Positions 1 to 64,000 of a stretch of 64,000 nucleotides of DNA are shown in pieces. A program made the position numbers and the translations under genes. Origin of the DNA: Bacteroidales bacterium (GTDB taxonomy: Bacteria > Bacteroidota > Bacteroidia > Bacteroidales > P3); the NCBI GenBank assembly GCA_017550405.1, contig JAFZPH010000042.1, positions 1 through 64,000 on the forward strand, read 5' to 3'. The stretch's first letter is position 1, and each line of letters starts with the position of its first letter. Below the pieces are notes generated by a model, which was not told the DNA's origin, ran no database searches, and worked only from the letters and a program-made list of their open reading frames with translations.

Positions 1-228
1 AACCCCTCGCGTGCGGGGACACGGCTTGTGGTGGAGATAGGGCAGCAGGTGCCGCTGCAAGGCTTGACGTTGACGCTGCATGACGCCGCCGGGCACGAGG
101 TGCTGCGCATGGAGGTGAAGGAACACCGCTTCGCCCTGCCCACGCAAGGTCTGCCCACCGGAGTGTATATGGCGGCACTTGCCTCACCCAAAGGCACCAC
201 GGTCAAGAAGATGGTTGTGGAGAATTGA
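1..228 (+). CDS. T9SS type A sorting-domain protein, C-terminal fragment
   Basis: The reading frame is open from the first base, so the gene begins outside the window and only about 75 C-terminal residues are visible. They match a type IX secretion C-terminal sorting domain: an NPS start, a segment resembling LHDAAGHEVLRMEV, the motif LPTGVYMA, and the ending VKKMVVEN. In this family the domain directs export across the outer membrane through the Por secretion system and is then removed or linked to lipopolysaccharide. The function of the missing N-terminal part cannot be told. Confidence 0.85.
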   Translation, partial: NPSRAGTRLVVEIGQQVPLQGLTLTLHDAAGHEVLRMEVKEHRFALPTQGLPTGVYMAALASPKGTTVKKMVVEN

Positions 229-263
229 AAGTTGGCAACTTATAATAATTCATTGCAAGGCAA

Positions 264-309
264 TGATAATTAATGTTCTTTTAAAAACATAAACTATCAT
301 TAATTATCA
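264..309. repeat. 12-bp AT-rich inverted repeat
   Basis: TGATAATTAATG at 264-275 is the exact reverse complement of CATTAATTATCA at 298-309. A similar arm (TATTAATTATCAT) recurs at about 353-365, and CATTGcaaggCAATG forms a small hairpin just before, at 251-265. It lies 35 bases after the stop of the preceding gene, so it may act as a transcription terminator. There is no clean T-run, so this is uncertain. Confidence 0.45.
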
Positions 310-476
310 CTAATACTTGATAAATACAAGGCAATTCGTGTTTAATAGTCAGTATTAATTATCATGAAGGCTCCTTTCTGGTGCATTTTTAGAGGTTACC
401 AATTAAAAATTGAAAAATGAAAGTTGGATGCTGGCGCGGTTTGCCGGCATCCTTTGTTGATGGATGCTTGGGAAGC

Positions 477-676
477 GAGTGCAGAGAAAGCTTGCTTTCT
501 TTGACGAGCCATAGCAACGTCAACGAAGTTAAGACGTAGCGGGCTACGGCGAGACAGGGATGTGGACAAGATGCCGAACGTTGCGGAAAATAACGTCGCG
601 ACCGAATGAGAGCAACGTTATTTTCGAGAGCAGAGGAAGCTTGCTTGCTCTGCCGAGCCCAAGTAACGTCATGGGA
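477..676. repeat. Imperfect 50-bp direct repeat with hairpins
   Basis: Two copies of a roughly 50-bp sequence start at 477 and 625. Both follow the pattern CGAGwGCAGAGrAAGCTTGC, then a CT-rich stretch, then CGAGCC and AAGTAACGTC or a variant. Each copy can fold around GAAGCTTGCTT-type palindromes; the second pairs GCAGAG with CTCTGC. Between them AAAATAACGT (588-597) pairs with ACGTTATTTT (615-624). A 103-codon minus-strand frame crosses this block but has no coding character. The block is probably a non-coding repeat element or mobile-element remnant. Confidence 0.5.
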
Positions 677-734
677 CATAAAGAAATGCTGATGTGGCAT
701 AAACAGACCTGAAAGGGCAGGATGAATAATAAAA

Positions 735-760
735 GTCGGCCTAATGACCGATTTGGGTTA
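735..760 (-). repeat. Intergenic ATCGGTCATTAGGCCGAC motif, copy 1
   Basis: The plus strand reads GTCGGCCTAATGACCGAT followed by TTGGGTTA. This is one of five copies of the same roughly 25-bp motif in the window; the others lie near 33949, 34494, 47316 and 51262. The 30 bases before it (CAGACCTGAAA and onward) also match the flank of the copy at 51262, so the repeated unit is longer than the core. This is the only copy not close behind a gene end. Confidence 0.55.
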
Positions 761-832
761 AATATCGGTATTTATACTAAGGGGGTGGCAGGGTTACGGA
801 AAATTCGTGTTCAGGTCTAAAAAAAGAGTGTG

Positions 833-840
833 TACTTTTG
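833..840 (+). promoter_or_regulatory. Bacteroidetes -7 box for ackA
   Basis: TACTTTTG matches the TAnnTTTG element recognised by the Bacteroidetes primary sigma factor. It lies 80 bases before the acetate kinase start, giving a leader of roughly 70 nt. Confidence 0.65.
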
Positions 841-919
841 CAGCGGATTTGTAAATAATCGGGAGGGGCACAATAAAGGATGCTTTTCCCCGTTATTTAG
901 GGAAAATTATGTTTAGGCC

Positions 920-2119
920 ATGAAGATTTTAGTACTCAATTGTGGTAGTTCATCGCTTAAGTATCAGTTGATTGATGTGGATACCCAGGCAGTCCTGACC
1001 AAGGGTCTACTGGAACGCATCGGCTTGGCGAGCGGTATTTTTTCTTACACCTGCAAGGGCGAGAAGCATGTGACCGAATGTCCCATTCCCTCACATACCG
1101 AGGGTCTGCAAATGGTAATGAATGCACTGCTGGATCCCGTGACGGGTGTGATTGGCTCCATTCAGGAAGTTTCGGCTGTGGGACACCGCTTTGCCCACGG
1201 AGGAGAGTTTTTCAGCCATAGTGTGCTCATCACCCCGCAGGTGCTGGAGCAGGCCCGTTCGCTCACCGACCTTGCTCCGCTGCATATTCCCGGCAATATC
1301 ATGGGAGTTGAGGCAATGGCGACAGTGTTGCCCGGTATACCGCAGGTGGCGGTGTTCGACACGGCTTTCAACCTGACGATTGAACCCAAGAACTACCTCT
1401 ACGGCATACCCTATGAGTTTTATGAGCAGTATGGCATTCGTCGCTATGGATTCCATGGCACAAGCCACCGCTTTGTAGCCAAGAAGGGTGCCAAGATGAT
1501 AGGCAAATACTGGAAAGACCTGAAGATTATCACCTGCCATCTGGGCAGTGGCGCCAGTATCTGCGCCATAGACCACGGCAAGAGTGTGAACAACAGCATG
1601 GGCATGACCTCGCTCGAGGGGCTGACCATGGGGTCGCGTTGCGGCGACATAGATGTCGGGGCTTTGCTGTATCTGATGGAGAAGGCCAACCTGAGTGTGC
1701 AGGAGACAAACGACATCTTGTATAAAAAGAGCGGACTGGTGGGTCTGACCGGCGGAGCTCAGGATATGCGCGACATCTGGGCAGGCCGAAACAACGGCGA
1801 CCAACGCTGCATCCATGCCTTCGATGTCTTTGCCCAGCGTTGCAAGAAGTATATCGGAGCTTTCGCGGCACAGATGAACGGCTGCGACCTGTTGGTGTTC
1901 ACCGGTGGCATAGGCGAGAACGCCTGGTTCATGCGCCACGCCATCCTGCAGGATATGGACTGGCTCGGGATAGACATCGATATGGAGCTGAACGACCGCA
2001 CGTCGGGCGAGGATGCTATCATCTCGGTGCCTGGAGCCCGTGTCACCACAGCAGTGGTCACCACCGACGAAGAGCTGGCCATTGCTATCGACACGTACAA
2101 GATTATCACTGCCAAATGA
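920..2119 (+). CDS. ackA: Acetate kinase
   Basis: 399 residues, the usual length for AckA. It catalyses reversible phosphate transfer between ATP and acetate and makes ATP from acetyl phosphate in fermentation. Visible hallmarks are the N-terminal phosphate-binding MKILVLNCGSSSLKY, the GHRFAHGG segment, the YGFHGTSH motif, SMGMTSLEGLTMGSRCGDID and the C-terminal FTGGIGEN. These place it firmly in the acetokinase family (ASKHA fold). The usual partner, phosphotransacetylase, is not adjacent; the next gene downstream, six bases away, is a DUF1905 protein, so the two are probably co-transcribed. A TAnnTTTG promoter lies 80 bases upstream. Confidence 0.97.
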   Translation: MKILVLNCGSSSLKYQLIDVDTQAVLTKGLLERIGLASGIFSYTCKGEKHVTECPIPSHTEGLQMVMNALLDPVTGVIGSIQEVSAVGHRFAHGGEFFSHSVLITPQVLEQARSLTDLAPLHIPGNIMGVEAMATVLPGIPQVAVFDTAFNLTIEPKNYLYGIPYEFYEQYGIRRYGFHGTSHRFVAKKGAKMIGKYWKDLKIITCHLGSGASICAIDHGKSVNNSMGMTSLEGLTMGSRCGDIDVGALLYLMEKANLSVQETNDILYKKSGLVGLTGGAQDMRDIWAGRNNGDQRCIHAFDVFAQRCKKYIGAFAAQMNGCDLLVFTGGIGENAWFMRHAILQDMDWLGIDIDMELNDRTSGEDAIISVPGARVTTAVVTTDEELAIAIDTYKIITAK

Positions 2120-2125
2120 CAGGGT

Positions 2126-2398
2126 ATGTATAGTTTCAGAGCAAGACTCGTGCAGAACACCGGGATGGATGCCGCCTACGTGGTTGTGCCTTATGATTTG
2201 CGGAAGGAGTTCGGCAAAGGAAGGCTGAAGGTATATGCCACCTTCGACGGGGTGCCCTACAACGGTAGCATAGTGAACATGGGAGTGAAGGACCAAGAGG
2301 GCAATATATGCTATATACTCGGGGTGACCAAAGCCATCCGCAAGCAGATAGGAAAGACCTTTGGAGACGAGATAGCGGTGACGTTCAACCCCGCATGA
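2126..2398 (+). CDS. DUF1905 domain protein
   Basis: 90 residues, beginning six bases after the ackA stop, so it is likely translated from the same message. The sequence (FRARLVQNTGMDAAYVVVPYDLRKEFGKGRLKVYATFDGVPYNGSI, quoted in separate parts here: N-terminal FRARL, central VPYDLRKEFGKGR, then GVPYNGSIVNMG and GVTKAIRKQIGKTFGD) matches the small DUF1905 beta-barrel family. The family has no established biochemical role. There are no membrane segments or signal peptide, so it should be cytoplasmic. Confidence 0.8.
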   Translation: MYSFRARLVQNTGMDAAYVVVPYDLRKEFGKGRLKVYATFDGVPYNGSIVNMGVKDQEGNICYILGVTKAIRKQIGKTFGDEIAVTFNPA

Positions 2399-2545
2399 GT
2401 GGCCCCGGCCTCGGCAGTGGTGAGGGATACAAGTTGCATAACTATAGGCGTTAGCATATAGGGCGGTGGCGTTGCGAACGGTCTGTGGTCGGGAAACGGT
2501 TAACATTGATTTGTGAATTATTTCTATTATGTCATTTTTTTTTAG

Positions 2546-2553
2546 TATTTTTG
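2546..2553 (+). promoter_or_regulatory. -7 box directly before the PqqD-like gene
   Basis: TATTTTTG ends only four bases before the ATG at 2558. In Bacteroidetes, transcription begins a few bases after this element, so the message would be leaderless or nearly so if this promoter is used. Confidence 0.55.
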
Positions 2554-2557
2554 CAGC

Positions 2558-2830
2558 ATGAAAATTAATCCTATTTTTAAGGTCCGCAAAGTGGCGGGCG
2601 AGAATATTATCCTGTTGCAGGGTAAGACAAACGGGGACATGACCCGTGTAGTGGCTTTTAATGAGTCGGCATTGCTGATGTGGGATTCCTTGCAGGGCAA
2701 GGACTTCACGGTGGAAGATGCCGCGGCAGTATTGTTGGACAATTACAATGTGGACGAGGCTACCGCGCACGCCGATGCCGCCAAATGGGTGGAGACCATC
2801 CGTGAGAACGGCCTGCTGTTGCCTGAATAA
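2558..2830 (+). CDS. PqqD family protein
   Basis: 90 residues with the PqqD winged-helix pattern: a short N-terminal strand pair (KVAGENIILLQGK), an FNESALLMWDSLQG core (the family's N-x-x-A-x-x-hydrophobic-W/L segment), then VEDAAAVLLDNYNVDEATAHADAAKWVE and a terminal LLLPE strand. PqqD-like proteins bind leader peptides and present ribosomally made peptides to modifying enzymes. It is followed after 11 bases by an HprK-like kinase, a common pairing in Bacteroidetes and in lasso-peptide-type loci. No precursor peptide was found beside it, so the substrate is unknown. Confidence 0.8.
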   Translation: MKINPIFKVRKVAGENIILLQGKTNGDMTRVVAFNESALLMWDSLQGKDFTVEDAAAVLLDNYNVDEATAHADAAKWVETIRENGLLLPE

Positions 2831-2841
2831 AGAAGTGCGAC

Positions 2842-3723
2842 ATGGCAGACAGAATCTCATTCTTGATAGCTGGACACAAGTTCCGCGTAGTAGGCGACAA
2901 CGAGGCGGCCATGTTGAGGACGATGCCGGGCTTCCCGGTGTTCGTCTCCGACTATGACGAGCCGGAATGGCAAGTGGTGTTCGACCAGCCCCTGAAGAAG
3001 CCCGAGCACTGGCATGTGCTGTATGACTTTATCTTCGAGGCCGACATCATGTCGTGCAAGTTTGCCAAGACCAGCGAGGCCTATTATTTCACCATGGAAC
3101 CCTACGACGGGGTTACCCCTCACCTGCTGATGCGCTACGTGAAGGGGAGCAATGTGGTGGAAGCCACCCATGGTGGTGATATGGACATGCTGCGCTTTGC
3201 CTTATGGATGGCATTGGCCATGCTCTCCCTACCCAGCAAAATGACACTGGTCCACTCCTCCACGATTGTCCATCAGGGCAAGGCTGTGCTGTTCCTTGGC
3301 GAGTCGGGCACCGGCAAGAGTACGCATACGCGTCTCTGGCTGAAGAGTATCCCGGATGCCCATCTGCTCAACGACGACAGTCCTGTGCTGGCCATGGAGA
3401 ATGGCGAGGCGGTGGTGTATGGCTCACCCTGGAGCGGCAAGACCCATTGCTACCATCAGTTGCGCTTCCCCCTGGCTGGTGTGGTGAGACTCTCGCAGGC
3501 CCCGTACAACAGCATCCGCCGTCTGAGCGTGGTGGAGTCCTTCTCCGCGTTGCATCCCTCCTGTCCTCCCGCCTTGGCGCAGGACGACATGTTCCAAGAC
3601 TTGATGGTGGATATGCTCTCGGATGTGCTGTCCGTGGTGCCCGTCTTCCATTTGGAATGTCTTCCCGACGAGGATGCCGCCTGGACAAGCCATGATGCCA
3701 TCTTCAAGGCACATAACATGTAG
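2842..3723 (+). CDS. HprK-like P-loop kinase
   Basis: 293 residues. A P-loop GESGTGKST sits at residues 153-161, preceded by LVHSSTIV and KAVLFLG, and followed by the acidic LLNDDSPVL segment and GSPWSGKTH. This order is that of the HPr serine kinase/PEP-carboxykinase-like fold. The N-terminal 150 residues resemble a small beta-rich domain rather than the HprK regulatory domain. Homologues in peptide-modification loci phosphorylate peptide substrates, and the neighbouring PqqD-like gene suggests the same here, but this is inference. No PTS genes are in the window. Confidence 0.75.
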   Translation: MADRISFLIAGHKFRVVGDNEAAMLRTMPGFPVFVSDYDEPEWQVVFDQPLKKPEHWHVLYDFIFEADIMSCKFAKTSEAYYFTMEPYDGVTPHLLMRYVKGSNVVEATHGGDMDMLRFALWMALAMLSLPSKMTLVHSSTIVHQGKAVLFLGESGTGKSTHTRLWLKSIPDAHLLNDDSPVLAMENGEAVVYGSPWSGKTHCYHQLRFPLAGVVRLSQAPYNSIRRLSVVESFSALHPSCPPALAQDDMFQDLMVDMLSDVLSVVPVFHLECLPDEDAAWTSHDAIFKAHNM

Positions 3724-3740
3724 TTGACAATCTTTTTACT

Positions 3741-4550
3741 GTGGTGAGAACAATCCAAATATCATTACCCAACAGCCCCGACAATTTCCTGTTGGTGGAG
3801 ATGTGCGAGCGGCTGAAGGCCGGCCAAACAGTAACCATGCTGTTCGGCGGCGACAGCATGCTGCCCATGATTAACGGCAACGGCGACAAGATCAGGCTCC
3901 GCCCCCTCGATGCCGACGAGAAGTGCATCCCGGGGAAAGTGTATCTTTTCTTCGACGGGAACCACTATATCATCCATCGACTGATGAGGATAAGCAACGG
4001 TGTGTACGATTTCCGGGGCGACAACTGCTACAAGCACGAGCATGTCCATCGCCAGGATGTGCTTGCACAGCTGATGACCGTGATACGTCCCAACGGCGAG
4101 GAGGTGGACTGTGAGGGCGAATGGTGGACAAAACGTTCGCGCAAGGTGGTGCTCCGCCGCACCGTGAAGAACACCGTGGCCAAAGTGGCCAACCGGAAGG
4201 CTCGCAAGCGCTGGGCAGTGCTGTATTTCGTGCTGCTGGCAGTCTTGATGTGGGCTCCCCTCAACGGATTGGGGCTGCCGCTCAACAATTTTATATTCGG
4301 TTTGCGACTGGACCATCTGCTGCACGGCCTGGTGTTTATCCCCTGCGCTTTCTTCTTGATGGATTTCCTCAAGCGGCGCAAACTCTTGATCCTTGTTCTG
4401 GCTTTGGTGATAGGCCTTTTCACCGAATTCGTACAGTATCTGTTGCCCTACCGAGGGTTCGATCTCAATGACCTCGTGGGCAATGGTCTTGGAATCCTTT
4501 TGGGCTGGATTGCTATTATGCCATTCCTGTTGCGTCACCCTAAATATTAA
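3741..4550 (+). CDS. S24/S26 signal-peptidase-like protease fused to VanZ-like membrane domain
   Basis: 269 residues beginning with a GTG (a second GTG follows immediately). The N-terminal half carries GGDSMLPM with the candidate nucleophile Ser39 and YIIHRLM with His79, the Ser/His arrangement of Sec11-type S26 peptidases rather than the Ser/Lys of LepB; RGDNCYKHE follows. Residues from about 150 hold four hydrophobic segments and the VanZ-like pattern (LDHLLHGLVFIP, FTEFVQYLLPYRGFDLNDLVGNGLG). The gene starts 17 bases after the HprK-like kinase and ends 18 bases before a glycosyltransferase. It plausibly cleaves an exported or membrane substrate of this operon; the substrate is not identified. 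Confidence 0.75.
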   Translation: MVRTIQISLPNSPDNFLLVEMCERLKAGQTVTMLFGGDSMLPMINGNGDKIRLRPLDADEKCIPGKVYLFFDGNHYIIHRLMRISNGVYDFRGDNCYKHEHVHRQDVLAQLMTVIRPNGEEVDCEGEWWTKRSRKVVLRRTVKNTVAKVANRKARKRWAVLYFVLLAVLMWAPLNGLGLPLNNFIFGLRLDHLLHGLVFIPCAFFLMDFLKRRKLLILVLALVIGLFTEFVQYLLPYRGFDLNDLVGNGLGILLGWIAIMPFLLRHPKY

Positions 4551-4568
4551 CTATTAGTAACGTTTATT

Positions 4569-5294
4569 ATGTCAGACACACTTGTAATCACTCCGACATA
4601 CAATGAGAAGGAAAATATAGAGAATATCATCCGTAAGGTGTTCTCTCTCGAGAAAGCGTTCGATATGCTGATTATCGAGGACAACTCCCCCGATGGCACT
4701 GCCGACATCGTCAAACGGTTGATGCAGGAGTTCCCCGACAGGCTCTTTATCAAGGAACGTAAAGGCAAGTTGGGGCTCGGCACCGCCTATCTCGATGGTT
4801 TCCGTTGGGGTCTTGAGCACGGCTATGAATACATGATTGAGATGGATGCCGACTTCTCCCACAATCCCGACGACCTGCCAAGGCTCTACGAGGCTTGCTC
4901 TACAGGCAAAGGCGATGTGGTGGTGGGTTCACGTTACGTGGATGGCAAAATCAGCGTTGTGAACTGGCCCATGGGACGACTGATGATGTCCTATTATGCT
5001 TCGGTATACGTTCGTACCATCACCGGCATGAAGGTGATGGACGCCACCGCGGGTTTTGTATGCTATAGCCGCAAGGTCTTGGAGAAGATGAAGTTCGACA
5101 AAGTGAAGTTTGTCGGCTACGCTTTCCAAATCGAGATGAAATATACCGCCACACGGCTGGGCTTCCGCATCTACGAAGTTCCCATCGTCTTCACCGACCG
5201 TGTCCTTGGCACTTCGAAGATGAGCATGAAGATATTCAAAGAGGCCTTCTTCGGAGTGTTCAACCTCCGTTTCCGCAACTGGAAGAATTATTGA
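4569..5294 (+). CDS. Polyprenol monophosphomannose synthase-like glycosyltransferase
   Basis: 241 residues of a family 2 glycosyltransferase of the Dpm1 type. It opens with VITPTYNEKENIENII, then the LIIEDNSPDGTADIV nucleotide-binding loop, the catalytic MDADFSHNPDDLP motif and the VVGSRYVDG segment. The last 30 residues (GTSKMSMKIFKEAFFGV) fit the family. It would transfer a sugar from GDP- or UDP-sugar to polyprenyl phosphate on the inner membrane. No C-terminal membrane helices are present. It ends the run that starts with the PqqD-like gene and is followed by a hairpin. Confidence 0.88.
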   Translation: MSDTLVITPTYNEKENIENIIRKVFSLEKAFDMLIIEDNSPDGTADIVKRLMQEFPDRLFIKERKGKLGLGTAYLDGFRWGLEHGYEYMIEMDADFSHNPDDLPRLYEACSTGKGDVVVGSRYVDGKISVVNWPMGRLMMSYYASVYVRTITGMKVMDATAGFVCYSRKVLEKMKFDKVKFVGYAFQIEMKYTATRLGFRIYEVPIVFTDRVLGTSKMSMKIFKEAFFGVFNLRFRNWKNY

Positions 5295-5329
5295 TTGCGC
5301 GATAGTCCTCTAGGGCATATAGCGCAATC
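5293..5329 (+). terminator. Hairpin after glycosyltransferase
   Basis: GATTGCGC (5293-5300) pairs with GCGCAATC (5322-5329), followed by GTTTATT. The stem overlaps the glycosyltransferase stop codon. The T-run is weak, so termination efficiency is uncertain. Confidence 0.5.
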
Positions 5330-5374
5330 GTTTATTAACACCTTGGCAAATCCAAATTATTGTATCGCTATAAT

Positions 5375-7525
5375 ATGAGAAGAATTATCTTTTTTGCTGC
5401 AGCGTTGATGCTCACCCTCAGCGTGACCGCTCAGAACAAGATGCTCAGCTCCAAGCAGCTGATGACCAGAAGCCTCTACCCCCAGGCCAACATGAGGGGG
5501 TTCCAGTTTGTCGGCAACACCGACCAGATAGCCTATGTGCAGGACACCGTGCTCTACATGGGCAATCCCGGCAAGACCAAAGCTCGGCTCACTCTCGGGG
5601 CGTTGAACAAAGTGCTTGCCGCCTCGGGCGAGGAGTCCCTGCCCTATTTCCCCTACTGCAAAGTACTCAACGACAAAGAACTCCGCTTCAATGCAGCTGG
5701 CAAAGTGTTGCTCTACAACATGGCCAAGAAGACCCTGTCGGTGATGGCCAAATACCCCACGCAGGATGCACAGCATCTCGACATGGAGGAGAACTATTAC
5801 CGTTCGGCCTATACCTTCGGCAACAATCTGTATGTCAAAGACGGTGGCGTTGTCTTCCCCATCGAGTCGCCCGACCAGGACATCGTCTACGGACAGTCCG
5901 TCCATCGCAATGAGTTCGGCATCGAGAAGGGTACCTTCTGGTCTCCCAGAGGCAACTATCTGGCCTTCTACCGCATGGACCAGTCCATGGTGACCGACTA
6001 CCCCATGGTGAACACCACCGCCCGCATCGCCCGCGAACAGCCTTTCAAATACCCCATGGCCGGCATGAAGAGCCACGAGGTTACCGTAGGTATCTATGAC
6101 GCGTCCCAACGTTCAGTCCTTTATCTCGACACCCGTCGCGACGAATCCTCTGTCGCCGAACGCGAGAACTACCTCACCAACATCAGCTGGGACCCCAACG
6201 AGGTCTATCTCTATATCGCCAAAGTCAACCGCGAGCAGAACCGCATGTGGCTTGAGCGTTATTATGTGGCCGACGGTGAGTTCGACACTGTCCTCTTTGT
6301 CGAATCCAACAACCGCTATGTCGAGCCCTGCGACCCCATGACCTTCGTCCCCGGCCACCCCGACCAGTTCCTCTGGTTCAGCCTCCGCGACGGATACAAG
6401 CACCTCTACCTCTACAACACCGACGGCCAGATGCTCCGCCAGGTGACCAAGGGTAACTACGAGGTGCAAGGCATTATCGGCTTCGATGCCAAGGGCGAGA
6501 ATGTCTTCGTCTACGCCAACAAAGAGAGTGCCATAGGTCTTGCTGCCTACCGCGTCAACCTCGCCACTGGCAATATGGCCCTCCTCACTCCTGCCAAGGG
6601 TACCCATTCGGTTATCGTCAACAGCAAGGGCACCATGCTCATCGACGCTTACAGCAGTGTGGAGAATCCCGGCTGCGCCCAAGTCATCGACATCAAGAAA
6701 GGCAAGCCCGTCGCCACACTCTATCAGCTGGACAACCCTCTGGCCGATTATGCCATGCCCGGCATTGAGATGGGCACCATCAAAGCTGCCGACGGCGTTA
6801 CAGACCTCTACTATCGTCTTATCACGCCCCCCAATATGAAACCCGGCGAGAAATACCCCACGCTGGTGTATGTTTACGGTGGCCCTCACAGCCAGCTGGT
6901 GACCGACACATGGCTGGGTGGCGGCAACCTCTACTTCCTCTTCCTTGCTCAGCAGGGCTATGTAGTCTTCACCGTCGACAACCGCGGTACCGACAACCGT
7001 GGCTTCGAGTTCGAGAGCTGCACCCACCGTCAGCTCGGCACCATCGAGATGGCCGACCAGATGGAAGGTGTCAAGTTCCTGCAGTCCCTGCCCTATGTCG
7101 ACAAGAACCGCATGGGTGTGGAAGGATGGAGCTTCGGCGGCTTCATGACTATCACCATGAAACTGGCTCACCCCGAGGTGTTTAAGGTGGGTTGCGCCGG
7201 TGGCCCCGTCATCGACTGGAAGTGGTACGAAATCATGTACGGCGAGCGCTATATGGATATGCCCCAGGAGAACCCCGAAGGCTATGCCAACAACTCCCTC
7301 CTGGCCAAAGCCAAAGACCTCCAAGGCCGCCTGTTGGTCATCCACGGTGCCGAGGACAATACCGTTGTGTGGCAGCATAGTATCGAGTTCATCGACGCCT
7401 GCATCAAAGCCGGCAAGCGGGTCGACTACTTCATCTACCCCCACCACGAGCACAATGTCCGCGGCTACGACCGCATCCATCTCTACGAGAAGATGTTCGA
7501 CTACTACGAGACATTCCTGAAATAG
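5375..7525 (+). CDS. S9 family dipeptidyl peptidase (DPP-IV-like)
   Basis: 716 residues from the ATG at 5375. An in-frame ATG at 5360 would put five residues before the signal peptide, so the later start is chosen: MRRIIFF, a hydrophobic core, and cleavage after SVTAQ. Residues 30-480 form the beta-propeller domain. The C-terminal hydrolase has GWSFGGFM with Ser586, HGAEDNTV with Asp661 and YPHHEHN with His693, the S9B triad. Such enzymes remove X-Pro or X-Ala dipeptides from peptides in the periplasm and suit an asaccharolytic or protein-using life style. A good terminator follows at 7546. Confidence 0.93.
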   Translation: MRRIIFFAAALMLTLSVTAQNKMLSSKQLMTRSLYPQANMRGFQFVGNTDQIAYVQDTVLYMGNPGKTKARLTLGALNKVLAASGEESLPYFPYCKVLNDKELRFNAAGKVLLYNMAKKTLSVMAKYPTQDAQHLDMEENYYRSAYTFGNNLYVKDGGVVFPIESPDQDIVYGQSVHRNEFGIEKGTFWSPRGNYLAFYRMDQSMVTDYPMVNTTARIAREQPFKYPMAGMKSHEVTVGIYDASQRSVLYLDTRRDESSVAERENYLTNISWDPNEVYLYIAKVNREQNRMWLERYYVADGEFDTVLFVESNNRYVEPCDPMTFVPGHPDQFLWFSLRDGYKHLYLYNTDGQMLRQVTKGNYEVQGIIGFDAKGENVFVYANKESAIGLAAYRVNLATGNMALLTPAKGTHSVIVNSKGTMLIDAYSSVENPGCAQVIDIKKGKPVATLYQLDNPLADYAMPGIEMGTIKAADGVTDLYYRLITPPNMKPGEKYPTLVYVYGGPHSQLVTDTWLGGGNLYFLFLAQQGYVVFTVDNRGTDNRGFEFESCTHRQLGTIEMADQMEGVKFLQSLPYVDKNRMGVEGWSFGGFMTITMKLAHPEVFKVGCAGGPVIDWKWYEIMYGERYMDMPQENPEGYANNSLLAKAKDLQGRLLVIHGAEDNTVVWQHSIEFIDACIKAGKRVDYFIYPHHEHNVRGYDRIHLYEKMFDYYETFLK

Positions 7526-7545
7526 GTTTTTGTTTACATGACAGT

Positions 7546-7581
7546 GCAGAGGTGACGCATTTTGTCGCCTCTGCTTTTTTT
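7546..7581 (+). terminator. Rho-independent terminator of the S9 peptidase gene
   Basis: GCAGAGGTGAC pairs with GTCGCCTCTGC (one G-T pair) and is followed by seven T. It separates this gene from the convergent ATPase gene. Confidence 0.85.
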
Positions 7582-7609
7582 GTACTAAAGAAAAAAATTG
7601 TGATCTTTG

Positions 7610-8749
7610 TTAATAATTCTCCTGTAGCCAGTGACCGAAAAAGAAGTCGCTGACGCGATACTGTCCGTTGTCTGCTGTCACGATGTCTTTTTCAAGTAGT
7701 ACCCGCAATGCCGATTGGACGGTGCTGGCTGAATCTAATGCATGCTTTTTGACAAATGCTTGCGAAGTGACGGCTTTCACGCTACCCTCCTTGCCAATGG
7801 CTTGAAGCAGCCTCTTTTGCTTGGACGACAGGATGTTGAGTTGCATCATGTATGACCCTTCTTGCACCTGTATGATGTTCTTCTGTGCCTGGTTAAGGTG
7901 TTCCAGTGTGCAGGTATCGCCTGGTCCAGTGAGCGCAAACAACTCGTTCATGAGCATTTGCATGTACCATGTTGTGGCATGGTAGTCCGTATAGACTTGT
8001 GCAATAACAGATGACTCAATCTGTTTATCATACTGGGCAAAGAGTCTGGTGGCAAACGCTGTGTACACATCCGGTTTGAGAGGCTTCAAGTCCATCAGTT
8101 GTGCATTCTGATAGAATGGGCGTGATTTCGATAGGAAGATTTGGTTGATGGTGTGCTGTTTGCTGCCACTGAACAGAAATGTGGTCTGTCGACAATTTTG
8201 TATCATGCTGCGCAGCAGTGCCTCAATGCGCTGTTCTGGGAATTCGGCAATTTGTTGAAACTCGTCGAGTGCTACAATGCACGGTATGGATGAAGACTCT
8301 AAATAGTCGAAAATCTCTTCAAGCGTTGTTGCAGGTTGTTCAATGGCACCAATTCCTACCTCCAGTTTGGGTTCGCCGGTGACAGCGTCAAAGCGGACAC
8401 CTGCCCGCAGGGATTTCATGTATTGGAAAAAGGTTTCCCAGTGCTGGGTCTTCTTTGCCTTTAGTCTTTCGAAGACACTTCGCCCCAATATGTAGCACAT
8501 CTCCTGTAAAGAGGATGCTGGGTAGATGTCTACAAAGAAGGTTGTGTACCGTTCCTGAATTGTTTCTTGGCGAAACAGGTGGTGAATCAAGCCTGTTTTA
8601 CCCATTCTGCGGGGAGAAACAATCACCGTATTTCGTCCATTGTCGATTTGCTTGATGAGAAAGTTTGTTTCTTCCTCTCGGTCACAAAAAAACGCTTCCG
8701 GGATGTCCTTTGAAATAATAAAGGGGTTTATTATATTATTGTATTTCAT
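7610..8749 (-). CDS. AAA-type ATP-binding protein (archaeal-type ATPase family)
   Basis: 379 residues from ATG 8749; a GTG lies just before it. The N-terminal INPFIISKDIPEAFFCDREEET is typical of the ATPase family described mainly from Archaea. The P-loop is SPRRMGKTGL, Walker B is CIVALDEFQQI, and FSGSKQHTI is a sensor-1-like segment. The C-terminal 90 residues look like a winged helix (LSSKQKRLLQAIGKEG, SALRVLLEKDIV, YRVSDFFFGHWL). Members are STAND-like signalling or defence-associated ATPases, though most have no known role. It stands alone with its own promoter. Its substrate or partner is unknown. Confidence 0.8.
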   Translation of the reverse strand: MKYNNIINPFIISKDIPEAFFCDREEETNFLIKQIDNGRNTVIVSPRRMGKTGLIHHLFRQETIQERYTTFFVDIYPASSLQEMCYILGRSVFERLKAKKTQHWETFFQYMKSLRAGVRFDAVTGEPKLEVGIGAIEQPATTLEEIFDYLESSSIPCIVALDEFQQIAEFPEQRIEALLRSMIQNCRQTTFLFSGSKQHTINQIFLSKSRPFYQNAQLMDLKPLKPDVYTAFATRLFAQYDKQIESSVIAQVYTDYHATTWYMQMLMNELFALTGPGDTCTLEHLNQAQKNIIQVQEGSYMMQLNILSSKQKRLLQAIGKEGSVKAVTSQAFVKKHALDSASTVQSALRVLLEKDIVTADNGQYRVSDFFFGHWLQENY

Positions 8750-8796
8750 CACAATATATGTTATTTAATATTCAATTATTGCTTTTTAAATAATTG

Positions 8797-8804
8797 CAAA
8801 TATA
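8797..8804 (-). promoter_or_regulatory. -7 box for the ATPase gene
   Basis: On the minus strand this reads TATATTTG, about 48 bases before the ATG of the ATPase gene, inside a strongly AT-rich stretch. Confidence 0.6.
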
Positions 8805-8955
8805 ATAATTTTCTTTTAGTTCGATAACTTTTTGTTTCATGATGTGTGGTGGTGCTGGGAATAGCGTACTGGTGTGAGGTATGGGAGGAACTTGAGGGGA
8901 GTGCGCTTTTAGCATTTGGTGGCAGAAAAAAAGCTGCTAATTGGTAAAAAATGTG

Positions 8956-8963
8956 TACTTTTG
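8956..8963 (+). promoter_or_regulatory. -7 box for the phospholipase-D-like gene
   Basis: TACTTTTG lies 22 bases before the ATG at 8986, the same sequence as the ackA -7 box. Confidence 0.6.
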
Positions 8964-8985
8964 CAGGCAGTAAATTCATGCGGTT

Positions 8986-9516
8986 ATGCTGAAATACATT
9001 GCAGATAAGGAACATTACACAGATGTGCTGACGCGGTGCGAGGGCGTGAAGCACGACCTTTGGATTGCGACGGCGGACCTGAAGGATCTCTATGTGGCCA
9101 AGGGGCGCGATGCCGAGCCTTTCCTTGCCGTGTTGGACCGTCTGCTGCACCGTGGCGTGGAAGTCCGCCTGCTGCATGCCAAGGAACCCGGTGCAAACTT
9201 CAGGCAGGATTTCGACCGCTTCCCTAGTCTGTGGTCGCAGCTGGAACGAAGGCTCTGCCTGCGGGTACACTTCAAGATCATGATTTTCGACTGCTCGACG
9301 GCCTATATCGGCTCTGCCAACCTGACGGGTGCGGGCATGGGCATGAAGAGCGCCGACGGCCGCAATTTCGAGGCGGGCATCCTCACCGACGAGCCGTCGC
9401 TGGTGGATGCCGCCGCCGACCATCTGGAGCGGGTGTGGCTGGGCCGCCACTGCGACACCTGCCGCCACAAGCTTTGCTGCGGCGACCGCCCGGAACCCAG
9501 GTCGGTGACAACATGA
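8986..9516 (+). CDS. Phospholipase D-like protein, single HKD motif
   Basis: 176 residues. One HKD motif is visible: His95-x-Lys97-x4-Asp102 (HFKIMIFD), followed by AYIGSANLTGAG, the typical Ser/Asn continuation. Single-motif members such as Nuc-type nucleases work as homodimers, so a nuclease or phosphodiesterase role is more likely than lipid cleavage. The C-terminus has a cysteine cluster (CDTCRHKLCCG) that could bind metal. There is no signal peptide. It is followed 34 bases later by a DnaQ-like exonuclease on the same strand, so the two may form a small nucleic-acid-processing unit. Confidence 0.8.
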   Translation: MLKYIADKEHYTDVLTRCEGVKHDLWIATADLKDLYVAKGRDAEPFLAVLDRLLHRGVEVRLLHAKEPGANFRQDFDRFPSLWSQLERRLCLRVHFKIMIFDCSTAYIGSANLTGAGMGMKSADGRNFEAGILTDEPSLVDAAADHLERVWLGRHCDTCRHKLCCGDRPEPRSVTT

Positions 9517-9550
9517 TACCCAATGATAATTAAGCAATAAACCCTAAGAA

Positions 9551-10042
9551 ATGCAGGATTTTGCAGCCATAGACTTCGAGACGGCCAACGGCGAGCGCAG
9601 CAGTGTATGCAGCGTCGGGGTGGTGGTGGTGCGTGACGGCGAGGTGTGCGACCGCTTCTATAGCCTCATCCAGCCCGAGCCGAATTACTACACGTGGTTC
9701 TGCCAGCGTGTTCACGGCTTGGGTCCCAGCGACACCGACAGTGCCGAGGTGTTCCCCAAGGTATGGGCGCGGGTGGCTCCGTTGATTGAGGGGCTGCCCT
9801 TGGTGGCCCACAACTCGCCTTTCGACGAGGGTTGCCTCCGTGCGGTGATGCGGGTGTATCAGATGGATTGGCCTGATTACAGGTTCTACTGCACTTGCCG
9901 GGCGGCACGCCGCAAGCTGAAATTTCTGCCCAACCACCAGCTTCACACAGTGGCCGAAGCCTGCGGCTACAATCTCAAGAATCACCATCACGCCTTGGCC
10001 GACGCCGAGGCCTGTGCCGCCATTGCCATCCAGTTGTTGTAA
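9551..10042 (+). CDS. DnaQ-like 3'-5' exonuclease (DEDDh)
   Basis: 163 residues. The ExoI motif is AAIDFETANG (Asp and Glu), ExoII is LVAHNSPFDEGCL, and ExoIII is HHALADAEACA with the DEDDh histidine. It is a stand-alone exonuclease domain related to the DNA polymerase III epsilon subunit. In Bacteroidetes such short proteins occur apart from polymerase genes and their targets are mostly undefined. It lies 34 bases after the phospholipase-D-like gene. Confidence 0.88.
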   Translation: MQDFAAIDFETANGERSSVCSVGVVVVRDGEVCDRFYSLIQPEPNYYTWFCQRVHGLGPSDTDSAEVFPKVWARVAPLIEGLPLVAHNSPFDEGCLRAVMRVYQMDWPDYRFYCTCRAARRKLKFLPNHQLHTVAEACGYNLKNHHHALADAEACAAIAIQLL

Positions 10043-10101
10043 TTACAGCTGGTTTCACGGCTTCCGTACTTCTTACGTTAGGCGTCGAGAATCAGTCGCG
10101 C

Positions 10102-10202
10102 CCTTCAATCATGGCTCGTTAGTGGATGCTTACAGCATTGTTATCCGATATATTGACGGATAACGATACTGTTTCGATGCTGTTTCGATGCAGGATTGAA
10201 CG
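10102..10202 (+). repeat. 101-bp element with terminal inverted repeats, copy 1
   Basis: The element starts cCTTCAATC and ends GATTGAACG. It aligns without gaps, over its full 101 bp, to the reverse complement of 34100-34200; shared blocks include TGGCTCG near the start, TTGTTATCCG in the middle and CGATGCAGGATTGAACG at the end. A hairpin GTTATCCG/CGGATAAC sits in the centre, and the right half has an 11-bp period (GATACTGTTTC, GATGCTGTTTC). It lies between the exonuclease stop and the convergent yidD end. It could be a small non-autonomous mobile element or a structured regulatory element. Confidence 0.75.
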
Positions 10203-10231
10203 ACGTTAGTGCGGAATGGCTGCCGTGGGGT

Positions 10232-10516
10232 TCAGGGCACGGGGTCGTAGCCCGAGCCGCCGAAAGGGTTGCAGCGCAGGATGCGCTTGAAGGCGAGCCA
10301 TCCGCCTTTGAGGGGACCGTGCTTTTTGATGGCTTCGACGGCGTATTGCGAGCAGGTGGGGGTATAGCGGCAGGTGGGCGGTTTGAGGGGCGAGATGCAG
10401 GTACGATAGAACCAGATGAGGGCCAGCATCACCTTCGACAGGAGGGTCATAAGGAGCTGGTAAAGGGCGTAAACCCCTTTGCACAGGGTGTTCCAGATGG
10501 CGGCGAGGGCGTTCAT
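10232..10516 (-). CDS. yidD: YidD membrane protein insertion efficiency factor
   Basis: 94 residues starting at the ATG that overlaps the rnpA stop by four bases (ATGA); the frame continues upstream but only as an rnpA shadow. The diagnostic [20 protein letters not shown] segment and GGSGYDPVP end are present, with one N-terminal amphipathic or membrane helix. YidD helps the YidC insertase place proteins in the inner membrane. The rnpA-yidD order is conserved in many bacteria; rpmH and yidC are not in this window. Confidence 0.95.
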
Positions 10517-10932
10517 GGCTGCGGCAGGGTGGGGGTGTCGAGGTGTTGGGTGATTTGTTCGATGAGCGTGAGCGTGAGGCGTTCGTATTTGTGGTTGAGG
10601 GTGTGGAAGTCGAATATCTCGTTGTGGATATAATTGAGTGCGAGGACAAGGGTGGCGCCGTGGCTGTCGAGGAATTGGTAGAGAGTGGGTTTGTGCGTGC
10701 GGTAGCATTCGCGGGTGAGCCGTTTGACGCGGTTGCGGTCGACGGCGTGGTGGAATTTTTTCTTGGAGGTGGCGATAAGTACTTGTGCGGGGATGTTGCC
10801 GGGCAGTGTGCCGGCGGGGCAGAGCATCCAGTGAACGCTGTAGGGGTAGGCCATGAACCTGTGGCCGGATTGGAACAGGGTGTCGATGAGTTTCTTGCTG
10901 CAGAGGCGCTCCTGTTTGCAGAAGGTGTACAT
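10513..10932 (-). CDS. rnpA: Ribonuclease P protein component
   Basis: 139 residues. The start ([20 protein letters not shown]) fits the family, as does the conserved [16 protein letters not shown] basic helix that contacts RNase P RNA. It acts with the catalytic RNA to remove 5' leaders from pre-tRNA. The gene begins seven bases after hemD ends and overlaps yidD by four bases, so it is translated within the DUF4271-hemD-rnpA-yidD run. Confidence 0.95.
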
Positions 10933-10939
10933 GGTGGAC

Positions 10940-11917
10940 TTATTCTACTTTGCCCGCAGTCCCGGCTTCTGCTCTGATTTGTGCCTCTTTGGCGGCAAGG
11001 CGTTCGGCCCGGCGTGCTGCGGCTTGTGCTTTGCGTTCTTCTTGCAGTTGTTTGTATTTGGCCTTGTTGGCGAAGACGGACTTGGTTTTCTTGACCGTGC
11101 CAGAGGAAGAGGCGGTGCCTTTGTGGGCGCCGTCCTTTTTGATGGCGGAGGGACGGGTGATGACGGCTTCGTCCTGTCCTTTGCCGTTGATGTAGTTCTC
11201 AATAGCCATGGCCATGGAAGGCGAGGCCTTGGTGGGAGCGGCGATGGAGAGTTTGATGCCGGCGGCTTTGAGGGCCGAATGGGTGGAGGGGCCGAAGGCG
11301 GCAATGGTGATGTTCTCGTCGGCGACGTTGGGGAAGCTTTGCAGCAGCGAGCGGACGCCGATAGGTGAGAAGAGGCATACCACGTCGAAGTCCTTGAGAT
11401 TGAATTGGGTCAGGTCGCGGGGTTTGGAAGTGTACATGGTGGCCTTGGTGTATTTGAACTTGGCCTTGTCGAGCATCTTGGTGTATTCGGTCTGTTTCTC
11501 GTCGGAGCAGGGGAAGAGGAATTTCTCTTCGCGGTGCTTGGAGAGGATCTCGATGAGCTCGGAAAAGTACTGGTTGCCGAAGAATATCTTGCGTTTGCGG
11601 TACTGGATGTAGTTCTGGAGGTAGTGGGCGATGGCCTCGGAGGTGCAGAAGTACTTCATGCTGTCGGGGATGACTTCGCGCAGCTCTTTGGCAAGGCGGA
11701 AGAAGTGGTCGATGGAATTCTTGCTGTTGAAGATGACGGCTGTGTATTCGGTGAGGTGAATGCGCGATTTGCGGAATTCGGATACGGTCAGTCCGACGAC
11801 TTCGAAGAATTTATAAAAAGTGATGTCTACTCCGTATTTTGTGACTAAATTCTTGTAGGGCGATTTCTCCAAATCGGCAGGTTCGGGCTGCGAAACGAGG
11901 ATTTTTTTGATTTTCAT
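10940..11917 (-). CDS. hemD: Uroporphyrinogen-III synthase-like protein
   Basis: 325 residues. The first 250 fit the HemD fold: ILVSQPEPAD at the start, VIFNSKNSIDHFFRLA as the domain switch, FLFPCSDEK in the middle, and VVCLFSPIGVRSLL plus AAFGPSTHSALKAAG near the end. It would cyclise hydroxymethylbilane to uroporphyrinogen III for haem or sirohaem. The last 70 residues are an unusual Lys/Ala/Arg-rich tail (KYKQLQEERKAQAAARRAER), probably helical, that normal HemD proteins lack. Other haem genes are not adjacent. It lies 31 bases after the DUF4271 gene. Confidence 0.85.
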   Translation of the reverse strand: MKIKKILVSQPEPADLEKSPYKNLVTKYGVDITFYKFFEVVGLTVSEFRKSRIHLTEYTAVIFNSKNSIDHFFRLAKELREVIPDSMKYFCTSEAIAHYLQNYIQYRKRKIFFGNQYFSELIEILSKHREEKFLFPCSDEKQTEYTKMLDKAKFKYTKATMYTSKPRDLTQFNLKDFDVVCLFSPIGVRSLLQSFPNVADENITIAAFGPSTHSALKAAGIKLSIAAPTKASPSMAMAIENYINGKGQDEAVITRPSAIKKDGAHKGTASSSGTVKKTKSVFANKAKYKQLQEERKAQAAARRAERLAAKEAQIRAEAGTAGKVE

Positions 11918-11948
11918 GAACTGTGTTACTATTTACTCAACTCTCATA

Positions 11949-12776
11949 CTATAAATACATTGCAACTTTTGCAAGCACGATAATCGGTAGGATTTCGAGA
12001 ATGCAAAGATAATAAAAAAGATAGAATTTTGGAGTTTTTGAATATGTTAAAATTAGTTGCATGCCCCGAACGAGGCGTACGAGGAAGAGGAGAGCGAGGA
12101 TTCCGAAGAGGATGTAGAGGAAGGTTTGACCGACGCGGTCGGTGTAGAAGATGAAGAAGGCGAAAGCGGTGGCGACAATGGCGTAGAGGAGGTGGAAGAT
12201 GTAGTTGCTCGAGAGGTATATGTGGACGGATTCGGTGTTGTCGAAGGCGTTGCCGAAGAGGCGGATGATGCCGTTGCGGGAGTAATAGACCACGCAGGCT
12301 GCCAACAGAAAGAGGAGGAAGGTGAGGATGTCGAACCAGATGTTGGCGAGGCGTGGGGCGTAGGAGAAGTAGGCGATGAGGACGACGGGGAGGAGCATGA
12401 TGGGAGCGATGATGGCTTGGTCGGTGGCGTGGGTGAGGTTGGAGTCGCGGAGGGTGCGGTCCATGGCGCGGGAGTCGATGGAGGAGTGGAGCAGGTCGAC
12501 GATGCCGATTTGTTTGTTGCGCAGGAAGATGCAGATGAGTGTGATGGAGAGGGCTATGAAAATGAGGGGCCATCCGGGCGAACCTTGGTGCTGGATGGCG
12601 ATTTCGCGGGTGTTCTCGACGGGGAGCAGGTGGTGGGTGAAGAGGCTTTTGTGCAGCACGGGTTCTATTCGGCCGACGGGGGTGAAGATGGTGTCGTAGG
12701 CGCACAGTGTGTGCAGGCTGTCGGCAGTGGTGTCGGCTAGGGGGGCGTAGGGTGGCAATGTGTCTATTTGCAGCAT
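11949..12776 (-). CDS. DUF4271 membrane protein
   Basis: 275 residues. After a polar N-terminus of about 70 residues there are about six hydrophobic segments, including WPLIFIALSITLICIFL, FDILTFLLFLLAACVVYY and FLYILFGILALLFLVRLV, ending ILPIIVLAKVAMYL. This matches the DUF4271 family, which in Bacteroidetes sits directly before hemD, as here. No function is established. Its start is only three bases after the C25 protease stop, so it must share that message or use an internal promoter. Confidence 0.85.
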   Translation of the reverse strand: MLQIDTLPPYAPLADTTADSLHTLCAYDTIFTPVGRIEPVLHKSLFTHHLLPVENTREIAIQHQGSPGWPLIFIALSITLICIFLRNKQIGIVDLLHSSIDSRAMDRTLRDSNLTHATDQAIIAPIMLLPVVLIAYFSYAPRLANIWFDILTFLLFLLAACVVYYSRNGIIRLFGNAFDNTESVHIYLSSNYIFHLLYAIVATAFAFFIFYTDRVGQTFLYILFGILALLFLVRLVRGMQLILTYSKTPKFYLFYYLCILEILPIIVLAKVAMYL

Positions 12777-12779
12777 GGG

Positions 12780-15602
12780 CTATCGGATAACTGTCATTTT
12801 TTGTATGTATATGCCTGCGCTGTGGTGCAGGACGAGTGTGTATGTGCCTAAACGTAGATGGGTGGTGGAATATTGTGTGGAAGTGGTTTGGCGGTGTATT
12901 TTTATTTTGTCGACGGTGCGGCCAAGGTTGTCGAGAAGGAGTAGGGTGCGGTCGACGGGTTTACTGTCGTGGGTGATGCGGATGAGCGTGGAAGCCGGAT
13001 TGGGACTGATGGTGAAGGGCTGGCTGTTCTGCTCCTCAGGTTGCTGGATGGCTAAGGCGTGGGTGTCGGCCATTGGGGTGCCGGCAGGCTGCTGCCAAAG
13101 GGCAAGGGGCAGCCGGATGTCGTCGATGCGTGCGCAGTCGTCGTGCTGGCTTCCCGAGGCATCTTTCCGGTAGACCCACTCCAGTCGGTGTTGCCCGGCG
13201 GGGAGGAGACGAGCGTATCTTTGCCACCCTGTGTTGCCGCTCCAATAGCCGCGTTTATAACCATCGATATAGAAGTAGAGCCAGTCGGTGGGTTCGCTGG
13301 AGAGGTTGTAGAAGAAGGAGACGGTGTCGTCGACAAGGGTGTTGATGTCGAGGACCAGCGACGATTGCAGGGCGTTGTCGATAGGTGCCGAGCGGGCGCA
13401 ATAGGTTCCATGATGGGGCGCCAGGGAGTCGATGAGCCAGGGGTAGCGGGTGGGGTGCTGCCAAGGGAAGTTGGAGAAGTCGGCGGTCTCGAAGGGTTCG
13501 GCGGTGTGTTGACAGGTGAGCCAATAGGTGTAGGTGTGGTGCCAATCGCCGTAATGGGGTGTGAGCGACAGCAGTAGGTGGGTGAGGCTGTCCGGGGTTT
13601 GGAAGGGGAGGGTGATTTGCGGCGGGCAGGGAGTGAGGGATATGGGTTCGGACGACGCAAAGGAGAGGAAGCATGAATCGGCCGGGTAGGCCAGTGTGGC
13701 GGAGAGCAGGTAGGAGTGGCCGGGTAGCAGGAGGCGGCAGGGGGTGGCGTCGGGCTCGAGTATCTGCAGTTGGGTGAGGATGGGACGCAGGTCGGGTAGG
13801 GGGATGTTGATGGGCAGGGTGCTATAAATGGAGTCGGTGCTGTCGTGTATCATGATGATTGCGGAGAGGAGCGGCTCGGTGCCCGGCTGGCAGTCGTGGA
13901 GATTGAAGGCCAGAAGGGTGTCGGCCAGACTGGGTAGGAGGGGGAGGTCGATGGCAGGGATAGCGGGCAGGATGGCTCCCGTAGCACTGCCTTGGGTCAG
14001 CGACAGGCGGTGATGGCGTGCAGGGGAGAGGCCTTGGTTCTTGACGCGGAGCAACAGCAGGGTGTCGTCGATGCTGCAGTCGATAACGGAAAGGTATGGC
14101 CGGGCGGTGCGATGGACTTTAAACTGCTGGCTGTTGCAGAGGGCATTGGGTCGGGTGGCGGTGAGGGTAATGCTGTCGGCATCAATGCCACAGTCAAGAA
14201 GGAGCGTGATCTCGCCGTTTTCAGGAACAAGCGCGGTGCCGAGCAGGAGGGTGTCGGCAGTGGCGGTGATGCGGGCATGGGGGCTGCAACGCAGGTGGAG
14301 CGTGGTTTTCCCGGCCCATACGCTGTCGTCGAGAGTGAGCGTGAGGGTGTCGGGGTTTGGCCAGAAAGGAGTCATGGAGGGGTCGCCGAGCAAGCAGTAG
14401 GTTTCCCAATAGAAGGCATCGAAGGGTGAGCCAACGGTGGTCACAGCGCGGCAGCCATGGTGCATCATGGCGCCGAGGGTGAAAGGTTCGGCGGGCAAGA
14501 GGTTGTCGGCAGTGTTGATGATAAGAGGGTCGAAGGCTCCGGGCAGTGAGGGGTCGTAGAGAGGTGTGACGGAAAGGGGGTGTTTGGCTCCGACGGCCCA
14601 GTAGTAATCCTCGGCCCAGAGGGTCTCGTTGGTGGCACCGATAATGCCTACAGCACCTCCATCGGGTTTGCGTAGTAGCCGCTCGCCCAGGCAGTCGCCG
14701 CCAAAAGCGTTGGCACGGCAGCAGTTGTTGAAGAACAGGGTGGGGGTGGGGAGCGGGAGGGAATCGACATCGTCCACGGAGAAGGAGGGGTTGGTCCATC
14801 CTGTCTGGGTGCAGTGGGCGGTGTAGTTGACGAATGTATTGGTTCCGTTGAGTGCGTAGAAGATGCTGTCGCGCTGCGTGGCGGAGGCGGGGTTGCGGAA
14901 ACAGACGGTGTCGACGTCGGGACGGTGCGTGGCCGAGAGCGTGGCGAGGTAGTTGACCTGCCCGTTGGTGGTGACGGGTGCCGGGGTGCGTTCTTCTCTG
15001 CCGGCCACGAGCAGCAGTTGGGAGAGCTGCTGTGCATAAGTCCCTTTTTCGTAGGCGATAATCTTGTCAATCACCTGAGTCAGCTGCAGGGTGTCGGCTA
15101 CCGACAGGCGTCCGACCATGGCTTCAGGTAGATAGTCGCCGGTGTATTCGGCATAATAGAGGTCGGTGATGTGGATGCTGAGACCGTCGGGTGTATGCTT
15201 GCCGGGGAAGGAGGGGATGCGGTCCATGTCGCCTACCAGCAGGATGTAGGTATGCGGGTGGGGACGGGTGGAGTAGAGGCGGGAGAGTGCGGCGCGGATG
15301 CTGTCTCGGTGAAGGCTCTCAGGAACGACGACTTGGACGAGGAAGCCCTGCTGCCGTTTCCATTGGATGAAAGGCTGCAACGGGGCAAGGAAGTCGGCCG
15401 GAACGACGATATGGTAACGTCCGGCATAGTAATCGGGCAGGCAGGCGGCTTTTGCGTCGGGGGGGAGGAGGATGGCGTTTTTTTCGGCTGGGACAACGGG
15501 TGTGCCGGACTTGGTGACATAGTCCTGCCCGCTCACTGTCAGCGGGGTCAGGATGGCGCAAGCAAGTGCAAATGCCAGTTTTAAGTATTGGAAAGTGTCC
15601 AT
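12780..15602 (-). CDS. Gingipain-like C25 cysteine protease with T9SS sorting domain
   Basis: 940 residues from the ATG at 15602, which gives a clean signal peptide ending TVSGQ; an in-frame ATG at 15806 only adds non-coding sequence. The C25 catalytic region is at residues 60-420: the family motif NYTAHCTQTGW with His263, then LFFNNCCRANAFGG with Cys294/Cys295, then GGAVGIIGATNETLW. The usual Gly after the catalytic His is Cys here. Residues 430-860 hold beta-sandwich modules, and the C-terminus is a T9SS domain (SPNPAST to YIQKMTVIR). It lacks the long N-terminal region of the sortase PorU, so it is more likely a secreted cargo protease. Confidence 0.88.
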   Translation of the reverse strand: MDTFQYLKLAFALACAILTPLTVSGQDYVTKSGTPVVPAEKNAILLPPDAKAACLPDYYAGRYHIVVPADFLAPLQPFIQWKRQQGFLVQVVVPESLHRDSIRAALSRLYSTRPHPHTYILLVGDMDRIPSFPGKHTPDGLSIHITDLYYAEYTGDYLPEAMVGRLSVADTLQLTQVIDKIIAYEKGTYAQQLSQLLLVAGREERTPAPVTTNGQVNYLATLSATHRPDVDTVCFRNPASATQRDSIFYALNGTNTFVNYTAHCTQTGWTNPSFSVDDVDSLPLPTPTLFFNNCCRANAFGGDCLGERLLRKPDGGAVGIIGATNETLWAEDYYWAVGAKHPLSVTPLYDPSLPGAFDPLIINTADNLLPAEPFTLGAMMHHGCRAVTTVGSPFDAFYWETYCLLGDPSMTPFWPNPDTLTLTLDDSVWAGKTTLHLRCSPHARITATADTLLLGTALVPENGEITLLLDCGIDADSITLTATRPNALCNSQQFKVHRTARPYLSVIDCSIDDTLLLLRVKNQGLSPARHHRLSLTQGSATGAILPAIPAIDLPLLPSLADTLLAFNLHDCQPGTEPLLSAIIMIHDSTDSIYSTLPINIPLPDLRPILTQLQILEPDATPCRLLLPGHSYLLSATLAYPADSCFLSFASSEPISLTPCPPQITLPFQTPDSLTHLLLSLTPHYGDWHHTYTYWLTCQHTAEPFETADFSNFPWQHPTRYPWLIDSLAPHHGTYCARSAPIDNALQSSLVLDINTLVDDTVSFFYNLSSEPTDWLYFYIDGYKRGYWSGNTGWQRYARLLPAGQHRLEWVYRKDASGSQHDDCARIDDIRLPLALWQQPAGTPMADTHALAIQQPEEQNSQPFTISPNPASTLIRITHDSKPVDRTLLLLDNLGRTVDKIKIHRQTTSTQYSTTHLRLGTYTLVLHHSAGIYIQKMTVIR

Positions 15603-15612
15603 TTTCGAATTG

Positions 15613-15620
15613 CAAAAATA
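15613..15620 (-). promoter_or_regulatory. -7 box for the C25 protease operon
   Basis: The minus strand reads TATTTTTG 10 bases before the ATG at 15602. It should drive the C25-DUF4271-hemD-rnpA-yidD run. Confidence 0.6.
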
Positions 15621-15652
15621 GGCAAAAAAAGCAATATAATAAAAAAAAGTTG

Positions 15653-15660
15653 TATATTTG
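15653..15660 (+). promoter_or_regulatory. -7 box for the first giant surface protein
   Basis: TATATTTG on the plus strand, divergent from the C25 promoter and about 150 bases before the ATG at 15812. The transcript would have a leader of about 145 nt. Confidence 0.6.
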
Positions 15661-15811
15661 CAAGTTGAATCAAAGGGTTGACTAGATGGCTTTGAAGCGA
15701 GATGGTAGGTGTAATGGTGTTGATAAACAGCTGGTTCGCTCCTTTTGGTTCGAAACTGTACCCATATTGGGCAACAGCATGTAAAGTGTTGCAAAATAAA
15801 ATACATAATAT

Positions 15812-18800
15812 ATGAAACATCTAAGGTTACTATTGGTTTTGGCTGCGGTGCTACTGCCGTTCGCCGTGGGTGCTCAGGTGTATGTGAGCGATTATACGTT
15901 CAGTTCGTACACCTCGTCGTTCACCTCCATTTCTTCTACTGGGACAGAGTTGTCGCTTAACTTACTCAATTCATCCCAACAAATCACGCTGCCCTTCACA
16001 TTCCCCTTTGGGCAGGAGAGCTGCACCACGTTGACAGTGGGTTCTAACGGCCAGATAGGTATTGGCTCGGCCAATCCGTCGTCGGGTTCTTCCTACAGTG
16101 CTCATACTACAGACATGAGCATTATCTCGCCGTTGGCGGCAAATTATAATATGAACCCATACCAGGACGGCACAGGCCATGTGTACTACGAGATAAGAGG
16201 GACAGCCCCCAACCGCAGTGTGGTGATTGAGTATAACGACCCGGCCATCGACACTACATTGTCCAACACCTTAATATTCCAGGCGGTGTTGTATGAGAAT
16301 GGCGACGTGGAGTTTATCTATGACACTTGCCAGTTGGCAACAGCCAGGACGGTGTATGTCTTTATGCGCGAGCATACTGCCAATAAGGCGGTCAGCATCA
16401 CGGGTTCCTGGTCGGCCCCTACAGTCTCTCAAACGATAGCAGCACGCAGCATCTCCTCTTCCAGTTTCCCTGCCCAGGGCCTCACGCTTACCTTTAGCCG
16501 CGAAGAAAGAAGCTGCCTGCGTCCCCTTAACTTTGTTTGCCGTTCGTCAGCACGTGTCGACAGCGTCTATCTGGCATGGAATCCCGCTCCCGCCACAGGC
16601 ACATGGGAACTGCGCTACGACACTGTCGGCACCCCTGTCGACAGCATGCAGCATATCCAGCAGTATATCACCGATTCCTTCTATGTGTGTACCGACTTGT
16701 TGGCAGGTGGAGTGTATGAGGCTTATCTGCGTACCGACTGTGGTACCGAGATGAGTTTCTGGGAAGGGCCTGTCCTTATCACTCCTGGTGCATACAATAT
16801 GCCTGCCACAGGATATAACACCATCTATGCCTGCGGTGGTACGATATACGACGACGGTGGTCCCACGGGCAATTATTCCCCCAGCTGTAATTCCACTCTG
16901 GTGGTGATGCCCTCGTCGGTGGATTCGGCGGTGGTAATGGACATCGATTTGAATACCGAGTCGGGATATGATTATCTGTATATCTTTGACGGTATTGGTA
17001 CAACCGGTACGCCCCTATACCAAGGTGCCGGTGGACCTACAACTGTTCAGAACATTAGTTCCTTGTCGGGTCCTTTGACCGTCCAATTTACCTCTGACCC
17101 CTCTGTCCAGCGGGCCGGTTTCGCCCTTTCAGTCAGATGTGTGGAGGCTCCTCGCTGCAGGGTGATCACCCAAGTCGATATTTCACATGTCGCAGGTGCA
17201 TCGGCCTATCTTAGTTGGACACTTGCCGGCATGATGCTTATGCCGTCGGAATACTTGGTTACACTTTACAACCGCACCGACCCGTCACTGCCTCCTATTG
17301 TCTACAGTGCTACCGAACGCTACTATTTCTTGTCCGGTCTGGCTCCGCAGACCGATTATATGGCCACTGTGTCCAGTGTCTGTGGCGAAGACACAATCTT
17401 TGGCGACTCCGTCCATTTCAGGACCTTATGCCTCTCGGGTGGAATGTCGAACCCCTCGGGGGTATCCAATCAGACCATCACGGGTGTGCCAGTATACACT
17501 TCCTATGGTAATACATTTTGCCAGAGTATCTATACCGCTGCCGAGTTGAGCGCAATGGGTGTAAGGCCCGGTCCCATCACAGGTATCACCTATACATGGG
17601 CCTCAGCAGGGTCATATACCAAGGACATAGTCATCTTCCTGGGGCAGACAAACAACTCATCATTCAGCAGTTTCTCCCCGCTTGCAGGATGCATGACCCA
17701 GGTCTATTCCGGCACCCGTACCCCCTCCGATATTGGCTTGGTGGAATATACCTTCAACACTCCCTTTATGTGGGACGGTGTGAGCAACCTCGTGCTGTCG
17801 TCCTTCGTCAACCAACCTGCCGGCGAGAGCCATTACTCCTCCAGTTTCAACGCATACAATTCGAACTGCAATGTGGCTCGCACCATCTATGGATATAAGG
17901 ACAACGTGGCTTATACCACAAGCAATATCAATTCAAATACCAGCACTAACATCAGTACCTACCGCCCCAATGTCCAGTTCGTCAATCCTTGCGACTCGTT
18001 AGCCACCTGTGTGGTGCCCAACGTGTTTATCACCGAACAGACATCCGATAGCGTGAAGCTGATATGGGCTCCCGGCAATACCGAGACGGCATGGGATGTG
18101 AAATACCGCGCCGAATCCGATACGAACTGGACCGTTGTCTACAGCAATACCAGCCTGACCAGCTGCGCCATCGGCAACCTTGCCCCTATGACAACCTATC
18201 AGATACGTGTCGTCCCCAACTGTGGAGCTGACAGCGTCGCAGCAATACTCTCGGTGACAACTCCCTGTTCCTATATTATGGAACTTCCTTTCACCGAGGA
18301 CTTCGAATCCTTCACGGCATCGTCCACAACCGGTTCTCCCATCACTCCATGCTGGCATCGTGGAACCAATTACACCTACTCCAGCTACCCCTACCTCACC
18401 ACCACTACTCCCTATAGCGGTACCTACTGCATGTATTTCTATGGTGCAGCCAACTACCATTCCTACCTTGCCTTGCCGGGCATTGGCCACGACATGGACA
18501 GCCTGCAGATAAGCTTTGCCGCCCGTTTCACCTCAAGCAATTACATACTCAAGGTGGGTGTTATGACCGACCCCGAAGATGTGAACACCATTACCCAGGT
18601 GGCTACTGTCTCTCCGACCGCCACCAGCACGTGGGAACTGTTTGAAGTGCCGCTGGCCTCGGGCGGTGACCACGGACAATATATCGTCATCTATGGCAGT
18701 GGCGCGCTCAGCTATTTCTTCCTCGACAACATCGAGGTGAACTATCTCCCCAGCTGCCAGCGTCCTCGCCAGATTACTTCCAGCAACATCACCACCACCA

Positions 18801-21800
18801 CCGCCTCCCTGCATTGGTCTGCACCGGGTGCCAACTATTTCGAGATTGAATACGGTCCTGCAGGCTTTGCTCATGGCACAGGCAACATCGTCACCAGTTC
18901 CGCCGACAGCGTCACCCTCTACGGTCTTAACCACTCCACGCGCTATGAGGTTTATGTCCGTGGACTTTGCACGGCCACCGACACCTCCTTCTGGTCCTTC
19001 CCCCATTATTTCAACACCGACTGCGATGAGATAGACATGCTGCCCGTCTCCTTCACATTTGCAGGTTATGGCACCGGTTCGGGCGTGGTACCCAACTGTT
19101 GGCTGTGCGGAGGTTACAGCTCTTACCCTTACATCACTGTTGCCACCCCCACAGGCGGTCTTCCCACTCCGGCTCTCTACATGTACACCTATAGCGCCAA
19201 CGAGACCTATGCTTCCCTGCCCCGTTTGGACAGTGTGACCTACCCAGTCAATATTACACAAGTCTACTTTAGGGCATGGACATCCTCCTCCATCAATGAT
19301 TGCTACATTGTGGCCGGTGTGTGCGCCCAGCAGGGCGACCTATTAAGCTTCACGCCTGCCGACACAGTCGTCGTGACCAATACGCCCACCCTCTTCGAAG
19401 TGGCCTTCGACAATTTGGCAGGTGCGGGTACATACATCACCCTCGTCTCCTCTACACTGGGCGGTACCTCCTCTAATCCGGTCTACATCGACAGTGTCGC
19501 CATCGACCTCATTCCCTCCTGCCAGAAGCCTAACCACCTCCATTCTGTAGCCGTCACCGCCACCACTGCCGACATAGCCTGGAACGAGCGCAACCTTGCC
19601 ACCACCTGGGAGGTGGAATACGGCAGCCACGGCTTTGTGCGCGGCACCGGCACCCGTCTCACCACCACTTCCAATCCCCTCTCTCTCACAGGGCTCAATC
19701 CCTCCACCTCCTACGACTTCTATGTCCGGAGCATTTGCTCCACAACCGACACCTCCGATTGGTCCATCGATGTAGGCAACTTCAACACACGCCAGAACCC
19801 CGGAGCAATACCCTATTTCTACGATTTCGAAAGCCCCTTGGAGTGGGAGAACTGGCAAACCAACAGCAATACCAACGTCAACTGGTATCGCGACACAGCC
19901 GCCACCGATGGCACCCCGGGCTACAACACCGGCTGCTACTACTCGATGTTTGTCTCAGCCGATTCGGGACGCACCTATAGCACCGACCTCAACCAGGTGG
20001 TCAATACTGCGGCCTACCGCGACTTCGACTTCGGCCCCGTCGACTCCAGCTTCACCCTCACCTTCCGCGCCCGTGCCGGTGGCACCCCCTCGGCAGGCTA
20101 CGATGCCCTCATGGTCTTTTTGGTCGACCCCAACATCCCCGTGGTGGCTTCCTCGTCCAACATCACCTCGCCCTGGGGGAATGTCAACGACCTCACCCCC
20201 CTGGCCACCGTCCGTGTCAGCAGTTACTGGAACACCTATAACGTCACCCTCGATGCTATCTCGGGCGTCCATCGCCTTGCCTTCTTCTGGTTCAACCAGT
20301 CCACCGCCAGCACACCCTACCAGGGAGGTCCTGCCGCTGTCGATAATATCAGTATTGATTATGTCGCCTGTCCGCGACCTGCCAATGTAAATGCCAGTCA
20401 GGTCAGCATGACCACTGCCACTATTGAATGGGACGGTGACCCTGTGACGGCCGACTATCGCTTCTACTGCCGTTCGGCAATGGGTGTCACTGCGGCTGAA
20501 GGATTAATCCATACCAACAGGATACACATCACCAACCTCGACCCCGGTACCCGTTACAACATGGTTATACGCCGCCTCTGCAGTGCCACGGACAGCTCCA
20601 CACTGTCGCTCAATTACTCGTTCGTCACCAGACCGTGCAACGACGGGTTTATCGACTCCTTGGGCGACCCCTCCTCCACTTCCACCACTTATCTGATTCC
20701 CACCAACAACTATTGGAAGTATTCCTATTGCCAGCAAATCATACCCGCCAGCGAGATTTCCGGTCCCGGCGAGATTTCGGCCATCAATTTCAGGTATGCC
20801 TACAGCACAGCCACAACTGTCAAAACCAACTGCACCATCTATATGGGTCATACGTCGCTCAACAGTTTCGCCGACGTCAATTCCTTTGTCGCCCCCGACA
20901 GCATGCAGTTGGTCTATATCGGCAACCTTAACTGTACCTCCGGGTGGAACCGCTTCTTGCTCAACTACTCTTTCAACTACAATGGTGTCGACAACCTTGT
21001 CATCGCCATCGACGACAACAGTGGCGAATTGCACTCCACCTCTTACACCTTCTACATGTCGCCCACTACCGACATTAAGACTGTTGTCTTCTACTCCGAC
21101 ACTCAGAACCCCAATGTCACTTCGCGTACAACACTCAACCAGTTCCAAGGCCAGTCGCAGGCTCTTGCATACATCAACCAGATGGTGATCGAGCTCTGCC
21201 CGCCCACGCTCTGCCCCACACCCATACTCTGCGAGCCTATCATCCGTCCCGATTCGGTCACACTCCGTTGGCGCAATACAGGCCGTTCCTATCAAGTAGG
21301 GTATCGTCTGAGTACTTCCAGCAGCTGGATAGTCAACAGCTTATCGGTCAGCGACACCTTCTACACCATCCACAACGTCTTCCCCATGACCGACTACGTA
21401 TACCAGGTGCGCCAGTATTGCGACAGCACCGGTGTTTCCAACTGGGCACTGGGTTCCTTCAACTCCGGCGACATCCCCTGCTTGGAGCCCACCGGACTGC
21501 AGGTCTCCACGGTCACTCACAACAAGGTGACCCTCCGCTGGACACCCGAGGAGAACCATGTTTCTTACCGTGTGCATGTCTTTAACAGCTCCCTTGACAA
21601 GTACGTCAGTAGCTACCTTTCCAACAAGACCGTCACAGGCCTCGAGGCCAACACCACCTATTACGCGTCTGTACAAGCCAGCTGTCAGGACATGGAAGAC
21701 CCCAGCCAGTGGACCGACACCATCTCCTTCACCACCGATTACTGCCCCGATGCCACCAACCTCAGATACTCCGACCTCCAGGGCAACAGCGTTGTGCTTG

Positions 21801-22285
21801 ACTGGACCGAAGGAGGACGTGCCACCCAGTGGGAAATAGAGTATGGCTATGCCGGCTTCGACCAAGGTACCGGCTTCTCGGTGGTGACCGACTACCATCC
21901 CTACACCCTCACCGGTCTGATTGGCGAGAGTACCTATGACATCTATGTCCGTGCCATCTGCGGCAATAACTTCTACAGCGAGAACTGGTCCAACGTTGTC
22001 ACCATCACCACGCCCTTCAGCAGCATCGACGGTGTCGGCGACGATGCCCGTGTCAAGCTCTCGCCCAACCCCACCAGCGGCGATGTCACCATCGAACTCC
22101 CGGCCACCAGCGGCTCGGCCACTGTCGAGGTGCTTGACGCCACCGGCCGTGTTATGTTCAGCACCACCCTCACTGCGGGCACCGAGACGGCCCTCCTCAA
22201 GACCTCCCAGCTGGCTCAGGGTGCTTACTTCGTGCGCCTTACGGGCGACAGCATCCACGCCATCAGGAAACTGATAGTACGCTAA
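15812..22285 (+). CDS. Giant multidomain T9SS surface protein (FN3/CUB/choice-of-anchor-like modules)
   Basis: 2157 residues with a signal peptide (MKHLRLLL to VGAQ). Modules in order: an N-terminal beta domain (about 25-225), FN3 (230-330), CUB-like domain (334-446, YDYLYIFDG), FN3, an unnamed domain of about 180 residues (539-724), FN3, MAM/choice-of-anchor-J-like domain (814-980), FN3, two more anchor-like domains each with an FN3, a second copy of the unnamed domain (1608-1796), three FN3 and a T9SS sorting domain from about 2079 (SPNPTSG to RKLIVR). Many FN3 copies carry the signature EYGxxGFxxGTG. It is exported by T9SS and attached to the surface; adhesion or substrate binding is inferred. 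No catalytic motif is visible. Confidence 0.85.
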   Translation: MKHLRLLLVLAAVLLPFAVGAQVYVSDYTFSSYTSSFTSISSTGTELSLNLLNSSQQITLPFTFPFGQESCTTLTVGSNGQIGIGSANPSSGSSYSAHTTDMSIISPLAANYNMNPYQDGTGHVYYEIRGTAPNRSVVIEYNDPAIDTTLSNTLIFQAVLYENGDVEFIYDTCQLATARTVYVFMREHTANKAVSITGSWSAPTVSQTIAARSISSSSFPAQGLTLTFSREERSCLRPLNFVCRSSARVDSVYLAWNPAPATGTWELRYDTVGTPVDSMQHIQQYITDSFYVCTDLLAGGVYEAYLRTDCGTEMSFWEGPVLITPGAYNMPATGYNTIYACGGTIYDDGGPTGNYSPSCNSTLVVMPSSVDSAVVMDIDLNTESGYDYLYIFDGIGTTGTPLYQGAGGPTTVQNISSLSGPLTVQFTSDPSVQRAGFALSVRCVEAPRCRVITQVDISHVAGASAYLSWTLAGMMLMPSEYLVTLYNRTDPSLPPIVYSATERYYFLSGLAPQTDYMATVSSVCGEDTIFGDSVHFRTLCLSGGMSNPSGVSNQTITGVPVYTSYGNTFCQSIYTAAELSAMGVRPGPITGITYTWASAGSYTKDIVIFLGQTNNSSFSSFSPLAGCMTQVYSGTRTPSDIGLVEYTFNTPFMWDGVSNLVLSSFVNQPAGESHYSSSFNAYNSNCNVARTIYGYKDNVAYTTSNINSNTSTNISTYRPNVQFVNPCDSLATCVVPNVFITEQTSDSVKLIWAPGNTETAWDVKYRAESDTNWTVVYSNTSLTSCAIGNLAPMTTYQIRVVPNCGADSVAAILSVTTPCSYIMELPFTEDFESFTASSTTGSPITPCWHRGTNYTYSSYPYLTTTTPYSGTYCMYFYGAANYHSYLALPGIGHDMDSLQISFAARFTSSNYILKVGVMTDPEDVNTITQVATVSPTATSTWELFEVPLASGGDHGQYIVIYGSGALSYFFLDNIEVNYLPSCQRPRQITSSNITTTTASLHWSAPGANYFEIEYGPAGFAHGTGNIVTSSADSVTLYGLNHSTRYEVYVRGLCTATDTSFWSFPHYFNTDCDEIDMLPVSFTFAGYGTGSGVVPNCWLCGGYSSYPYITVATPTGGLPTPALYMYTYSANETYASLPRLDSVTYPVNITQVYFRAWTSSSINDCYIVAGVCAQQGDLLSFTPADTVVVTNTPTLFEVAFDNLAGAGTYITLVSSTLGGTSSNPVYIDSVAIDLIPSCQKPNHLHSVAVTATTADIAWNERNLATTWEVEYGSHGFVRGTGTRLTTTSNPLSLTGLNPSTSYDFYVRSICSTTDTSDWSIDVGNFNTRQNPGAIPYFYDFESPLEWENWQTNSNTNVNWYRDTAATDGTPGYNTGCYYSMFVSADSGRTYSTDLNQVVNTAAYRDFDFGPVDSSFTLTFRARAGGTPSAGYDALMVFLVDPNIPVVASSSNITSPWGNVNDLTPLATVRVSSYWNTYNVTLDAISGVHRLAFFWFNQSTASTPYQGGPAAVDNISIDYVACPRPANVNASQVSMTTATIEWDGDPVTADYRFYCRSAMGVTAAEGLIHTNRIHITNLDPGTRYNMVIRRLCSATDSSTLSLNYSFVTRPCNDGFIDSLGDPSSTSTTYLIPTNNYWKYSYCQQIIPASEISGPGEISAINFRYAYSTATTVKTNCTIYMGHTSLNSFADVNSFVAPDSMQLVYIGNLNCTSGWNRFLLNYSFNYNGVDNLVIAIDDNSGELHSTSYTFYMSPTTDIKTVVFYSDTQNPNVTSRTTLNQFQGQSQALAYINQMVIELCPPTLCPTPILCEPIIRPDSVTLRWRNTGRSYQVGYRLSTSSSWIVNSLSVSDTFYTIHNVFPMTDYVYQVRQYCDSTGVSNWALGSFNSGDIPCLEPTGLQVSTVTHNKVTLRWTPEENHVSYRVHVFNSSLDKYVSSYLSNKTVTGLEANTTYYASVQASCQDMEDPSQWTDTISFTTDYCPDATNLRYSDLQGNSVVLDWTEGGRATQWEIEYGYAGFDQGTGFSVVTDYHPYTLTGLIGESTYDIYVRAICGNNFYSENWSNVVTITTPFSSIDGVGDDARVKLSPNPTSGDVTIELPATSGSATVEVLDATGRVMFSTTLTAGTETALLKTSQLAQGAYFVRLTGDSIHAIRKLIVR
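17428..17985 (+). repeat. Unnamed ~180-residue domain, copy 1 (within the 15812 gene)
   Basis: Encodes the segment with YGNTFCQSIYTAAEL, DIVIFLGQTNNSSFSS and FMWDGVSNLVLSSF. The same layout (xxxIYxGxTxxxxF, Val/Asp-Ser-Val-Tyr-x-Gly, GW, GxxNLVxxxDDN) recurs at 20635-21200, 26328-26850 and 29490-30050, so it is a repeated module of these two proteins. Confidence 0.6.
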
Positions 22286-22353
22286 TCCATCATAGCTTCA
22301 GGCCCCCTCGGTGAGGTTCGCCTCATGGCTGGGGATTCTGACGAACTTCTTGG

Positions 22354-22387
22354 CGGGCGACCCGGCACGGTCGCCCGCCACTTTTTG
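22354..22387 (+). terminator. Terminator of the first giant gene
   Basis: GGCGGGCGAC (22354-22363) pairs perfectly with GTCGCCCGCC (22372-22381) and is followed by ACTTTTTG. A near-identical stem ends the second giant gene. Confidence 0.85.
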
Positions 22388-22570
22388 TCCTCCTATGTCG
22401 GTCTTTCCGTTATCCTTTCCCTCACTTTTGTTTGATTAATGTCTCTCGGAATGGTGTAGAGTCACCGTCTGCCCAAGTAAATGGCAATACCGCTCTTTTG
22501 AGATATAGCGTTGATTAGTTAAATACGTGTTAATTTGTGCTGTTGGATTCGTTATTTAAGATTATTTGGT

Positions 22571-22578
22571 TATCTTTG
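22571..22578 (+). promoter_or_regulatory. -7 box, upstream promoter of the second giant gene or a small RNA
   Basis: TATCTTTG lies 237 bases before the ATG at 22815. A second such box (TATTTTTG) is at 22768-22775, about 40 bases before the ATG. Confidence 0.55.
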
Positions 22579-22584
22579 CATCTT

Positions 22585-22766
22585 ATTATTGAGTTGAAGC
22601 AGAAGTCATATTTCCGTAGTAATGACTGACAAGCAACACGATATAGATTCAGCACGGGTGTTGTGGCAAAATGCCATACCACCAAAGGGTATGATGTTTT
22701 CATGTAATCTGCCCCCCTTTTCTATTGCCGGTGTACAAGCCAGGCAAAGGAGAGCGGGGCAGCGTC
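22585..22766 (+). ncRNA. Candidate structured leader or small RNA
   Basis: Between the two -7 boxes, two stable hairpins can form. In the first, the arm GGTGTTGTGGCA pairs with TGCCATACCACC, with a small bulge, around 22655-22690. The second is CTGCCCC (22709-22715) with GGGGCAG (22756-22762), with inner TTGCC/GGCAA pairing. CGTCGTATTTTT follows, which could serve as a weak terminator. No open frame is convincing. It could be a roughly 180-nt small RNA or a regulated leader of the giant gene. Confidence 0.35.
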
Positions 22767-22814
22767 GTATTTTTGTATAGAAACCACTTTATTATTAACT
22801 AATCAATAATTATT

Positions 22815-25800
22815 ATGAGAAAAGTCTTAATCCCTCTGCTATTGGCAATCATGCTATTGCCGGCAGTAGTGCAAGCGCAGCTGACGCTGCCTTACACAAC
22901 AGGTTTTGAAGGACTGACAACTGGACAACTGCCTACGGGCTGGTCGCAGTTGCAGTCGGGCAGCAGCGGCTCGGGTACTTTCCCGGCCGTGTACCAGTAC
23001 GCAAACAATGCCCGCAACGGCAGTGTGTACTTCGAGTTTGAGAGTACCACTGGCCAGACGGAGCTTGCCGCACTGCCCGTTGTGAGCGATGTCTCTCAGC
23101 TCCAACTCTCCTTCTATGCCTCTGTCATGAACCACAACTTCCTGTTCGAAGTGGGCGTGATGGACAGCACCACGTTCGAACCTGTTGATACCATCGCCTT
23201 GACCGTCGGCAGCGGCGGCAACTGGCATGGTTCGTACAACCAGTACACGGTTTACTTTAACAACTACACTGGTTCAGGCAACCGCATGGCCATGCGCGTC
23301 ACCTCTTCCGGCAGCTACACACTGATGATCGACGACCTCGAGATTGACTATATCCCCACCTGCCCTGCTCCCACCAACTTCGCTGCAACAGGCAGCAGTG
23401 TTGACTGGATTACCCTTAACTGGCAAGAGAACGGCGTGGCTACGGCCTGGGTGGTTGAATACGACACTGTACCTATTCCCGCTTCACAGCTGGGTCTAGG
23501 TGTAGCCGGTCAAGAAATGGTGTCGGGAGTGCCTGGCGTTACCATTAATGGTCTTGACACCGCTACGACCTACTATTTCTATGTCTATGCCGACTGCGGC
23601 GGCGAATACAGCACTGCCGCTTCGTTGACTGCCACCACCCTGGCAGCTCTTCCCGCCGAAGTGCCCTACAGCTGCGACTTCGAGCAGGATGGTCCCAATG
23701 GTTGGGATCTGATCAATGGTTCGCAGACCAACAAATGGTGTGTAGGCAGCGCCACCAACAATGGCGGCAACCAGAGCCTTTATATCTCCAACGACAATGG
23801 CACCTCAAATAGCTATAGCACTGGCAGTACCTCTTACACCTACGCTGTCCGTTCCTTCGACCTGACCGACTCTGGCGAATATGCCTATGGATACGACTGG
23901 AAGTGCCAGGGCGAAAGCCACTATTACGACTTCTGCCGTGCATTCCTTGCACCTGCCACCTATCAATGGACTGCAGGCACGAATCCTGCAAATGGCACCA
24001 ATGCCTTTGCGTCATGGTCAATGCCTTCCGGCTGGATTGAGTTGACCGAGGATTTCTCTTCACCTCGCACCATGTCTCAGTCAAGCAACTGGAGAACCGT
24101 CACGGGTACATTCTATATCAGCACCCCCGGCACCTACAGCATTGTCTTTGCATGGGCCAACGATGCCAGTGGTGGTAGCCAGCCCCCCATGGCAGTCGAC
24201 AATGTGTTCTTGACACGCAACACCTGCCCTGGCCCCAGCAACTTCGCTGCAACAGGCAGCAGTGTTGACTGGATTACCCTTAACTGGCAACAGAACGGCG
24301 AGGTTACGTCCTGGGTGGTTGAATACGACACTGTGCCTATTCCCGTTTCACAGCTGGGTCAAGGTGTAGCCAGTCAAGAAATGGTGTCGGGAGTGCCTGG
24401 CGTTACCATTAATGGTCTTGACACCGCTACGACCTACTATTTCTATGTCTATACCGACTGCGGCGGCGAATACAGCATAGCCGCTTCGTTGACTGCCACC
24501 ACCCTGGCAGCTCTTCCCGCCGAAGTGCCTTACGCCTGCGACTTCGAGCAGGAGGGCCCCAATGGCTGGGAGCTGATCAATGGTTCGCAGACCAACAAAT
24601 GGTGTGTGGGCAGCGCCACCAACAATGGCGGCAACCAGAGCCTTTATATCTCCGACAACAATGGCACTTCAAATAGCTATAGCACTAGCAGTGACTCTTA
24701 CACCTACGCTGTCCGTACTTTCGACCTGACCGACTCTGGCGAATATGCCTACGGATATGACTGGAAGTGCCAGGGCGAAAGCCACAATTACGATTTCTGC
24801 CGTGCATTCCTTGCTCCTGCTTCCTATCAATGGACTGCAGGCTCGAATCCTGCAGGTGGCACCTATGCCTTTGCGTCATGGTCAATGCCTTCCGGCTGGT
24901 TTGAACTGACCGAGAACTTCTCTTCTCCTCGCACCATGGCTCTTTCAAGCAGCTGGAGAACCGTCACGGGTACATTCTATATCAGCACCCCCGGCACCTA
25001 CAGCCTTGTCTTTGCATGGGCCAACGACGCCATTGGCGGTAGCCAGCCCCCCATGGCAGTCGACAATGTGTTCTTGACACACAACACCTGCCCTGGTCCC
25101 CTCAATCTGACAGCCTCCTATGTTGCCAACGACACCGTCGTCATCACTTGGCAGCCCGGTGGCTCCGAGAGCAGCTGGATTGTCAGCGACGGTGTGAACA
25201 GCTATGATGTGTACGACACCACCTATCTCTTCGAGGGTCTGATGCCTGCCACCAACTACAATTTCCACGTCTACGCTCTCTGCGATGCTGGCGACACCAG
25301 CCTACCCGCAACCGTGTCTGTCCGCACTCCTTGCAGTGAATTCGGTCCTCTGCCTTTGAGCGAGGACTTCGACAGTTATGCTGCGAACAGCTATCCCGAC
25401 TGCTGGACACGCATACTGAACAGCAACAACTACCCCTACATGACCTCCGACTATGGCATCAGCGTCAAGTTCGGTGGCGGTGCTTCTGTTTTCAGCCCCC
25501 GCATTCCCGCTCCGCTGAACACCCTCTTTGTCGAGTTCGACCTGCAGCGCGAGGGCAATTCTTCCGGCACCATGGAGTTCGGCTACACAAGCAATCCCAA
25601 CTCGATTGACAGCATGGTTGTGCTTCAAACCATCTATCCCGCCAATACCTACCAGTATTATCACTACGAGTTCGACCTCTCCGCCGACACTTGCTCTGAC
25701 AGCGTCTATCTGGTGTGGCATCAGGATGGTACCTCCAACTGGTACTACTGGTTGGACAACGTCTCCATCACTCGTGCCAGCACCTGCCCCGCTGTGGTGA

Positions 25801-28800
25801 ACCTGCGCTGCAGCTCCCACACCAACCACGAGGCATCCATTGTTTGGTCCGACACCAGCAACTCGCACATCGATGTGATGCTTTATATTGCCCAGTCCAA
25901 CAACATCGCCGCTGCTTTCGACAGCGTTGTTGTCAGCGGCAACTCTTACACCTTCACCGGTTTGAGCGGCAACACACATTACTATGTCTGGGCAAGAGCC
26001 AACTGCTCCGATGGCAGCAGCCGTGAGGTCCTCTGTGAGTTCACCACCGATGTGAACTGCGCACCTGTCGAGAACCTCCGTGTGGTGGCCACCGACTATC
26101 ACGCCTTCGGTCTCAACTGGGAGGCTCCCACCGCTGGCGATCCTGTCACAAACTACATTGTCAGCTATCGTCTCTCCGGCGAATCCTCGTGGATTTCGGA
26201 CACCGTTAGCGACCTCTATTACTATATTAGCGGACTGGACACCAACCATACTTACCAGTACCGTGTCACCACCATCTGCGATACGTTGACAAGCGCCATC
26301 ACTAGCGGTACTGTCACCACTATGGGTTGTGCCCGCATGATAACCAACGGCGGCACTACCAATAGCTACCTGCCCACCTATATATACTATGGTTTTTCCT
26401 ACACACAGCAGATTTACCTCGATGCCGAAATAGGCACCGGCATGGACACCATTACTGCTATCTCATTCTACGCTTCAAGCTCGCTCTCGTCGCGCAATAT
26501 CGATCTCTATTTGGGCAACACCGACCAGTCTTCATTCTCCAGCACCGGCAACTATATCCCGGTCGACAGCCTCTCGCTTGTCTACACTGGTACGTTTAGC
26601 GGCACTGGCTGGATTACCCTGAACTTCACCACTCCGTTTGTCCGCACCGCCGGCCGCAATCTGGTTGTGGCAATGGACGACAATACCGGCAATTGGGTGA
26701 GCAGCATCGCGTATGCTGCCACTTCGGCAAGCAACCGTTCCATCTATTTCTATCAGGATGGTACCGACATTAATCCTGCTTCGCCCAGTGCCAGCAACTC
26801 CAGTGTCGTTAGCTACGTCAACCAAATCAAGCTGAATCCTGCCTCCTGCCACATCCCCACATGTAACTCTCCTGTGGTAATGATTGCCAGCACAGAAGGT
26901 ACACAGGTTAACTTGGTATGGAACAACGAGCCCGGCAGAACCTACACCATTGAGTATCTCCGCGAAAATACCACCAACTGGGTTGTGTTCGATTCCACCA
27001 ACACCACCGGTGCTTGCAGCGTCACTGGCCTGTTGAGTGGCTACAGCTACACCTTCCGCGTCAGCTTCGACTGCGATGGCGACCTCCTCTCCGGCACCGT
27101 TCAGAGCCGCGCTGTCTGCGCTCCTGTGGCTCTGCCCTACACCGAGGACTTCGAGAATCAGAGCGGTCTCTACAGCCGCAACTGCTGGTACACCGGCAGC
27201 ACCAACCTCGGCACATCTTATCCCAACCCCATCGTCGTCAACCTCGAAGGCAACCCCAACAAGTTGCTCCTTCTCTACAACGGTGCTTATGTCATCCTGC
27301 CCGAAATGGATGCTCCGCTCAACCAGCTGCAGATCCGTTTCAACTTTGTTCAGGGTGCCAACAATACGCGTCTCATCATGGGTGTTATGGACGATCCCAC
27401 AGCTCCCATTTCCACCATCCATCCTATCGACACGCTCATCCGCTCCGACTACGACACCTCGGCCTACGCCTATGTCATCTATCCGCTGGACGGTATCAGC
27501 GACACCGCAGGTCATCTCGCCTTCTGGGATGCCTTCAACGACAACTACAGCTTCCTCGACAACATCGTGGTGGAATACATCCCCAACTGTACCAATGCCT
27601 CCGATGTGGTTGCCAGCAACGTAACAACCAACTCCGCCACTATCAGCTGGACTGGCAGTGCCAATGCCATCAGCTACTTGGTTGAGTACGGTTCCCGCGG
27701 CTTCACTCCCGGCACTGGTACCACCGTTACCTCTGCTACTAACAGCATCGCCCTTACCGGACTGAATCCCGGCAGCAGCTACGAGGCTTACGTCTACGCC
27801 ATCTGTGCCAATGACACCTCTATTGCTTCACAGGTCTGCAACTTCACCACTGCTTGTGCAGCCATCACAGCACTGCCCTACACCCAGAACTTCGAGAACA
27901 TCCTCGGCCCCGGCGACAACTCCGCCAACGTTGTTCCCAACTGCTGGGCTTCCGCTTTGCTGCCCGAAGGTGCCGGCCACGAGGTGCCTCACGTGTTCTA
28001 CAACACCGACCTCGGTCACGCTCCCTCGCCGCAGTACTGCTTCTACTTCGAGGGCATCGGCATCGCCGCTCTGCCTGAGATGGGTGTGCCGCTGGATTCG
28101 CTCATGATTTCTTTCCACGAGTGGAACAGCAACCCCAGCAACTATGGCCTTATCATCGGTGCTGTCGACAATACCGATTCCGGTTTCGCCTCCAGCTTCC
28201 AGCCCATCGACACCATCCCCTTCGTTGGTACCGATAACCAATTCGATGTGGTCTCCATGCTGAATGGATACACCGGCACCGCCCGTCACATAGCCATTGC
28301 CTCCTACAACATCGCTGGCAGTGCCTATGCCGACCAGTATCTCGACAATCTCGTCATCGACCGTATCCCCAACTGCATTGCTCCTATGCGTGTAGAGGCC
28401 ACTGCGTTGACCAATGTCTCTGCCGACCTGGCATGGCAGTTCAGCACCGCAGCCAACTACAGCATTGAATACGGCGTCCATGGTTTCACTCCCGGTACCG
28501 GCACCACCGTTACCAGCACCACACGCACTGTCAGCCTCACCGGTCTGACACCCTATACACAGTACGATGTCTACCTGACCAGTGTCTGCAGCCCCGCTGA
28601 AACCAGCGACACCACCTTCTTCACCTTCACTACCCTCCGTGGCGCTCCTGTCACTACATATCCCTATGTCTGCACCTTCGCCGATAGTACTGAGGCCAAC
28701 GCTTGGGAACCCGTCAACGGCAGCCAGACCAACAAGTGGTATGTAGGCACCGCCGCCCACTACGGCACTGTCGACAATATGGGTCTCTACATCTCCGACA

Positions 28801-31424
28801 ACAATGGTGTCAGCAACCAATATACTATTTCTTCCGCCTCCTTCACCTATGTCTACCGCACCTTCACTTTGAATGTCGGTTCCTACAACATCGGCTTCAA
28901 CTGGCAGGCCCAGGGCGAAAGCAATTATGACTACCTCCGTGCATGGCTCGCCCCGGCCGACTTCGAGTTCACTCCCGGTCAGACACCCGACGGTGGCACC
29001 GATTCCTACGACTACACCAGCTCCAATCCCGCTGGTTGGATACCGCTCGACGGTGGCTCCAAGCTGAACCTCCAATCCAGCTGGCAGACCGCTAGCGAAG
29101 ATGTGGCCATCACCACAGCCGGCAACTACAACCTTGTGTTCATGTGGGCCAACGACGGTTCGATGGGTACCAATCCTCCTGCTGCCATCGACAATGTGGA
29201 AGTCTATCTCAACACCTGCCCCGCTCCTGTGGAAGTTTCAGCCAGCTCAGCCGGCTCCACTTATATTGACCTCGACTGGACCGACTTGGCTCCTGCAGTC
29301 TCCTGGCAGGTTGAGTACGGCCCCAGCGGCTACAGCCGTGGCACAGGTACGCTGCTCAATGTCACCAGCCATCCTGTCAACATCAGTGGCCTCGACACGC
29401 TGACCCATTACGACTTCTACATCCGTCCCATCTGTTCCGGTGCCGATACTGGCCGTTGGAGCCGTCCTGCTGCCCTCAGCACTGCTATGTGCGACAACTC
29501 GCAGGTCTTTGCCCTCGGCTCCAGTGCCTCTACGGGTACCTCCTATTATTTCCCTGTCAACAACTACTATAGATACACCCTTACCGAGACCATCATCGAC
29601 AGTGCTGAACTCAATGGTTCCATGGACATCGAATACATTGGCTACTACTACGACTACTCCTCACCTTCGACTGCGAAGACCAACTGCACCATCTATTTCC
29701 AGCCTACCGCCAAGACCGTCTTCACCAGTTCAAGCGATATGGTGGCTCTTGATTCCGCCACAGGTGTAAGAGTTTACACAGGTTCTCTCAACTGTACTCA
29801 GGGATGGAACTACTTCCAGCTCGACACCGCCTATCACTACGACGGCACCGGCAACCTGCTGGTCATTGTCGACGACAATAGCAATGACTACGACGGAATA
29901 GATTACGTCTTCAAGACACAGTCCTGCACAGGCTACAAGACCATCCATTACTATAACGACACCGATAACCCGGATGTTACAGATCCCTCAACATTCTCCA
30001 CTAGCAAGAGTTATGAACAGGCCCGTCCCGTCATGCAGCTTATCAGCTGTGCAGGTGCCGGATGTCGTAAACCCATCATCGTAAGTACAACCTACGACTA
30101 CGAGAGCGCCACCATCACCTGGTCCGGCAATGGCACCAACTACGAGGTCAACATCAAGGAGACTGCCTCCGACTGGCCCGCCACCGACATTCCTGTTGTT
30201 GGCAACACCTACACCTTCACGGGTCTCATGCCTGCCACCAACTACACCTTCCGTGTACGTCAGGATTGCAGTGCCGACTCACTCGGCTACAGCGAATGGG
30301 CCTTAGGCAACTTCATCACCGACAGCCTGCCCTGCCTCGCTCCCACCAACCTGAGCACTACCACCGTCACCAACGCCACTGCCACCTTCGACTGGACCGT
30401 CCGTGGTACCGAAACCGCATGGGACATCCATGTATGGAACACCGGTAATATTGACAGCATCTACACTGTCACCACTCGTCCCGCTACTGTCGGTGGCTTC
30501 ACTGCCGGCCTTACCTACAATGCCTCTATCCGTCCCCTCTGCGGCTCGGCTCACAACATCGTAGGCGACTGGGGTGACACCATCACCTTCTCCACTACCA
30601 TCTGCCCCACAGTCACAGGTCTTACCGTAGGCAATGTCACCGCCAACGGTGCCACCCTCAACTGGGATGCCGACCAGATGGCCGTGAGCTGGATTGTTGA
30701 ATACGGCTTCGCCGGCTTCGACCAGGGTTCGGGCACCATCGTGCCTTGCACCGCCAACAGCTTCAATGCCACCGGTCTGGAGTGCGAGACTTCCTACGAC
30801 TTCTATGTCCGCGCCGTCTGCGGCACCGACTGGACCAGCGAACACTGGACACGCGTCAGCTTCACCACCGGCGACTGCTCCGAGGCCTGCCTCGCTCCCA
30901 CCAATGTGGTTGCTACTGTTGACCTCAATTCCGTGACCGTCAGCTGGACTCCCGCCGAGGGCAACACCGCCTTCGAGGTTGAGTACGGCAACCGCGGCTT
31001 CAGCCACGGCAACGGTACCGTTGTCAATACCAACGAGCCCTCCACCGTCATCAACGGTCTTGAGTTCAACACCCAGTACGACCTCTACGTGCGTGCACTC
31101 TGCGGTGCTGACAACTACAGCCCCTGGACACCTGTCACTACCTTCACCACCGGCACCCAAGGCATCGACAATGCTGAAGGCGTCGCCTGCACCATCTTCC
31201 CCAATCCCACCAGCAGTGCCACCACCATCAGCGTGAGCGGCGTGAGCGGCAAGGTGAAGATTGAGGTGGTCGATATGAACGGCCGCACCGTTGCCTCCGA
31301 GACTCTCGAGTGCAGCAGCGACTGTCGCAAGACCATGGATGTTGACCACTTGGCTCAGGGTGCCTACTTCGTACGCATCACTGGCGAGAACGTCAACATG
31401 GTGAAGAAGTTGATTGTGCGTTAA
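22815..31424 (+). CDS. Giant multidomain T9SS surface protein (FN3/choice-of-anchor-like modules)
   Basis: 2869 residues with a signal peptide ending VVQAQ. It is a paralogue of the preceding giant gene: alternating FN3 modules (EYGxxGFxxGTG signature) and MAM/choice-of-anchor-J-like modules (pattern DFE...GW, ending DNVxxxxxxCP). An exact tandem duplication of 288 residues covers about 182-470 and 470-758. The unnamed ~180-residue domain occurs at about 1171-1345 and 2225-2415. The last 75 residues are a T9SS domain (FPNPTSSATT to VKKLIVR). It is exported and surface-attached; binding to host or environmental polymers is inferred. There is no enzyme motif. A terminator follows at 31467. Confidence 0.85.
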   Translation: MRKVLIPLLLAIMLLPAVVQAQLTLPYTTGFEGLTTGQLPTGWSQLQSGSSGSGTFPAVYQYANNARNGSVYFEFESTTGQTELAALPVVSDVSQLQLSFYASVMNHNFLFEVGVMDSTTFEPVDTIALTVGSGGNWHGSYNQYTVYFNNYTGSGNRMAMRVTSSGSYTLMIDDLEIDYIPTCPAPTNFAATGSSVDWITLNWQENGVATAWVVEYDTVPIPASQLGLGVAGQEMVSGVPGVTINGLDTATTYYFYVYADCGGEYSTAASLTATTLAALPAEVPYSCDFEQDGPNGWDLINGSQTNKWCVGSATNNGGNQSLYISNDNGTSNSYSTGSTSYTYAVRSFDLTDSGEYAYGYDWKCQGESHYYDFCRAFLAPATYQWTAGTNPANGTNAFASWSMPSGWIELTEDFSSPRTMSQSSNWRTVTGTFYISTPGTYSIVFAWANDASGGSQPPMAVDNVFLTRNTCPGPSNFAATGSSVDWITLNWQQNGEVTSWVVEYDTVPIPVSQLGQGVASQEMVSGVPGVTINGLDTATTYYFYVYTDCGGEYSIAASLTATTLAALPAEVPYACDFEQEGPNGWELINGSQTNKWCVGSATNNGGNQSLYISDNNGTSNSYSTSSDSYTYAVRTFDLTDSGEYAYGYDWKCQGESHNYDFCRAFLAPASYQWTAGSNPAGGTYAFASWSMPSGWFELTENFSSPRTMALSSSWRTVTGTFYISTPGTYSLVFAWANDAIGGSQPPMAVDNVFLTHNTCPGPLNLTASYVANDTVVITWQPGGSESSWIVSDGVNSYDVYDTTYLFEGLMPATNYNFHVYALCDAGDTSLPATVSVRTPCSEFGPLPLSEDFDSYAANSYPDCWTRILNSNNYPYMTSDYGISVKFGGGASVFSPRIPAPLNTLFVEFDLQREGNSSGTMEFGYTSNPNSIDSMVVLQTIYPANTYQYYHYEFDLSADTCSDSVYLVWHQDGTSNWYYWLDNVSITRASTCPAVVNLRCSSHTNHEASIVWSDTSNSHIDVMLYIAQSNNIAAAFDSVVVSGNSYTFTGLSGNTHYYVWARANCSDGSSREVLCEFTTDVNCAPVENLRVVATDYHAFGLNWEAPTAGDPVTNYIVSYRLSGESSWISDTVSDLYYYISGLDTNHTYQYRVTTICDTLTSAITSGTVTTMGCARMITNGGTTNSYLPTYIYYGFSYTQQIYLDAEIGTGMDTITAISFYASSSLSSRNIDLYLGNTDQSSFSSTGNYIPVDSLSLVYTGTFSGTGWITLNFTTPFVRTAGRNLVVAMDDNTGNWVSSIAYAATSASNRSIYFYQDGTDINPASPSASNSSVVSYVNQIKLNPASCHIPTCNSPVVMIASTEGTQVNLVWNNEPGRTYTIEYLRENTTNWVVFDSTNTTGACSVTGLLSGYSYTFRVSFDCDGDLLSGTVQSRAVCAPVALPYTEDFENQSGLYSRNCWYTGSTNLGTSYPNPIVVNLEGNPNKLLLLYNGAYVILPEMDAPLNQLQIRFNFVQGANNTRLIMGVMDDPTAPISTIHPIDTLIRSDYDTSAYAYVIYPLDGISDTAGHLAFWDAFNDNYSFLDNIVVEYIPNCTNASDVVASNVTTNSATISWTGSANAISYLVEYGSRGFTPGTGTTVTSATNSIALTGLNPGSSYEAYVYAICANDTSIASQVCNFTTACAAITALPYTQNFENILGPGDNSANVVPNCWASALLPEGAGHEVPHVFYNTDLGHAPSPQYCFYFEGIGIAALPEMGVPLDSLMISFHEWNSNPSNYGLIIGAVDNTDSGFASSFQPIDTIPFVGTDNQFDVVSMLNGYTGTARHIAIASYNIAGSAYADQYLDNLVIDRIPNCIAPMRVEATALTNVSADLAWQFSTAANYSIEYGVHGFTPGTGTTVTSTTRTVSLTGLTPYTQYDVYLTSVCSPAETSDTTFFTFTTLRGAPVTTYPYVCTFADSTEANAWEPVNGSQTNKWYVGTAAHYGTVDNMGLYISDNNGVSNQYTISSASFTYVYRTFTLNVGSYNIGFNWQAQGESNYDYLRAWLAPADFEFTPGQTPDGGTDSYDYTSSNPAGWIPLDGGSKLNLQSSWQTASEDVAITTAGNYNLVFMWANDGSMGTNPPAAIDNVEVYLNTCPAPVEVSASSAGSTYIDLDWTDLAPAVSWQVEYGPSGYSRGTGTLLNVTSHPVNISGLDTLTHYDFYIRPICSGADTGRWSRPAALSTAMCDNSQVFALGSSASTGTSYYFPVNNYYRYTLTETIIDSAELNGSMDIEYIGYYYDYSSPSTAKTNCTIYFQPTAKTVFTSSSDMVALDSATGVRVYTGSLNCTQGWNYFQLDTAYHYDGTGNLLVIVDDNSNDYDGIDYVFKTQSCTGYKTIHYYNDTDNPDVTDPSTFSTSKSYEQARPVMQLISCAGAGCRKPIIVSTTYDYESATITWSGNGTNYEVNIKETASDWPATDIPVVGNTYTFTGLMPATNYTFRVRQDCSADSLGYSEWALGNFITDSLPCLAPTNLSTTTVTNATATFDWTVRGTETAWDIHVWNTGNIDSIYTVTTRPATVGGFTAGLTYNASIRPLCGSAHNIVGDWGDTITFSTTICPTVTGLTVGNVTANGATLNWDADQMAVSWIVEYGFAGFDQGSGTIVPCTANSFNATGLECETSYDFYVRAVCGTDWTSEHWTRVSFTTGDCSEACLAPTNVVATVDLNSVTVSWTPAEGNTAFEVEYGNRGFSHGNGTVVNTNEPSTVINGLEFNTQYDLYVRALCGADNYSPWTPVTTFTTGTQGIDNAEGVACTIFPNPTSSATTISVSGVSGKVKIEVVDMNGRTVASETLECSSDCRKTMDVDHLAQGAYFVRITGENVNMVKKLIVR
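23361..25088 (+). repeat. 864-bp in-frame tandem duplication
   Basis: The sequence AACTTCGCTGCAACAGGCAG occurs at 23376 and again at 24240, a period of 864 bp (288 codons). The two units are nearly identical at DNA level over most of their length, each encoding one FN3 plus one anchor-like module. The close identity points to a recent duplication by recombination. Confidence 0.9.
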
Positions 31425-31466
31425 TCTCATAAGGAAACAACCCTTTCCTTAGGTTCATACTCGATA

Positions 31467-31500
31467 GGCGGGCGGCGCATGGCGTCGCCCGCCTTTTTTT
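31467..31500 (+). terminator. Terminator of the second giant gene
   Basis: GGCGGGCG (31467-31474) pairs with CGCCCGCC (31486-31493), followed by seven T. It closely resembles the terminator at 22354. Confidence 0.88.
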
Positions 31501-31614
31501 CTCGCACCGTCATCGTTAGGTTTCGCAGACTTTAGCGATTATTTTTTCTCTTTGACACAATAAAAACACACTCTCATTGTTATTAATCATTATTCATAAA
31601 ATACGCGTACTATA

Positions 31615-32961
31615 ATGAAATGCAGCATTCCTAAAGGCACTCGCGACTTCCTGCCTGCCGAGATGGCCCGTCGCAACTATATATTCGACACTATCCGCGA
31701 AGTATTCAAAACCTTCGCTTTCGAACCCATCGAAACCCCCTCGCTAGAGAATCTGTCCACCCTGATGGGCAAATACGGCGAAGAGGGCGACAAGCTCCTC
31801 TTCAAAGTGCTCAATTCAGGCGACTTCATGGACGGAGTAGACTTCTCGCAAGACTACCATAAGGTGGCTCCCCGCATCTGCGAACGCGGCCTGCGCTACG
31901 ACCTTACGGTGCCCTTTGCCCGTTTTGTGGTCCAGCACCGCGACCAGATTACTCTGCCTTTCCGCCGCTATCAGTTGCAGCCCGTGTGGCGCGCCGACCG
32001 CCCGCAGAAAGGCCGCTATCGCGAGTTCTACCAGTGCGATGCCGACATGATTGGCAGCACCTCGCTGCTCAACGAGTTGGAGCTGGTGCAGATGATCGAT
32101 GCCGTCTTCCAGCGGCTGGGTGTGGAGGTGACCGTAAAGATTAACAACCGCAAGGTCTTGGCGGGTATTGCCGAGCACATCGGCGCCCCCGACAAGCTGG
32201 TGGACATCACCGTGGCAATCGACAAACTGGACAAGATCGGGCTCGACAATGTCCGTGCCGAACTGCGTGAGCGTGGCCTCGACGACAGCCAGATTGCCGC
32301 CCTCGACCCCGTGTTTGCCCTTACGGGCGATGCCGCTGCCAAGCTCGGCCAGCTGGCTACCCTCTTTGCAGGCAACGAGGTGGGCACCAAAGGCGTCGAA
32401 GAGCTGAAGGAACTGTTTGGTTATATCGAACAGGTGAAGCCGCAGTGCCATGTTGAACTGGATTTGACCTTGGCCCGCGGCCTGAACTACTACACCGGTG
32501 CCATCTTCGAGGTCAAAGCCCACAACGTCTCTATCGGCAGCATCTGCGGCGGCGGACGCTACGACAACCTGACGGGCATTTTTGGCATGCCCGATGTGTC
32601 AGGTGTGGGAATCTCGTTCGGAGCCGACCGCATCTACGATGTGCTTACCGAGCTGGACAAATTCCCCGCCAATCTGGGCCAGCCCGCCCGCGCCCTGTTC
32701 ATCAATTTCGGTGCCGAGAGCCTGCCCTATGCCATCAGTTGTGCCGCCAAGCTGCGCGGTGCCGGCATCAGCACACTTATCTACCCCGACAACGCCAAGA
32801 TGAAAAAACAGATGGACTACGCCAACCGCTGCCATGTGCCGTTTGTGATATTTGTGGGCGAGAACGAGATAGCAGCCCAGACCCTTACCGTCAAAGACAT
32901 GACGGCGGGCACGCAGAGCACCCTCACCCTCGACGAGGTGTTGGCATTGCTCAAGGCATGA
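31615..32961 (+). CDS. hisS: Histidine-tRNA ligase
   Basis: 448 residues, a normal length for HisRS. It starts with [10 protein letters not shown], the class II motif 2 region is [11 protein letters not shown] with [25 protein letters not shown], and the HisA motifs are [15 protein letters not shown] and [14 protein letters not shown]-terminal anticodon-binding domain (about 360-448) follows. It charges tRNA-His in the cytoplasm. It is followed 14 bases later by an envelope protein gene on the same strand. Confidence 0.97.
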
Positions 32962-32975
32962 AGCTAATAGTTTGA

Positions 32976-33935
32976 ATGATGAAAAGATACTGTTTTATTG
33001 TAGGATTTCTGCTCGCCATGGCGGCGGGTGTCGCCTATGGGCAGGACACTGTGCTGCTGCGCGACACCGTGGTACTCCTCCGCACCGATACCGTGGTGGT
33101 GCGCCGTACCGACACCGTGACGGTGCGTGTGGTGGACAGCGCCATGATCCGCCATGTGCAGGAACGCGAAGCCCTGATGGCCGAGAAGGAGAAGTTCTAT
33201 AAGGAAATCTTCACCAAGTCGGGCGTCGACCAGAATAAAATCGAGGCCGACCGCGACCATTACCGCCATTTGGTCGACTCGCTGAACAAGCTGGTTCGCG
33301 AAGCCGAGCTGGAGAATGTGCGCAAGGAGGAGGCCAACAAGTACCTATTGCAGCGGGCCAAGGATGCCGAAGCCCGCGTGGCCGAGGCCACCAACCGCAA
33401 GAAGAAGGTGCGTGCCATTCAGGGCATCGCCATGCGCTTTTACCGTACCCCGAACTGGGAGGTGCGTCTGCAGCCCGCCGAAGAGGCCGGCACCTACAAC
33501 AAGGTGCTCCGCAACCGCAATGCCGGCAACATCGAGTTCGACTTCGTCACGGGCGCCTCGGTCATGCTGTGGGATTTGACGCAGTATTTCAACAAAGACC
33601 ACAAATCGGTGAAGATTGGCGAGACCAACCTCAAGACCCCCGAACTGCGCAAGTTCGACCAGGATTTTGCCTACGATGTGGGCATTTATGTCGGTTTCGG
33701 CGGCAGCAACCTCTTCAAGAACTTCTATGTGGGGCCGTCGTTCCGCTTTGTAGACTTCTTCTATTTCACTGTCGGCGTGAACATTGCCGAATACAATGTG
33801 CTAGTGTCGGGCTATGATGAAGGCTCTATCCTGAAGTCCGAGACTATCGACGATGTCACTGCCAAGTCGTGGCTGCTGAAACCGTTTTTGGCATTGAGTA
33901 TTGACCTCGACTTTTTGTCCTATATCAAGAAATAG
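32976..33935 (+). CDS. Exported coiled-coil protein with outer-membrane-like C-terminal domain
   Basis: 319 residues. A signal peptide ends at about AYGQ (a second ATG follows the first). Residues 25-50 are Val/Asp/Thr-rich repeats (DTVVLLRTDTVVVRRTDTVTV), residues 60-140 form a charged coiled coil (EREALMAEKEKFYKE, LENVRKEEANKYLLQRAKDAEARVAEA), and the last 150 residues have alternating aromatic strands (YVGFGGSNLFKNFYVGPSFRFVDFFYFTVGVN) like a small outer-membrane barrel. I do not recognise the family. Its closeness to hisS is probably not functional. Confidence 0.7.
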   Translation: MMKRYCFIVGFLLAMAAGVAYGQDTVLLRDTVVLLRTDTVVVRRTDTVTVRVVDSAMIRHVQEREALMAEKEKFYKEIFTKSGVDQNKIEADRDHYRHLVDSLNKLVREAELENVRKEEANKYLLQRAKDAEARVAEATNRKKKVRAIQGIAMRFYRTPNWEVRLQPAEEAGTYNKVLRNRNAGNIEFDFVTGASVMLWDLTQYFNKDHKSVKIGETNLKTPELRKFDQDFAYDVGIYVGFGGSNLFKNFYVGPSFRFVDFFYFTVGVNIAEYNVLVSGYDEGSILKSETIDDVTAKSWLLKPFLALSIDLDFLSYIKK

Positions 33936-33948
33936 TAATCAGATTGAC

Positions 33949-33975
33949 CCCCAATCGGTCGTTAGGAAACCGAAA
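33949..33975 (+). repeat. Intergenic ATCGGTC motif, copy 2
   Basis: CCCCAATCGGTCGTTAGG then AAACCGAAAAC, 14 bases after the stop of the coiled-coil protein gene. Read in the direction of that gene it has the same orientation as the copies at 47316 (plus), 34494 (minus) and 51262 (minus). Confidence 0.55.
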
Positions 33976-34099
33976 ACGCCTACGGTCTAACTGCTGAACC
34001 GTGCAATGCGCTGAGGATCAACTCTGCCCCGTACCTTGTTCTGCCTACCCGCCCTGCGCCGTGGAGCGGCAACAATACCTCCTCGCTACGGAGAGGGGC

Positions 34100-34200
34100 C
34101 GTTCAATCCTGCATCGTTATTGTATTGTTATAGCATCGTTACTCGACATGATGACGGATAACAAGCCGAGAATCAGGCAGCATCGAGCCAAGATTGAACG
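34100..34200 (-). repeat. 101-bp element with terminal inverted repeats, copy 2
   Basis: Begins CGTTCAATC and ends GATTGAACG, a perfect 9-bp terminal inverted repeat. The whole 101 bp aligns without gaps, in reverse orientation, to 10102-10202. On the plus strand, three 11-bp units are seen near the left end (TGCATCGTTAT, TGTATTGTTAT, AGCATCGTTAC). The central hairpin is conserved with one mismatch and one G-T pair. Flanking sequences of the two copies are unrelated, as expected of a mobile or independently placed element. Confidence 0.75.
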
Positions 34201-34329
34201 ACCCAAGTGGGTTGTGGCGTGCCGACGGCTGAGACTTCCCGGCACTGCGGTGTGACAGGGGAGGCGTAGTGAGGGAGCAAAGGCTGGGCAGTGAAGGAGT
34301 GTGGAGGGCATTGTGGCGGGGTCGGAGTG

Positions 34330-34367
34330 TCCGTCGGATATATAAAATAAATTAGTCCGTCGGACTA
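34330..34367. repeat. Paired TCCGTCGGA palindromes
   Basis: TCCGTCGGA at 34330-34338 is followed by TAGTCCGTCGGACTA at 34353-34367, an odd-length perfect palindrome. The spacing is about two helical turns. Such paired sites can be protein-binding operators, but no gene starts close by on either strand. The stretch 34200-34490 otherwise shows only a small CCCCGTAGGGG hairpin near 34407. Confidence 0.35.
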
Positions 34368-34493
34368 TTCGCTTAATAGCAAACAATTATCGCACAACAT
34401 CAAATACCCCGTAGGGGTTTTCGATAAATGTATTTATAGAACCCACCATAAGTGTAAAGAGTGAATCGAGAGTGCGCTTATCCCGATTGAAAA

Positions 34494-34518
34494 GTCGGCC
34501 TAATAACCGATCTGGGTT
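34494..34518 (-). repeat. Intergenic ATCGGTTATTAGGCCGAC motif, copy 3
   Basis: Plus strand GTCGGCCTAATAACCGAT then CTGGGTT, directly beyond the terminator of the rubrerythrin gene in its direction of transcription. Confidence 0.6.
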
Positions 34519-34522
34519 GAAA

Positions 34523-34560
34523 ACAAAAGCAGGGTACCCGATAGGATACCCTGCTTTTGT
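34523..34560 (-). terminator. Terminator of the rubrerythrin gene
   Basis: ACAAAAGCAGGGTA (34523-34536) is the exact complement of TACCCTGCTTTTGT (34547-34560), 13 bases after the rubrerythrin stop on the minus strand. Confidence 0.85.
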
Positions 34561-34573
34561 TGGAAGGTAACGC

Positions 34574-35116
34574 TTATTTGTTGAAATAGCGGTTCAGGAG
34601 GCCTTCGAGGGCTTTGCCGTGGCGAGCCTCGTCGCGGGCCATTTCGTGGACGGTGTCGTGGATGGCGTCGAGGTTGAGGGCCTTGGCACGCTTGGCGAGG
34701 TCGGTCTTGCCGGCGGTGGCACCGTACTCGGCGTCAACACGCATCTTCAGGTTCTGTGCGGTGCTGTCGGTGAGCACTTCGCCCAGCAGCTCGGCGAACT
34801 TGGCGGCGTGTTCAGCCTCCTCGAAAGCGGCTTTCTCCCAGTAGAGACCAATCTCGGGATAGCCTTCGCGGTGAGCCACACGGGCCATGGCCAGGTACAT
34901 GCCTACTTCCTTGCACTCGCCTTCGAAGTTCATGCGGAGGTCGGCTTTGATGTCTTCGGGGGCATCCTTGGCCACACCCACGATATGCTCGGCAGCCCAG
35001 GTCTTGATGTCCTCTTTCACTTCCTGCATTTGTTTGCCGCAGATGGGGCATTTCTCGGGCATGGTGTCGCCTTCATAAACATAGCCGCACACGGGGCAGA
35101 TGAATTTTTTACTCAT
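34574..35116 (-). CDS. rbr: Rubrerythrin (N-terminal rubredoxin domain)
   Basis: 180 residues. A rubredoxin-type iron site ([10 protein letters not shown] and CPICGKQM) comes first, followed by a ferritin-like four-helix domain with the diiron ligands spread over [40 protein letters not shown] and [16 protein letters not shown] (each cited only to locate the glutamates and histidines). The rubredoxin-first order is that of reverse rubrerythrins. It reduces hydrogen peroxide in anaerobes. It is transcribed alone toward a strong terminator. The same strand carries the flavodiiron operon 4 kb away, which suggests a shared oxygen defence. Confidence 0.93.
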
Positions 35117-35149
35117 GGTATTCTTTGATTTTTAGGGTTAATATTTTTT

Positions 35150-35431
35150 TCAAAATAAGTCAGAATGTGTTCCTGTTCGAAAAAGTGAGATGATTTGAAT
35201 TGCCTCTTTCTTCTTGTAAATAAGCAACCAATCAGGGTTGATATGACATTCACGATAGCCTTTATAGTTGCCAGTCAAAAGGTGGTCACGATACTGAGCT
35301 GGAAGGATTTTTCCATTTTGCAACATGTCGGTTACGGCTTTGAGTTCGCAAAGGTCTAGTCCACGTCGTTTGGCAAGTTTCAAGTCTTTAAGAAATTTGC
35401 TGCCATACTCCAGTTCATAGTTTTTTTTCAT
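35150..35431 (-). CDS. YafQ/RelE-type toxin
   Basis: 93 residues. The fold pattern YGSKFLKDLKLAKRRG, LPAQYRDHLLTGNYKGYRECHI (seen in parts), PDWLLIYKK and RTGTHSDLF matches YafQ-type mRNA interferases, including the conserved C-terminal His of the catalytic site. It would cut mRNA on the ribosome when freed from its antitoxin. The gene overlaps the antitoxin stop by four bases (ATGA), the usual arrangement. Base composition is AT-rich compared with the housekeeping genes nearby, which suggests acquisition. Confidence 0.88.
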   Translation of the reverse strand: MKKNYELEYGSKFLKDLKLAKRRGLDLCELKAVTDMLQNGKILPAQYRDHLLTGNYKGYRECHINPDWLLIYKKKEAIQIISLFRTGTHSDLF

Positions 35432-35664
35432 ATCGCTGCCAGTAGTTCATCAATGTTTTTGCAGCGGACGACGTCTTTGCCTTCTTCTACATCGCGAATC
35501 GCTTGCATTGTTTCCTCGTTGAGGTATTCACCGCTTTCAGGGTCGAAGAGTGCATCGGGTGTCGGAACCTCCTGCACGTTCCAGCCCATGCGTTTACCCA
35601 ACATGAGCAGGAATGCTCTGTCACTCCGTGGAAGATTGATATTCAGATTTACGCTGTTTGTCAT
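35428..35664 (-). CDS. Antitoxin of the YafQ-type pair (RelB/DinJ-like)
   Basis: 78 residues. An N-terminal ribbon-helix-helix-like part (VNLNINLPRSDRAFLLMLGKRMGW) precedes an acidic toxin-binding tail (ESGEYLNEETMQAIRDVEEGK). It should bind the toxin and repress its own promoter. A -7 box lies 28 bases upstream at 35693-35700 on the minus strand. Family assignment rests on context and size as well as on the sequence. Confidence 0.8.
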   Translation of the reverse strand: MTNSVNLNINLPRSDRAFLLMLGKRMGWNVQEVPTPDALFDPESGEYLNEETMQAIRDVEEGKDVVRCKNIDELLAAI

Positions 35665-35692
35665 ATCAAAATTGGTGTTTTTATTTCAAGTG

Positions 35693-35700
35693 CAAAGATA
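35693..35700 (-). promoter_or_regulatory. -7 box of the toxin-antitoxin operon
   Basis: The minus strand reads TATCTTTG, 28 bases before the antitoxin ATG. Confidence 0.6.
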
Positions 35701-35752
35701 CTACTTTTTCACGACATGGAGAAATTATTTTTGTCATGTCGGGATTTTTGTG

Positions 35753-35760
35753 TATTTTTG
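35753..35760 (+). promoter_or_regulatory. -7 box of the structured RNA
   Basis: TATTTTTG on the plus strand, with a T-rich stretch containing TTTG about 20 bases upstream. It points into a 250-base region without a coding frame but with strong secondary structure. Confidence 0.65.
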
Positions 35761-35765
35761 CATCC

Positions 35766-35955
35766 GATTTCAAAGTGAAATCACGAAGCGTTATGCTCAT
35801 TCTAGCTTGTGGAAACGTGAGAAACTCCACAGTAATGCAGAATCAGTGTAAAGGCTCCGCGTATAGCGTGGGCTTATTGCACCTTCTCATTACAGGGTAA
35901 TTCTCAGGATTTCCATACAATAAGTGGCATACAGCGCCACGCTTCTTTTATTATT
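35766..35955 (+). ncRNA. Structured small RNA candidate (possibly 6S-like / Bacteroidales-1 type)
   Basis: Two nested stem systems are visible. In the first, ATTCT (35799-35803) pairs with AGAAT (35839-35843) and encloses TGTGGA/TCCACA (35808-35813/35826-35831). In the second, GCGTGG (35866-35871) pairs with CCACGC (35937-35942), enclosing CTTATTG/CAATAAG (35873-35879/35918-35924) and ATTAC/GTAAT (35889-35893/35897-35901). A T-rich run follows at 35943-35959. A good -7 box lies just upstream. The size, about 190 nt, and the long interrupted stem fit a stand-alone RNA such as 6S RNA. I cannot confirm the family by eye. Confidence 0.6.
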
Positions 35956-36019
35956 TATTCAATCTTTAGACGCTGAGGAACACTAAAAAGTTGCACCCGA
36001 CACGCATCAGGGATTTGTC

Positions 36020-36787
36020 ATGAAAAGAATCTTCTATTTATTAGCATTTACCATTATTTCTACCATTAGCCAAGCACAGATAACACAGATTGTTTCATTA
36101 CCAGGTACTCTTGCTTTCTGTACAACAGATGTTGATAAATATTATACAAGCCGACCCAATGACAATACAATCAAGCTATATAATTGGAATGGTTCATTGT
36201 ATAAATCCATCCATGTGACTCCTCCCACTGGATACACAATCTTTTTAGTATATTCTCCAAGCAAGAAATATATTAACAATGATGAGAAATTAGAAATGAT
36301 TGTATCTTTCCAAAAAACAGAATCCTCTGCCAGTAATACAAGTACTACAATGTGGCTGATAAATGAAGATGGAACAAAACTACATGATTTTGGATATGCA
36401 TACGCATGGGGTGTTAGTTTCGATATTTTCAACGGGGAATTGCATTTACATACAGACAAGGTACTTATCGACGCTAATTACCAAACATCATACACAACGA
36501 TTCTCTATCGTTGCAGTGGCTCTGGCTCAGTAAATATTGTTCAGCAAAACGGGATTGATTTGGGACCAGCATTCCCTAACCCGGCAACCAACATTATTAC
36601 TTTGCCGTATCAATTAAAAAACAAAGCCACCTCACAAATTAATATTTACGACGCAAGTGGTCACCTTTATACGGCTATTCCTGTCGGCTCACACTTCAAT
36701 GAAATCAAAATTGATGTCTCAAATTATCCCAGCGGAATATACATATATGAATGTGAGGGGATTTCAAACAAATTTATAGTCCAATAA
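36020..36787 (+). CDS. Small T9SS sorting-domain protein
   Basis: 255 residues. A signal peptide (MKRIFYLLAF to SQAQ) is followed by about 160 residues of beta-rich sequence with repeated Thr/Ser/Tyr stretches, no recognised domain, and a C-terminal sorting domain (FPNPATN, INIYDASGHLY, YPSGIYIYEC, SNKFIVQ). It is visibly more AT-rich than the giant T9SS genes and prefers AAA/AAT/ATT codons, which suggests transfer from another lineage. It should be exported to the surface. Its role is unknown. Confidence 0.8.
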   Translation: MKRIFYLLAFTIISTISQAQITQIVSLPGTLAFCTTDVDKYYTSRPNDNTIKLYNWNGSLYKSIHVTPPTGYTIFLVYSPSKKYINNDEKLEMIVSFQKTESSASNTSTTMWLINEDGTKLHDFGYAYAWGVSFDIFNGELHLHTDKVLIDANYQTSYTTILYRCSGSGSVNIVQQNGIDLGPAFPNPATNIITLPYQLKNKATSQINIYDASGHLYTAIPVGSHFNEIKIDVSNYPSGIYIYECEGISNKFIVQ

Positions 36788-36879
36788 AATAATATGAGTT
36801 CTTTGTTTCGAAGTATTATTATAGTCGAACATAATTAATCTTTTCACATATTAGACTAAAGGAAAAGGATACCTCTAAG

Positions 36880-37215
36880 GAATTCCTTTTTCATTTTTGC
36901 AGTGTTTTATCTCATATGAGAGTAACTACTCTTTTGCCACAGGGATTTGGGGGTTTGAGAGCCACTTTTTCGGGGTTTATACTTGGGTAACAGCTTGGAA
37001 GATACATTCTTCCATTATTGGTGGAATCACTGCGTAAATGTGTGAGGCGTTGGCCAAGAACAACAAAAGTGTCTCCCATTTCGGGGTGTACTTTCTGTTG
37101 TTATGTGACTTTCAATAAGGGGAGGGAAAAATCCTCAAAATAGCCAACGAAAATGCCTCAAACTGGCCAATGGGATTATTTAATGCGTTTATTATGCGAT
37201 GAATAGCATTTAAAC
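36880..37215 (-). pseudogene. Decayed reading frame in AT-rich intergenic DNA
   Basis: On the minus strand one frame reads FFERKGLNAIHRIINALNN and on to IFPSPY, a single stop near 37112, then KSHNNRKYTPKWETLLLFLA and PPIMEECIFQAVTQV before a second stop. The amino-acid usage looks protein-like, but no start or complete domain is present. I do not recognise the family. It may be the remains of a mobile-element gene. The rest of 36788-37254 shows no convincing feature. Confidence 0.3.
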
Positions 37216-37254
37216 CCTTTCGCTCAAAAAAGTGCACTACAATTGTCTTGTTGA

Positions 37255-37743
37255 TTAATGGTTGCGGAAACGGCGCCAGTGGGATTTCAGTTTGTGCTCG
37301 AGGAAGAGGACGTCGTATAGGTCGGAGTCGATAAAGTATTGCGTGCCGCTGCGCAGGGTGACAGTCACTTGTTTCTGTATGGTCAAGTGGTTGGTTAGTT
37401 TGATGTCGTAGTTGGGTGAGATGTCTTTGATGTCGCCCCAAGGGAGGATGGCTTTCTGAACGGTCTTCCATTCTCCCTGCTTCGAGCGTGTTGTTATATT
37501 GGTGAGGGACAGGTGACTTGATGTAACGACAATGCGGTCTTTGGTGTGCCGAAGTGTATGGACGATGGGCAATATCATGACCAAGGCCAGTGCCGCAGAC
37601 ACCAGTTTGGCGGCCAGGTTGTCGGAAAGGACAATGATGCTTGTGAACAGGGCGATGATGGCAAGGTACAGCACCATGTAGAGGAGGATGCTGACAGTGG
37701 TGCGGTAGACGGCTGCAGGGCGTTCGTGTGGATTCCTATTCAT
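37255..37743 (-). CDS. Small membrane protein, two helices and a PH-like region
   Basis: 162 residues. Two hydrophobic segments (VSILLYMVLYLAIIALFTSI at about 17-36 and LVSAALALVMILPIVHTL at about 47-65) are followed by a soluble strand-rich part (IVVTSSHLSLTNITT, ILPWGDIKDI, QVTVTLRSGTQYFI). This layout resembles bacterial PH-like membrane proteins that read membrane state, but the match is only structural. It lies beyond the terminator of the ferritin operon, so it is likely transcribed separately or by read-through. Confidence 0.6.
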   Translation of the reverse strand: MNRNPHERPAAVYRTTVSILLYMVLYLAIIALFTSIIVLSDNLAAKLVSAALALVMILPIVHTLRHTKDRIVVTSSHLSLTNITTRSKQGEWKTVQKAILPWGDIKDISPNYDIKLTNHLTIQKQVTVTLRSGTQYFIDSDLYDVLFLEHKLKSHWRRFRNH

Positions 37744-37750
37744 AGTTTAG

Positions 37751-37782
37751 AAAAAGGGGTGCATGGTTACCACACACCCCTA
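37751..37782 (-). terminator. Terminator of the oxygen-detoxification operon
   Basis: On the minus strand, AGGGGTGTG and CATGCACCCCT form a hairpin followed by TTTTT, 20 bases after the ferritin stop. Confidence 0.7.
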
Positions 37783-37804
37783 TCGAAAATGTCTCATACA
37801 ATGG

Positions 37805-38320
37805 TTAGTCCAGTACCAGGCTGGGAGCGCTGTAGGTGCGGCCGGCCAGTTCCTGGTTGAGCATGTAGAGGCTCTTGGGGTCGTTGCCGAAGAGTTCCAT
37901 CTTGGTGATCATGTCGCGGGCGTTGGTCTCTTCTTCGCCCTGCTCCTTGACAAACCAGTCGAGGAACTGCATGGTGCGGAAGTCTTTCACTTTGTAGGCG
38001 GCATCGTAGATGGTGTGGATGCTGGCGGTGACATACTCTTCGTGCTCCAGTCCGGCCTTCAGCACGTCCATGTCGGTTTTGAAGACTTTGTCGGGCTTGG
38101 CGATGGCGTCGAGGGTCACTTTGCAGTCGTTGTTCTGCATGTACTGGTAGAAAAGCATGGCGTGGTCGCGCTCTTCCTGTGCCTGAATCATGTACCAGTT
38201 GGCGAAACCGTTGAGGCCGCGCTGTTGGAAATAGTTGTTCATGTCGAGGTACAGATAAGCGGAGTAGAGCTCTTTATTGATTTGCTCGTTGAGCAAGTCG
38301 GCAACTTTTTTGTTAAGCAT
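37805..38320 (-). CDS. ftnA: Ferritin
   Basis: 171 residues with the FtnA ferroxidase pattern: NEQINKELYSAYLYLDMNNYF, then QAQEERDHAMLFYQYM and FVKEQGEEETNARDMI, each contributing Glu/His iron ligands. The protein forms a 24-mer shell that oxidises and stores ferrous iron in the cytoplasm, limiting Fenton chemistry. It is the last gene of the run FDP, flavin reductase-rubredoxin, rubredoxin, ferritin, all with gaps of 21-40 bases, so it is probably co-transcribed. Confidence 0.95.
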   Translation of the reverse strand: MLNKKVADLLNEQINKELYSAYLYLDMNNYFQQRGLNGFANWYMIQAQEERDHAMLFYQYMQNNDCKVTLDAIAKPDKVFKTDMDVLKAGLEHEEYVTASIHTIYDAAYKVKDFRTMQFLDWFVKEQGEEETNARDMITKMELFGNDPKSLYMLNQELAGRTYSAPSLVLD

Positions 38321-38341
38321 GGTATTGATTGTTTAAAAGGG

Positions 38342-38500
38342 TTATTGTTTCTCAAAATGTGTTTTGTCTACCGAGCAGAGGGGGCAAACCCAGTCGGTGG
38401 GGAGGTCTTCGAATTTGGTTCCGGGGGCGATGCCGTTGTCGGGGTCGCCAGTTGCGGGGTCATAGACATACCCGCATACATTGCAAACATATTTTTCCAT
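38342..38500 (-). CDS. Rubredoxin
   Basis: 52 residues, a standard rubredoxin: [20 protein letters not shown] at the start, [20 protein letters not shown] at the iron site and KTHFEKQ at the end. The two C-x-x-C pairs bind one iron. It carries single electrons, most likely to the flavodiiron protein and rubrerythrin in this region. It begins 40 bases after the flavin reductase-rubredoxin gene and ends 21 bases before ferritin. Confidence 0.95.
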
Positions 38501-38540
38501 GATATGGCTGTTTTTTAAGGGTTAATAAATGTTCAAAAGT

Positions 38541-39176
38541 TCATGACTCCATACGGATGAAGTCGGCTTTGCCGTGTTTGCACCAGGGGCAAACGAAGTC
38601 GTCGGGCATTTCGTCGCCCTCGTACACATAGCCGCAGGTCTGGCACACCCAGCGGGTCTTGCCGTCGCCGGTGGGCTCGGCCATGGCTGCGGGTTTGGGT
38701 TTAATGTGCTGGTGGTAGTACTCGTAGGTGAGGGAGGGGTCGTTGTTGAGCAGCACCGACTCGGTAATCTCGGCAATGAAAAGGGTATGGGTGCTCAGGT
38801 CGACCATCTGGTTCACCTTGCCGCTGATATAGGCGTTGGTGTAGCGCGGCACGTAGAGCAGTCCGTTGCTGGAACGCATCTCCACCTCGCAGTTCTCGAA
38901 CTTGTTCACGTCGCGCCCGCTCTGGAATCCAAAATGCTGGATGACTGTCATGGGTGTATGTTCGGTGAGGAGCGACACGTTGAACAGTCCTGTGCGGACA
39001 ATCATGTCGTGGGTGTAGTTCTGTTTGTTGACGGACACGAGCATCTGCAGGGGTGTGTCGGTCAGTTGCGGAGCCACATTGATGATGCAGCCGTTGTCCT
39101 TGTCGCCTTCGCGAGCGGTGAGGACATAAAGGCCGTAGCTCAGTTTAAACAGGGCGTTCTGGTTAAGGGTGTTCAT
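38541..39176 (-). CDS. hrb: Flavin reductase-rubredoxin fusion (high-molecular-weight rubredoxin)
   Basis: 211 residues. Residues 1-150 are an FMN-binding split-barrel flavin reductase-like domain (LFKLSYGLYVLTAREG, CIINVAPQLTDTPLQMLVSV in part, TGLFNVSLL, FGFQSGRDVNKF). After a Pro-rich linker a rubredoxin domain follows ([20 protein letters not shown] then CPWC). Such fusions (Hrb of Moorella) take electrons from NAD(P)H through FMN and iron to the flavodiiron protein. The gene directly follows the flavodiiron gene with a 30-base gap, which supports this job here. Confidence 0.9.
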   Translation of the reverse strand: MNTLNQNALFKLSYGLYVLTAREGDKDNGCIINVAPQLTDTPLQMLVSVNKQNYTHDMIVRTGLFNVSLLTEHTPMTVIQHFGFQSGRDVNKFENCEVEMRSSNGLLYVPRYTNAYISGKVNQMVDLSTHTLFIAEITESVLLNNDPSLTYEYYHQHIKPKPAAMAEPTGDGKTRWVCQTCGYVYEGDEMPDDFVCPWCKHGKADFIRMES

Positions 39177-39206
39177 GCTTGAATGGGTGTTAATGGTGGC
39201 ACAAGG

Positions 39207-40415
39207 TTATTCGTTGTTGAGGTTCACGGCGATAAGGTCGGCCAGGAACTTCATGTCTTCCAGCTGGCTCTCTTTCATGGCCGATTTCAGCGAGATGTCC
39301 TCGCCGAGGATGGTGATGTTCTTCATCTCCTCGAGAAGGGTACGCATCTGCTTGCCGCTCTGGGCAGCCCAGGTGCCGTTCTCGATGATGGCCACGGTGC
39401 GGTTCTGCCAGGCGTGGGCCTTGAGGTCGTGGAGGAGGTCTTCGATGGGAGTGAAGATGCCGGCGTTGTAGGTGGAGCAGGCGAGGACGAGGTGGCTGTA
39501 GCGGAAGCACTCGCTCACCAGCTGGCTCACATGGGTGTGCGAGGCGTCGTACATGGCAATGCCTTTAATGCCGTGCTCTGCCAGCAGCGAGGCCATCTTC
39601 TCGGCGGCCGCTGCGGTATGTCCGTATATGCTGCCGTAGATAATGAGCACGCCACGTTCTTCGGGTTTGTAGCTGCTCCAGGTGACATGCTTGTCGATAT
39701 AGTATCCCAGGTCCTGCCGCCAGATAGGGCCGTGCAGCGGGCATATCATCGCGATGTCGAGGGCCGAGGCTTTCTTCAGCAGCGATTGCACCTGTACACC
39801 GTATTTGCCCACGATGTTGATATAGTAGCGGCGGGCATCGTCCAGCCAGTCGCGGTCGAAGTTCACCTCGTCGGCAAAGATGTTGCCGTTCAGTGCACCG
39901 AAGGTGCCGAAGGCATCGGCCGAGAAGAGGGTCTTGTCCGTGGTGTCGTAGGTGACCATGGCTTCGGGCCAGTGTACCATGGGGGCCATGACAAAGGTCA
40001 GCGTGTGGCGACCGGTGCACAGGGTGGCCCCTTCGGCAACGGTTTGCAGGCGGTTGTCGATGTTCAGGTTGAAGAATTGGCGTATCATGTTCGCCGCTTT
40101 GGCGTTGGTGACAATGGTCACCTCGGGATAACGCAGCAGCAGGTCCTCAATTAGGGCGCAATGGTCGGGCTCCATGTGGTTCACCACAAGGTAGTCGAGT
40201 TTGCGGCCATTCAGCACGGCGGCCACATTCTCGAAAAACTGTCCGCCCACCGCGGCGTCGGCGGTGTCGAGCAGCACGGTCTTTTCGTCCATCAGGACAT
40301 AGCTGTTGTAAGATATTCCGCGGGGGATGGGATAGACGTTTTCAAACAATGCGAGCTTCCTGTCGCTTGCGCCTACGTAGTAGAGGTCTTGGGTTATTTG
40401 ACGTGAGTTTTGCAT
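39207..40415 (-). CDS. fprA: Flavodiiron protein (O2/NO reductase)
   Basis: 402 residues. The N-terminal metallo-beta-lactamase-like domain has the diiron ligands His80-x-Glu82-x-Asp84-His85 (HMEPDH) and MVHWPEAMVTYD plus SADAFGTFG further on. The flavodoxin domain begins near 260 (IYGSIYGHTAAAAEKMA binds FMN). It reduces oxygen to water or nitric oxide to nitrous oxide in the cytoplasm using electrons from rubredoxin. It heads the operon with the rubredoxin fusion, rubredoxin and ferritin, and a -7 box lies 25 bases upstream. Confidence 0.96.
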   Translation of the reverse strand: MQNSRQITQDLYYVGASDRKLALFENVYPIPRGISYNSYVLMDEKTVLLDTADAAVGGQFFENVAAVLNGRKLDYLVVNHMEPDHCALIEDLLLRYPEVTIVTNAKAANMIRQFFNLNIDNRLQTVAEGATLCTGRHTLTFVMAPMVHWPEAMVTYDTTDKTLFSADAFGTFGALNGNIFADEVNFDRDWLDDARRYYINIVGKYGVQVQSLLKKASALDIAMICPLHGPIWRQDLGYYIDKHVTWSSYKPEERGVLIIYGSIYGHTAAAAEKMASLLAEHGIKGIAMYDASHTHVSQLVSECFRYSHLVLACSTYNAGIFTPIEDLLHDLKAHAWQNRTVAIIENGTWAAQSGKQMRTLLEEMKNITILGEDISLKSAMKESQLEDMKFLADLIAVNLNNE

Positions 40416-40440
40416 ATTGATACAAGATTGTAATAGAATG

Positions 40441-40448
40441 CAAAAATA
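40441..40448 (-). promoter_or_regulatory. -7 box of the flavodiiron operon
   Basis: The minus strand reads TATTTTTG, 25 bases before the flavodiiron ATG. It is divergent from the lpxK promoter. Confidence 0.65.
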
Positions 40449-40521
40449 CGATTTTTTTCAGATATACGAATGTTTTTTTTCTGAAAAAGGTTTTTTTAGT
40501 ATTTAAGTCGTTTTTTTTGTG

Positions 40522-40529
40522 TATCTTTG
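40522..40529 (+). promoter_or_regulatory. -7 box of lpxK
   Basis: TATCTTTG, about 100 bases before the lpxK ATG, preceded by a T-run. Confidence 0.6.
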
Positions 40530-40631
40530 CATCATAAAAATACGTGCCAGGTAATCCACTAACGAGTTGTATGTATGTTCACACTTCAATACCGTTAAGT
40601 TGCTTGCCAGTCACAACAATAACCTTTTGGT

Positions 40632-41729
40632 ATGTCATTTCGTAAAACGATAGCTTGTATTCTGTTCCCGTTTACCATCTGGTATGCGGTAGGGGTGTGG
40701 TTCCGCAACTTGATGTTTTCACTTGGTATCAAACGTCAGGTGGCACCCCCTGTCACCACCATCGGGGTGGGGAACCTCTGCGCCGGTGGAGCCGGGAAAA
40801 CTCCTCATGTTGAATATCTTCTGCGTCTGCTCTCCCCCCATTACGAGACGGCGCTGCTCAGCCGCGGCTACCGTCGCAAGACCAAGGGCTTTGTCCTCGA
40901 CGACGGGTGCCACAGCCCTTCCCGTATGGGCGACGAGCCTGCCATGCTCGCCTATAAATACCCCAAAATCACCGTGGCCGTATGCGAGAAGCGTGTCGAG
41001 GGTGTCCGACGGCTGCTCGATGGTGAGACCCCTCCACAAGTCATCCTTCTCGACGATGTCTTTCAGCATCGTGCCATCAAACCTACCGTCAATATCCTCC
41101 TTACCGAGTACCAAAAACCCTATTTCCGCGACTTTATCATGCCCTTTGGCAACCTGCGCGAGTTCCGCTCTGCCTGCCGCCGGGCCAGTATCGTTGTCGT
41201 CACCAAGGCACCCGAAGAAATCAATCCCATCGACCGCCACAACTTCATCGCCAATCTCAAGCTCCGTCCTCACCAGAAAGTCTTCTTCAGCCGTATCCAC
41301 TATTGCCACCCGCTTCCCCTCATGGGCTCCAATCCCCTCCCGCTCGACACCATCGACGAGGTGCTGCTCGTCACCGGCATCGCCCACCCCGAGCCGATGG
41401 TTCAATATGTGTCGAGCCTCTGCACGGCCACCCATCTCCGTTTTGGCGACCACCATCGCTTCTCGCTCTCCGACATCAAGCGTATCCGCAAAGCCTACGA
41501 GCAGCTCAAGGGCAACCGCAAACTCATACTCACTACCGAAAAGGATGCCGCCCGTCTGCGCGAGCTCTCCTCGTCCGAGGTCATGGTGGGTCTTCCCGTC
41601 TATTACCTCCCCATCGAAATGCGCATCAGCCCTTCGTCTGGGCAGTCTTTCGACCATACCGTCGAGAGCATTGTGCATGAAAACGTCTCCTTCCTTGAGC
41701 GAATGAAAAACACCAAATTCAACCTGTAA
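40632..41729 (+). CDS. lpxK: Tetraacyldisaccharide 4'-kinase
   Basis: 365 residues, the usual LpxK length. It has an N-terminal membrane-associated helix (TIACILFPFTIWYAVGVWF), the Walker A-like VGNLCAGGAGKTPHVEYL, then LSRGYRRKTKGFVL and GDEPAMLAYK, and the VILLDDVFQHR Walker B region. It phosphorylates the lipid A disaccharide at the inner membrane, making lipid IVA. cutC follows after three bases and the transglutaminase gene overlaps cutC, so the three probably form one operon. Confidence 0.96.
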   Translation: MSFRKTIACILFPFTIWYAVGVWFRNLMFSLGIKRQVAPPVTTIGVGNLCAGGAGKTPHVEYLLRLLSPHYETALLSRGYRRKTKGFVLDDGCHSPSRMGDEPAMLAYKYPKITVAVCEKRVEGVRRLLDGETPPQVILLDDVFQHRAIKPTVNILLTEYQKPYFRDFIMPFGNLREFRSACRRASIVVVTKAPEEINPIDRHNFIANLKLRPHQKVFFSRIHYCHPLPLMGSNPLPLDTIDEVLLVTGIAHPEPMVQYVSSLCTATHLRFGDHHRFSLSDIKRIRKAYEQLKGNRKLILTTEKDAARLRELSSSEVMVGLPVYYLPIEMRISPSSGQSFDHTVESIVHENVSFLERMKNTKFNL

Positions 41730-41732
41730 CCC

Positions 41733-42413
41733 GTGAAAGTAGAAATCTGTACCAATTCTCGCCAGTCGGCGGTCAATGCCCTAGAGGGCGGAGCCAATCG
41801 CATAGAACTGTGCCGTCGGCTCGATGTGGGCGGCCTCACCCCCGCACCCGACGATATCGACTATTGTCTCCATCAGTTGCATCTACGCACCCATGTGCTC
41901 GTCCGTCCCCGCGAAGGGGATTTCTGTTATTCCCCCGCCGAGTATGAAACCATCTGCCGTGAGGTGGAGCAGTGCAAGCGGCTGGGCGCCCATGCCGTGG
42001 TAGTGGGCTTTCTCACCCCCGAAGGTCGCATAGATGAGGACCGGACACGCCGTGTCGTACAGCTTGCCGCACCCATGGAGGTTACCTTCCATAGGGCCTT
42101 TGACGAGATTCGGCAAGACCCTCTCGAGGCTCTCGAAGCTGTCATACGCTGCGGTTGCCATCGCATCCTCACTTCCGGTTGCCAACCCTCTGCCGAGCAG
42201 GGCATTCCCACCCTCCGCACCCTCCAGGCTGCCGCTGCAGGGCGTATTGTCATCCTGGCCGGTGCCGGTGTCACACCGCAGAATGCCTCCCGCATAGTGC
42301 AGGAGACAGGAGTCGCCGAAATCCACGGCTCCTGCAAGCGTACCCTCCCCGACGGCACCGTTCTGACCGACCCCAAAATAGTAGAACAATTAATCAAATC
42401 CATATCCCTATGA
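41733..42413 (+). CDS. cutC: CutC family TIM-barrel protein
   Basis: 226 residues. It opens KVEICTNSRQSAVNALEGGA, then NRIELCRRLDVGGLTPA (usual form L..GGLTPS), the LVRPREGDFCYS motif, EVTFHRAFDEI, RILTSGCQPSAEQGI and VILAGAGVTPQNA. This is the CutC signature. The family was named for copper tolerance in Escherichia coli, but its enzymatic role is not settled. It starts three bases after lpxK and its stop overlaps the next ATG. Confidence 0.94.
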   Translation: MKVEICTNSRQSAVNALEGGANRIELCRRLDVGGLTPAPDDIDYCLHQLHLRTHVLVRPREGDFCYSPAEYETICREVEQCKRLGAHAVVVGFLTPEGRIDEDRTRRVVQLAAPMEVTFHRAFDEIRQDPLEALEAVIRCGCHRILTSGCQPSAEQGIPTLRTLQAAAAGRIVILAGAGVTPQNASRIVQETGVAEIHGSCKRTLPDGTVLTDPKIVEQLIKSISL

Positions 42414-45178
42414 AAACAACAAGTACCCCCCAACCCTCCCATCTATCAAATCTATTTAATCTATCCCTTCTATCCCTTCTATTGCTACTCTCTTCCTGCC
42501 ACCGCAACCCCCACTTCCTAACCGACAGCACCTACCGCCAGCAGGTTGCCAACGACTACGAATCCCGCCTCGAGGAATTCTCAATTCTCAATTCTCAATT
42601 ACAACTCGACACTCTCAGCCGTGCCGAGCGCGAGGCCATGCAGTTTCTCTACGCCTACATGCCCTATAGCGACCTGGCCGACTACACCCCCGTCTTTTAC
42701 CTCAACCAAGTGCGCTATGCCTTCACTGCCCGCGAGGAGATGCCTTGGGGCAAGACCATACCCGAGGACATCTTCCGCCACTTTGTGCTGGTATACCGTG
42801 TCAATAACGAGAACCTCGACACCGCCCGCCAATACATGTTCCATCAGTTGAAAGAGCGTGTGCAAGGCATGACCATGGAGCAGGCCGCCCTCGAGGTCAA
42901 CCACTGGTGCCATGAGCATGTGGCCTATCGTGCCGCCGACAGCCGCACCTCCGCACCCTTGGCCACCATGCGTACCTCCCTAGGCCGTTGCGGTGAGGAG
43001 AGCACCTTCGCCGTCACTGCCCTCCGCTCTGTGGGCATCCCTGCCCGCCAGTGCTACACCCCCCGCTGGGCGCACTGCGACGACAACCATGCCTGGGTCG
43101 AGGTGTGGATTGCCAACCCCGACGGCAAGGGTGGCGAATGGAAGTTCCTCGGCGCCTGCGAGCCCGACCCCGAGCTCAACATGGGCTGGTTCTCCGTCCC
43201 CTCCACCCGCTGTCTGATGGTGCATAGCAAGGCCTTTGGCCGCTATCATGGCGACGAAGAGGTGGTCAAGCAGACCGCCCTCTACAGCGAGCTGAACCTC
43301 CTCAGCCACTACGCTCCCACACGCCGCGTCACCGTTACCGTCTGCAACCCCGACGGCAAGCCCCTCCCTGGTGCCACCATCAAGTTCAAGATGTACAACT
43401 ACGCCGAGTACTACACCCTGGCCACCTACACCGCCGATGCCCAAGGGCAAGCCTCCCTCACCACTGGCCTCGGCGACATCCTCGTCTGGGCCACCGACGG
43501 CACCCGCTACGCCTTCAGCAAACTAGATGTGAGACAAGACAGCATCATAACACTGACGCTGCCCGACAATCTCAATTCTCAATTCTCAATTCTCAATTTA
43601 GACATCGTTCCTCCCGCGCCCGGCACCGCCAAGGTCACCCCATCCGACGAGGCCGTTGCCCGCAACGCCCGTCGCCTCGCCTACGAGGACTCGCTCCGCA
43701 ATGCCTACACCGCCACCTTCCCCACCAAGGACAACTTCAAGTCCTACCTCCCCAAAGACTGGCTCTGGAACCAGAAGCTATTTTCCGATGCCCAAGTGTG
43801 GGAAATCATCCAGAAGTCGGAAGGCAACTATGCCGAGATATATAAATACTTTGAGCACTGGCCAGCCCAATACCGCTCAGGCGAACATATCTACGACTAC
43901 CTCAAGTCCTACTCCGACAAAGACCTGCGCGACATCACCGCCGACATCCTCCAAGCCCATGAAACAGGCTTCGACTGGCTGGACCGCACCAAAGGCACCT
44001 GCACCAACAGCCTCTACACCTACGACATCTATAAGAAGGGCATCCTCCCTGCCCGCATCAGTAACGAGCTGGTACGCGACTGGCGGCAGCCCCTGTTGAA
44101 GGCAATGAAAGATGTTGTCCACAGGGTTGACACCACCCATCCTATTTGGAATAGACTGCAGCCCGAAGAGTATAAGCAAGACTACGAGGCACTGAAGCAA
44201 TGGACGCTCGAGAACATTACAGTTGACGACACGGGCAACTACTACAACTGCCCCATCTCGCCCATGGGCGTGTTCCGCCTGCGCCATGCCGACCCCCACA
44301 GCCGCGACATCTTCTTCGTGGCCGCCTGCCGTGCATTAGGCATCCCCGCCTACCTCGACAACGCCACCAACACCATCTACGTCTGGGACGGCACCGCCTG
44401 GCAACCCCAATCTTTTTCTATCAAATCTATCTCCTCTATCCAATCTACTCCCGCCCACCTCACCCTCACCTACCATGGCAAAGAGCCCGCCACCCCCATC
44501 TACTACCCCCACTTCACCCTCCAAAAACTCGAGAACGGCGACTTCCGCACCTTCGATTTCGAGGACGACCCACGCATGGCTACCTTCCCTGCCACCATCC
44601 CGCTGGAGCCCGGCACCTACTGTCTCTCCACCGGCAACCGCTACCCCGACGGCACCGTGCTCAACCGCATGGAGTTCTTCGCCGTCAAGGCGGGAGAGCG
44701 TGTCACCAAGGAAATCATCCTGCTGCCACTTGTGCCACGCAATGAAAATGCAGGAACGTTGCCCAAGCTCCCCGAAGGTTTTGAGATCATGGACGGTGTC
44801 GAGCTCTCCGACTATGCAGGTGAAACGGGTTGTATCCTTGCCTTCCTCGGCCCCCATCGCGAGCCCGCCAAACACCTCGTCAAAGAGATGCTTGAGCATA
44901 GTGCCGCATTCCGCAAATGGGGTGGCATGACCTTTGCCGTCACCACCGACCCCGCCAACCGCGAGCTCAACCGTCTCCCCAACACCGATGTCACGGGCAT
45001 TGCTGCCGGGCGGCAAGACCCCGCCGAGAAAGTCCTGGCTCAGACCCTCAAGCTCGACAAATATGAATACCCCCTCGTGGCAGTAGTAGACAAGCGCGGC
45101 CGTGTCCTCTTCCACAGCAACGGCTACAGCATAGGCCTCGCCGAGCAACTACTGAAACACACTACCCCCATCAAATAA
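42410..45178 (+). CDS. Transglutaminase-like lipoprotein with C-terminal thioredoxin-like region
   Basis: 922 residues from the ATG that overlaps the cutC stop (ATGA); the frame extends upstream to 42155 only as a cutC shadow. The start has a lipoprotein signal with the lipobox LLSSC. The transglutaminase-like core has Cys194 (RCGEES), His227 (DDNHAWVEV) and Asp253 (CEPDPE). A carboxypeptidase-like beta domain follows (about 305-380), then a second, degenerate transglutaminase-like region (HSRDIFFVAACRALGIPAYL). The last 140 residues look thioredoxin-like (GCILAFLG, PLVAVVDKRGRVLF) without a CxxC. Short simple repeats lie in frame at three places. The substrate is unknown. Confidence 0.8.
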   Translation: MKTTSTPQPSHLSNLFNLSLLSLLLLLSSCHRNPHFLTDSTYRQQVANDYESRLEEFSILNSQLQLDTLSRAEREAMQFLYAYMPYSDLADYTPVFYLNQVRYAFTAREEMPWGKTIPEDIFRHFVLVYRVNNENLDTARQYMFHQLKERVQGMTMEQAALEVNHWCHEHVAYRAADSRTSAPLATMRTSLGRCGEESTFAVTALRSVGIPARQCYTPRWAHCDDNHAWVEVWIANPDGKGGEWKFLGACEPDPELNMGWFSVPSTRCLMVHSKAFGRYHGDEEVVKQTALYSELNLLSHYAPTRRVTVTVCNPDGKPLPGATIKFKMYNYAEYYTLATYTADAQGQASLTTGLGDILVWATDGTRYAFSKLDVRQDSIITLTLPDNLNSQFSILNLDIVPPAPGTAKVTPSDEAVARNARRLAYEDSLRNAYTATFPTKDNFKSYLPKDWLWNQKLFSDAQVWEIIQKSEGNYAEIYKYFEHWPAQYRSGEHIYDYLKSYSDKDLRDITADILQAHETGFDWLDRTKGTCTNSLYTYDIYKKGILPARISNELVRDWRQPLLKAMKDVVHRVDTTHPIWNRLQPEEYKQDYEALKQWTLENITVDDTGNYYNCPISPMGVFRLRHADPHSRDIFFVAACRALGIPAYLDNATNTIYVWDGTAWQPQSFSIKSISSIQSTPAHLTLTYHGKEPATPIYYPHFTLQKLENGDFRTFDFEDDPRMATFPATIPLEPGTYCLSTGNRYPDGTVLNRMEFFAVKAGERVTKEIILLPLVPRNENAGTLPKLPEGFEIMDGVELSDYAGETGCILAFLGPHREPAKHLVKEMLEHSAAFRKWGGMTFAVTTDPANRELNRLPNTDVTGIAAGRQDPAEKVLAQTLKLDKYEYPLVAVVDKRGRVLFHSNGYSIGLAEQLLKHTTPIK
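42576..42602 (+). repeat. In-frame CTCAATT simple repeats in the transglutaminase gene
   Basis: AATTCTCAATTCTCAATTCT-type 9- to 10-bp repeats occur here and again at 43568-43600. TCTATC-type repeats occur at 42437-42487 and 44408-44450 within the gene, and in the non-coding stretch 45179-45232 after it. They translate without breaking the frame (for example FSILNSQLQL). Confidence 0.7.
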
Positions 45179-45244
45179 CTCTATTGTATCTATTATCTAT
45201 CGTATCTATCAACTCTATCGCCTCTAATTTTAAAGTTTAATACT

Positions 45245-47254
45245 ATGACAAAAAAAGTTTTCATTCTGGCACTAGGTCTAACTTTCCTGGCCAACGCCCT
45301 TTCGGCTCAGACCTCCATGCGGGTTCCCCGCGGCAGCTTCGAACAGTGGACTTCCCATCCGGGCTACAGCATGTCGTTCCTCACGCTCAATGTCCCTGTC
45401 TACGACTCGTTCTCTACCCCTACGGGTTGGGATTACCTCTCTTATCCTGTCAATGAGACCATCTCCATTCCAGGACTACCCCTCACCATCAATACCACCC
45501 TTCCCCTGGTGAAAGTCTCCCGCGAGACGGGTGTCGTCCCCGACAGCGCTTCGGCTCTGAAGTTGCACACCTTTATGCTCGAAGACCTCATCAATCCCGA
45601 TATCTACAGCATTGTAGAGAATAATCTCGATTCCATGCTCACGCAGACCGTCTTCCCTTCAGTCCTCTCCACAGGCACTGTCGACCTCGAAACCTTTCTC
45701 CCCATTGTCACCAACATGCTCTCCAACATGGACAGCATCGAACAGATTCTTGCCTCGCTGGCCTTGGTTGATGTCAACGAGCTGATTTCCGGCGGTGTTG
45801 ACCTTGATGGCTTCGAGCCGACAAGAATGACCGGCAGCTACAAATACCAGGCCGCCGGTAGCGGCGACAATGGCGGTGTGCTGCTCCTCGGCACCCACTA
45901 CAACTCCGCTACCCAGCAACGCGATGTGGTGGGCGGCGGTGCTAATCTTGCTCTCACCAATATCGCCAACTACACCCCCTTCACCGTCGATTATGTCTCC
46001 CTCCACTCGCTCGACTCATCTTTCCCCGAGCAGGCACCCGACTCGCTCATCGTCATCTTGCTCTCCTCCGCCAGCAATACCATGCAGCAGGGCTCCTACC
46101 TCTGTGTGGATAACCTTGTGCTCTGGCACGACACGGTACCTGTGGTCGAACCCGACACTTGCGCCGCCGTTGTGGGACTCACTGCCACTCCCGACATCCA
46201 CGAGGCACTCCTCAACTGGAGCACCACGGCCAGTGTGGTTGGCTACGAATTGGAATATGGGCTGTCCGGTTTCGCTCAAGGCAGTGGCACTCTGTTAACC
46301 CTTGCCAACAACACCGTAACCCTTACCAACCTCACAGCCGATGCCCTCTACGATTGCTACCTCCGTACCCTTTGCAACGACAGTGTCTATGGCGAATGGT
46401 CTTCCATCCAGTTCCGTACCAATCCCGACACCTGCTATAGCGTCTTGCATCTGAGGGTTGAGGCTGTAACCGATCCCTATGTAATCTATCATCTTGTCTG
46501 GTCTGCCGTCGACGATCATGTTACCTGGGAGGTACAGTATGGCGAACATGGTTTTGAACTTGGCACAGGTAATACCCTCACCCTAACCACGCCCGACCTG
46601 ACTATTTCTTATCTCTATCTCGAAAATAATACCGACTACGACTTCTATGTCCGCTCCAAATGCCCTCACAATGTTTATGGCGAATGGGACTCGGTGATGT
46701 TCCATTCCCCTTGTGGCAATCTCAGTGGTGTCTATCTTGGAGGTGTTGATAATATCACTGTCACACCCGACCATCTCGTCACGGGCTACCGCCTTACTTG
46801 GGAGGACCGCGCCGATATCCGAGAGTGGGAAGTGGAGTATGGCAACGACACGCTTGGGTTTGTTCAGGAAGTTGTAGCCTCCCCAATCTTCTATTTCCCG
46901 CCGCTGGTCCCCAGCACTCACTACAAAGCTGTCGTCAAGTCCTTCTGTGGCGAAAACAGCTATGGCGAAGGCATCGCTGTCGATTTCACCACTGTCGATC
47001 TGCCTGAAGGCATTTCCACCGCTGGTAATCCATCGCTTGTCGTCAGCCCCAATCCTGCTCATGGCCAGTGCCAGGTGACCATGCCTGGTGGCGAGTCCGC
47101 CGAACTGAAACTCTTCAGTCTCGATGGTCGGTTGCTCCACTCTGCCATGGTCAACGGCACCTCTGCCACCCTCCAGCTCCCCTCGCAAGGCATTTTCCTT
47201 CTCCAAGCCACTACCGCTTCTGGAACTGCCATTTACAAGATTACCAACAACTGA
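45245..47254 (+). CDS. T9SS-exported fibronectin III protein
   Basis: 669 residues with a signal peptide ending ALSAQ. Residues 22-300 form an N-terminal beta domain resembling the carbohydrate-metabolism-type (PCMD-like) modules of Bacteroidetes: it begins RVPRGSFEQW, has GSYKYQAAGSGDNGG and ends CVDNLVLWHD. Three or four FN3 modules follow, each with the EYGxxGFxxGTG pattern also found in the giant proteins. The C-terminus is a T9SS domain (VSPNPAHGQ, GIFLLQATTASG, AIYKITNN). Export to the surface is likely and glycan binding is possible. A clear terminator follows. Confidence 0.8.
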   Translation: MTKKVFILALGLTFLANALSAQTSMRVPRGSFEQWTSHPGYSMSFLTLNVPVYDSFSTPTGWDYLSYPVNETISIPGLPLTINTTLPLVKVSRETGVVPDSASALKLHTFMLEDLINPDIYSIVENNLDSMLTQTVFPSVLSTGTVDLETFLPIVTNMLSNMDSIEQILASLALVDVNELISGGVDLDGFEPTRMTGSYKYQAAGSGDNGGVLLLGTHYNSATQQRDVVGGGANLALTNIANYTPFTVDYVSLHSLDSSFPEQAPDSLIVILLSSASNTMQQGSYLCVDNLVLWHDTVPVVEPDTCAAVVGLTATPDIHEALLNWSTTASVVGYELEYGLSGFAQGSGTLLTLANNTVTLTNLTADALYDCYLRTLCNDSVYGEWSSIQFRTNPDTCYSVLHLRVEAVTDPYVIYHLVWSAVDDHVTWEVQYGEHGFELGTGNTLTLTTPDLTISYLYLENNTDYDFYVRSKCPHNVYGEWDSVMFHSPCGNLSGVYLGGVDNITVTPDHLVTGYRLTWEDRADIREWEVEYGNDTLGFVQEVVASPIFYFPPLVPSTHYKAVVKSFCGENSYGEGIAVDFTTVDLPEGISTAGNPSLVVSPNPAHGQCQVTMPGGESAELKLFSLDGRLLHSAMVNGTSATLQLPSQGIFLLQATTASGTAIYKITNN

Positions 47255-47273
47255 TTTGGGTATACAAAACATT

Positions 47274-47313
47274 GTGCCCCATAGGCCGATTGGCTTATGG
47301 GGCACCTTTTTTT
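47274..47313 (+). terminator. Terminator after the T9SS FN3 gene
   Basis: GTGCCCCATA (47274-47283) pairs with TATGGGGCAC (47296-47305), followed by seven T. Confidence 0.88.
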
Positions 47314-47315
47314 AT

Positions 47316-47344
47316 CCCAAATCGGTCATATCCAAACCGAAGAC
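47316..47344 (+). repeat. Intergenic ATCGGTC motif, copy 4
   Basis: CCCAAATCGGTCATATCC then AAACCGAAGAC, directly after the terminator at 47274 and in the same orientation relative to the upstream gene as the other terminator-linked copies. Confidence 0.6.
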
Positions 47345-47379
47345 GCTTCGATTGTGTCTATGACCTACAACAATGCTTG

Positions 47380-48917
47380 CTATTGCAGGATGAGTTTCTG
47401 CGTGGAGGAACCCTGCGGGGTGGAGAGGGTGACGAAGTAGGAGCCGGCGGGGAGGTGGCGGAGCGGGAGGGTGACGGAGGTGGAGCCGGCAGTCAGCGTC
47501 ATGGTCAGCACCTCGTGGCCGGAGGCGTCGCGGAGGGAGAGGGAGCAGTCGGTGCCGCAGGGCGAGGCGAGGGCGACGGTGACCGTGGCGTGCGCCGGGT
47601 TGGGGGTGAGGGAGAAAGCCGGGCGTTGAGACTTGGGCGTGGCGATGCCCTGCCGCTCGACGAAGAAGGCAGTGAAAGCGGTGTCCTGCGTCACGACGAC
47701 GGAGCGCGGGTTGTCGACAACGCTGTCGTTCCAGTGCGAGAAGGCATAGGAAGGCACATCGGTGTAGGCATAGAGGGTGGCGGTGTCGCCCTCGTAGTAC
47801 ACGCTGTCGCCTGCCACGAAGCAGTAGGGGAAATTGCAGTCTGTGGAGACGCTATACCGTTCAAGGGGTTCGAAAAAGGCGGTGAAGAGGGTGTCCTGCG
47901 TCACCAGGATGGAGCGGGGGTTGTCGGTGTTGCCGTCGTTCCAGTGGAGGAAGCGGAAGCCCCGGTTGGGGACGGCGGAGATGGTCACCTGGGTGGAGTC
48001 GGTGCAGTAATCCGTGCCGAGGGCCATGCCCTGTGCGCTGTCGGCTGTGGCGGCATGCACAAACCACTGGTAGTCGGTAATCACGCCGAAGGGCCCTGCC
48101 TGTAATTGCAAAGTATAACTATAGTCGCCCCGACGCCACGGCCCGTCGACTGTTCCAGACAATCTTTTATAGCGTCGGCCCGTCATTGCTCCCCACGAGA
48201 GGTATTCTGTAGGATAATGAAGCCATACAGGGAGATATCTACCTTGGATATTACTGTTGTATGTCCCGGCAATCCAAAATTCTCCCTCCACGGTAACGGC
48301 TGAGTCGAAATGAGCCTCATAAAGATAACAGTATTGGTAAGCGGGGCAATATTCGTCCCGGAATCTGTTATAGGGTGCGTGGCCGTCGACGTATGCGGGT
48401 ATGCACAGCATGCGGGGCTGGTTGGTGTCCCACCGTGCCCCGTTGATGCGCTTCAGGAAATAGGAGTCGTAATACCAATCCACGGTATCGATATATGGCT
48501 CGTTGGAATCGACAGTGTACAGGTATAGATATTCGGCTGATCTCGAATAGTTTAAAATGGGCCTAGGATCATGTTCAATTGGGTTCTTGTCCACCATCGC
48601 CCAAAGGCCTTTTATTTTCAACGGCCTTGAAGTGTATTGCCCGAAGAAATGAAGGGGGGGGTCCGAGTGGAGTCAGCAGTTTCATTGATATCATTTAACC
48701 AATACTGCCACTGGGGAATACATTCGTTCTGCGAATGATTGAACCACAAGGTGTCTTTGGAGTTCAAATACCATCTGGCTGTATCGAACCACGTGTAATA
48801 AAAGTAGTTGCGCTGGCGTTCAAAGCACGGTGTGGTGTCTGAGACGGTGAAAATCTGCGCCTGCAGCCCCGTCCACAGCAGGACGGTGGTGATGATAAAT
48901 AAAGATATTCTTTTCAT
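47380..48917 (-). pseudogene. T9SS InlB-repeat surface protein interrupted by frameshift at a C8 tract
   Basis: Two overlapping frames together encode one protein. The first (48618-48917) has a signal peptide (MKRISLFI to GLQAQ) and stops soon after a run of eight C at 48654-48661 (minus strand). The second (to 47380) continues the protein: with nine C the reading would pass TPPLHFFGQYTSRPLKIKGL, a typical Bacteroidetes surface-protein segment, giving 512 residues. It holds two divergent InlB-type repeats (FLHWNDGNTDNPRS, FSHWNDSVVDNPRS) and a T9SS domain (LTPNPAHATV to TQKLILQ). The tract may switch expression, or may be a mutation or a homopolymer base-call error. Confidence 0.8.
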
Positions 48918-49085
48918 AGTAGTATTCTTTTAAAAGTTATCGTTATGCATTTAGTATATTTGTCGGTAAGGGTATATTGTTCGGTACTTGGCAGGCATAC
49001 ACTGCCGTTCTATTGGGATAAAAGCACAAAAATGGGCCGTTTTGTGACATTCGTAGTGTTTTTTTCTTCTTTCTGGGAGGTAGTC

Positions 49086-49493
49086 CTATTCCTGTGTGGC
49101 TATTACGATATATATACCGCTCTCTTCGTCATAGGTAATATCCACTTCGTATCCTTCAGCAATCATATCTTTTGCCCAGCGCTTGGCATCCTCGTAGTCG
49201 CTCGTTTTGTAGGTCACGGTCTCCTTGGTGGCAACTTGGCGGGTGGTGGTGGCCCTGCTCACCGTGATGCGGTGTCCTTGGCGTGCCAGGGCAAACATCC
49301 GTTCCATAAAGGCATGCCATTCTGTCTCGGAATGGATATAGGCGTAGTGGGTCGCTCCATCGATATGGTAAATGACGTTGTGTTTGGAGCAGGTAATCGG
49401 GACGACAGAGCTGTCGTCTGTCTCCTTTTGACAACTGATGGCAGTTGTGGCGAGCAGTGCAAGTGCTGCTAATGTGATGATGACGTTTTTCAT
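49086..49493 (-). CDS. Small lipoprotein of unknown function
   Basis: 135 residues. A lipoprotein signal (MKNVIITLAALALLATTAIS then Cys) is followed by a soluble domain of about 110 residues with HAFMERMFALARQGHRITVS and DAKRWAKDMIAEGYEVDITY, ending in a hydrophobic strand. I do not recognise the family. The start overlaps the previous gene's stop by four bases. It belongs to the sigma factor operon. Confidence 0.65.
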   Translation of the reverse strand: MKNVIITLAALALLATTAISCQKETDDSSVVPITCSKHNVIYHIDGATHYAYIHSETEWHAFMERMFALARQGHRITVSRATTTRQVATKETVTYKTSDYEDAKRWAKDMIAEGYEVDITYDEESGIYIVIATQE

Positions 49494-49945
49494 TTCTTCT
49501 GGATATCTTTTTTTATTTCTTTTGACATGTGGTTAAATATGTTGTCTAATAAGTTATTGTCAATGTTATGATAGATGGTAATCCGTTTGTGGTGTGGTGT
49601 AAATATCATTATGTCGTGTTTTACATAACGGGGATTTTTTATGCGCTTCGACGGGTCGTCTGGTGATACATTAAATATAAAGTAGTGGATTGGATTTTTT
49701 TTACTAAATATCCTTTCATTATATTTGTTGAGATGAAGGTCATTTATCAACCAAGCCATTGTAGCGGAGTCCTTTATCAGGATGACCGTCACGTCGAAAA
49801 CGGTGGAGTCGTCGATACGGAATCCTTCGATGTAGGCCACGTCGAGGTCGGGGTTCGGTGCATAGCGCAGAAAAGCTGCTGATTGGGCGGCAGCGTTGCA
49901 CATAATCAGGGCTGTCAGGGCTGTAACGATGATGAATCTTTTCAT
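49490..49945 (-). CDS. Small exported protein of unknown function
   Basis: 151 residues with a signal peptide (MKRFIIVTALTALIMCNAAAQ, cleaved near AAAQ, 21 residues overall and given here in outline). The mature part has VAYIEGFRIDDSTVFDVTVI in outline, IHYFIFNVSP and a lysine-rich C-terminus. No family is recognised. It shares four bases with the lipoprotein gene downstream and lies 18 bases after the putative anti-sigma gene. Confidence 0.6.
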   Translation of the reverse strand: MKRFIIVTALTALIMCNAAAQSAAFLRYAPNPDLDVAYIEGFRIDDSTVFDVTVILIKDSATMAWLINDLHLNKYNERIFSKKNPIHYFIFNVSPDDPSKRIKNPRYVKHDIMIFTPHHKRITIYHNIDNNLLDNIFNHMSKEIKKDIQKK

Positions 49946-49963
49946 GGCTGAGGAATTAAGGGA

Positions 49964-50590
49964 TTATATTAATGACAATTCGAGGCAGAGGTGGTAGAGG
50001 AACCGTTGGGTGTCGCATACTTCGCTGGAGCAGATGAAGGAGGCATAGGTGGCATTTATTGTGGGAGGAATGGCGGAGGGAGGCATGCTGTCGGACGGGA
50101 AGAGCACAAGGCTGTCGGCAAGGGCTACGCCGGGCTGGACGGCTGGCGTTGGTGGGTGGGCGGTGGCAGGAGGTGTGGCACTTGGCTCGACATCTAATGC
50201 ACGAGGCTGTGCTGCAGGGTGGTGTAGCCTTTGGGGTGCGGAGGTGGAGGGTTGTAAGGCGGCAGGTTCCGCGGTCTCTTGTGGCGGGAGGGGTGGAGGG
50301 GCGGTCTCGGCCACACGCCCGGCCTGCAGCCCCTCGGGACCCGCAGGGGTCTCGGGCAACAGTATGAAGAGCAGCACCACAAAGGGAATGAGCATGGCGG
50401 CCGCTACCCGATAGACCACTCGCGACGGCCGTGACTTTGGCAGCGGCGGGACGGCGTTTGGGGCATGCCTGTTGCCTTCGGCGTAAGCCCGCGCCCGCTG
50501 CTCGTCGCTCAGCCCGGGGGTCTGGCTTATGCGCTGCGAGTAGTCTTGCAGTACTCGCTCCATCGCATCGGTTTCTTTTCTTTTCTTCAT
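49964..50590 (-). CDS. Putative anti-sigma factor, single-pass membrane protein
   Basis: 208 residues. The cytoplasmic N-terminus (about 1-57) contains AMERVLQDYSQRI and a Pro-rich stretch, one membrane helix lies at about 60-78 (AAAMLIPFVVLLFILLP), and the remainder is a Pro/Ala-rich periplasmic region. It overlaps the sigma factor stop by four bases, the usual layout for a sigma/anti-sigma pair. No known anti-sigma domain is obvious, so the role is inferred from position and topology. Confidence 0.6.
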   Translation of the reverse strand: MKKRKETDAMERVLQDYSQRISQTPGLSDEQRARAYAEGNRHAPNAVPPLPKSRPSRVVYRVAAAMLIPFVVLLFILLPETPAGPEGLQAGRVAETAPPPLPPQETAEPAALQPSTSAPQRLHHPAAQPRALDVEPSATPPATAHPPTPAVQPGVALADSLVLFPSDSMPPSAIPPTINATYASFICSSEVCDTQRFLYHLCLELSLI

Positions 50591-51099
50591 AATTCGTATT
50601 TTTTATTAAGCTGGTGCAGCTTGGTTTTTATTTTGTTGATGCGCCGCAGGGTATGAAGGTAGCTCTTGCCCATGATGGCGGCAATGTCTTTGACGGAGTT
50701 GTGGTCGATATACATCATGATGAGTTCTTGGTCGTAGTCATCAAGATGGCTGATTAGTTTGTATAGCTTGCTGTATAGGTCCTCCGTGTTGTCGGGGGTG
50801 GCATGGTTGGTGAGGTTGGCAGAGTAGTCGAAATGGGCTTGGCGGCGGTCTTCGTCGCGTATGATGTTGAGGGCTTTGCGGTAAAGGATGCTGTAAACCC
50901 ACGCATGCTCGTGGCTGATGACAATGCCCCGCGGCAGGTTGTAGAATACTAGCCACAGGTAGGTGGTCAGGTCGCACACCAGCTCGTCGTAGTGGTAAGA
51001 GCCGGGCATATAGAACAGTGCACCTATCTTTTTGATAGTGCCCTCGTGTCGACGCACAATGGCGTCGAACAGTTCCCGGCTATCGTCATGACCAGTCAT
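50587..51099 (-). CDS. ECF-type RNA polymerase sigma factor
   Basis: 170 residues. Region 2 is visible in DELVCDLTTYLWLVFYNLPR and WVYSILYRKALNIIRDE, and region 4 in LDDYDQELIMMYIDHNSVKD followed by IAAIMGKSYLHTLRRINKIK, a helix-turn-helix. It would guide RNA polymerase to a small regulon. The downstream genes in the same strand are a membrane protein overlapping it by four bases, two small exported proteins and the frameshifted T9SS gene, which are natural candidates for its targets. Confidence 0.82.
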   Translation of the reverse strand: MTGHDDSRELFDAIVRRHEGTIKKIGALFYMPGSYHYDELVCDLTTYLWLVFYNLPRGIVISHEHAWVYSILYRKALNIIRDEDRRQAHFDYSANLTNHATPDNTEDLYSKLYKLISHLDDYDQELIMMYIDHNSVKDIAAIMGKSYLHTLRRINKIKTKLHQLNKKYEL

Positions 51100-51261
51100 A
51101 GTGACGAATGGCTTTACTCGTTATTTCCCCTTTTCTATTCTATAGACACCACAGGGGGTGAAAATTATCACTCGGATGCTTCTTTTTAACCTTTTTTAAC
51201 GCTAGACCCGATTGTCCCAAATGGGTTAACCAGACCTGAAAAAAGCGAGATGGATAGTATA

Positions 51262-51286
51262 GTCGGCCTAAGGACCGATTAGGGGA
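51262..51286 (-). repeat. Intergenic ATCGGTC motif, copy 5
   Basis: Plus strand GTCGGCCTAAGGACCGAT then TAGGGG, directly beyond the terminator of the M16 protease gene in its direction of transcription. The preceding bases (CAGACCTGAAA at 51232) match the flank of copy 1. Confidence 0.6.
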
Positions 51287-51292
51287 TAAAAA

Positions 51293-51324
51293 AAAAGAGG
51301 ATGCCCGAGTGGGCACCCTCTTTT
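51293..51324 (-). terminator. Terminator of the M16 protease gene
   Basis: AAAAGAGG-ATGCCC pairs with GGGCA-CCTCTTTT around a GAGT loop. On the minus strand the stem is followed by a run of T, 14 bases after the protease stop. Confidence 0.87.
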
Positions 51325-51337
51325 GGGGAACGGTCGA

Positions 51338-54262
51338 TTAGTAACCGAAGATGTCTTTGAGCGAGAGCTTCTTCACCTTGCCGAACTTGGCGAGGGCGTT
51401 GAAGTCCATGTCGGCTTCCTTGCCGAGGCACATGTAGACTTTCTTCTGTCCTTTGATGTACTTGTGGTTGAAGTTGATGACATCCTGCATGGTGACATTG
51501 GGATAGGCCTCGAAGAGCATCTTGGCATGGTTTTTCTTGGGGTTGAAGCCCATGCGCTCGTAGTAGAGGTAGCTGTTGATGATGCCCATCTTGGTGGTGC
51601 GTGCGGTGCGGATGGCACTGATTTCGGCTTCCTTGGCCATGTTGAAGTTGGCTTCGGCCACAGGCATTTGGTCAAAGAGCTCGTTGAAGGCGTTCATGGC
51701 ATCAATGAGCTTGTCGTTCTGGGTGGCGATGATGGCGGCATTGGTGAAGTAACCGTCCTTGTCGCTGGGAGTGGCATAGTAGCTCTGGGCGCTGTAGGCG
51801 AGGGAGCGTTTCTCGCGCATCTCCTGGAAGACGATGGCGTTCATCGAGCCACCGAAATATTCGTTGAAGATGTCCATGACGGCTTCGTTCTTGGTGTTGA
51901 ACTTCTCACCACGGAAGTGCTCGCGCATGTAGGTCTGGTTGGCGTTGTAGTCGACAAAGTAGACGATATTTTCATTCACAGCCTTGGGAGTGACTTTCTT
52001 GTTGGCGGGAGCCTTCTTGTTCATCTTGTAGGTGTAGTTGTTGGCCAGGGCGCGGAAGTTGTCGACGGTCTCGGGACCGTAGTAGAGGACGCGGTGCTTG
52101 TAGTTGAAGAGGCCGTGGAGGGCATCGGTGAGCTGCTGGCAGGTGTAGGCCTTCAACTGTGCTTCGCTGAGGATGTCGAGGGTGGGGGAGTCGGCACCGT
52201 AGGTACCGTAGTTGCCGAGGGCACGGAAGCAGTTCTGCTGGTTGTGCTTGGCGTTCTCACGGGCTTTGAGGGTACGGGCCACGAGCATCTGGAGTGCCTG
52301 GTCGTTGGGCTGGACATCGGTGATGATTTCGTCGACGAGGGCCATGGCTTTGGTCATGTTCTCGCTGAGGCCGCTGATGGAGATGTTGATGTTCTCATTG
52401 CCGACGCTGACACTGTAGTTGCAGGCCAGTTTATAGAACTCCTGCTGGAGCTGCTCGGGGGTGTGCTTGCTGGTGCCAAGGTATTCAAGCACGTCGGCGG
52501 CCAGGTCGAGGGTCTTGCCCAGTTGTCCGGCACGGTAGCCGAAGTCGAAGCGGTAGATGAGGTTGAAGGTCTTGTTCTCATTATTCTTCACATAGAGCAC
52601 TTCGGCGCCGTTCTTGAGTTTGGACTTGGTGAGGTCCTTGCTGAAGTCGACAAAGACCGGCTCGATGGGCTTTACTTGGCGGGCTTTGATTTCCTTGAGG
52701 AAGGCACTCTCGTTGTCACGACCCACCTCGATGGGGGTGATAGGAGGTTTGGAGACTTTGAGGATGGGCTCGGGTTCGCCTTTCAGCTTGTTGACGATAA
52801 CGTAGTTGTTGTCCTTGAAGAGGCGGTTGGCGAAGGCCACAAGCTCGCGCTTGGTAATCTTGGAGAGTTCGTTGATTTCGTTGCAGACGTCGCCCCAGTT
52901 GCGGTGTTCGACATAGGCATAGGCCATCTGGCTGGCGCGGCTGTTGTTGCTCTCGGCGCGCTTCATGATGGAGAGCTTCATGTTGTTGATGGCAGCTTCG
53001 AGCATCCAGTCGTCGAATTTGCCTTGCTTCACCAGTGCAATCTGCTCATCGAAGAGGGCCTGCACCTGCTCGAGGGTCTGGCCCTGCATGGGCTGACCGC
53101 CGAACATGAAGGCACCGTAGTCGTTGAGGGTGTAGGTGCCGGCGTAGGCGCCCATGCAACGCTGTTGCTGGTTGATGTTGAGGTCGATGAGACCGCACTT
53201 GCCGTTGTTGAGGACGCTCTCGAGGAGGTCGGCGAGCATGGCATCGTGGCTGCCGTTGCCGCTGTCGAGACGGTAGGCGCGGATGGTGTTCTCGGCATCA
53301 AGGCCGGTTACGGTCTTGGTGATGACAGAGGTGATGGGTTTCTCACGCTCGAACTTCAGTTCGGGAACAGGGCGAGACTCCATGTTGCCCCAGTACTTGT
53401 CGATGATGCGGATGGCCTGGTCGGGGTCGAAGTCGCCGGCCATGCTGATGCAGATGTTGTTGGGCACATAGTAGGTGGCGACGAAGTTGCGGATGTTGCG
53501 CATGGAGGGATTCTTGAGGTGCTCCTGGCTGCCGAGGGTGGTCTGATTGCCGTAGGGGTGGTGGGGGAAGAGGGCGGCAAACATGGCCTCGTTGGCTTTG
53601 CGGCCGTCCTTGGTGAGGGACATGTTCTTCTCCTCATAGATGGTCTCCAGCTCGGTGTGGAAAAGACGCAGGACGAGGTTTTGGAAACGGTCGGCCTGAA
53701 TCTCGCACCAGGTCTCCAACTGGTTGTTGGGGATGTTCTCGACATACATGGTGTAGTCGTTGCTGGTGAAGGCGTTGGTGCCGGTCGAGCCGATGGCGGT
53801 CATGGCCTTGTCGTACTCGTTGGCGACGGCAATCTTCGAGGCCTCGTAGCTTAGGCTGTCAATCATGTGGTAGATGGCAGCGCGGGTGGTGGGGTCGTTG
53901 AACATGCGGTAGGCTTCGAAGAGGTCTTCAATCTTCTGGATGAGGACTTTCTCCTTCTCCCAGTCGGTGGTGCCGAGCTTCTGGGTGCCCTTGAACATCA
54001 TGTGCTCGAGATAGTGTGCCAGACCGGTGGTCTCGTGCGGGTCGTTGCGCGAACCGGCACGCACGGCGATGTAGGTCTGGATTTTCGGAGCGTCTTTGTA
54101 AACGCTCATGAAGACTTTAAGACCGTTGTCCAACGTGTACTCGCGGACGTTCAGCGGGTCGTTGGGATAGGTCTTGTACTGATAGGTTTTCTGAGCCATC
54201 ATTGTGCCGCAGGTGAGGGCAAAGAAGGCCACAAAACAGCAGATAAAGCGTAGTTGTTTCAT
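51338..54262 (-). CDS. M16 family zinc metalloprotease (two-domain-pair)
   Basis: 974 residues with a signal peptide (about 1-23, ending MMAQ). The inverted zinc motif His83-x-x-Glu86-His87 (HYLEHMMF) follows the typical RAGSRNDPHETTGLAH entry. About 75 residues later TNAFTSNDYTMYVENIPN and ETIYEEKNMS complete the site. The second half is the non-catalytic M16C-like pair. Periplasmic or outer-membrane members degrade peptides. The length fits single-chain pitrilysin-type enzymes. It is a single-gene unit with its own promoter and terminator. Confidence 0.93.
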   Translation of the reverse strand: MKQLRFICCFVAFFALTCGTMMAQKTYQYKTYPNDPLNVREYTLDNGLKVFMSVYKDAPKIQTYIAVRAGSRNDPHETTGLAHYLEHMMFKGTQKLGTTDWEKEKVLIQKIEDLFEAYRMFNDPTTRAAIYHMIDSLSYEASKIAVANEYDKAMTAIGSTGTNAFTSNDYTMYVENIPNNQLETWCEIQADRFQNLVLRLFHTELETIYEEKNMSLTKDGRKANEAMFAALFPHHPYGNQTTLGSQEHLKNPSMRNIRNFVATYYVPNNICISMAGDFDPDQAIRIIDKYWGNMESRPVPELKFEREKPITSVITKTVTGLDAENTIRAYRLDSGNGSHDAMLADLLESVLNNGKCGLIDLNINQQQRCMGAYAGTYTLNDYGAFMFGGQPMQGQTLEQVQALFDEQIALVKQGKFDDWMLEAAINNMKLSIMKRAESNNSRASQMAYAYVEHRNWGDVCNEINELSKITKRELVAFANRLFKDNNYVIVNKLKGEPEPILKVSKPPITPIEVGRDNESAFLKEIKARQVKPIEPVFVDFSKDLTKSKLKNGAEVLYVKNNENKTFNLIYRFDFGYRAGQLGKTLDLAADVLEYLGTSKHTPEQLQQEFYKLACNYSVSVGNENINISISGLSENMTKAMALVDEIITDVQPNDQALQMLVARTLKARENAKHNQQNCFRALGNYGTYGADSPTLDILSEAQLKAYTCQQLTDALHGLFNYKHRVLYYGPETVDNFRALANNYTYKMNKKAPANKKVTPKAVNENIVYFVDYNANQTYMREHFRGEKFNTKNEAVMDIFNEYFGGSMNAIVFQEMREKRSLAYSAQSYYATPSDKDGYFTNAAIIATQNDKLIDAMNAFNELFDQMPVAEANFNMAKEAEISAIRTARTTKMGIINSYLYYERMGFNPKKNHAKMLFEAYPNVTMQDVINFNHKYIKGQKKVYMCLGKEADMDFNALAKFGKVKKLSLKDIFGY

Positions 54263-54318
54263 TGTATTTTATTGTTTGTTAATATATTGTGTCCAAATGT
54301 CGCAATATGTCAAGACTA

Positions 54319-54326
54319 CAAAGATA
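54319..54326 (-). promoter_or_regulatory. -7 box of the M16 protease gene
   Basis: The minus strand reads TATCTTTG about 57 bases before the ATG. Confidence 0.6.
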
Positions 54327-54456
54327 CACATTTTTGTTGAATTGAAAAGTGAAAAAAATGGATTCGGTTACAAATTGAACGCTTGCCGCACGCAGTTGGT
54401 TCATGGTTTCTACATTCGTACTACGATTAATCACCGATACTTCCACGTTCGTTTAA

Positions 54457-54511
54457 CGATACTCTATCGTCGAAATATCGTTGATGTATCGTTGAAGTAT
54501 CGTTGATATGA
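54457..54511 (+). repeat. Five tandem 11-bp units (TCGTTGAWGTA type)
   Basis: The units are ACGATACTCTA, TCGTCGAAATA, TCGTTGATGTA, TCGTTGAAGTA and TCGTTGATATG, each 11 bp with no gaps. The same period and the TATCGTT core occur inside both 101-bp elements at 10102 and 34100. The array lies between two divergent promoters (54319 minus, 54616 plus). The rest of 54263-54693 shows no gene. Confidence 0.75.
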
Positions 54512-54615
54512 TGGTGCAACCCAGTCGGCATTGTGGCTTCCCTTTGTTGAAAAAAAACTTGTGAGAATATCGTGGATGGGATGCAATTTTTTTTGTGTAT
54601 GTGCTTTTAATGTTG

Positions 54616-54623
54616 TATCTTTG
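54616..54623 (+). promoter_or_regulatory. -7 box of the coiled-coil repeat gene
   Basis: TATCTTTG, 70 bases before the ATG at 54694. Confidence 0.6.
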
Positions 54624-54693
54624 AAGATAATTTTGCGCTGAATGTTTCGGTGCAAGTTTTTTGTATTCAGAGAAATAATATAAGCACATTAGT

Positions 54694-55827
54694 ATGAAAG
54701 ACACTGGAAACTTGCTTTTGGAGGGCATGGAGAGGCTTGGTTTGATAGCCGCCCGTATCAGACAAAATCAGGGGCCAATACCCCAAATTGAGATTGACAT
54801 CATTCTGCAGGAGTTGCGCAATCTCTATATGGAAGCGCTTAAATTGGAAGCAGAAGAGATAAAGCCGGCTGCTGCCGACCCCGACATGATGGCTGCCGAG
54901 GCCAAGCGTCAGGCAGAGCAGGAGGCCGCCCGCAAGGCTGCCGAAGCCCAACGCAAGGCAGAAGAAGAGGCCGCCCGCAAGGCCGCCGAGGCCAAGCGTC
55001 AAGCTGAGGAGGAGGCCGCCCGCAAAGCCGCCGAAGCCAAGCGTCAAGCTGAAGAGGAGGCTGCCCGCAAAGCCGCCGAGGCCAAGCGCCAAGCTGAAGA
55101 GGAGGCCCGCAAGGCTGCCGAAGCCAAGCGTCAAGCCGAGGAGGAGGCCCGCAAGGCTGCCGAAGCCAAGCGTCAAGCTGAGGAAGAGGCCGCCCGCAAG
55201 GCTGCCGAAGCCCAGCGCAAGGCTGAGGAGGAGGCTGCCCGCAAGGCTGCCGAAGCCCAACGCAAGGCTGAGGAGGAAGCCGCCCGCAAGGCTGCTGCCG
55301 AAGAGTTGAAACCCATCTTCGCTCCCGAGCCAGCCGACCAGGAAGCGGCCCCGGTGATCGAGCCTATGATGGAGAAGATAGAGGGGAACCCCAACGATGA
55401 GCTGTTCGCGGACGAGCCCGCCGCACCGGCTAAACCGGCCAAGCAGACCAAGGCCAAAAGCCAGGAGTCCTCGCTGTTTGACTATTTCAAGAACAGCAGT
55501 GAAGAGGATCAGCCGAGGGTCCGCACACTGGCCGACACCCTCAACAAGAACAGCCGTAATGTGGAGGAGCAGTTGGAAACCCGTGTGAACGCCAAGAAGG
55601 TGGATGACCTGCGTACAATCATCAATATCAACGATAAGTTCAGCTTCATGAGTGAACTGTTCCACAACAACATGAAGGCATACAACGACTTCATTCTGCG
55701 CCTGAACAGCTATACCGACCGCGAGGAGGCTTTGGCCTATGTGGCAGAGGTGGCGGCACAGTATATGTGGCATGAGAACTCGATGGTAGTGAAAAGTTTC
55801 TACAAGGTGTTCGACCGCAAGTTCTAA
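54694..55827 (+). CDS. TolA-like Ala/Glu/Lys repeat coiled-coil protein
   Basis: 377 residues, no signal peptide. The N-terminus (1-60) is a short helical domain (LLEGMERLGLIAARIRQNQG). Residues about 65-205 are near-identical 13-15-residue repeats of the form EEEAARKAAEAKRQA, a long charged helix as in TolA. Residues 285-377 form a conserved-looking globular end (RTLADTLNKNS, LRTIININDKFSFMSELFHN, YNDFILRLNSYTDREEALAY). That end resembles C-terminal regions of Bacteroidetes proteins encoded before gmk, but I cannot name the family. The DNA repeats in 54890-55300 are likely to vary in number between strains. gmk starts 62 bases later. Confidence 0.75.
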   Translation: MKDTGNLLLEGMERLGLIAARIRQNQGPIPQIEIDIILQELRNLYMEALKLEAEEIKPAAADPDMMAAEAKRQAEQEAARKAAEAQRKAEEEAARKAAEAKRQAEEEAARKAAEAKRQAEEEAARKAAEAKRQAEEEARKAAEAKRQAEEEARKAAEAKRQAEEEAARKAAEAQRKAEEEAARKAAEAQRKAEEEAARKAAAEELKPIFAPEPADQEAAPVIEPMMEKIEGNPNDELFADEPAAPAKPAKQTKAKSQESSLFDYFKNSSEEDQPRVRTLADTLNKNSRNVEEQLETRVNAKKVDDLRTIININDKFSFMSELFHNNMKAYNDFILRLNSYTDREEALAYVAEVAAQYMWHENSMVVKSFYKVFDRKF

Positions 55828-55889
55828 ATGTACAATCCTCTGCAAGCAAACAAACGTTTTTCATCCCCTGCAAAACTAACCGACTCATT

Positions 55890-56459
55890 ATGAATAATCG
55901 CAAAGCCATCTTGTTCTCGGCCCCTTCGGGCAGCGGCAAGACCACTATCATCAGAGAGATATTGAAACGTTTCGACTGTTTCGAGTTTTCCATATCGGCC
56001 ACCAGCCGCCAGGCCCGCGAAGGCGAGCAGGACGGTGTGGACTATTACTTCCTTACACCCGACGAGTTTGAGAAAAGGGTGAATGAAGGGTTGTTCCTGG
56101 AATGGGAAGAGGTGTATGCCGGCATCCGCTATGGTACGTTGAAGTCGGAGATTGACCGCATCTGGAGCAACGGGCATGTCATCATCTTCGATGTGGACGT
56201 GAACGGAGGCATGAATATCAAGAAGTATTTCGGCTCCGAGGCGTTGGCACTCTTCATCATGCCCCCCAGTATTGAGGTGCTTGAGATGCGTCTGCGCAAC
56301 CGCGGCACCGAGAGCGAGGAGGCTATTGCAAAACGGCTTGCCCGCAGTGCCGCCGAGCTGAAGATGGCCGACAGGTTCGATGTGACCATCCTGAACGACG
56401 ATCTGGGCCGTGCGGTGGACGAGACACAGCGCGTGATAAACAACTACCTCAGCAGATGA
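55890..56459 (+). CDS. gmk: Guanylate kinase
   Basis: 189 residues. The P-loop is FSAPSGSGKTTI at the N-terminus. The GMP-binding part includes SATSRQAREGEQDGVDYYF and FLEWEEVYAGIRYGT, and the lid/ATP region includes RLRNRGTESEEAIAKRL. It converts GMP to GDP with ATP. It lies 18 bases before mreC and is likely transcribed together with the mre genes. Confidence 0.96.
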   Translation: MNNRKAILFSAPSGSGKTTIIREILKRFDCFEFSISATSRQAREGEQDGVDYYFLTPDEFEKRVNEGLFLEWEEVYAGIRYGTLKSEIDRIWSNGHVIIFDVDVNGGMNIKKYFGSEALALFIMPPSIEVLEMRLRNRGTESEEAIAKRLARSAAELKMADRFDVTILNDDLGRAVDETQRVINNYLSR

Positions 56460-56477
56460 TAATCAAGAAATAAGAGA

Positions 56478-57320
56478 ATGGACGCACTACTGGCTTTTAT
56501 CAAACGGTACAATTTCGTCTTCGTCTTCCTGCTGTTGGAGATACTGGCAATCATCTTCATTGTCCAGAACAGCAACTACCAGGGTTCGAAGATTGTGCAT
56601 GCAGGCAATGCCTTGGCAGGGAGGTGCTACGGCACCCTCTCGCTGGTGGGCGATTATTTCGGGCTGCGTAAGGAGAATGAACGTCTGGCGGAGGAGAACG
56701 CTTCGCTGCGGGCTCAACTGGAGTCGTCGTATATCAGCTACAATCTCCGTGAGTTCACACGCGAGGACACCGTTTACAAACAGCGTTACAGCTACACAGA
56801 GGCCCGCGTGATAAAGAATTCGTGGAACCGGCGCAACAATTACATTATGATTAACAAAGGCCGCAAGCAGGGCATCAAGCTTGACCAGGCGGTCATCTCG
56901 CCGCAGGGGATCGTGGGCGTGGTGGTGAACACCACCGACAATTTCTCCACGGTTATGCCGGTGCTGCATTCCAACAGCCGTAACAGTGTCAAGATTGGCC
57001 GTATCAACACCAACGGCTCGCTGGTATGGCGTGGGGGCGATTTCCGTTATGCCACGTTGATAGACATCCCTACCACGTATAAACTCTTCCCCAACGATAC
57101 GATAGTGACCAGCGGCATGGCCAACGATTTCCCCGAAGGGGTGATGGTGGGCTTTGTGGAGCAGGCCGTGAGCGAGAAGGGGAGCGGGTTCTACACCATC
57201 AAGGTAAGGCTGGCCACCGAGTTCACCAAGTTGGACCATGTTTATATTATCGACAACCGGTTCAAGGCTGAACAGGATTCGCTCATTGCCTGGACTAAGA
57301 AAGAGGAGGAGCAGTTATGA
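56478..57320 (+). CDS. mreC: Rod shape-determining protein MreC
   Basis: 280 residues. One N-terminal membrane helix (FVFVFLLLEILAIIFIV), a coiled coil around residues 65-85 (LRKENERLAEENASLRAQLE), then the MreC beta domains (VIKNSWNRRNNYIMINKGRK, GVVGVVVN-type segment, LIDIPTTYKLFPNDTIVTSG). It is periplasmic and links the cytoplasmic MreB to the cell-wall synthases. mreB itself is not in the window. It overlaps mreD by four bases. Confidence 0.93.
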   Translation: MDALLAFIKRYNFVFVFLLLEILAIIFIVQNSNYQGSKIVHAGNALAGRCYGTLSLVGDYFGLRKENERLAEENASLRAQLESSYISYNLREFTREDTVYKQRYSYTEARVIKNSWNRRNNYIMINKGRKQGIKLDQAVISPQGIVGVVVNTTDNFSTVMPVLHSNSRNSVKIGRINTNGSLVWRGGDFRYATLIDIPTTYKLFPNDTIVTSGMANDFPEGVMVGFVEQAVSEKGSGFYTIKVRLATEFTKLDHVYIIDNRFKAEQDSLIAWTKKEEEQL

Positions 57321-57835
57321 CAAAGTTGGTGCTAACTAATATTTTCCGTTTTCTGTTGCTTATCGTGCTGCAGATTTTGCTGATTAACTATGTCAGTTTC
57401 GGTGGGTACCTGATACCGTTCATCTATATTCTTGCGGTGCTGATGCTGCCCACGCGTCTGGGCAATATCCCGCTGTTGCTGATAGCCTTTGCCGCTGGCG
57501 CCATTGTGGACATCTTCTGCAATATTCCCGGCTTCCACACCTTCAGCTGTACGATGATGGCTTTTATCCGGGTGGTGCTGGGCAACAGGATGTTGACACG
57601 TGACGATCCGGCCGAGGCTGTCATTGATGTACCCAGTGCATACACCGTTCCGGCACAGACCTTCGCGCTGTACCTTTTTGTGATGGCATTGGTGTACAGT
57701 TTCTCCTATTGTATGCTTGAGGCTTTCAGCTTCGGCAATTTCTGGATGACCATGCTCTCGATGATTCTCGACACCGTGGCCACCTGGGTCTTGATGATGC
57801 TGAGCCAGTTGTTGATTTCACCCAAAAAGAGATAA
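57317..57835 (+). CDS. mreD: Rod shape-determining protein MreD
   Basis: 172 residues of mostly hydrophobic sequence with five or so membrane segments (IFRFLLLIVLQILLINYVSF, FIYILAVLMLPTRLG, LLIAFAAGAIVDIFC, FALYLFVMALVYSFSYCML, MLSMILDTVATWVLMML). It overlaps mreC by four bases, the standard order, and porZ begins five bases later. It supports cell elongation at the inner membrane. Confidence 0.88.
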   Translation: MTKLVLTNIFRFLLLIVLQILLINYVSFGGYLIPFIYILAVLMLPTRLGNIPLLLIAFAAGAIVDIFCNIPGFHTFSCTMMAFIRVVLGNRMLTRDDPAEAVIDVPSAYTVPAQTFALYLFVMALVYSFSYCMLEAFSFGNFWMTMLSMILDTVATWVLMMLSQLLISPKKR

Positions 57836-57840
57836 GAGCC

Positions 57841-60162
57841 ATGAGACGTGTCGTACTGTTGATGCTGATGATAGCAACGGGATATGCCGCTTCCGGTCAG
57901 TCGGCAATAGGTCAGTGGCTGGACCACAACTCATTCATCGCTGTCCGCAAGGTGTGCGTTGGAGAGGGTGAGGTGTATGCCGCCACCCGCATGTCGCTGT
58001 TCCGTTATGATGTGGCAGAGAATGTGGTGAAGCCCATGACCAAAGTGAACGGACTGACAGATGTGGGCATCAGCACGATGGCATATAATCCCGCCACCCA
58101 AATGCTTGCCGTGGCATACAATAACTCGGGTCTGGACCTTGTCCACAAAGGTCAGGTGCACCATATCGCCGACATCCATTACTCCGGTATCGGGGGTGAC
58201 AAGAAGGTGTACAATATCCGCTTCCTTGGCCGCAAGGTTTATCTGGCAACAGGTTTCGGCGTGGTGGTGGTGGATGCCGACCGCCACGAGATAGAGGAGA
58301 CCTACTATCTGGATCCCGACGGAGAGGGCGGTGTGGTATATGATATCGCATTCACCGACAGTCTCGTCGTGGCGGCAACAGACCGGGGCATGATGACAGC
58401 CCCCAAGGGAAGCCAACGTCTGCATATCTACGAGTCTTGGACGCTGGATACGGTCTCTCCTCTCGCCGGGATGTCAGTCAGGATGCTCGAGGTGAGCCCA
58501 TGGGCGCTGGTGGCTGCTGCCTGTACCACCAATCCCGACAGTATGACGGTGTTCTTTCAATATGACAACAGTTGGGACACACTGGCCATCGGCAGGGTTC
58601 GCTCGCTCAAGTGCCATAATGGGTTAGTTATCCTCAATCGCTTCAACCGCATAGATATTTTCAACGATCGCTTTGAGTGCAAGTATTCGCTGGTAGAATT
58701 GCCTGAATACGGTCTTGCCATCGAGGATGTCGACGTCGATGCCGACGGCACTCTCTGGATGGGGCATGTATGGGCGGGACTCATTCAATCCCCCCGAAGT
58801 TATACCACCTTCACTTCTCATTCGCCCGTCGGCCCTACCAACGACGATTATGTCTACAGCCTTACAGCTACGTCGAGCAGCCTGTATCTATGTCCCGGCG
58901 GCAAGAAACCCACCTACGAGAGTGCACTGCTCCCCGGGTCGCTTTCCATCTATGAAAAAGGGGAGTGGTCGCAAATCACCAAGTCCGAAGGCATTCCCGA
59001 TTATCAGGATGTCCTCTACATGGCCGTCGACCCCAAAGACCGTAAGCACATCTCTGCCACGTCGTGGGGCTATGGTGTGCTCGACGTCCACGACAAGGTC
59101 ATCGACACCCTCTTCGACCAGACCAATAGCCAGGGGGCTCTTGTCCCCTACACAAGCGGCTCGTTCACTCATCTGCGTGTCTCGGGTCTCGCTTACGACA
59201 AGCAAGGTAACCTCTGGATTACCAATTCGCTGATCGACCGCGGCCTTGCTGTTCGTTACCATGACGGCTCTTGGCGCAATTTCGATATCAGTCCCATCAT
59301 TCAAGGCTTGGCCATCGACAAGAAGGAAATTGACAAACTGGTGTGGGACAGCGTCACTGATTATAAATGGTTTATTGGCAAAGCGAACCGCATCTATGTA
59401 CACGACGGCGTGAACAAACTGGCCTATGTCAACCCCAACAATGGCAGCAAACTGGAGACCCACACCGTCACCTGCTTGGTTCAGGACCGCTCGGGAGACC
59501 TTTGGTTCGGCACCGACAAGGGCATTAAGGTCATCTACGACGGATACCGTGCCTTTGCCAATGGCGGCAGGGGAGAGATGGCGCCTGTCAACTGCAGCAA
59601 CATCCTCTACAACGAGGACGGCATTAACGAGTACCTCATGGCCTATGAGAGCATCACCTGCATGGCCGTCGACGGAGCCAACCGTAAGTGGGTGGGCACC
59701 TCCAACAACGGCCTTTACCTGATTTCCGCCAACGGGTTGGAACAGCTGCACCATTTCACTACGGCCAACAGCCCGCTGGCATCGGACAAGATTGTCGCCC
59801 TTGCCGTCCATCCTGAGAGCGGAGTGGTATACATCGGTACCGACATGGGGCTGCAGTCCTACCGCTCTACCGCCACAGTGGCCTATGCCGAGCCTATGGC
59901 GGACATCCATGCCTTTCCCAATCCTGTCCGTCCCGGTTACGACGGTCCCATCGCTGTCAAAGGCTTCACACGCGACGCACTGGTGCATATCACCGATACC
60001 CGCGGACATGTGGTGCATTCTGCTACCGCTTTCGGCGGCCAGACGGTGTGGGATGGCCGCAACCAGCAAGGAGAGCCTGTGGCCAGCGGCACTTATTTTG
60101 TCTTCGCTTCCGACTCGTCGGGCAACATGCGCTCTGTGGCCAAAATACTCATCCTCCGATAA
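57841..60162 (+). CDS. porZ: PorZ, type IX secretion attachment-complex protein
   Basis: 773 residues, the expected length. A signal peptide (MRRVVLLMLM to ASGQ) is followed by the PorZ start IGQWLDHNSFIAVRKV. Two large beta-propeller regions follow, with repeated DGTLWMGHVWAGL, GNLWITNS, DLWFGTDKGIKVIYDG and RKWVGTSNNGLYLIS blades. The C-terminus (FPNPVRPGY, WDGRNQQGEPVASGTYFV, SVAKILILR) is a sorting-domain-like module. PorZ sits on the cell surface with PorU, PorV and PorQ and helps supply A-LPS to the sortase. Its place right after mreD, with the many T9SS cargo genes nearby, supports the call. Confidence 0.85.
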   Translation: MRRVVLLMLMIATGYAASGQSAIGQWLDHNSFIAVRKVCVGEGEVYAATRMSLFRYDVAENVVKPMTKVNGLTDVGISTMAYNPATQMLAVAYNNSGLDLVHKGQVHHIADIHYSGIGGDKKVYNIRFLGRKVYLATGFGVVVVDADRHEIEETYYLDPDGEGGVVYDIAFTDSLVVAATDRGMMTAPKGSQRLHIYESWTLDTVSPLAGMSVRMLEVSPWALVAAACTTNPDSMTVFFQYDNSWDTLAIGRVRSLKCHNGLVILNRFNRIDIFNDRFECKYSLVELPEYGLAIEDVDVDADGTLWMGHVWAGLIQSPRSYTTFTSHSPVGPTNDDYVYSLTATSSSLYLCPGGKKPTYESALLPGSLSIYEKGEWSQITKSEGIPDYQDVLYMAVDPKDRKHISATSWGYGVLDVHDKVIDTLFDQTNSQGALVPYTSGSFTHLRVSGLAYDKQGNLWITNSLIDRGLAVRYHDGSWRNFDISPIIQGLAIDKKEIDKLVWDSVTDYKWFIGKANRIYVHDGVNKLAYVNPNNGSKLETHTVTCLVQDRSGDLWFGTDKGIKVIYDGYRAFANGGRGEMAPVNCSNILYNEDGINEYLMAYESITCMAVDGANRKWVGTSNNGLYLISANGLEQLHHFTTANSPLASDKIVALAVHPESGVVYIGTDMGLQSYRSTATVAYAEPMADIHAFPNPVRPGYDGPIAVKGFTRDALVHITDTRGHVVHSATAFGGQTVWDGRNQQGEPVASGTYFVFASDSSGNMRSVAKILILR

Positions 60163-60226
60163 GGGGTCGTAGCAAGAATATAAACGCGATAAATCTCATC
60201 ATTCATCATTCTAAATTCACCACTCG

Positions 60227-60958
60227 TTGATACCTACCCTCTCCACACCCGCCCTTGTGTTGCACACCACAGCCTACTCCGAGACCTCGGTGATTGCTAA
60301 GATTTTCACCCGTCAGTTGGGGGTGCGTTCATATATCTTGAAAGGGGTGCGAAAAGGGGGCAGCCGAACCAAGCAGAATCTGTTGCAGCCACTCAGCTAT
60401 CTCGACTTGGTGGTATACAACAACCCCAAAACCTCCATCAACTACCTCAAGGAGGTGGCTCCCCACAAGGGCATTCCACAAAGCCTGGCGACGGCAAGGG
60501 TTGACGAAATGTCGCGTCACGCCATGCGGTTCTTCATGACAGAATTACTGTACAAAACACTCCGCGAGGAAGAACCCATGCCCGACCTGTTTGACTATGT
60601 CGTCAGTATGGCACACTCTCAATCAGCCACAGTCAACGGCCAGTCGCCCATCCTTTTTATGCTCTCCGTCTCGCGCCATCTGGGCATTGAACCCTTGGAC
60701 AACTATTGCTCGCGCGAGCCGCTGTTCGACATGCTTAGCGGCCGGTTCCAGTATGCCGGTGAGCAAACCCTCGACCCCTCCACTTCCCAACTGTTGCATT
60801 ACTATCTGCAACACCTCCACGACGGAACGCCCGCACCTGTGGCCACCCTCGCCCAGCGTACCGAGCTTATCAACCGTCTGCTAGAATATTTCCAGATGCA
60901 CCTCAGCGAGTTCCGCAACTTCAAGTCGCACGAAATCTTACATACCGTATTACAATAA
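60227..60958 (+). CDS. recO: DNA repair protein RecO
   Basis: 243 residues beginning with TTG at 60227, the only start that preserves the family's N-terminal ALVLHTTAYSETSVIAKIFT. The N-terminal OB-fold includes GVRSYILKGVRKG and LLQPLSYLDLVVY, and the C-terminal helical part ends SHEILHTVL. RecO loads RecA with RecF and RecR during gap repair. It follows porZ at 64 bases and precedes the subtilase by 17 bases. Confidence 0.88.
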   Translation: MIPTLSTPALVLHTTAYSETSVIAKIFTRQLGVRSYILKGVRKGGSRTKQNLLQPLSYLDLVVYNNPKTSINYLKEVAPHKGIPQSLATARVDEMSRHAMRFFMTELLYKTLREEEPMPDLFDYVVSMAHSQSATVNGQSPILFMLSVSRHLGIEPLDNYCSREPLFDMLSGRFQYAGEQTLDPSTSQLLHYYLQHLHDGTPAPVATLAQRTELINRLLEYFQMHLSEFRNFKSHEILHTVLQ

Positions 60959-60975
60959 TAAAATCAACAACTATT

Positions 60976-63372
60976 ATGAAGAAGATTCTATTTGTGTTTT
61001 TAACCGTAATGATGGCACTTCCGGCCTTCAGCCAGTCGTGCTACTGGGTGTTCCTCACCGACAAGCAGGGCACCACCTTCGACCCCTACACCTATTTCGA
61101 CGCCAAAGCCATTGAGCGTTACAACCAATGCGGTGCCGACCTCTACGACATCAGCAACTACCCGCTCAACAACAGCTATGTGTCGCAAATCGACGCCATC
61201 GCCACCGAGGAGGTGGGTGCATCCCGCTGGCTCAACGCCGTTGCCGTCATGGCCACCCCTGAGCAGATGAGTCGCATCGAGCAGCTGCCCTTTGTCAGCA
61301 ACACCCGTCTCATTGCCTCCGAGATGCAGATTGCAGCCTACAAAGCCCTTTCCGAATATTCTGAAAATTCAGAATACTCAGAAAACTCTGAATTCCCCGC
61401 CAACCCCGAAACCCCGCTGCTCCTCCACAACCAGCTCATACGTATGGGCGGTAAAGAATTTGCCAAGCAGGGCATCGACGGCAAGGGTGTCCGCATTGCC
61501 GTCTTCGACGGTGGTTTCCCTAAAGTCAACACCCATCAGGCGTTCAAGCACCTGTTCGACAACCACCAAATCATCAAGACCTGGAACTTCTGTAACGACA
61601 AGGAGGATGTCTATGGCTGGAACAGCCACGGCACCATGACCCTCAGCTGTATCGCCGGTATCGCTTATTTCAATCAGAAGATAGGTCTCGCCACAGGGGC
61701 TGAGTTTCTCCTTGCCCGCACAGAGGTGGAGTTGGAGCCATTCAAAGAGGAAGTATGGTGGACACAGGCCATGGAATGGGCCGACAAAAACGGCGCCCAG
61801 ATTATCAGCAGCTCCCTCGGCTACGGCAAGGAACGCTATGAGGTATGGAATATGGACGGCACCTCCTATGTGGCCAAAGCCGGCAACATGGCAGCCCGCA
61901 AAGGCATATTGGTCTGCAACTCCGCAGGCAACGAGGCCACTACTTCCGCCTGGAAAACCATCATCACCCCCGCCGATGCCGACAGTGTCCTCTGCGTGGG
62001 AGGTATCGAAGCCGACCTCAAGCACTACCACCACATCTCCTTCAGCTCCTTCGGCCCCAGTGCAACAGGCAAGCTGAAACCCAATGTCTGTGCGTACGGT
62101 CATGCTCTTGCTGCCAGCCCCGCCGGCAACGAGAAATACGGTCAAGTCGATGGCACCTCCTTCTCCTGCCCCCTTGTGGCCGGTTTTGCCGCTTGCGCTC
62201 TGCAGGCCTGCCCTGGTCTCACCGCCATGCAGCTCTTCCACGAGATTGAGAAGTCCGCCGACCTCTACCCCTATTTCGACTATGCCTTCGGCTATGGTGT
62301 ACCCCAGGCCTCCTATTTCTGCAACAAAAGACAGAAAGCCGCTGCCCGTCCCTCGTTCCGTTTCGTCGAGAAAGACGATGTGGTCGAGCTTCATCTCCTC
62401 AACCCCGTTCTTCCTACCGAAATCAGCCGTCCCCTCTTCTGCAATGTGCAGAACGAGCAGGGCATCCTCGACGCCTATCGCCAAATCGAAATTGACAACA
62501 TGGACACCGCCTCCTGCATCACCTTCGACAAGAAGCAGCTCTACCGCCGCACCCTCAACGTCTGGTTCGACGGCTACACCGCCAGTTTCCGCCTCACCGA
62601 CGAGCAGAACAAGCGCCTCGCCGTCACCGGCTACAGCACCGACTTCTCCTACCAAATGAAGCCTGCCAAGTTCGACAACTTCAGCTATTCGTCCACGCTT
62701 AGCAAGCAGTGGAAGAAAGGCGACTGGTCCGATGTCACCTCTTTCGGCAACAGTGCCAAATGGCGCGGCGACTTTTATGTCCAGCTCGGCGATGTGATCC
62801 GCCTCTCCTCGCAGGAATACGAAATCGGGCTCTGGTCCCCCGTCTCGCGTATAGGCTTCCGCGTCATGCGCGCCCTCGCCAAACCCTACTGCATCGGTTT
62901 GGGTATCGAATACGGCAACACCCGCTACACCTTCGACCCTGAGCGTCGCCATCGTTTCGACAACCTTTTCGCTCTTCCCACCGCCAGTGTTGACCACAAA
63001 TACTACTACGTCGATGAGGTCTCCCTCGAGCTCTTCCAGCGTGTCCGCTTCGTCCCCGGTGGTCTGTTCGGCAAAGGTCTCAATTGGGATCTCGGTGCCT
63101 ACGCATCCCGCTGCTGGTACAGCTACCAAGTCGCCTACAAAAACATCCCTCATGCGTCAAAGGGCGAAGTGGAAATCAAAGACCCGCAGTATCAGGACAA
63201 CTACAAGTTCAACTTCGGTGTCACCACCCGCTTCTCCTACGATTGGATAGGCCTCTACCTCCGCTACCGCCTCACTGGCTTCGCCACCAGCTACGATTCC
63301 GACCCCACCAGCCCCACCGCCTTCAAGATGGATCTGCCCCGTTTCGAAGCCGGCATCCAACTTTGCTTCTAA
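60976..63372 (+). CDS. Subtilisin-like (S8) protease with C-terminal barrel-like region
   Basis: 798 residues. A signal peptide ends at FSQ. A propeptide-like region (20-120) is followed by a short in-frame tandem repeat (SEYSENSEYSENSEF), then the S8 domain: Asp178 (AVFDGGF), His218 (NSHGTM), Asn319 (SAGNEA) and Ser395 (GTSFSCP). After a linker, the last 230 residues have alternating aromatic strands (DFYVQLGDVIRLSS, IGLYLRYRLTGFATSY in outline) and end in FEAGIQLCF, an outer-membrane barrel-like ending with terminal Phe. No T9SS domain is present. It may be a protease anchored by its own barrel. That point is inferred from strand patterns only. Confidence 0.88.
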   Translation: MKKILFVFLTVMMALPAFSQSCYWVFLTDKQGTTFDPYTYFDAKAIERYNQCGADLYDISNYPLNNSYVSQIDAIATEEVGASRWLNAVAVMATPEQMSRIEQLPFVSNTRLIASEMQIAAYKALSEYSENSEYSENSEFPANPETPLLLHNQLIRMGGKEFAKQGIDGKGVRIAVFDGGFPKVNTHQAFKHLFDNHQIIKTWNFCNDKEDVYGWNSHGTMTLSCIAGIAYFNQKIGLATGAEFLLARTEVELEPFKEEVWWTQAMEWADKNGAQIISSSLGYGKERYEVWNMDGTSYVAKAGNMAARKGILVCNSAGNEATTSAWKTIITPADADSVLCVGGIEADLKHYHHISFSSFGPSATGKLKPNVCAYGHALAASPAGNEKYGQVDGTSFSCPLVAGFAACALQACPGLTAMQLFHEIEKSADLYPYFDYAFGYGVPQASYFCNKRQKAAARPSFRFVEKDDVVELHLLNPVLPTEISRPLFCNVQNEQGILDAYRQIEIDNMDTASCITFDKKQLYRRTLNVWFDGYTASFRLTDEQNKRLAVTGYSTDFSYQMKPAKFDNFSYSSTLSKQWKKGDWSDVTSFGNSAKWRGDFYVQLGDVIRLSSQEYEIGLWSPVSRIGFRVMRALAKPYCIGLGIEYGNTRYTFDPERRHRFDNLFALPTASVDHKYYYVDEVSLELFQRVRFVPGGLFGKGLNWDLGAYASRCWYSYQVAYKNIPHASKGEVEIKDPQYQDNYKFNFGVTTRFSYDWIGLYLRYRLTGFATSYDSDPTSPTAFKMDLPRFEAGIQLCF
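61351..61394 (+). repeat. In-frame GAATATTCTGAAAATTCA repeat in the subtilase gene
   Basis: About three imperfect units of 15-18 bp encode alternating SEYS/SENS between propeptide and catalytic domain. The stretch is far more AT-rich than the rest of the gene. Confidence 0.6.
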
Positions 63373-63407
63373 AGTATGACTACAAGATAAAATATGTCTT
63401 TCAGGTC

Positions 63408-63444
63408 GAAAAGGGTTAAGGTGTTAATGCACCTAGCCCTTTTC
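63408..63444 (+). terminator. Hairpin after the subtilase gene
   Basis: GAAAAGGG (63408-63415) pairs with CCCTTTTC (63437-63444), with AGGTG/CACCT inside. A T-run is absent, so termination is probable but not certain. Confidence 0.5.
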
Positions 63445-63550
63445 GGCATTTGTGTGACAAATCCACTGATTTCGAGAGCGGGAGCAGGATGACAATCCAT
63501 GGTTTTTGACTAATGCGAAAACAAAAACTTGCTATGTCGCTTGAATTTTG

Positions 63551-63558
63551 TATCTTTG
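63551..63558 (+). promoter_or_regulatory. -7 box of the urocanate hydratase gene
   Basis: TATCTTTG, 60 bases before the ATG at 63618. Confidence 0.6.
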
Positions 63559-63617
63559 CATTTTAAATTGGATATGAGAAATAGTTGCTCTCGATAATAA
63601 ATAAACAAATTAGTAAT

Positions 63618-64000
63618 ATGACACTCGAAGAATTCCAAAATGAATTGCGTCAGGGTATTCCCAATCCCCTGCCCGAACCGCAGCCTTATGACCCCACAGT
63701 GAACCATGCGCCCAAGCGCAAGGACATCCTCACGCCCGCGGAAAAGAAGCTGGCTATCCGCAACGCCCTCCGCTATTTCGACCCGAAGGACCACGCCATG
63801 CTGGCTCCTGAGTTTGCCGAGGAGTTGAAGACATACGGCCGCATCTATATGTACCGTCTGCGTCCTACCTACAAGATGTATGCCCGCCCCATCGATGAGT
63901 ATCCCGCCAAGTGCCGTCAGGCTGCCGCCATCATGCTGATGATTCAGAACAACCTGGACCCCGCAGTGGCACAGCATCCCCACGAGTTGATTACCTACGG
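63618..64000 (+). CDS. hutU: Urocanate hydratase, N-terminal part
   Basis: The first 127 residues are inside the window and the gene runs off the end. The sequence GIPNPLPEPQPYDP, APKRKDILTPAEKKLAIRNA, LRYFDPKDHAMLAPEFAEEL and MYRLRPTYKM is that of the urocanase form common in Bacteroidetes and other anaerobes. It hydrates urocanate to imidazolonepropionate in histidine breakdown. Other hut genes would be expected just downstream. Peptide and amino-acid use fits the secreted proteases in the window. Confidence 0.9.
   Translation, partial: MTLEEFQNELRQGIPNPLPEPQPYDPTVNHAPKRKDILTPAEKKLAIRNALRYFDPKDHAMLAPEFAEELKTYGRIYMYRLRPTYKMYARPIDEYPAKCRQAAAIMLMIQNNLDPAVAQHPHELITY

Follow-up and report, generated by a model that had tools for sequence, protein, structure and literature searches.

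Dispersed 101-bp inverted arrays on an 11-bp step, putative binding-site arrays for a DNA-binding protein in a Bacteroidales genome

Results

Two copies of the element in the window

The window, that is, the whole stretch of DNA analysed here, comprises the first 64,000 nucleotides of contig JAFZPH010000042.1 (Bacteroidales bacterium, assembly GCA_017550405.1). It holds two copies of a 101-bp element, the first of which lies in a gap between convergent genes for a 3'-5' exonuclease and YidD, whose stop codons are 59 bp and 29 bp away (Table 1). A preliminary description had aligned 10102-10202 with the reverse complement of 34100-34200 over 101 bp with no gap, and we confirmed this alignment, together with the ends common to both copies (including ...GATGCAGGATTGAACG) and the 11-bp period, which is read in the step TGTTTCGATGC TGTTTCGATGC AGGATTGAACG. 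A similarity of the region to a plasmid collection lies in the flanking genes and not in the element. Elsewhere in the window, 15812-22285 and 22815-31424 encode neighbouring, very large proteins (2157 and 2869 aa), which contain many fibronectin type III domains and carry a C-terminal Por secretion tail.

Table 1. Positions of the two element copies and their surroundings in the window
Feature	Position	Strand	Evidence or remark
3'-5' exonuclease gene (RNase_T), upstream, convergent	9551..10042	+	
Type-A element copy 1, 101-bp inverted array	10102..10202	.	Alignment, 17-mer and profile matches; gap of exonuclease gene (+) and yidD (-)
Left terminal motif CCTTCAAT (family CSTTCAAT)	10102..10109	+	High-information columns
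Central inverted repeat GTTATCCG-N9-CGGATAAC	10140..10164	.	Sequence
Right terminal motif ATTGAACG, left end inverted	10195..10202	+	Alignment and column information
Outer flank ACGTTAGTG, fits family outer motif A-N-G-TTAGTG	10203..10211	+	Family alignment
yidD, downstream, convergent	10232..10516	-	
MITE-like composite repeat around copy 2, ends AACCCAGATCGGTTATTAG ... CTAACGACCGATTGGGG	33947..34518	-	Motif matches at both ends (34500-34516 and 33949-33965)
Type-B element copy 2, 101-bp array, left arm decayed, in MITE-like repeat	34100..34200	-	Alignment, 17-mer and profile matches

A dispersed family with two classes

The right-end 17-mer CGATGCAGGATTGAACG matched the 3.08-Mb draft genome (G000) 71 times when up to two mismatches were allowed, whereas the reversed control gave 0 matches. 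Three of the 71 (L059, L063 and L066) were chance matches with no element, and some elements were counted at both ends. A profile built from 24 sequences, both window copies among them, recovered these two copies at E ~1e-26, the match of copy 1 spanning 10095-10209 (E 8.5e-27). The 71 matches against none in the control and the profile E values rule out a chance resemblance of the two copies. The preliminary description had allowed that only two copies might exist genome-wide; instead, the family numbers at least 70 dispersed copies here.

Almost every extracted copy measured exactly 101 bp from terminal motif to terminal motif. Type A stands alone between genes, is diverse and includes copy 1, whereas type B, which includes copy 2, lies inside an unrelated MITE-like repeat and is bordered on each side by a long conserved flank. 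Type A was found at about 32 places and type B at about 38, these numbers and the total of at least 70 being counts among the matches listed. The two window copies, paired earlier as one element, do belong to the same family, but they represent different classes, copy 2 being embedded in a 572-bp MITE-like repeat. The extent of 101 bp also holds, except that in type A the conserved region extends about 8 bp more on each side (CTAACTT/AAGTTAG).

The element is an inverted array on an 11-bp step. In type A, the most informative columns were those of the ends (C-TTCAAT), of G-AT and of TT/AA pairs set 11 bp from one another (columns 18-19, 29-30 and 40-41), mirrored on both arms, and a shorter outer motif reads CTAAC/GTTAG. 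The information profile was symmetric with conserved columns at 11-bp spacing, and its autocorrelation peaked at lag 11 (+0.39 and +0.30 for the two arms), with a smaller rise at lag 14.

The larger repeat around type-B copies is a mosaic with ends AACCCAAATCGGTCRTTAG, versions of which recur genome-wide. Its end motifs (CTAAYGACCGATTTGGG) occur in the window at 741-757, 33949-33965, 34500-34516 and 51268-51284 (4 matches, 0.03 expected), and those at 741 and 51268 stand without an array. Type-B copies are probably passengers in a MITE.

Phased columns and length are conserved in a sister species

We set 24 type-A copies against their positional counterparts in a sister species from rumen (G026), whose elements match the uncultured Bacteroidales MAG RUG264. 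Flanking identity was roughly 94%, and the pairs were drawn from loci fetched for holding elements, the shared fraction being a biased estimate of stability. High-information columns had changed in 7 of 671 cells (1.0%), as against 121 of 936 (12.9%) in low-information columns (P=7e-22) and 244 of 2800 (8.7%) in adjacent intergenic flanks (P=8e-16, Fisher); the column classes were set on a group of G000 copies overlapping that of the orthologs, and the substitutions scored are those between the species. Bootstrapping over elements placed the rate ratio of conserved columns to flank at 0.03-0.24. Gap openings numbered 1 per 2424 bp in type A and 15 per 2880 bp in the flanks (P=0.0015); the length of the element is nearly fixed. 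For six type-B copies compared in the same way, the constraint was not significant (phased columns 3.0% vs 6.4%, P=0.16).

One more type-A copy, checked singly, was also present in G026, whereas shared presence at L277 is ambiguous, its neighbouring gene coming from a repeated family. Short stretches at L277:3870-3910 (TTGAAAATTGAAAG-like) and 4275-4320 have many matches in G026 and G062 and represent another kind of intergenic repeat.

Pairing between the arms is not under selection

A central hairpin had been proposed earlier, to be examined for compensatory changes. The inverted repeat is present, but its complementarity derives from the shared inverted consensus, and column statistics, arm swapping and pair counts revealed no compensatory base changes in the G000 copies. 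Arm-to-arm matches across columns were close to the expectation from column frequencies; 69.5% of positions were pairable between an element's own arms and 69.3% when right arms were swapped between elements; and the pair count showed less covariation than shuffles did, 458 of 500 shuffles reaching the observed pairing. Among double changes between orthologs, 1 of 14 keeps pairing, the shuffled expectation being 1.8. Because the phased columns are constrained, the length hardly varies, the arms change independently of each other and swapping keeps pairing, we conclude that what is constrained is the length and the helically phased bases of duplex DNA, and not a hairpin. Where a species has uniform units, its arms form near-perfect palindromes, and structure and sequence are then inseparable.

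Elements mostly lie near the 3' ends of genes

Genes were called with a home-made codon-based caller. Eighteen G000 copies lie in tandem gaps, 8 in convergent and 4 in divergent ones, and one copy overlaps a predicted ORF. Of the 18 tandem-gap copies, 17 were closer to the 3' end of the upstream gene (P=1.4e-4; medians 53 bp to the stop and 203 bp to the start), and the same was seen for 12 of 14 in other species. The genes beside divergent-gap copies were ordinary, mostly metabolic and unrelated, with no recurrent DNA-binding neighbour, and a regulon of adjacent genes was rejected on this ground.

The architecture recurs in the genus with changed units

A sequence-only model matched 53 of 120 genomes of the genus (E<=0.01), and strong matches similar to the G000 family were found in G062, G071 and G113. 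The inverted architecture recurs on the 11-bp step with other units, mostly CGTT-N5-AT, in G123, G087, G065, G008, G114, G119, G079, G028 and G086, near-identical copies occurring in some species (G087); 11-bp inverted arrays with other units are also present in G019, G022 and G007. A model-free lag scan of 58 loci of the genus yielded arrays at lag 11 only (besides N runs), in six loci; among them, those of G019 and G022 lie just downstream of yidD and have quite different units. The same scan of 371 kb of unrelated bacterial sequence gave no such arrays at any lag. At locus L360 of G119, two 11-bp arrays stand close by beside other palindromes in a BIME-like mosaic.

In the rest of the order, 2 of 294 other genomes matched, G243 and G253. 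The first, from another family of the order, holds two step-11 arrays (L394 and L405), with a unit like CGTTNTAGCCT and the flank AGTAAAAGGAA common to both; the match in G253 does not look like an 11-bp array. When one genome per species was scanned for the exact pattern, full elements were found only in RUG264 and in a few contigs of RGIG2732 and RGIG6559, the element of RGIG6559 being truncated at a contig end. A phage origin was rejected on 19 viral-contig matches, which are without the element's left end. Searches of the open-access literature turned up no account of arrays of this kind.

Gain, loss and candidate mobilising functions

The exonuclease-yidD gap is without the element in G006 and G017, which indicates that gain or loss occurs; the length difference there is larger than the element, and no target-site duplication was recognised. 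Of 120 genomes of the genus, 73 have Y1 transposases, but searches of two element-rich ones, G028 (97% complete, 150 matches) and G087, found none, and therefore a RAYT is not required. This distribution rules out a dependence of the REP/RAYT kind, and no element among the matches listed for G000 adjoins any of its four Y1 genes. The element has terminal inverted repeats and no coding capacity, as a MITE has, its 11-bp step holding no reading frame. Among the matches listed for G000 and G026 there was no half-length match of an autonomous split-end partner, essentially all being full length.

Discussion

Several known repeats resemble the elements in part. REP, BIME and REPIN sequences are multi-copy extragenic palindromes, often species-specific, that lie in unidirectional or convergent gaps near 3' ends, REPINs being inverted doublets (PMC3733652, PMC3116915). 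The elements share with them the extragenic position, the high copy number and the placement mostly downstream of genes. Unlike the 20-40 bp palindromes of REP and REPIN, which have a dedicated RAYT (Y1) transposase usually flanked by the repeats, however, they are about 100 bp long with roughly 8 units on an 11-bp step, their arm pairing is not selected, they do not require a RAYT, and in G000 they end in CSTTCAAT/ATTGAACG with no unpaired GTAG/CGTC tag; CGTC stands at the start of one end in G123 only, inside the array. BrickBuilt, a MITE of Porphyromonas gingivalis, is intergenic, with 23-nt tandem units and small inverted-repeat ends (PMC4596501). Both are intergenic Bacteroidales repeats with internal units, but here the units are 11 bp, in two inverted arms of near-constant total length. 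PINSR, a 188-bp repeat of Prevotella intermedia, is high-copy and intergenic, at sites mostly shared by two strains, and its authors report no terminal inverted repeats (PMC4755523). It is lineage-specific, as the elements are, but only the latter have such ends. The parC centromere of the ParMRC system of plasmid R1 consists of 11-bp repeats, spaced near one helical turn and bound by a multimeric protein. Its repeat spacing is alike, although parC is confined to a single plasmid locus beside a par operon, and the elements are dozens of dispersed chromosomal copies.

We consider it probable, though well short of settled, that the elements are binding-site arrays for a DNA-binding protein, with a REP/BIME-like distribution but outside the REP/RAYT definition. 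A chromosomal protein-binding array was one of three possibilities raised in the preliminary description, and it fits best, given the columns phased at 11 bp, the independent arms and the constraint at shared positions. Constraint on phased duplex bases and on length is what such an array predicts and what a hairpin RNA does not. Type A is an inverted array of about 4+4 units 11 bp apart, approximately one turn of DNA, so that the conserved CGTT of one arm and AACG of the other face roughly one side of the helix. Several protein subunits could then sit next to one another on the DNA, wrapping or bridging it, and the nucleoprotein knot formed just downstream of genes may insulate transcription or organise the chromosome. 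From this pattern we infer protein binding, a single multimeric factor whose specificity drifts among species, and a role for the complex. Against this stand the facts that no binding protein was identified and that the divergent copies neighbour ordinary metabolic genes, the lack of significance of the type-B constraint in 6 pairs, and the near-identical copies of G087, which would also fit selfish spread.

The elements might instead be selfish miniature mobile elements, MITE- or REPIN-like, with an enzyme that recognises the 11-bp array, no host function and another cause for the apparent constraint. The inverted-repeat ends, the restriction of families to the genus with species-specific sequence, the near-identical G087 copies, the exonuclease-yidD gap empty in two relatives and the carriage of type B in a MITE are all consistent with this, and to that extent the small non-autonomous element suggested earlier stands. 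We nevertheless regard it as rather unlikely, since at least 24 type-A copies, and the one checked directly, are in place in the sister species with their phased columns constrained, unlike inert insertions. In addition, the full-length matches listed offer no split-end autonomous partner, Y1 transposases were not found in two element-rich genomes, and no target duplication was recognised, the exonuclease-yidD gap differing by more than the element. A regulatory RNA, or a hairpin in the 3'-UTR, whose 11-bp step would be that of an A-form RNA helix, would account for a long inverted repeat near gene 3' ends and for the near-perfect palindromes of several other species. It is very unlikely: covariation was absent in G000 by three tests, the double changes between orthologs keep pairing no more often than shuffles, Rfam has no match anywhere in the window, no intrinsic terminator (G+C-rich hairpin with a T run) occurs at 9950-10350 around copy 1, and another copy lies directly 3' of a sequence with intrinsic-terminator form.

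Within the binding-array reading, and as part of its probability, lies the special case of a protein-dependent terminator or insulator, a bound array that would stop RNA polymerase between genes. The 3'-end and convergent placement agrees with it, and the inverted symmetry would serve both strands. Four G000 copies in divergent gaps and the copy already placed after a terminator-like sequence argue against it, and we hold this role to be unlikely. A wider proposal can be offered only tentatively, as a possibility that we lean against: the putative binding arrays may be dispersed and helically phased genus-wide, keeping the 11-bp architecture while the unit changes with a multimeric DNA-binding protein, in a nucleoid, insulator or centromere-like system. 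If the binding-array reading is true, a group of uncultured Bacteroidales carries dozens of constrained, position-stable intergenic protein-binding arrays, and the fixed step with a changing unit would be a natural experiment in which a DNA-binding protein co-evolves with its many sites.
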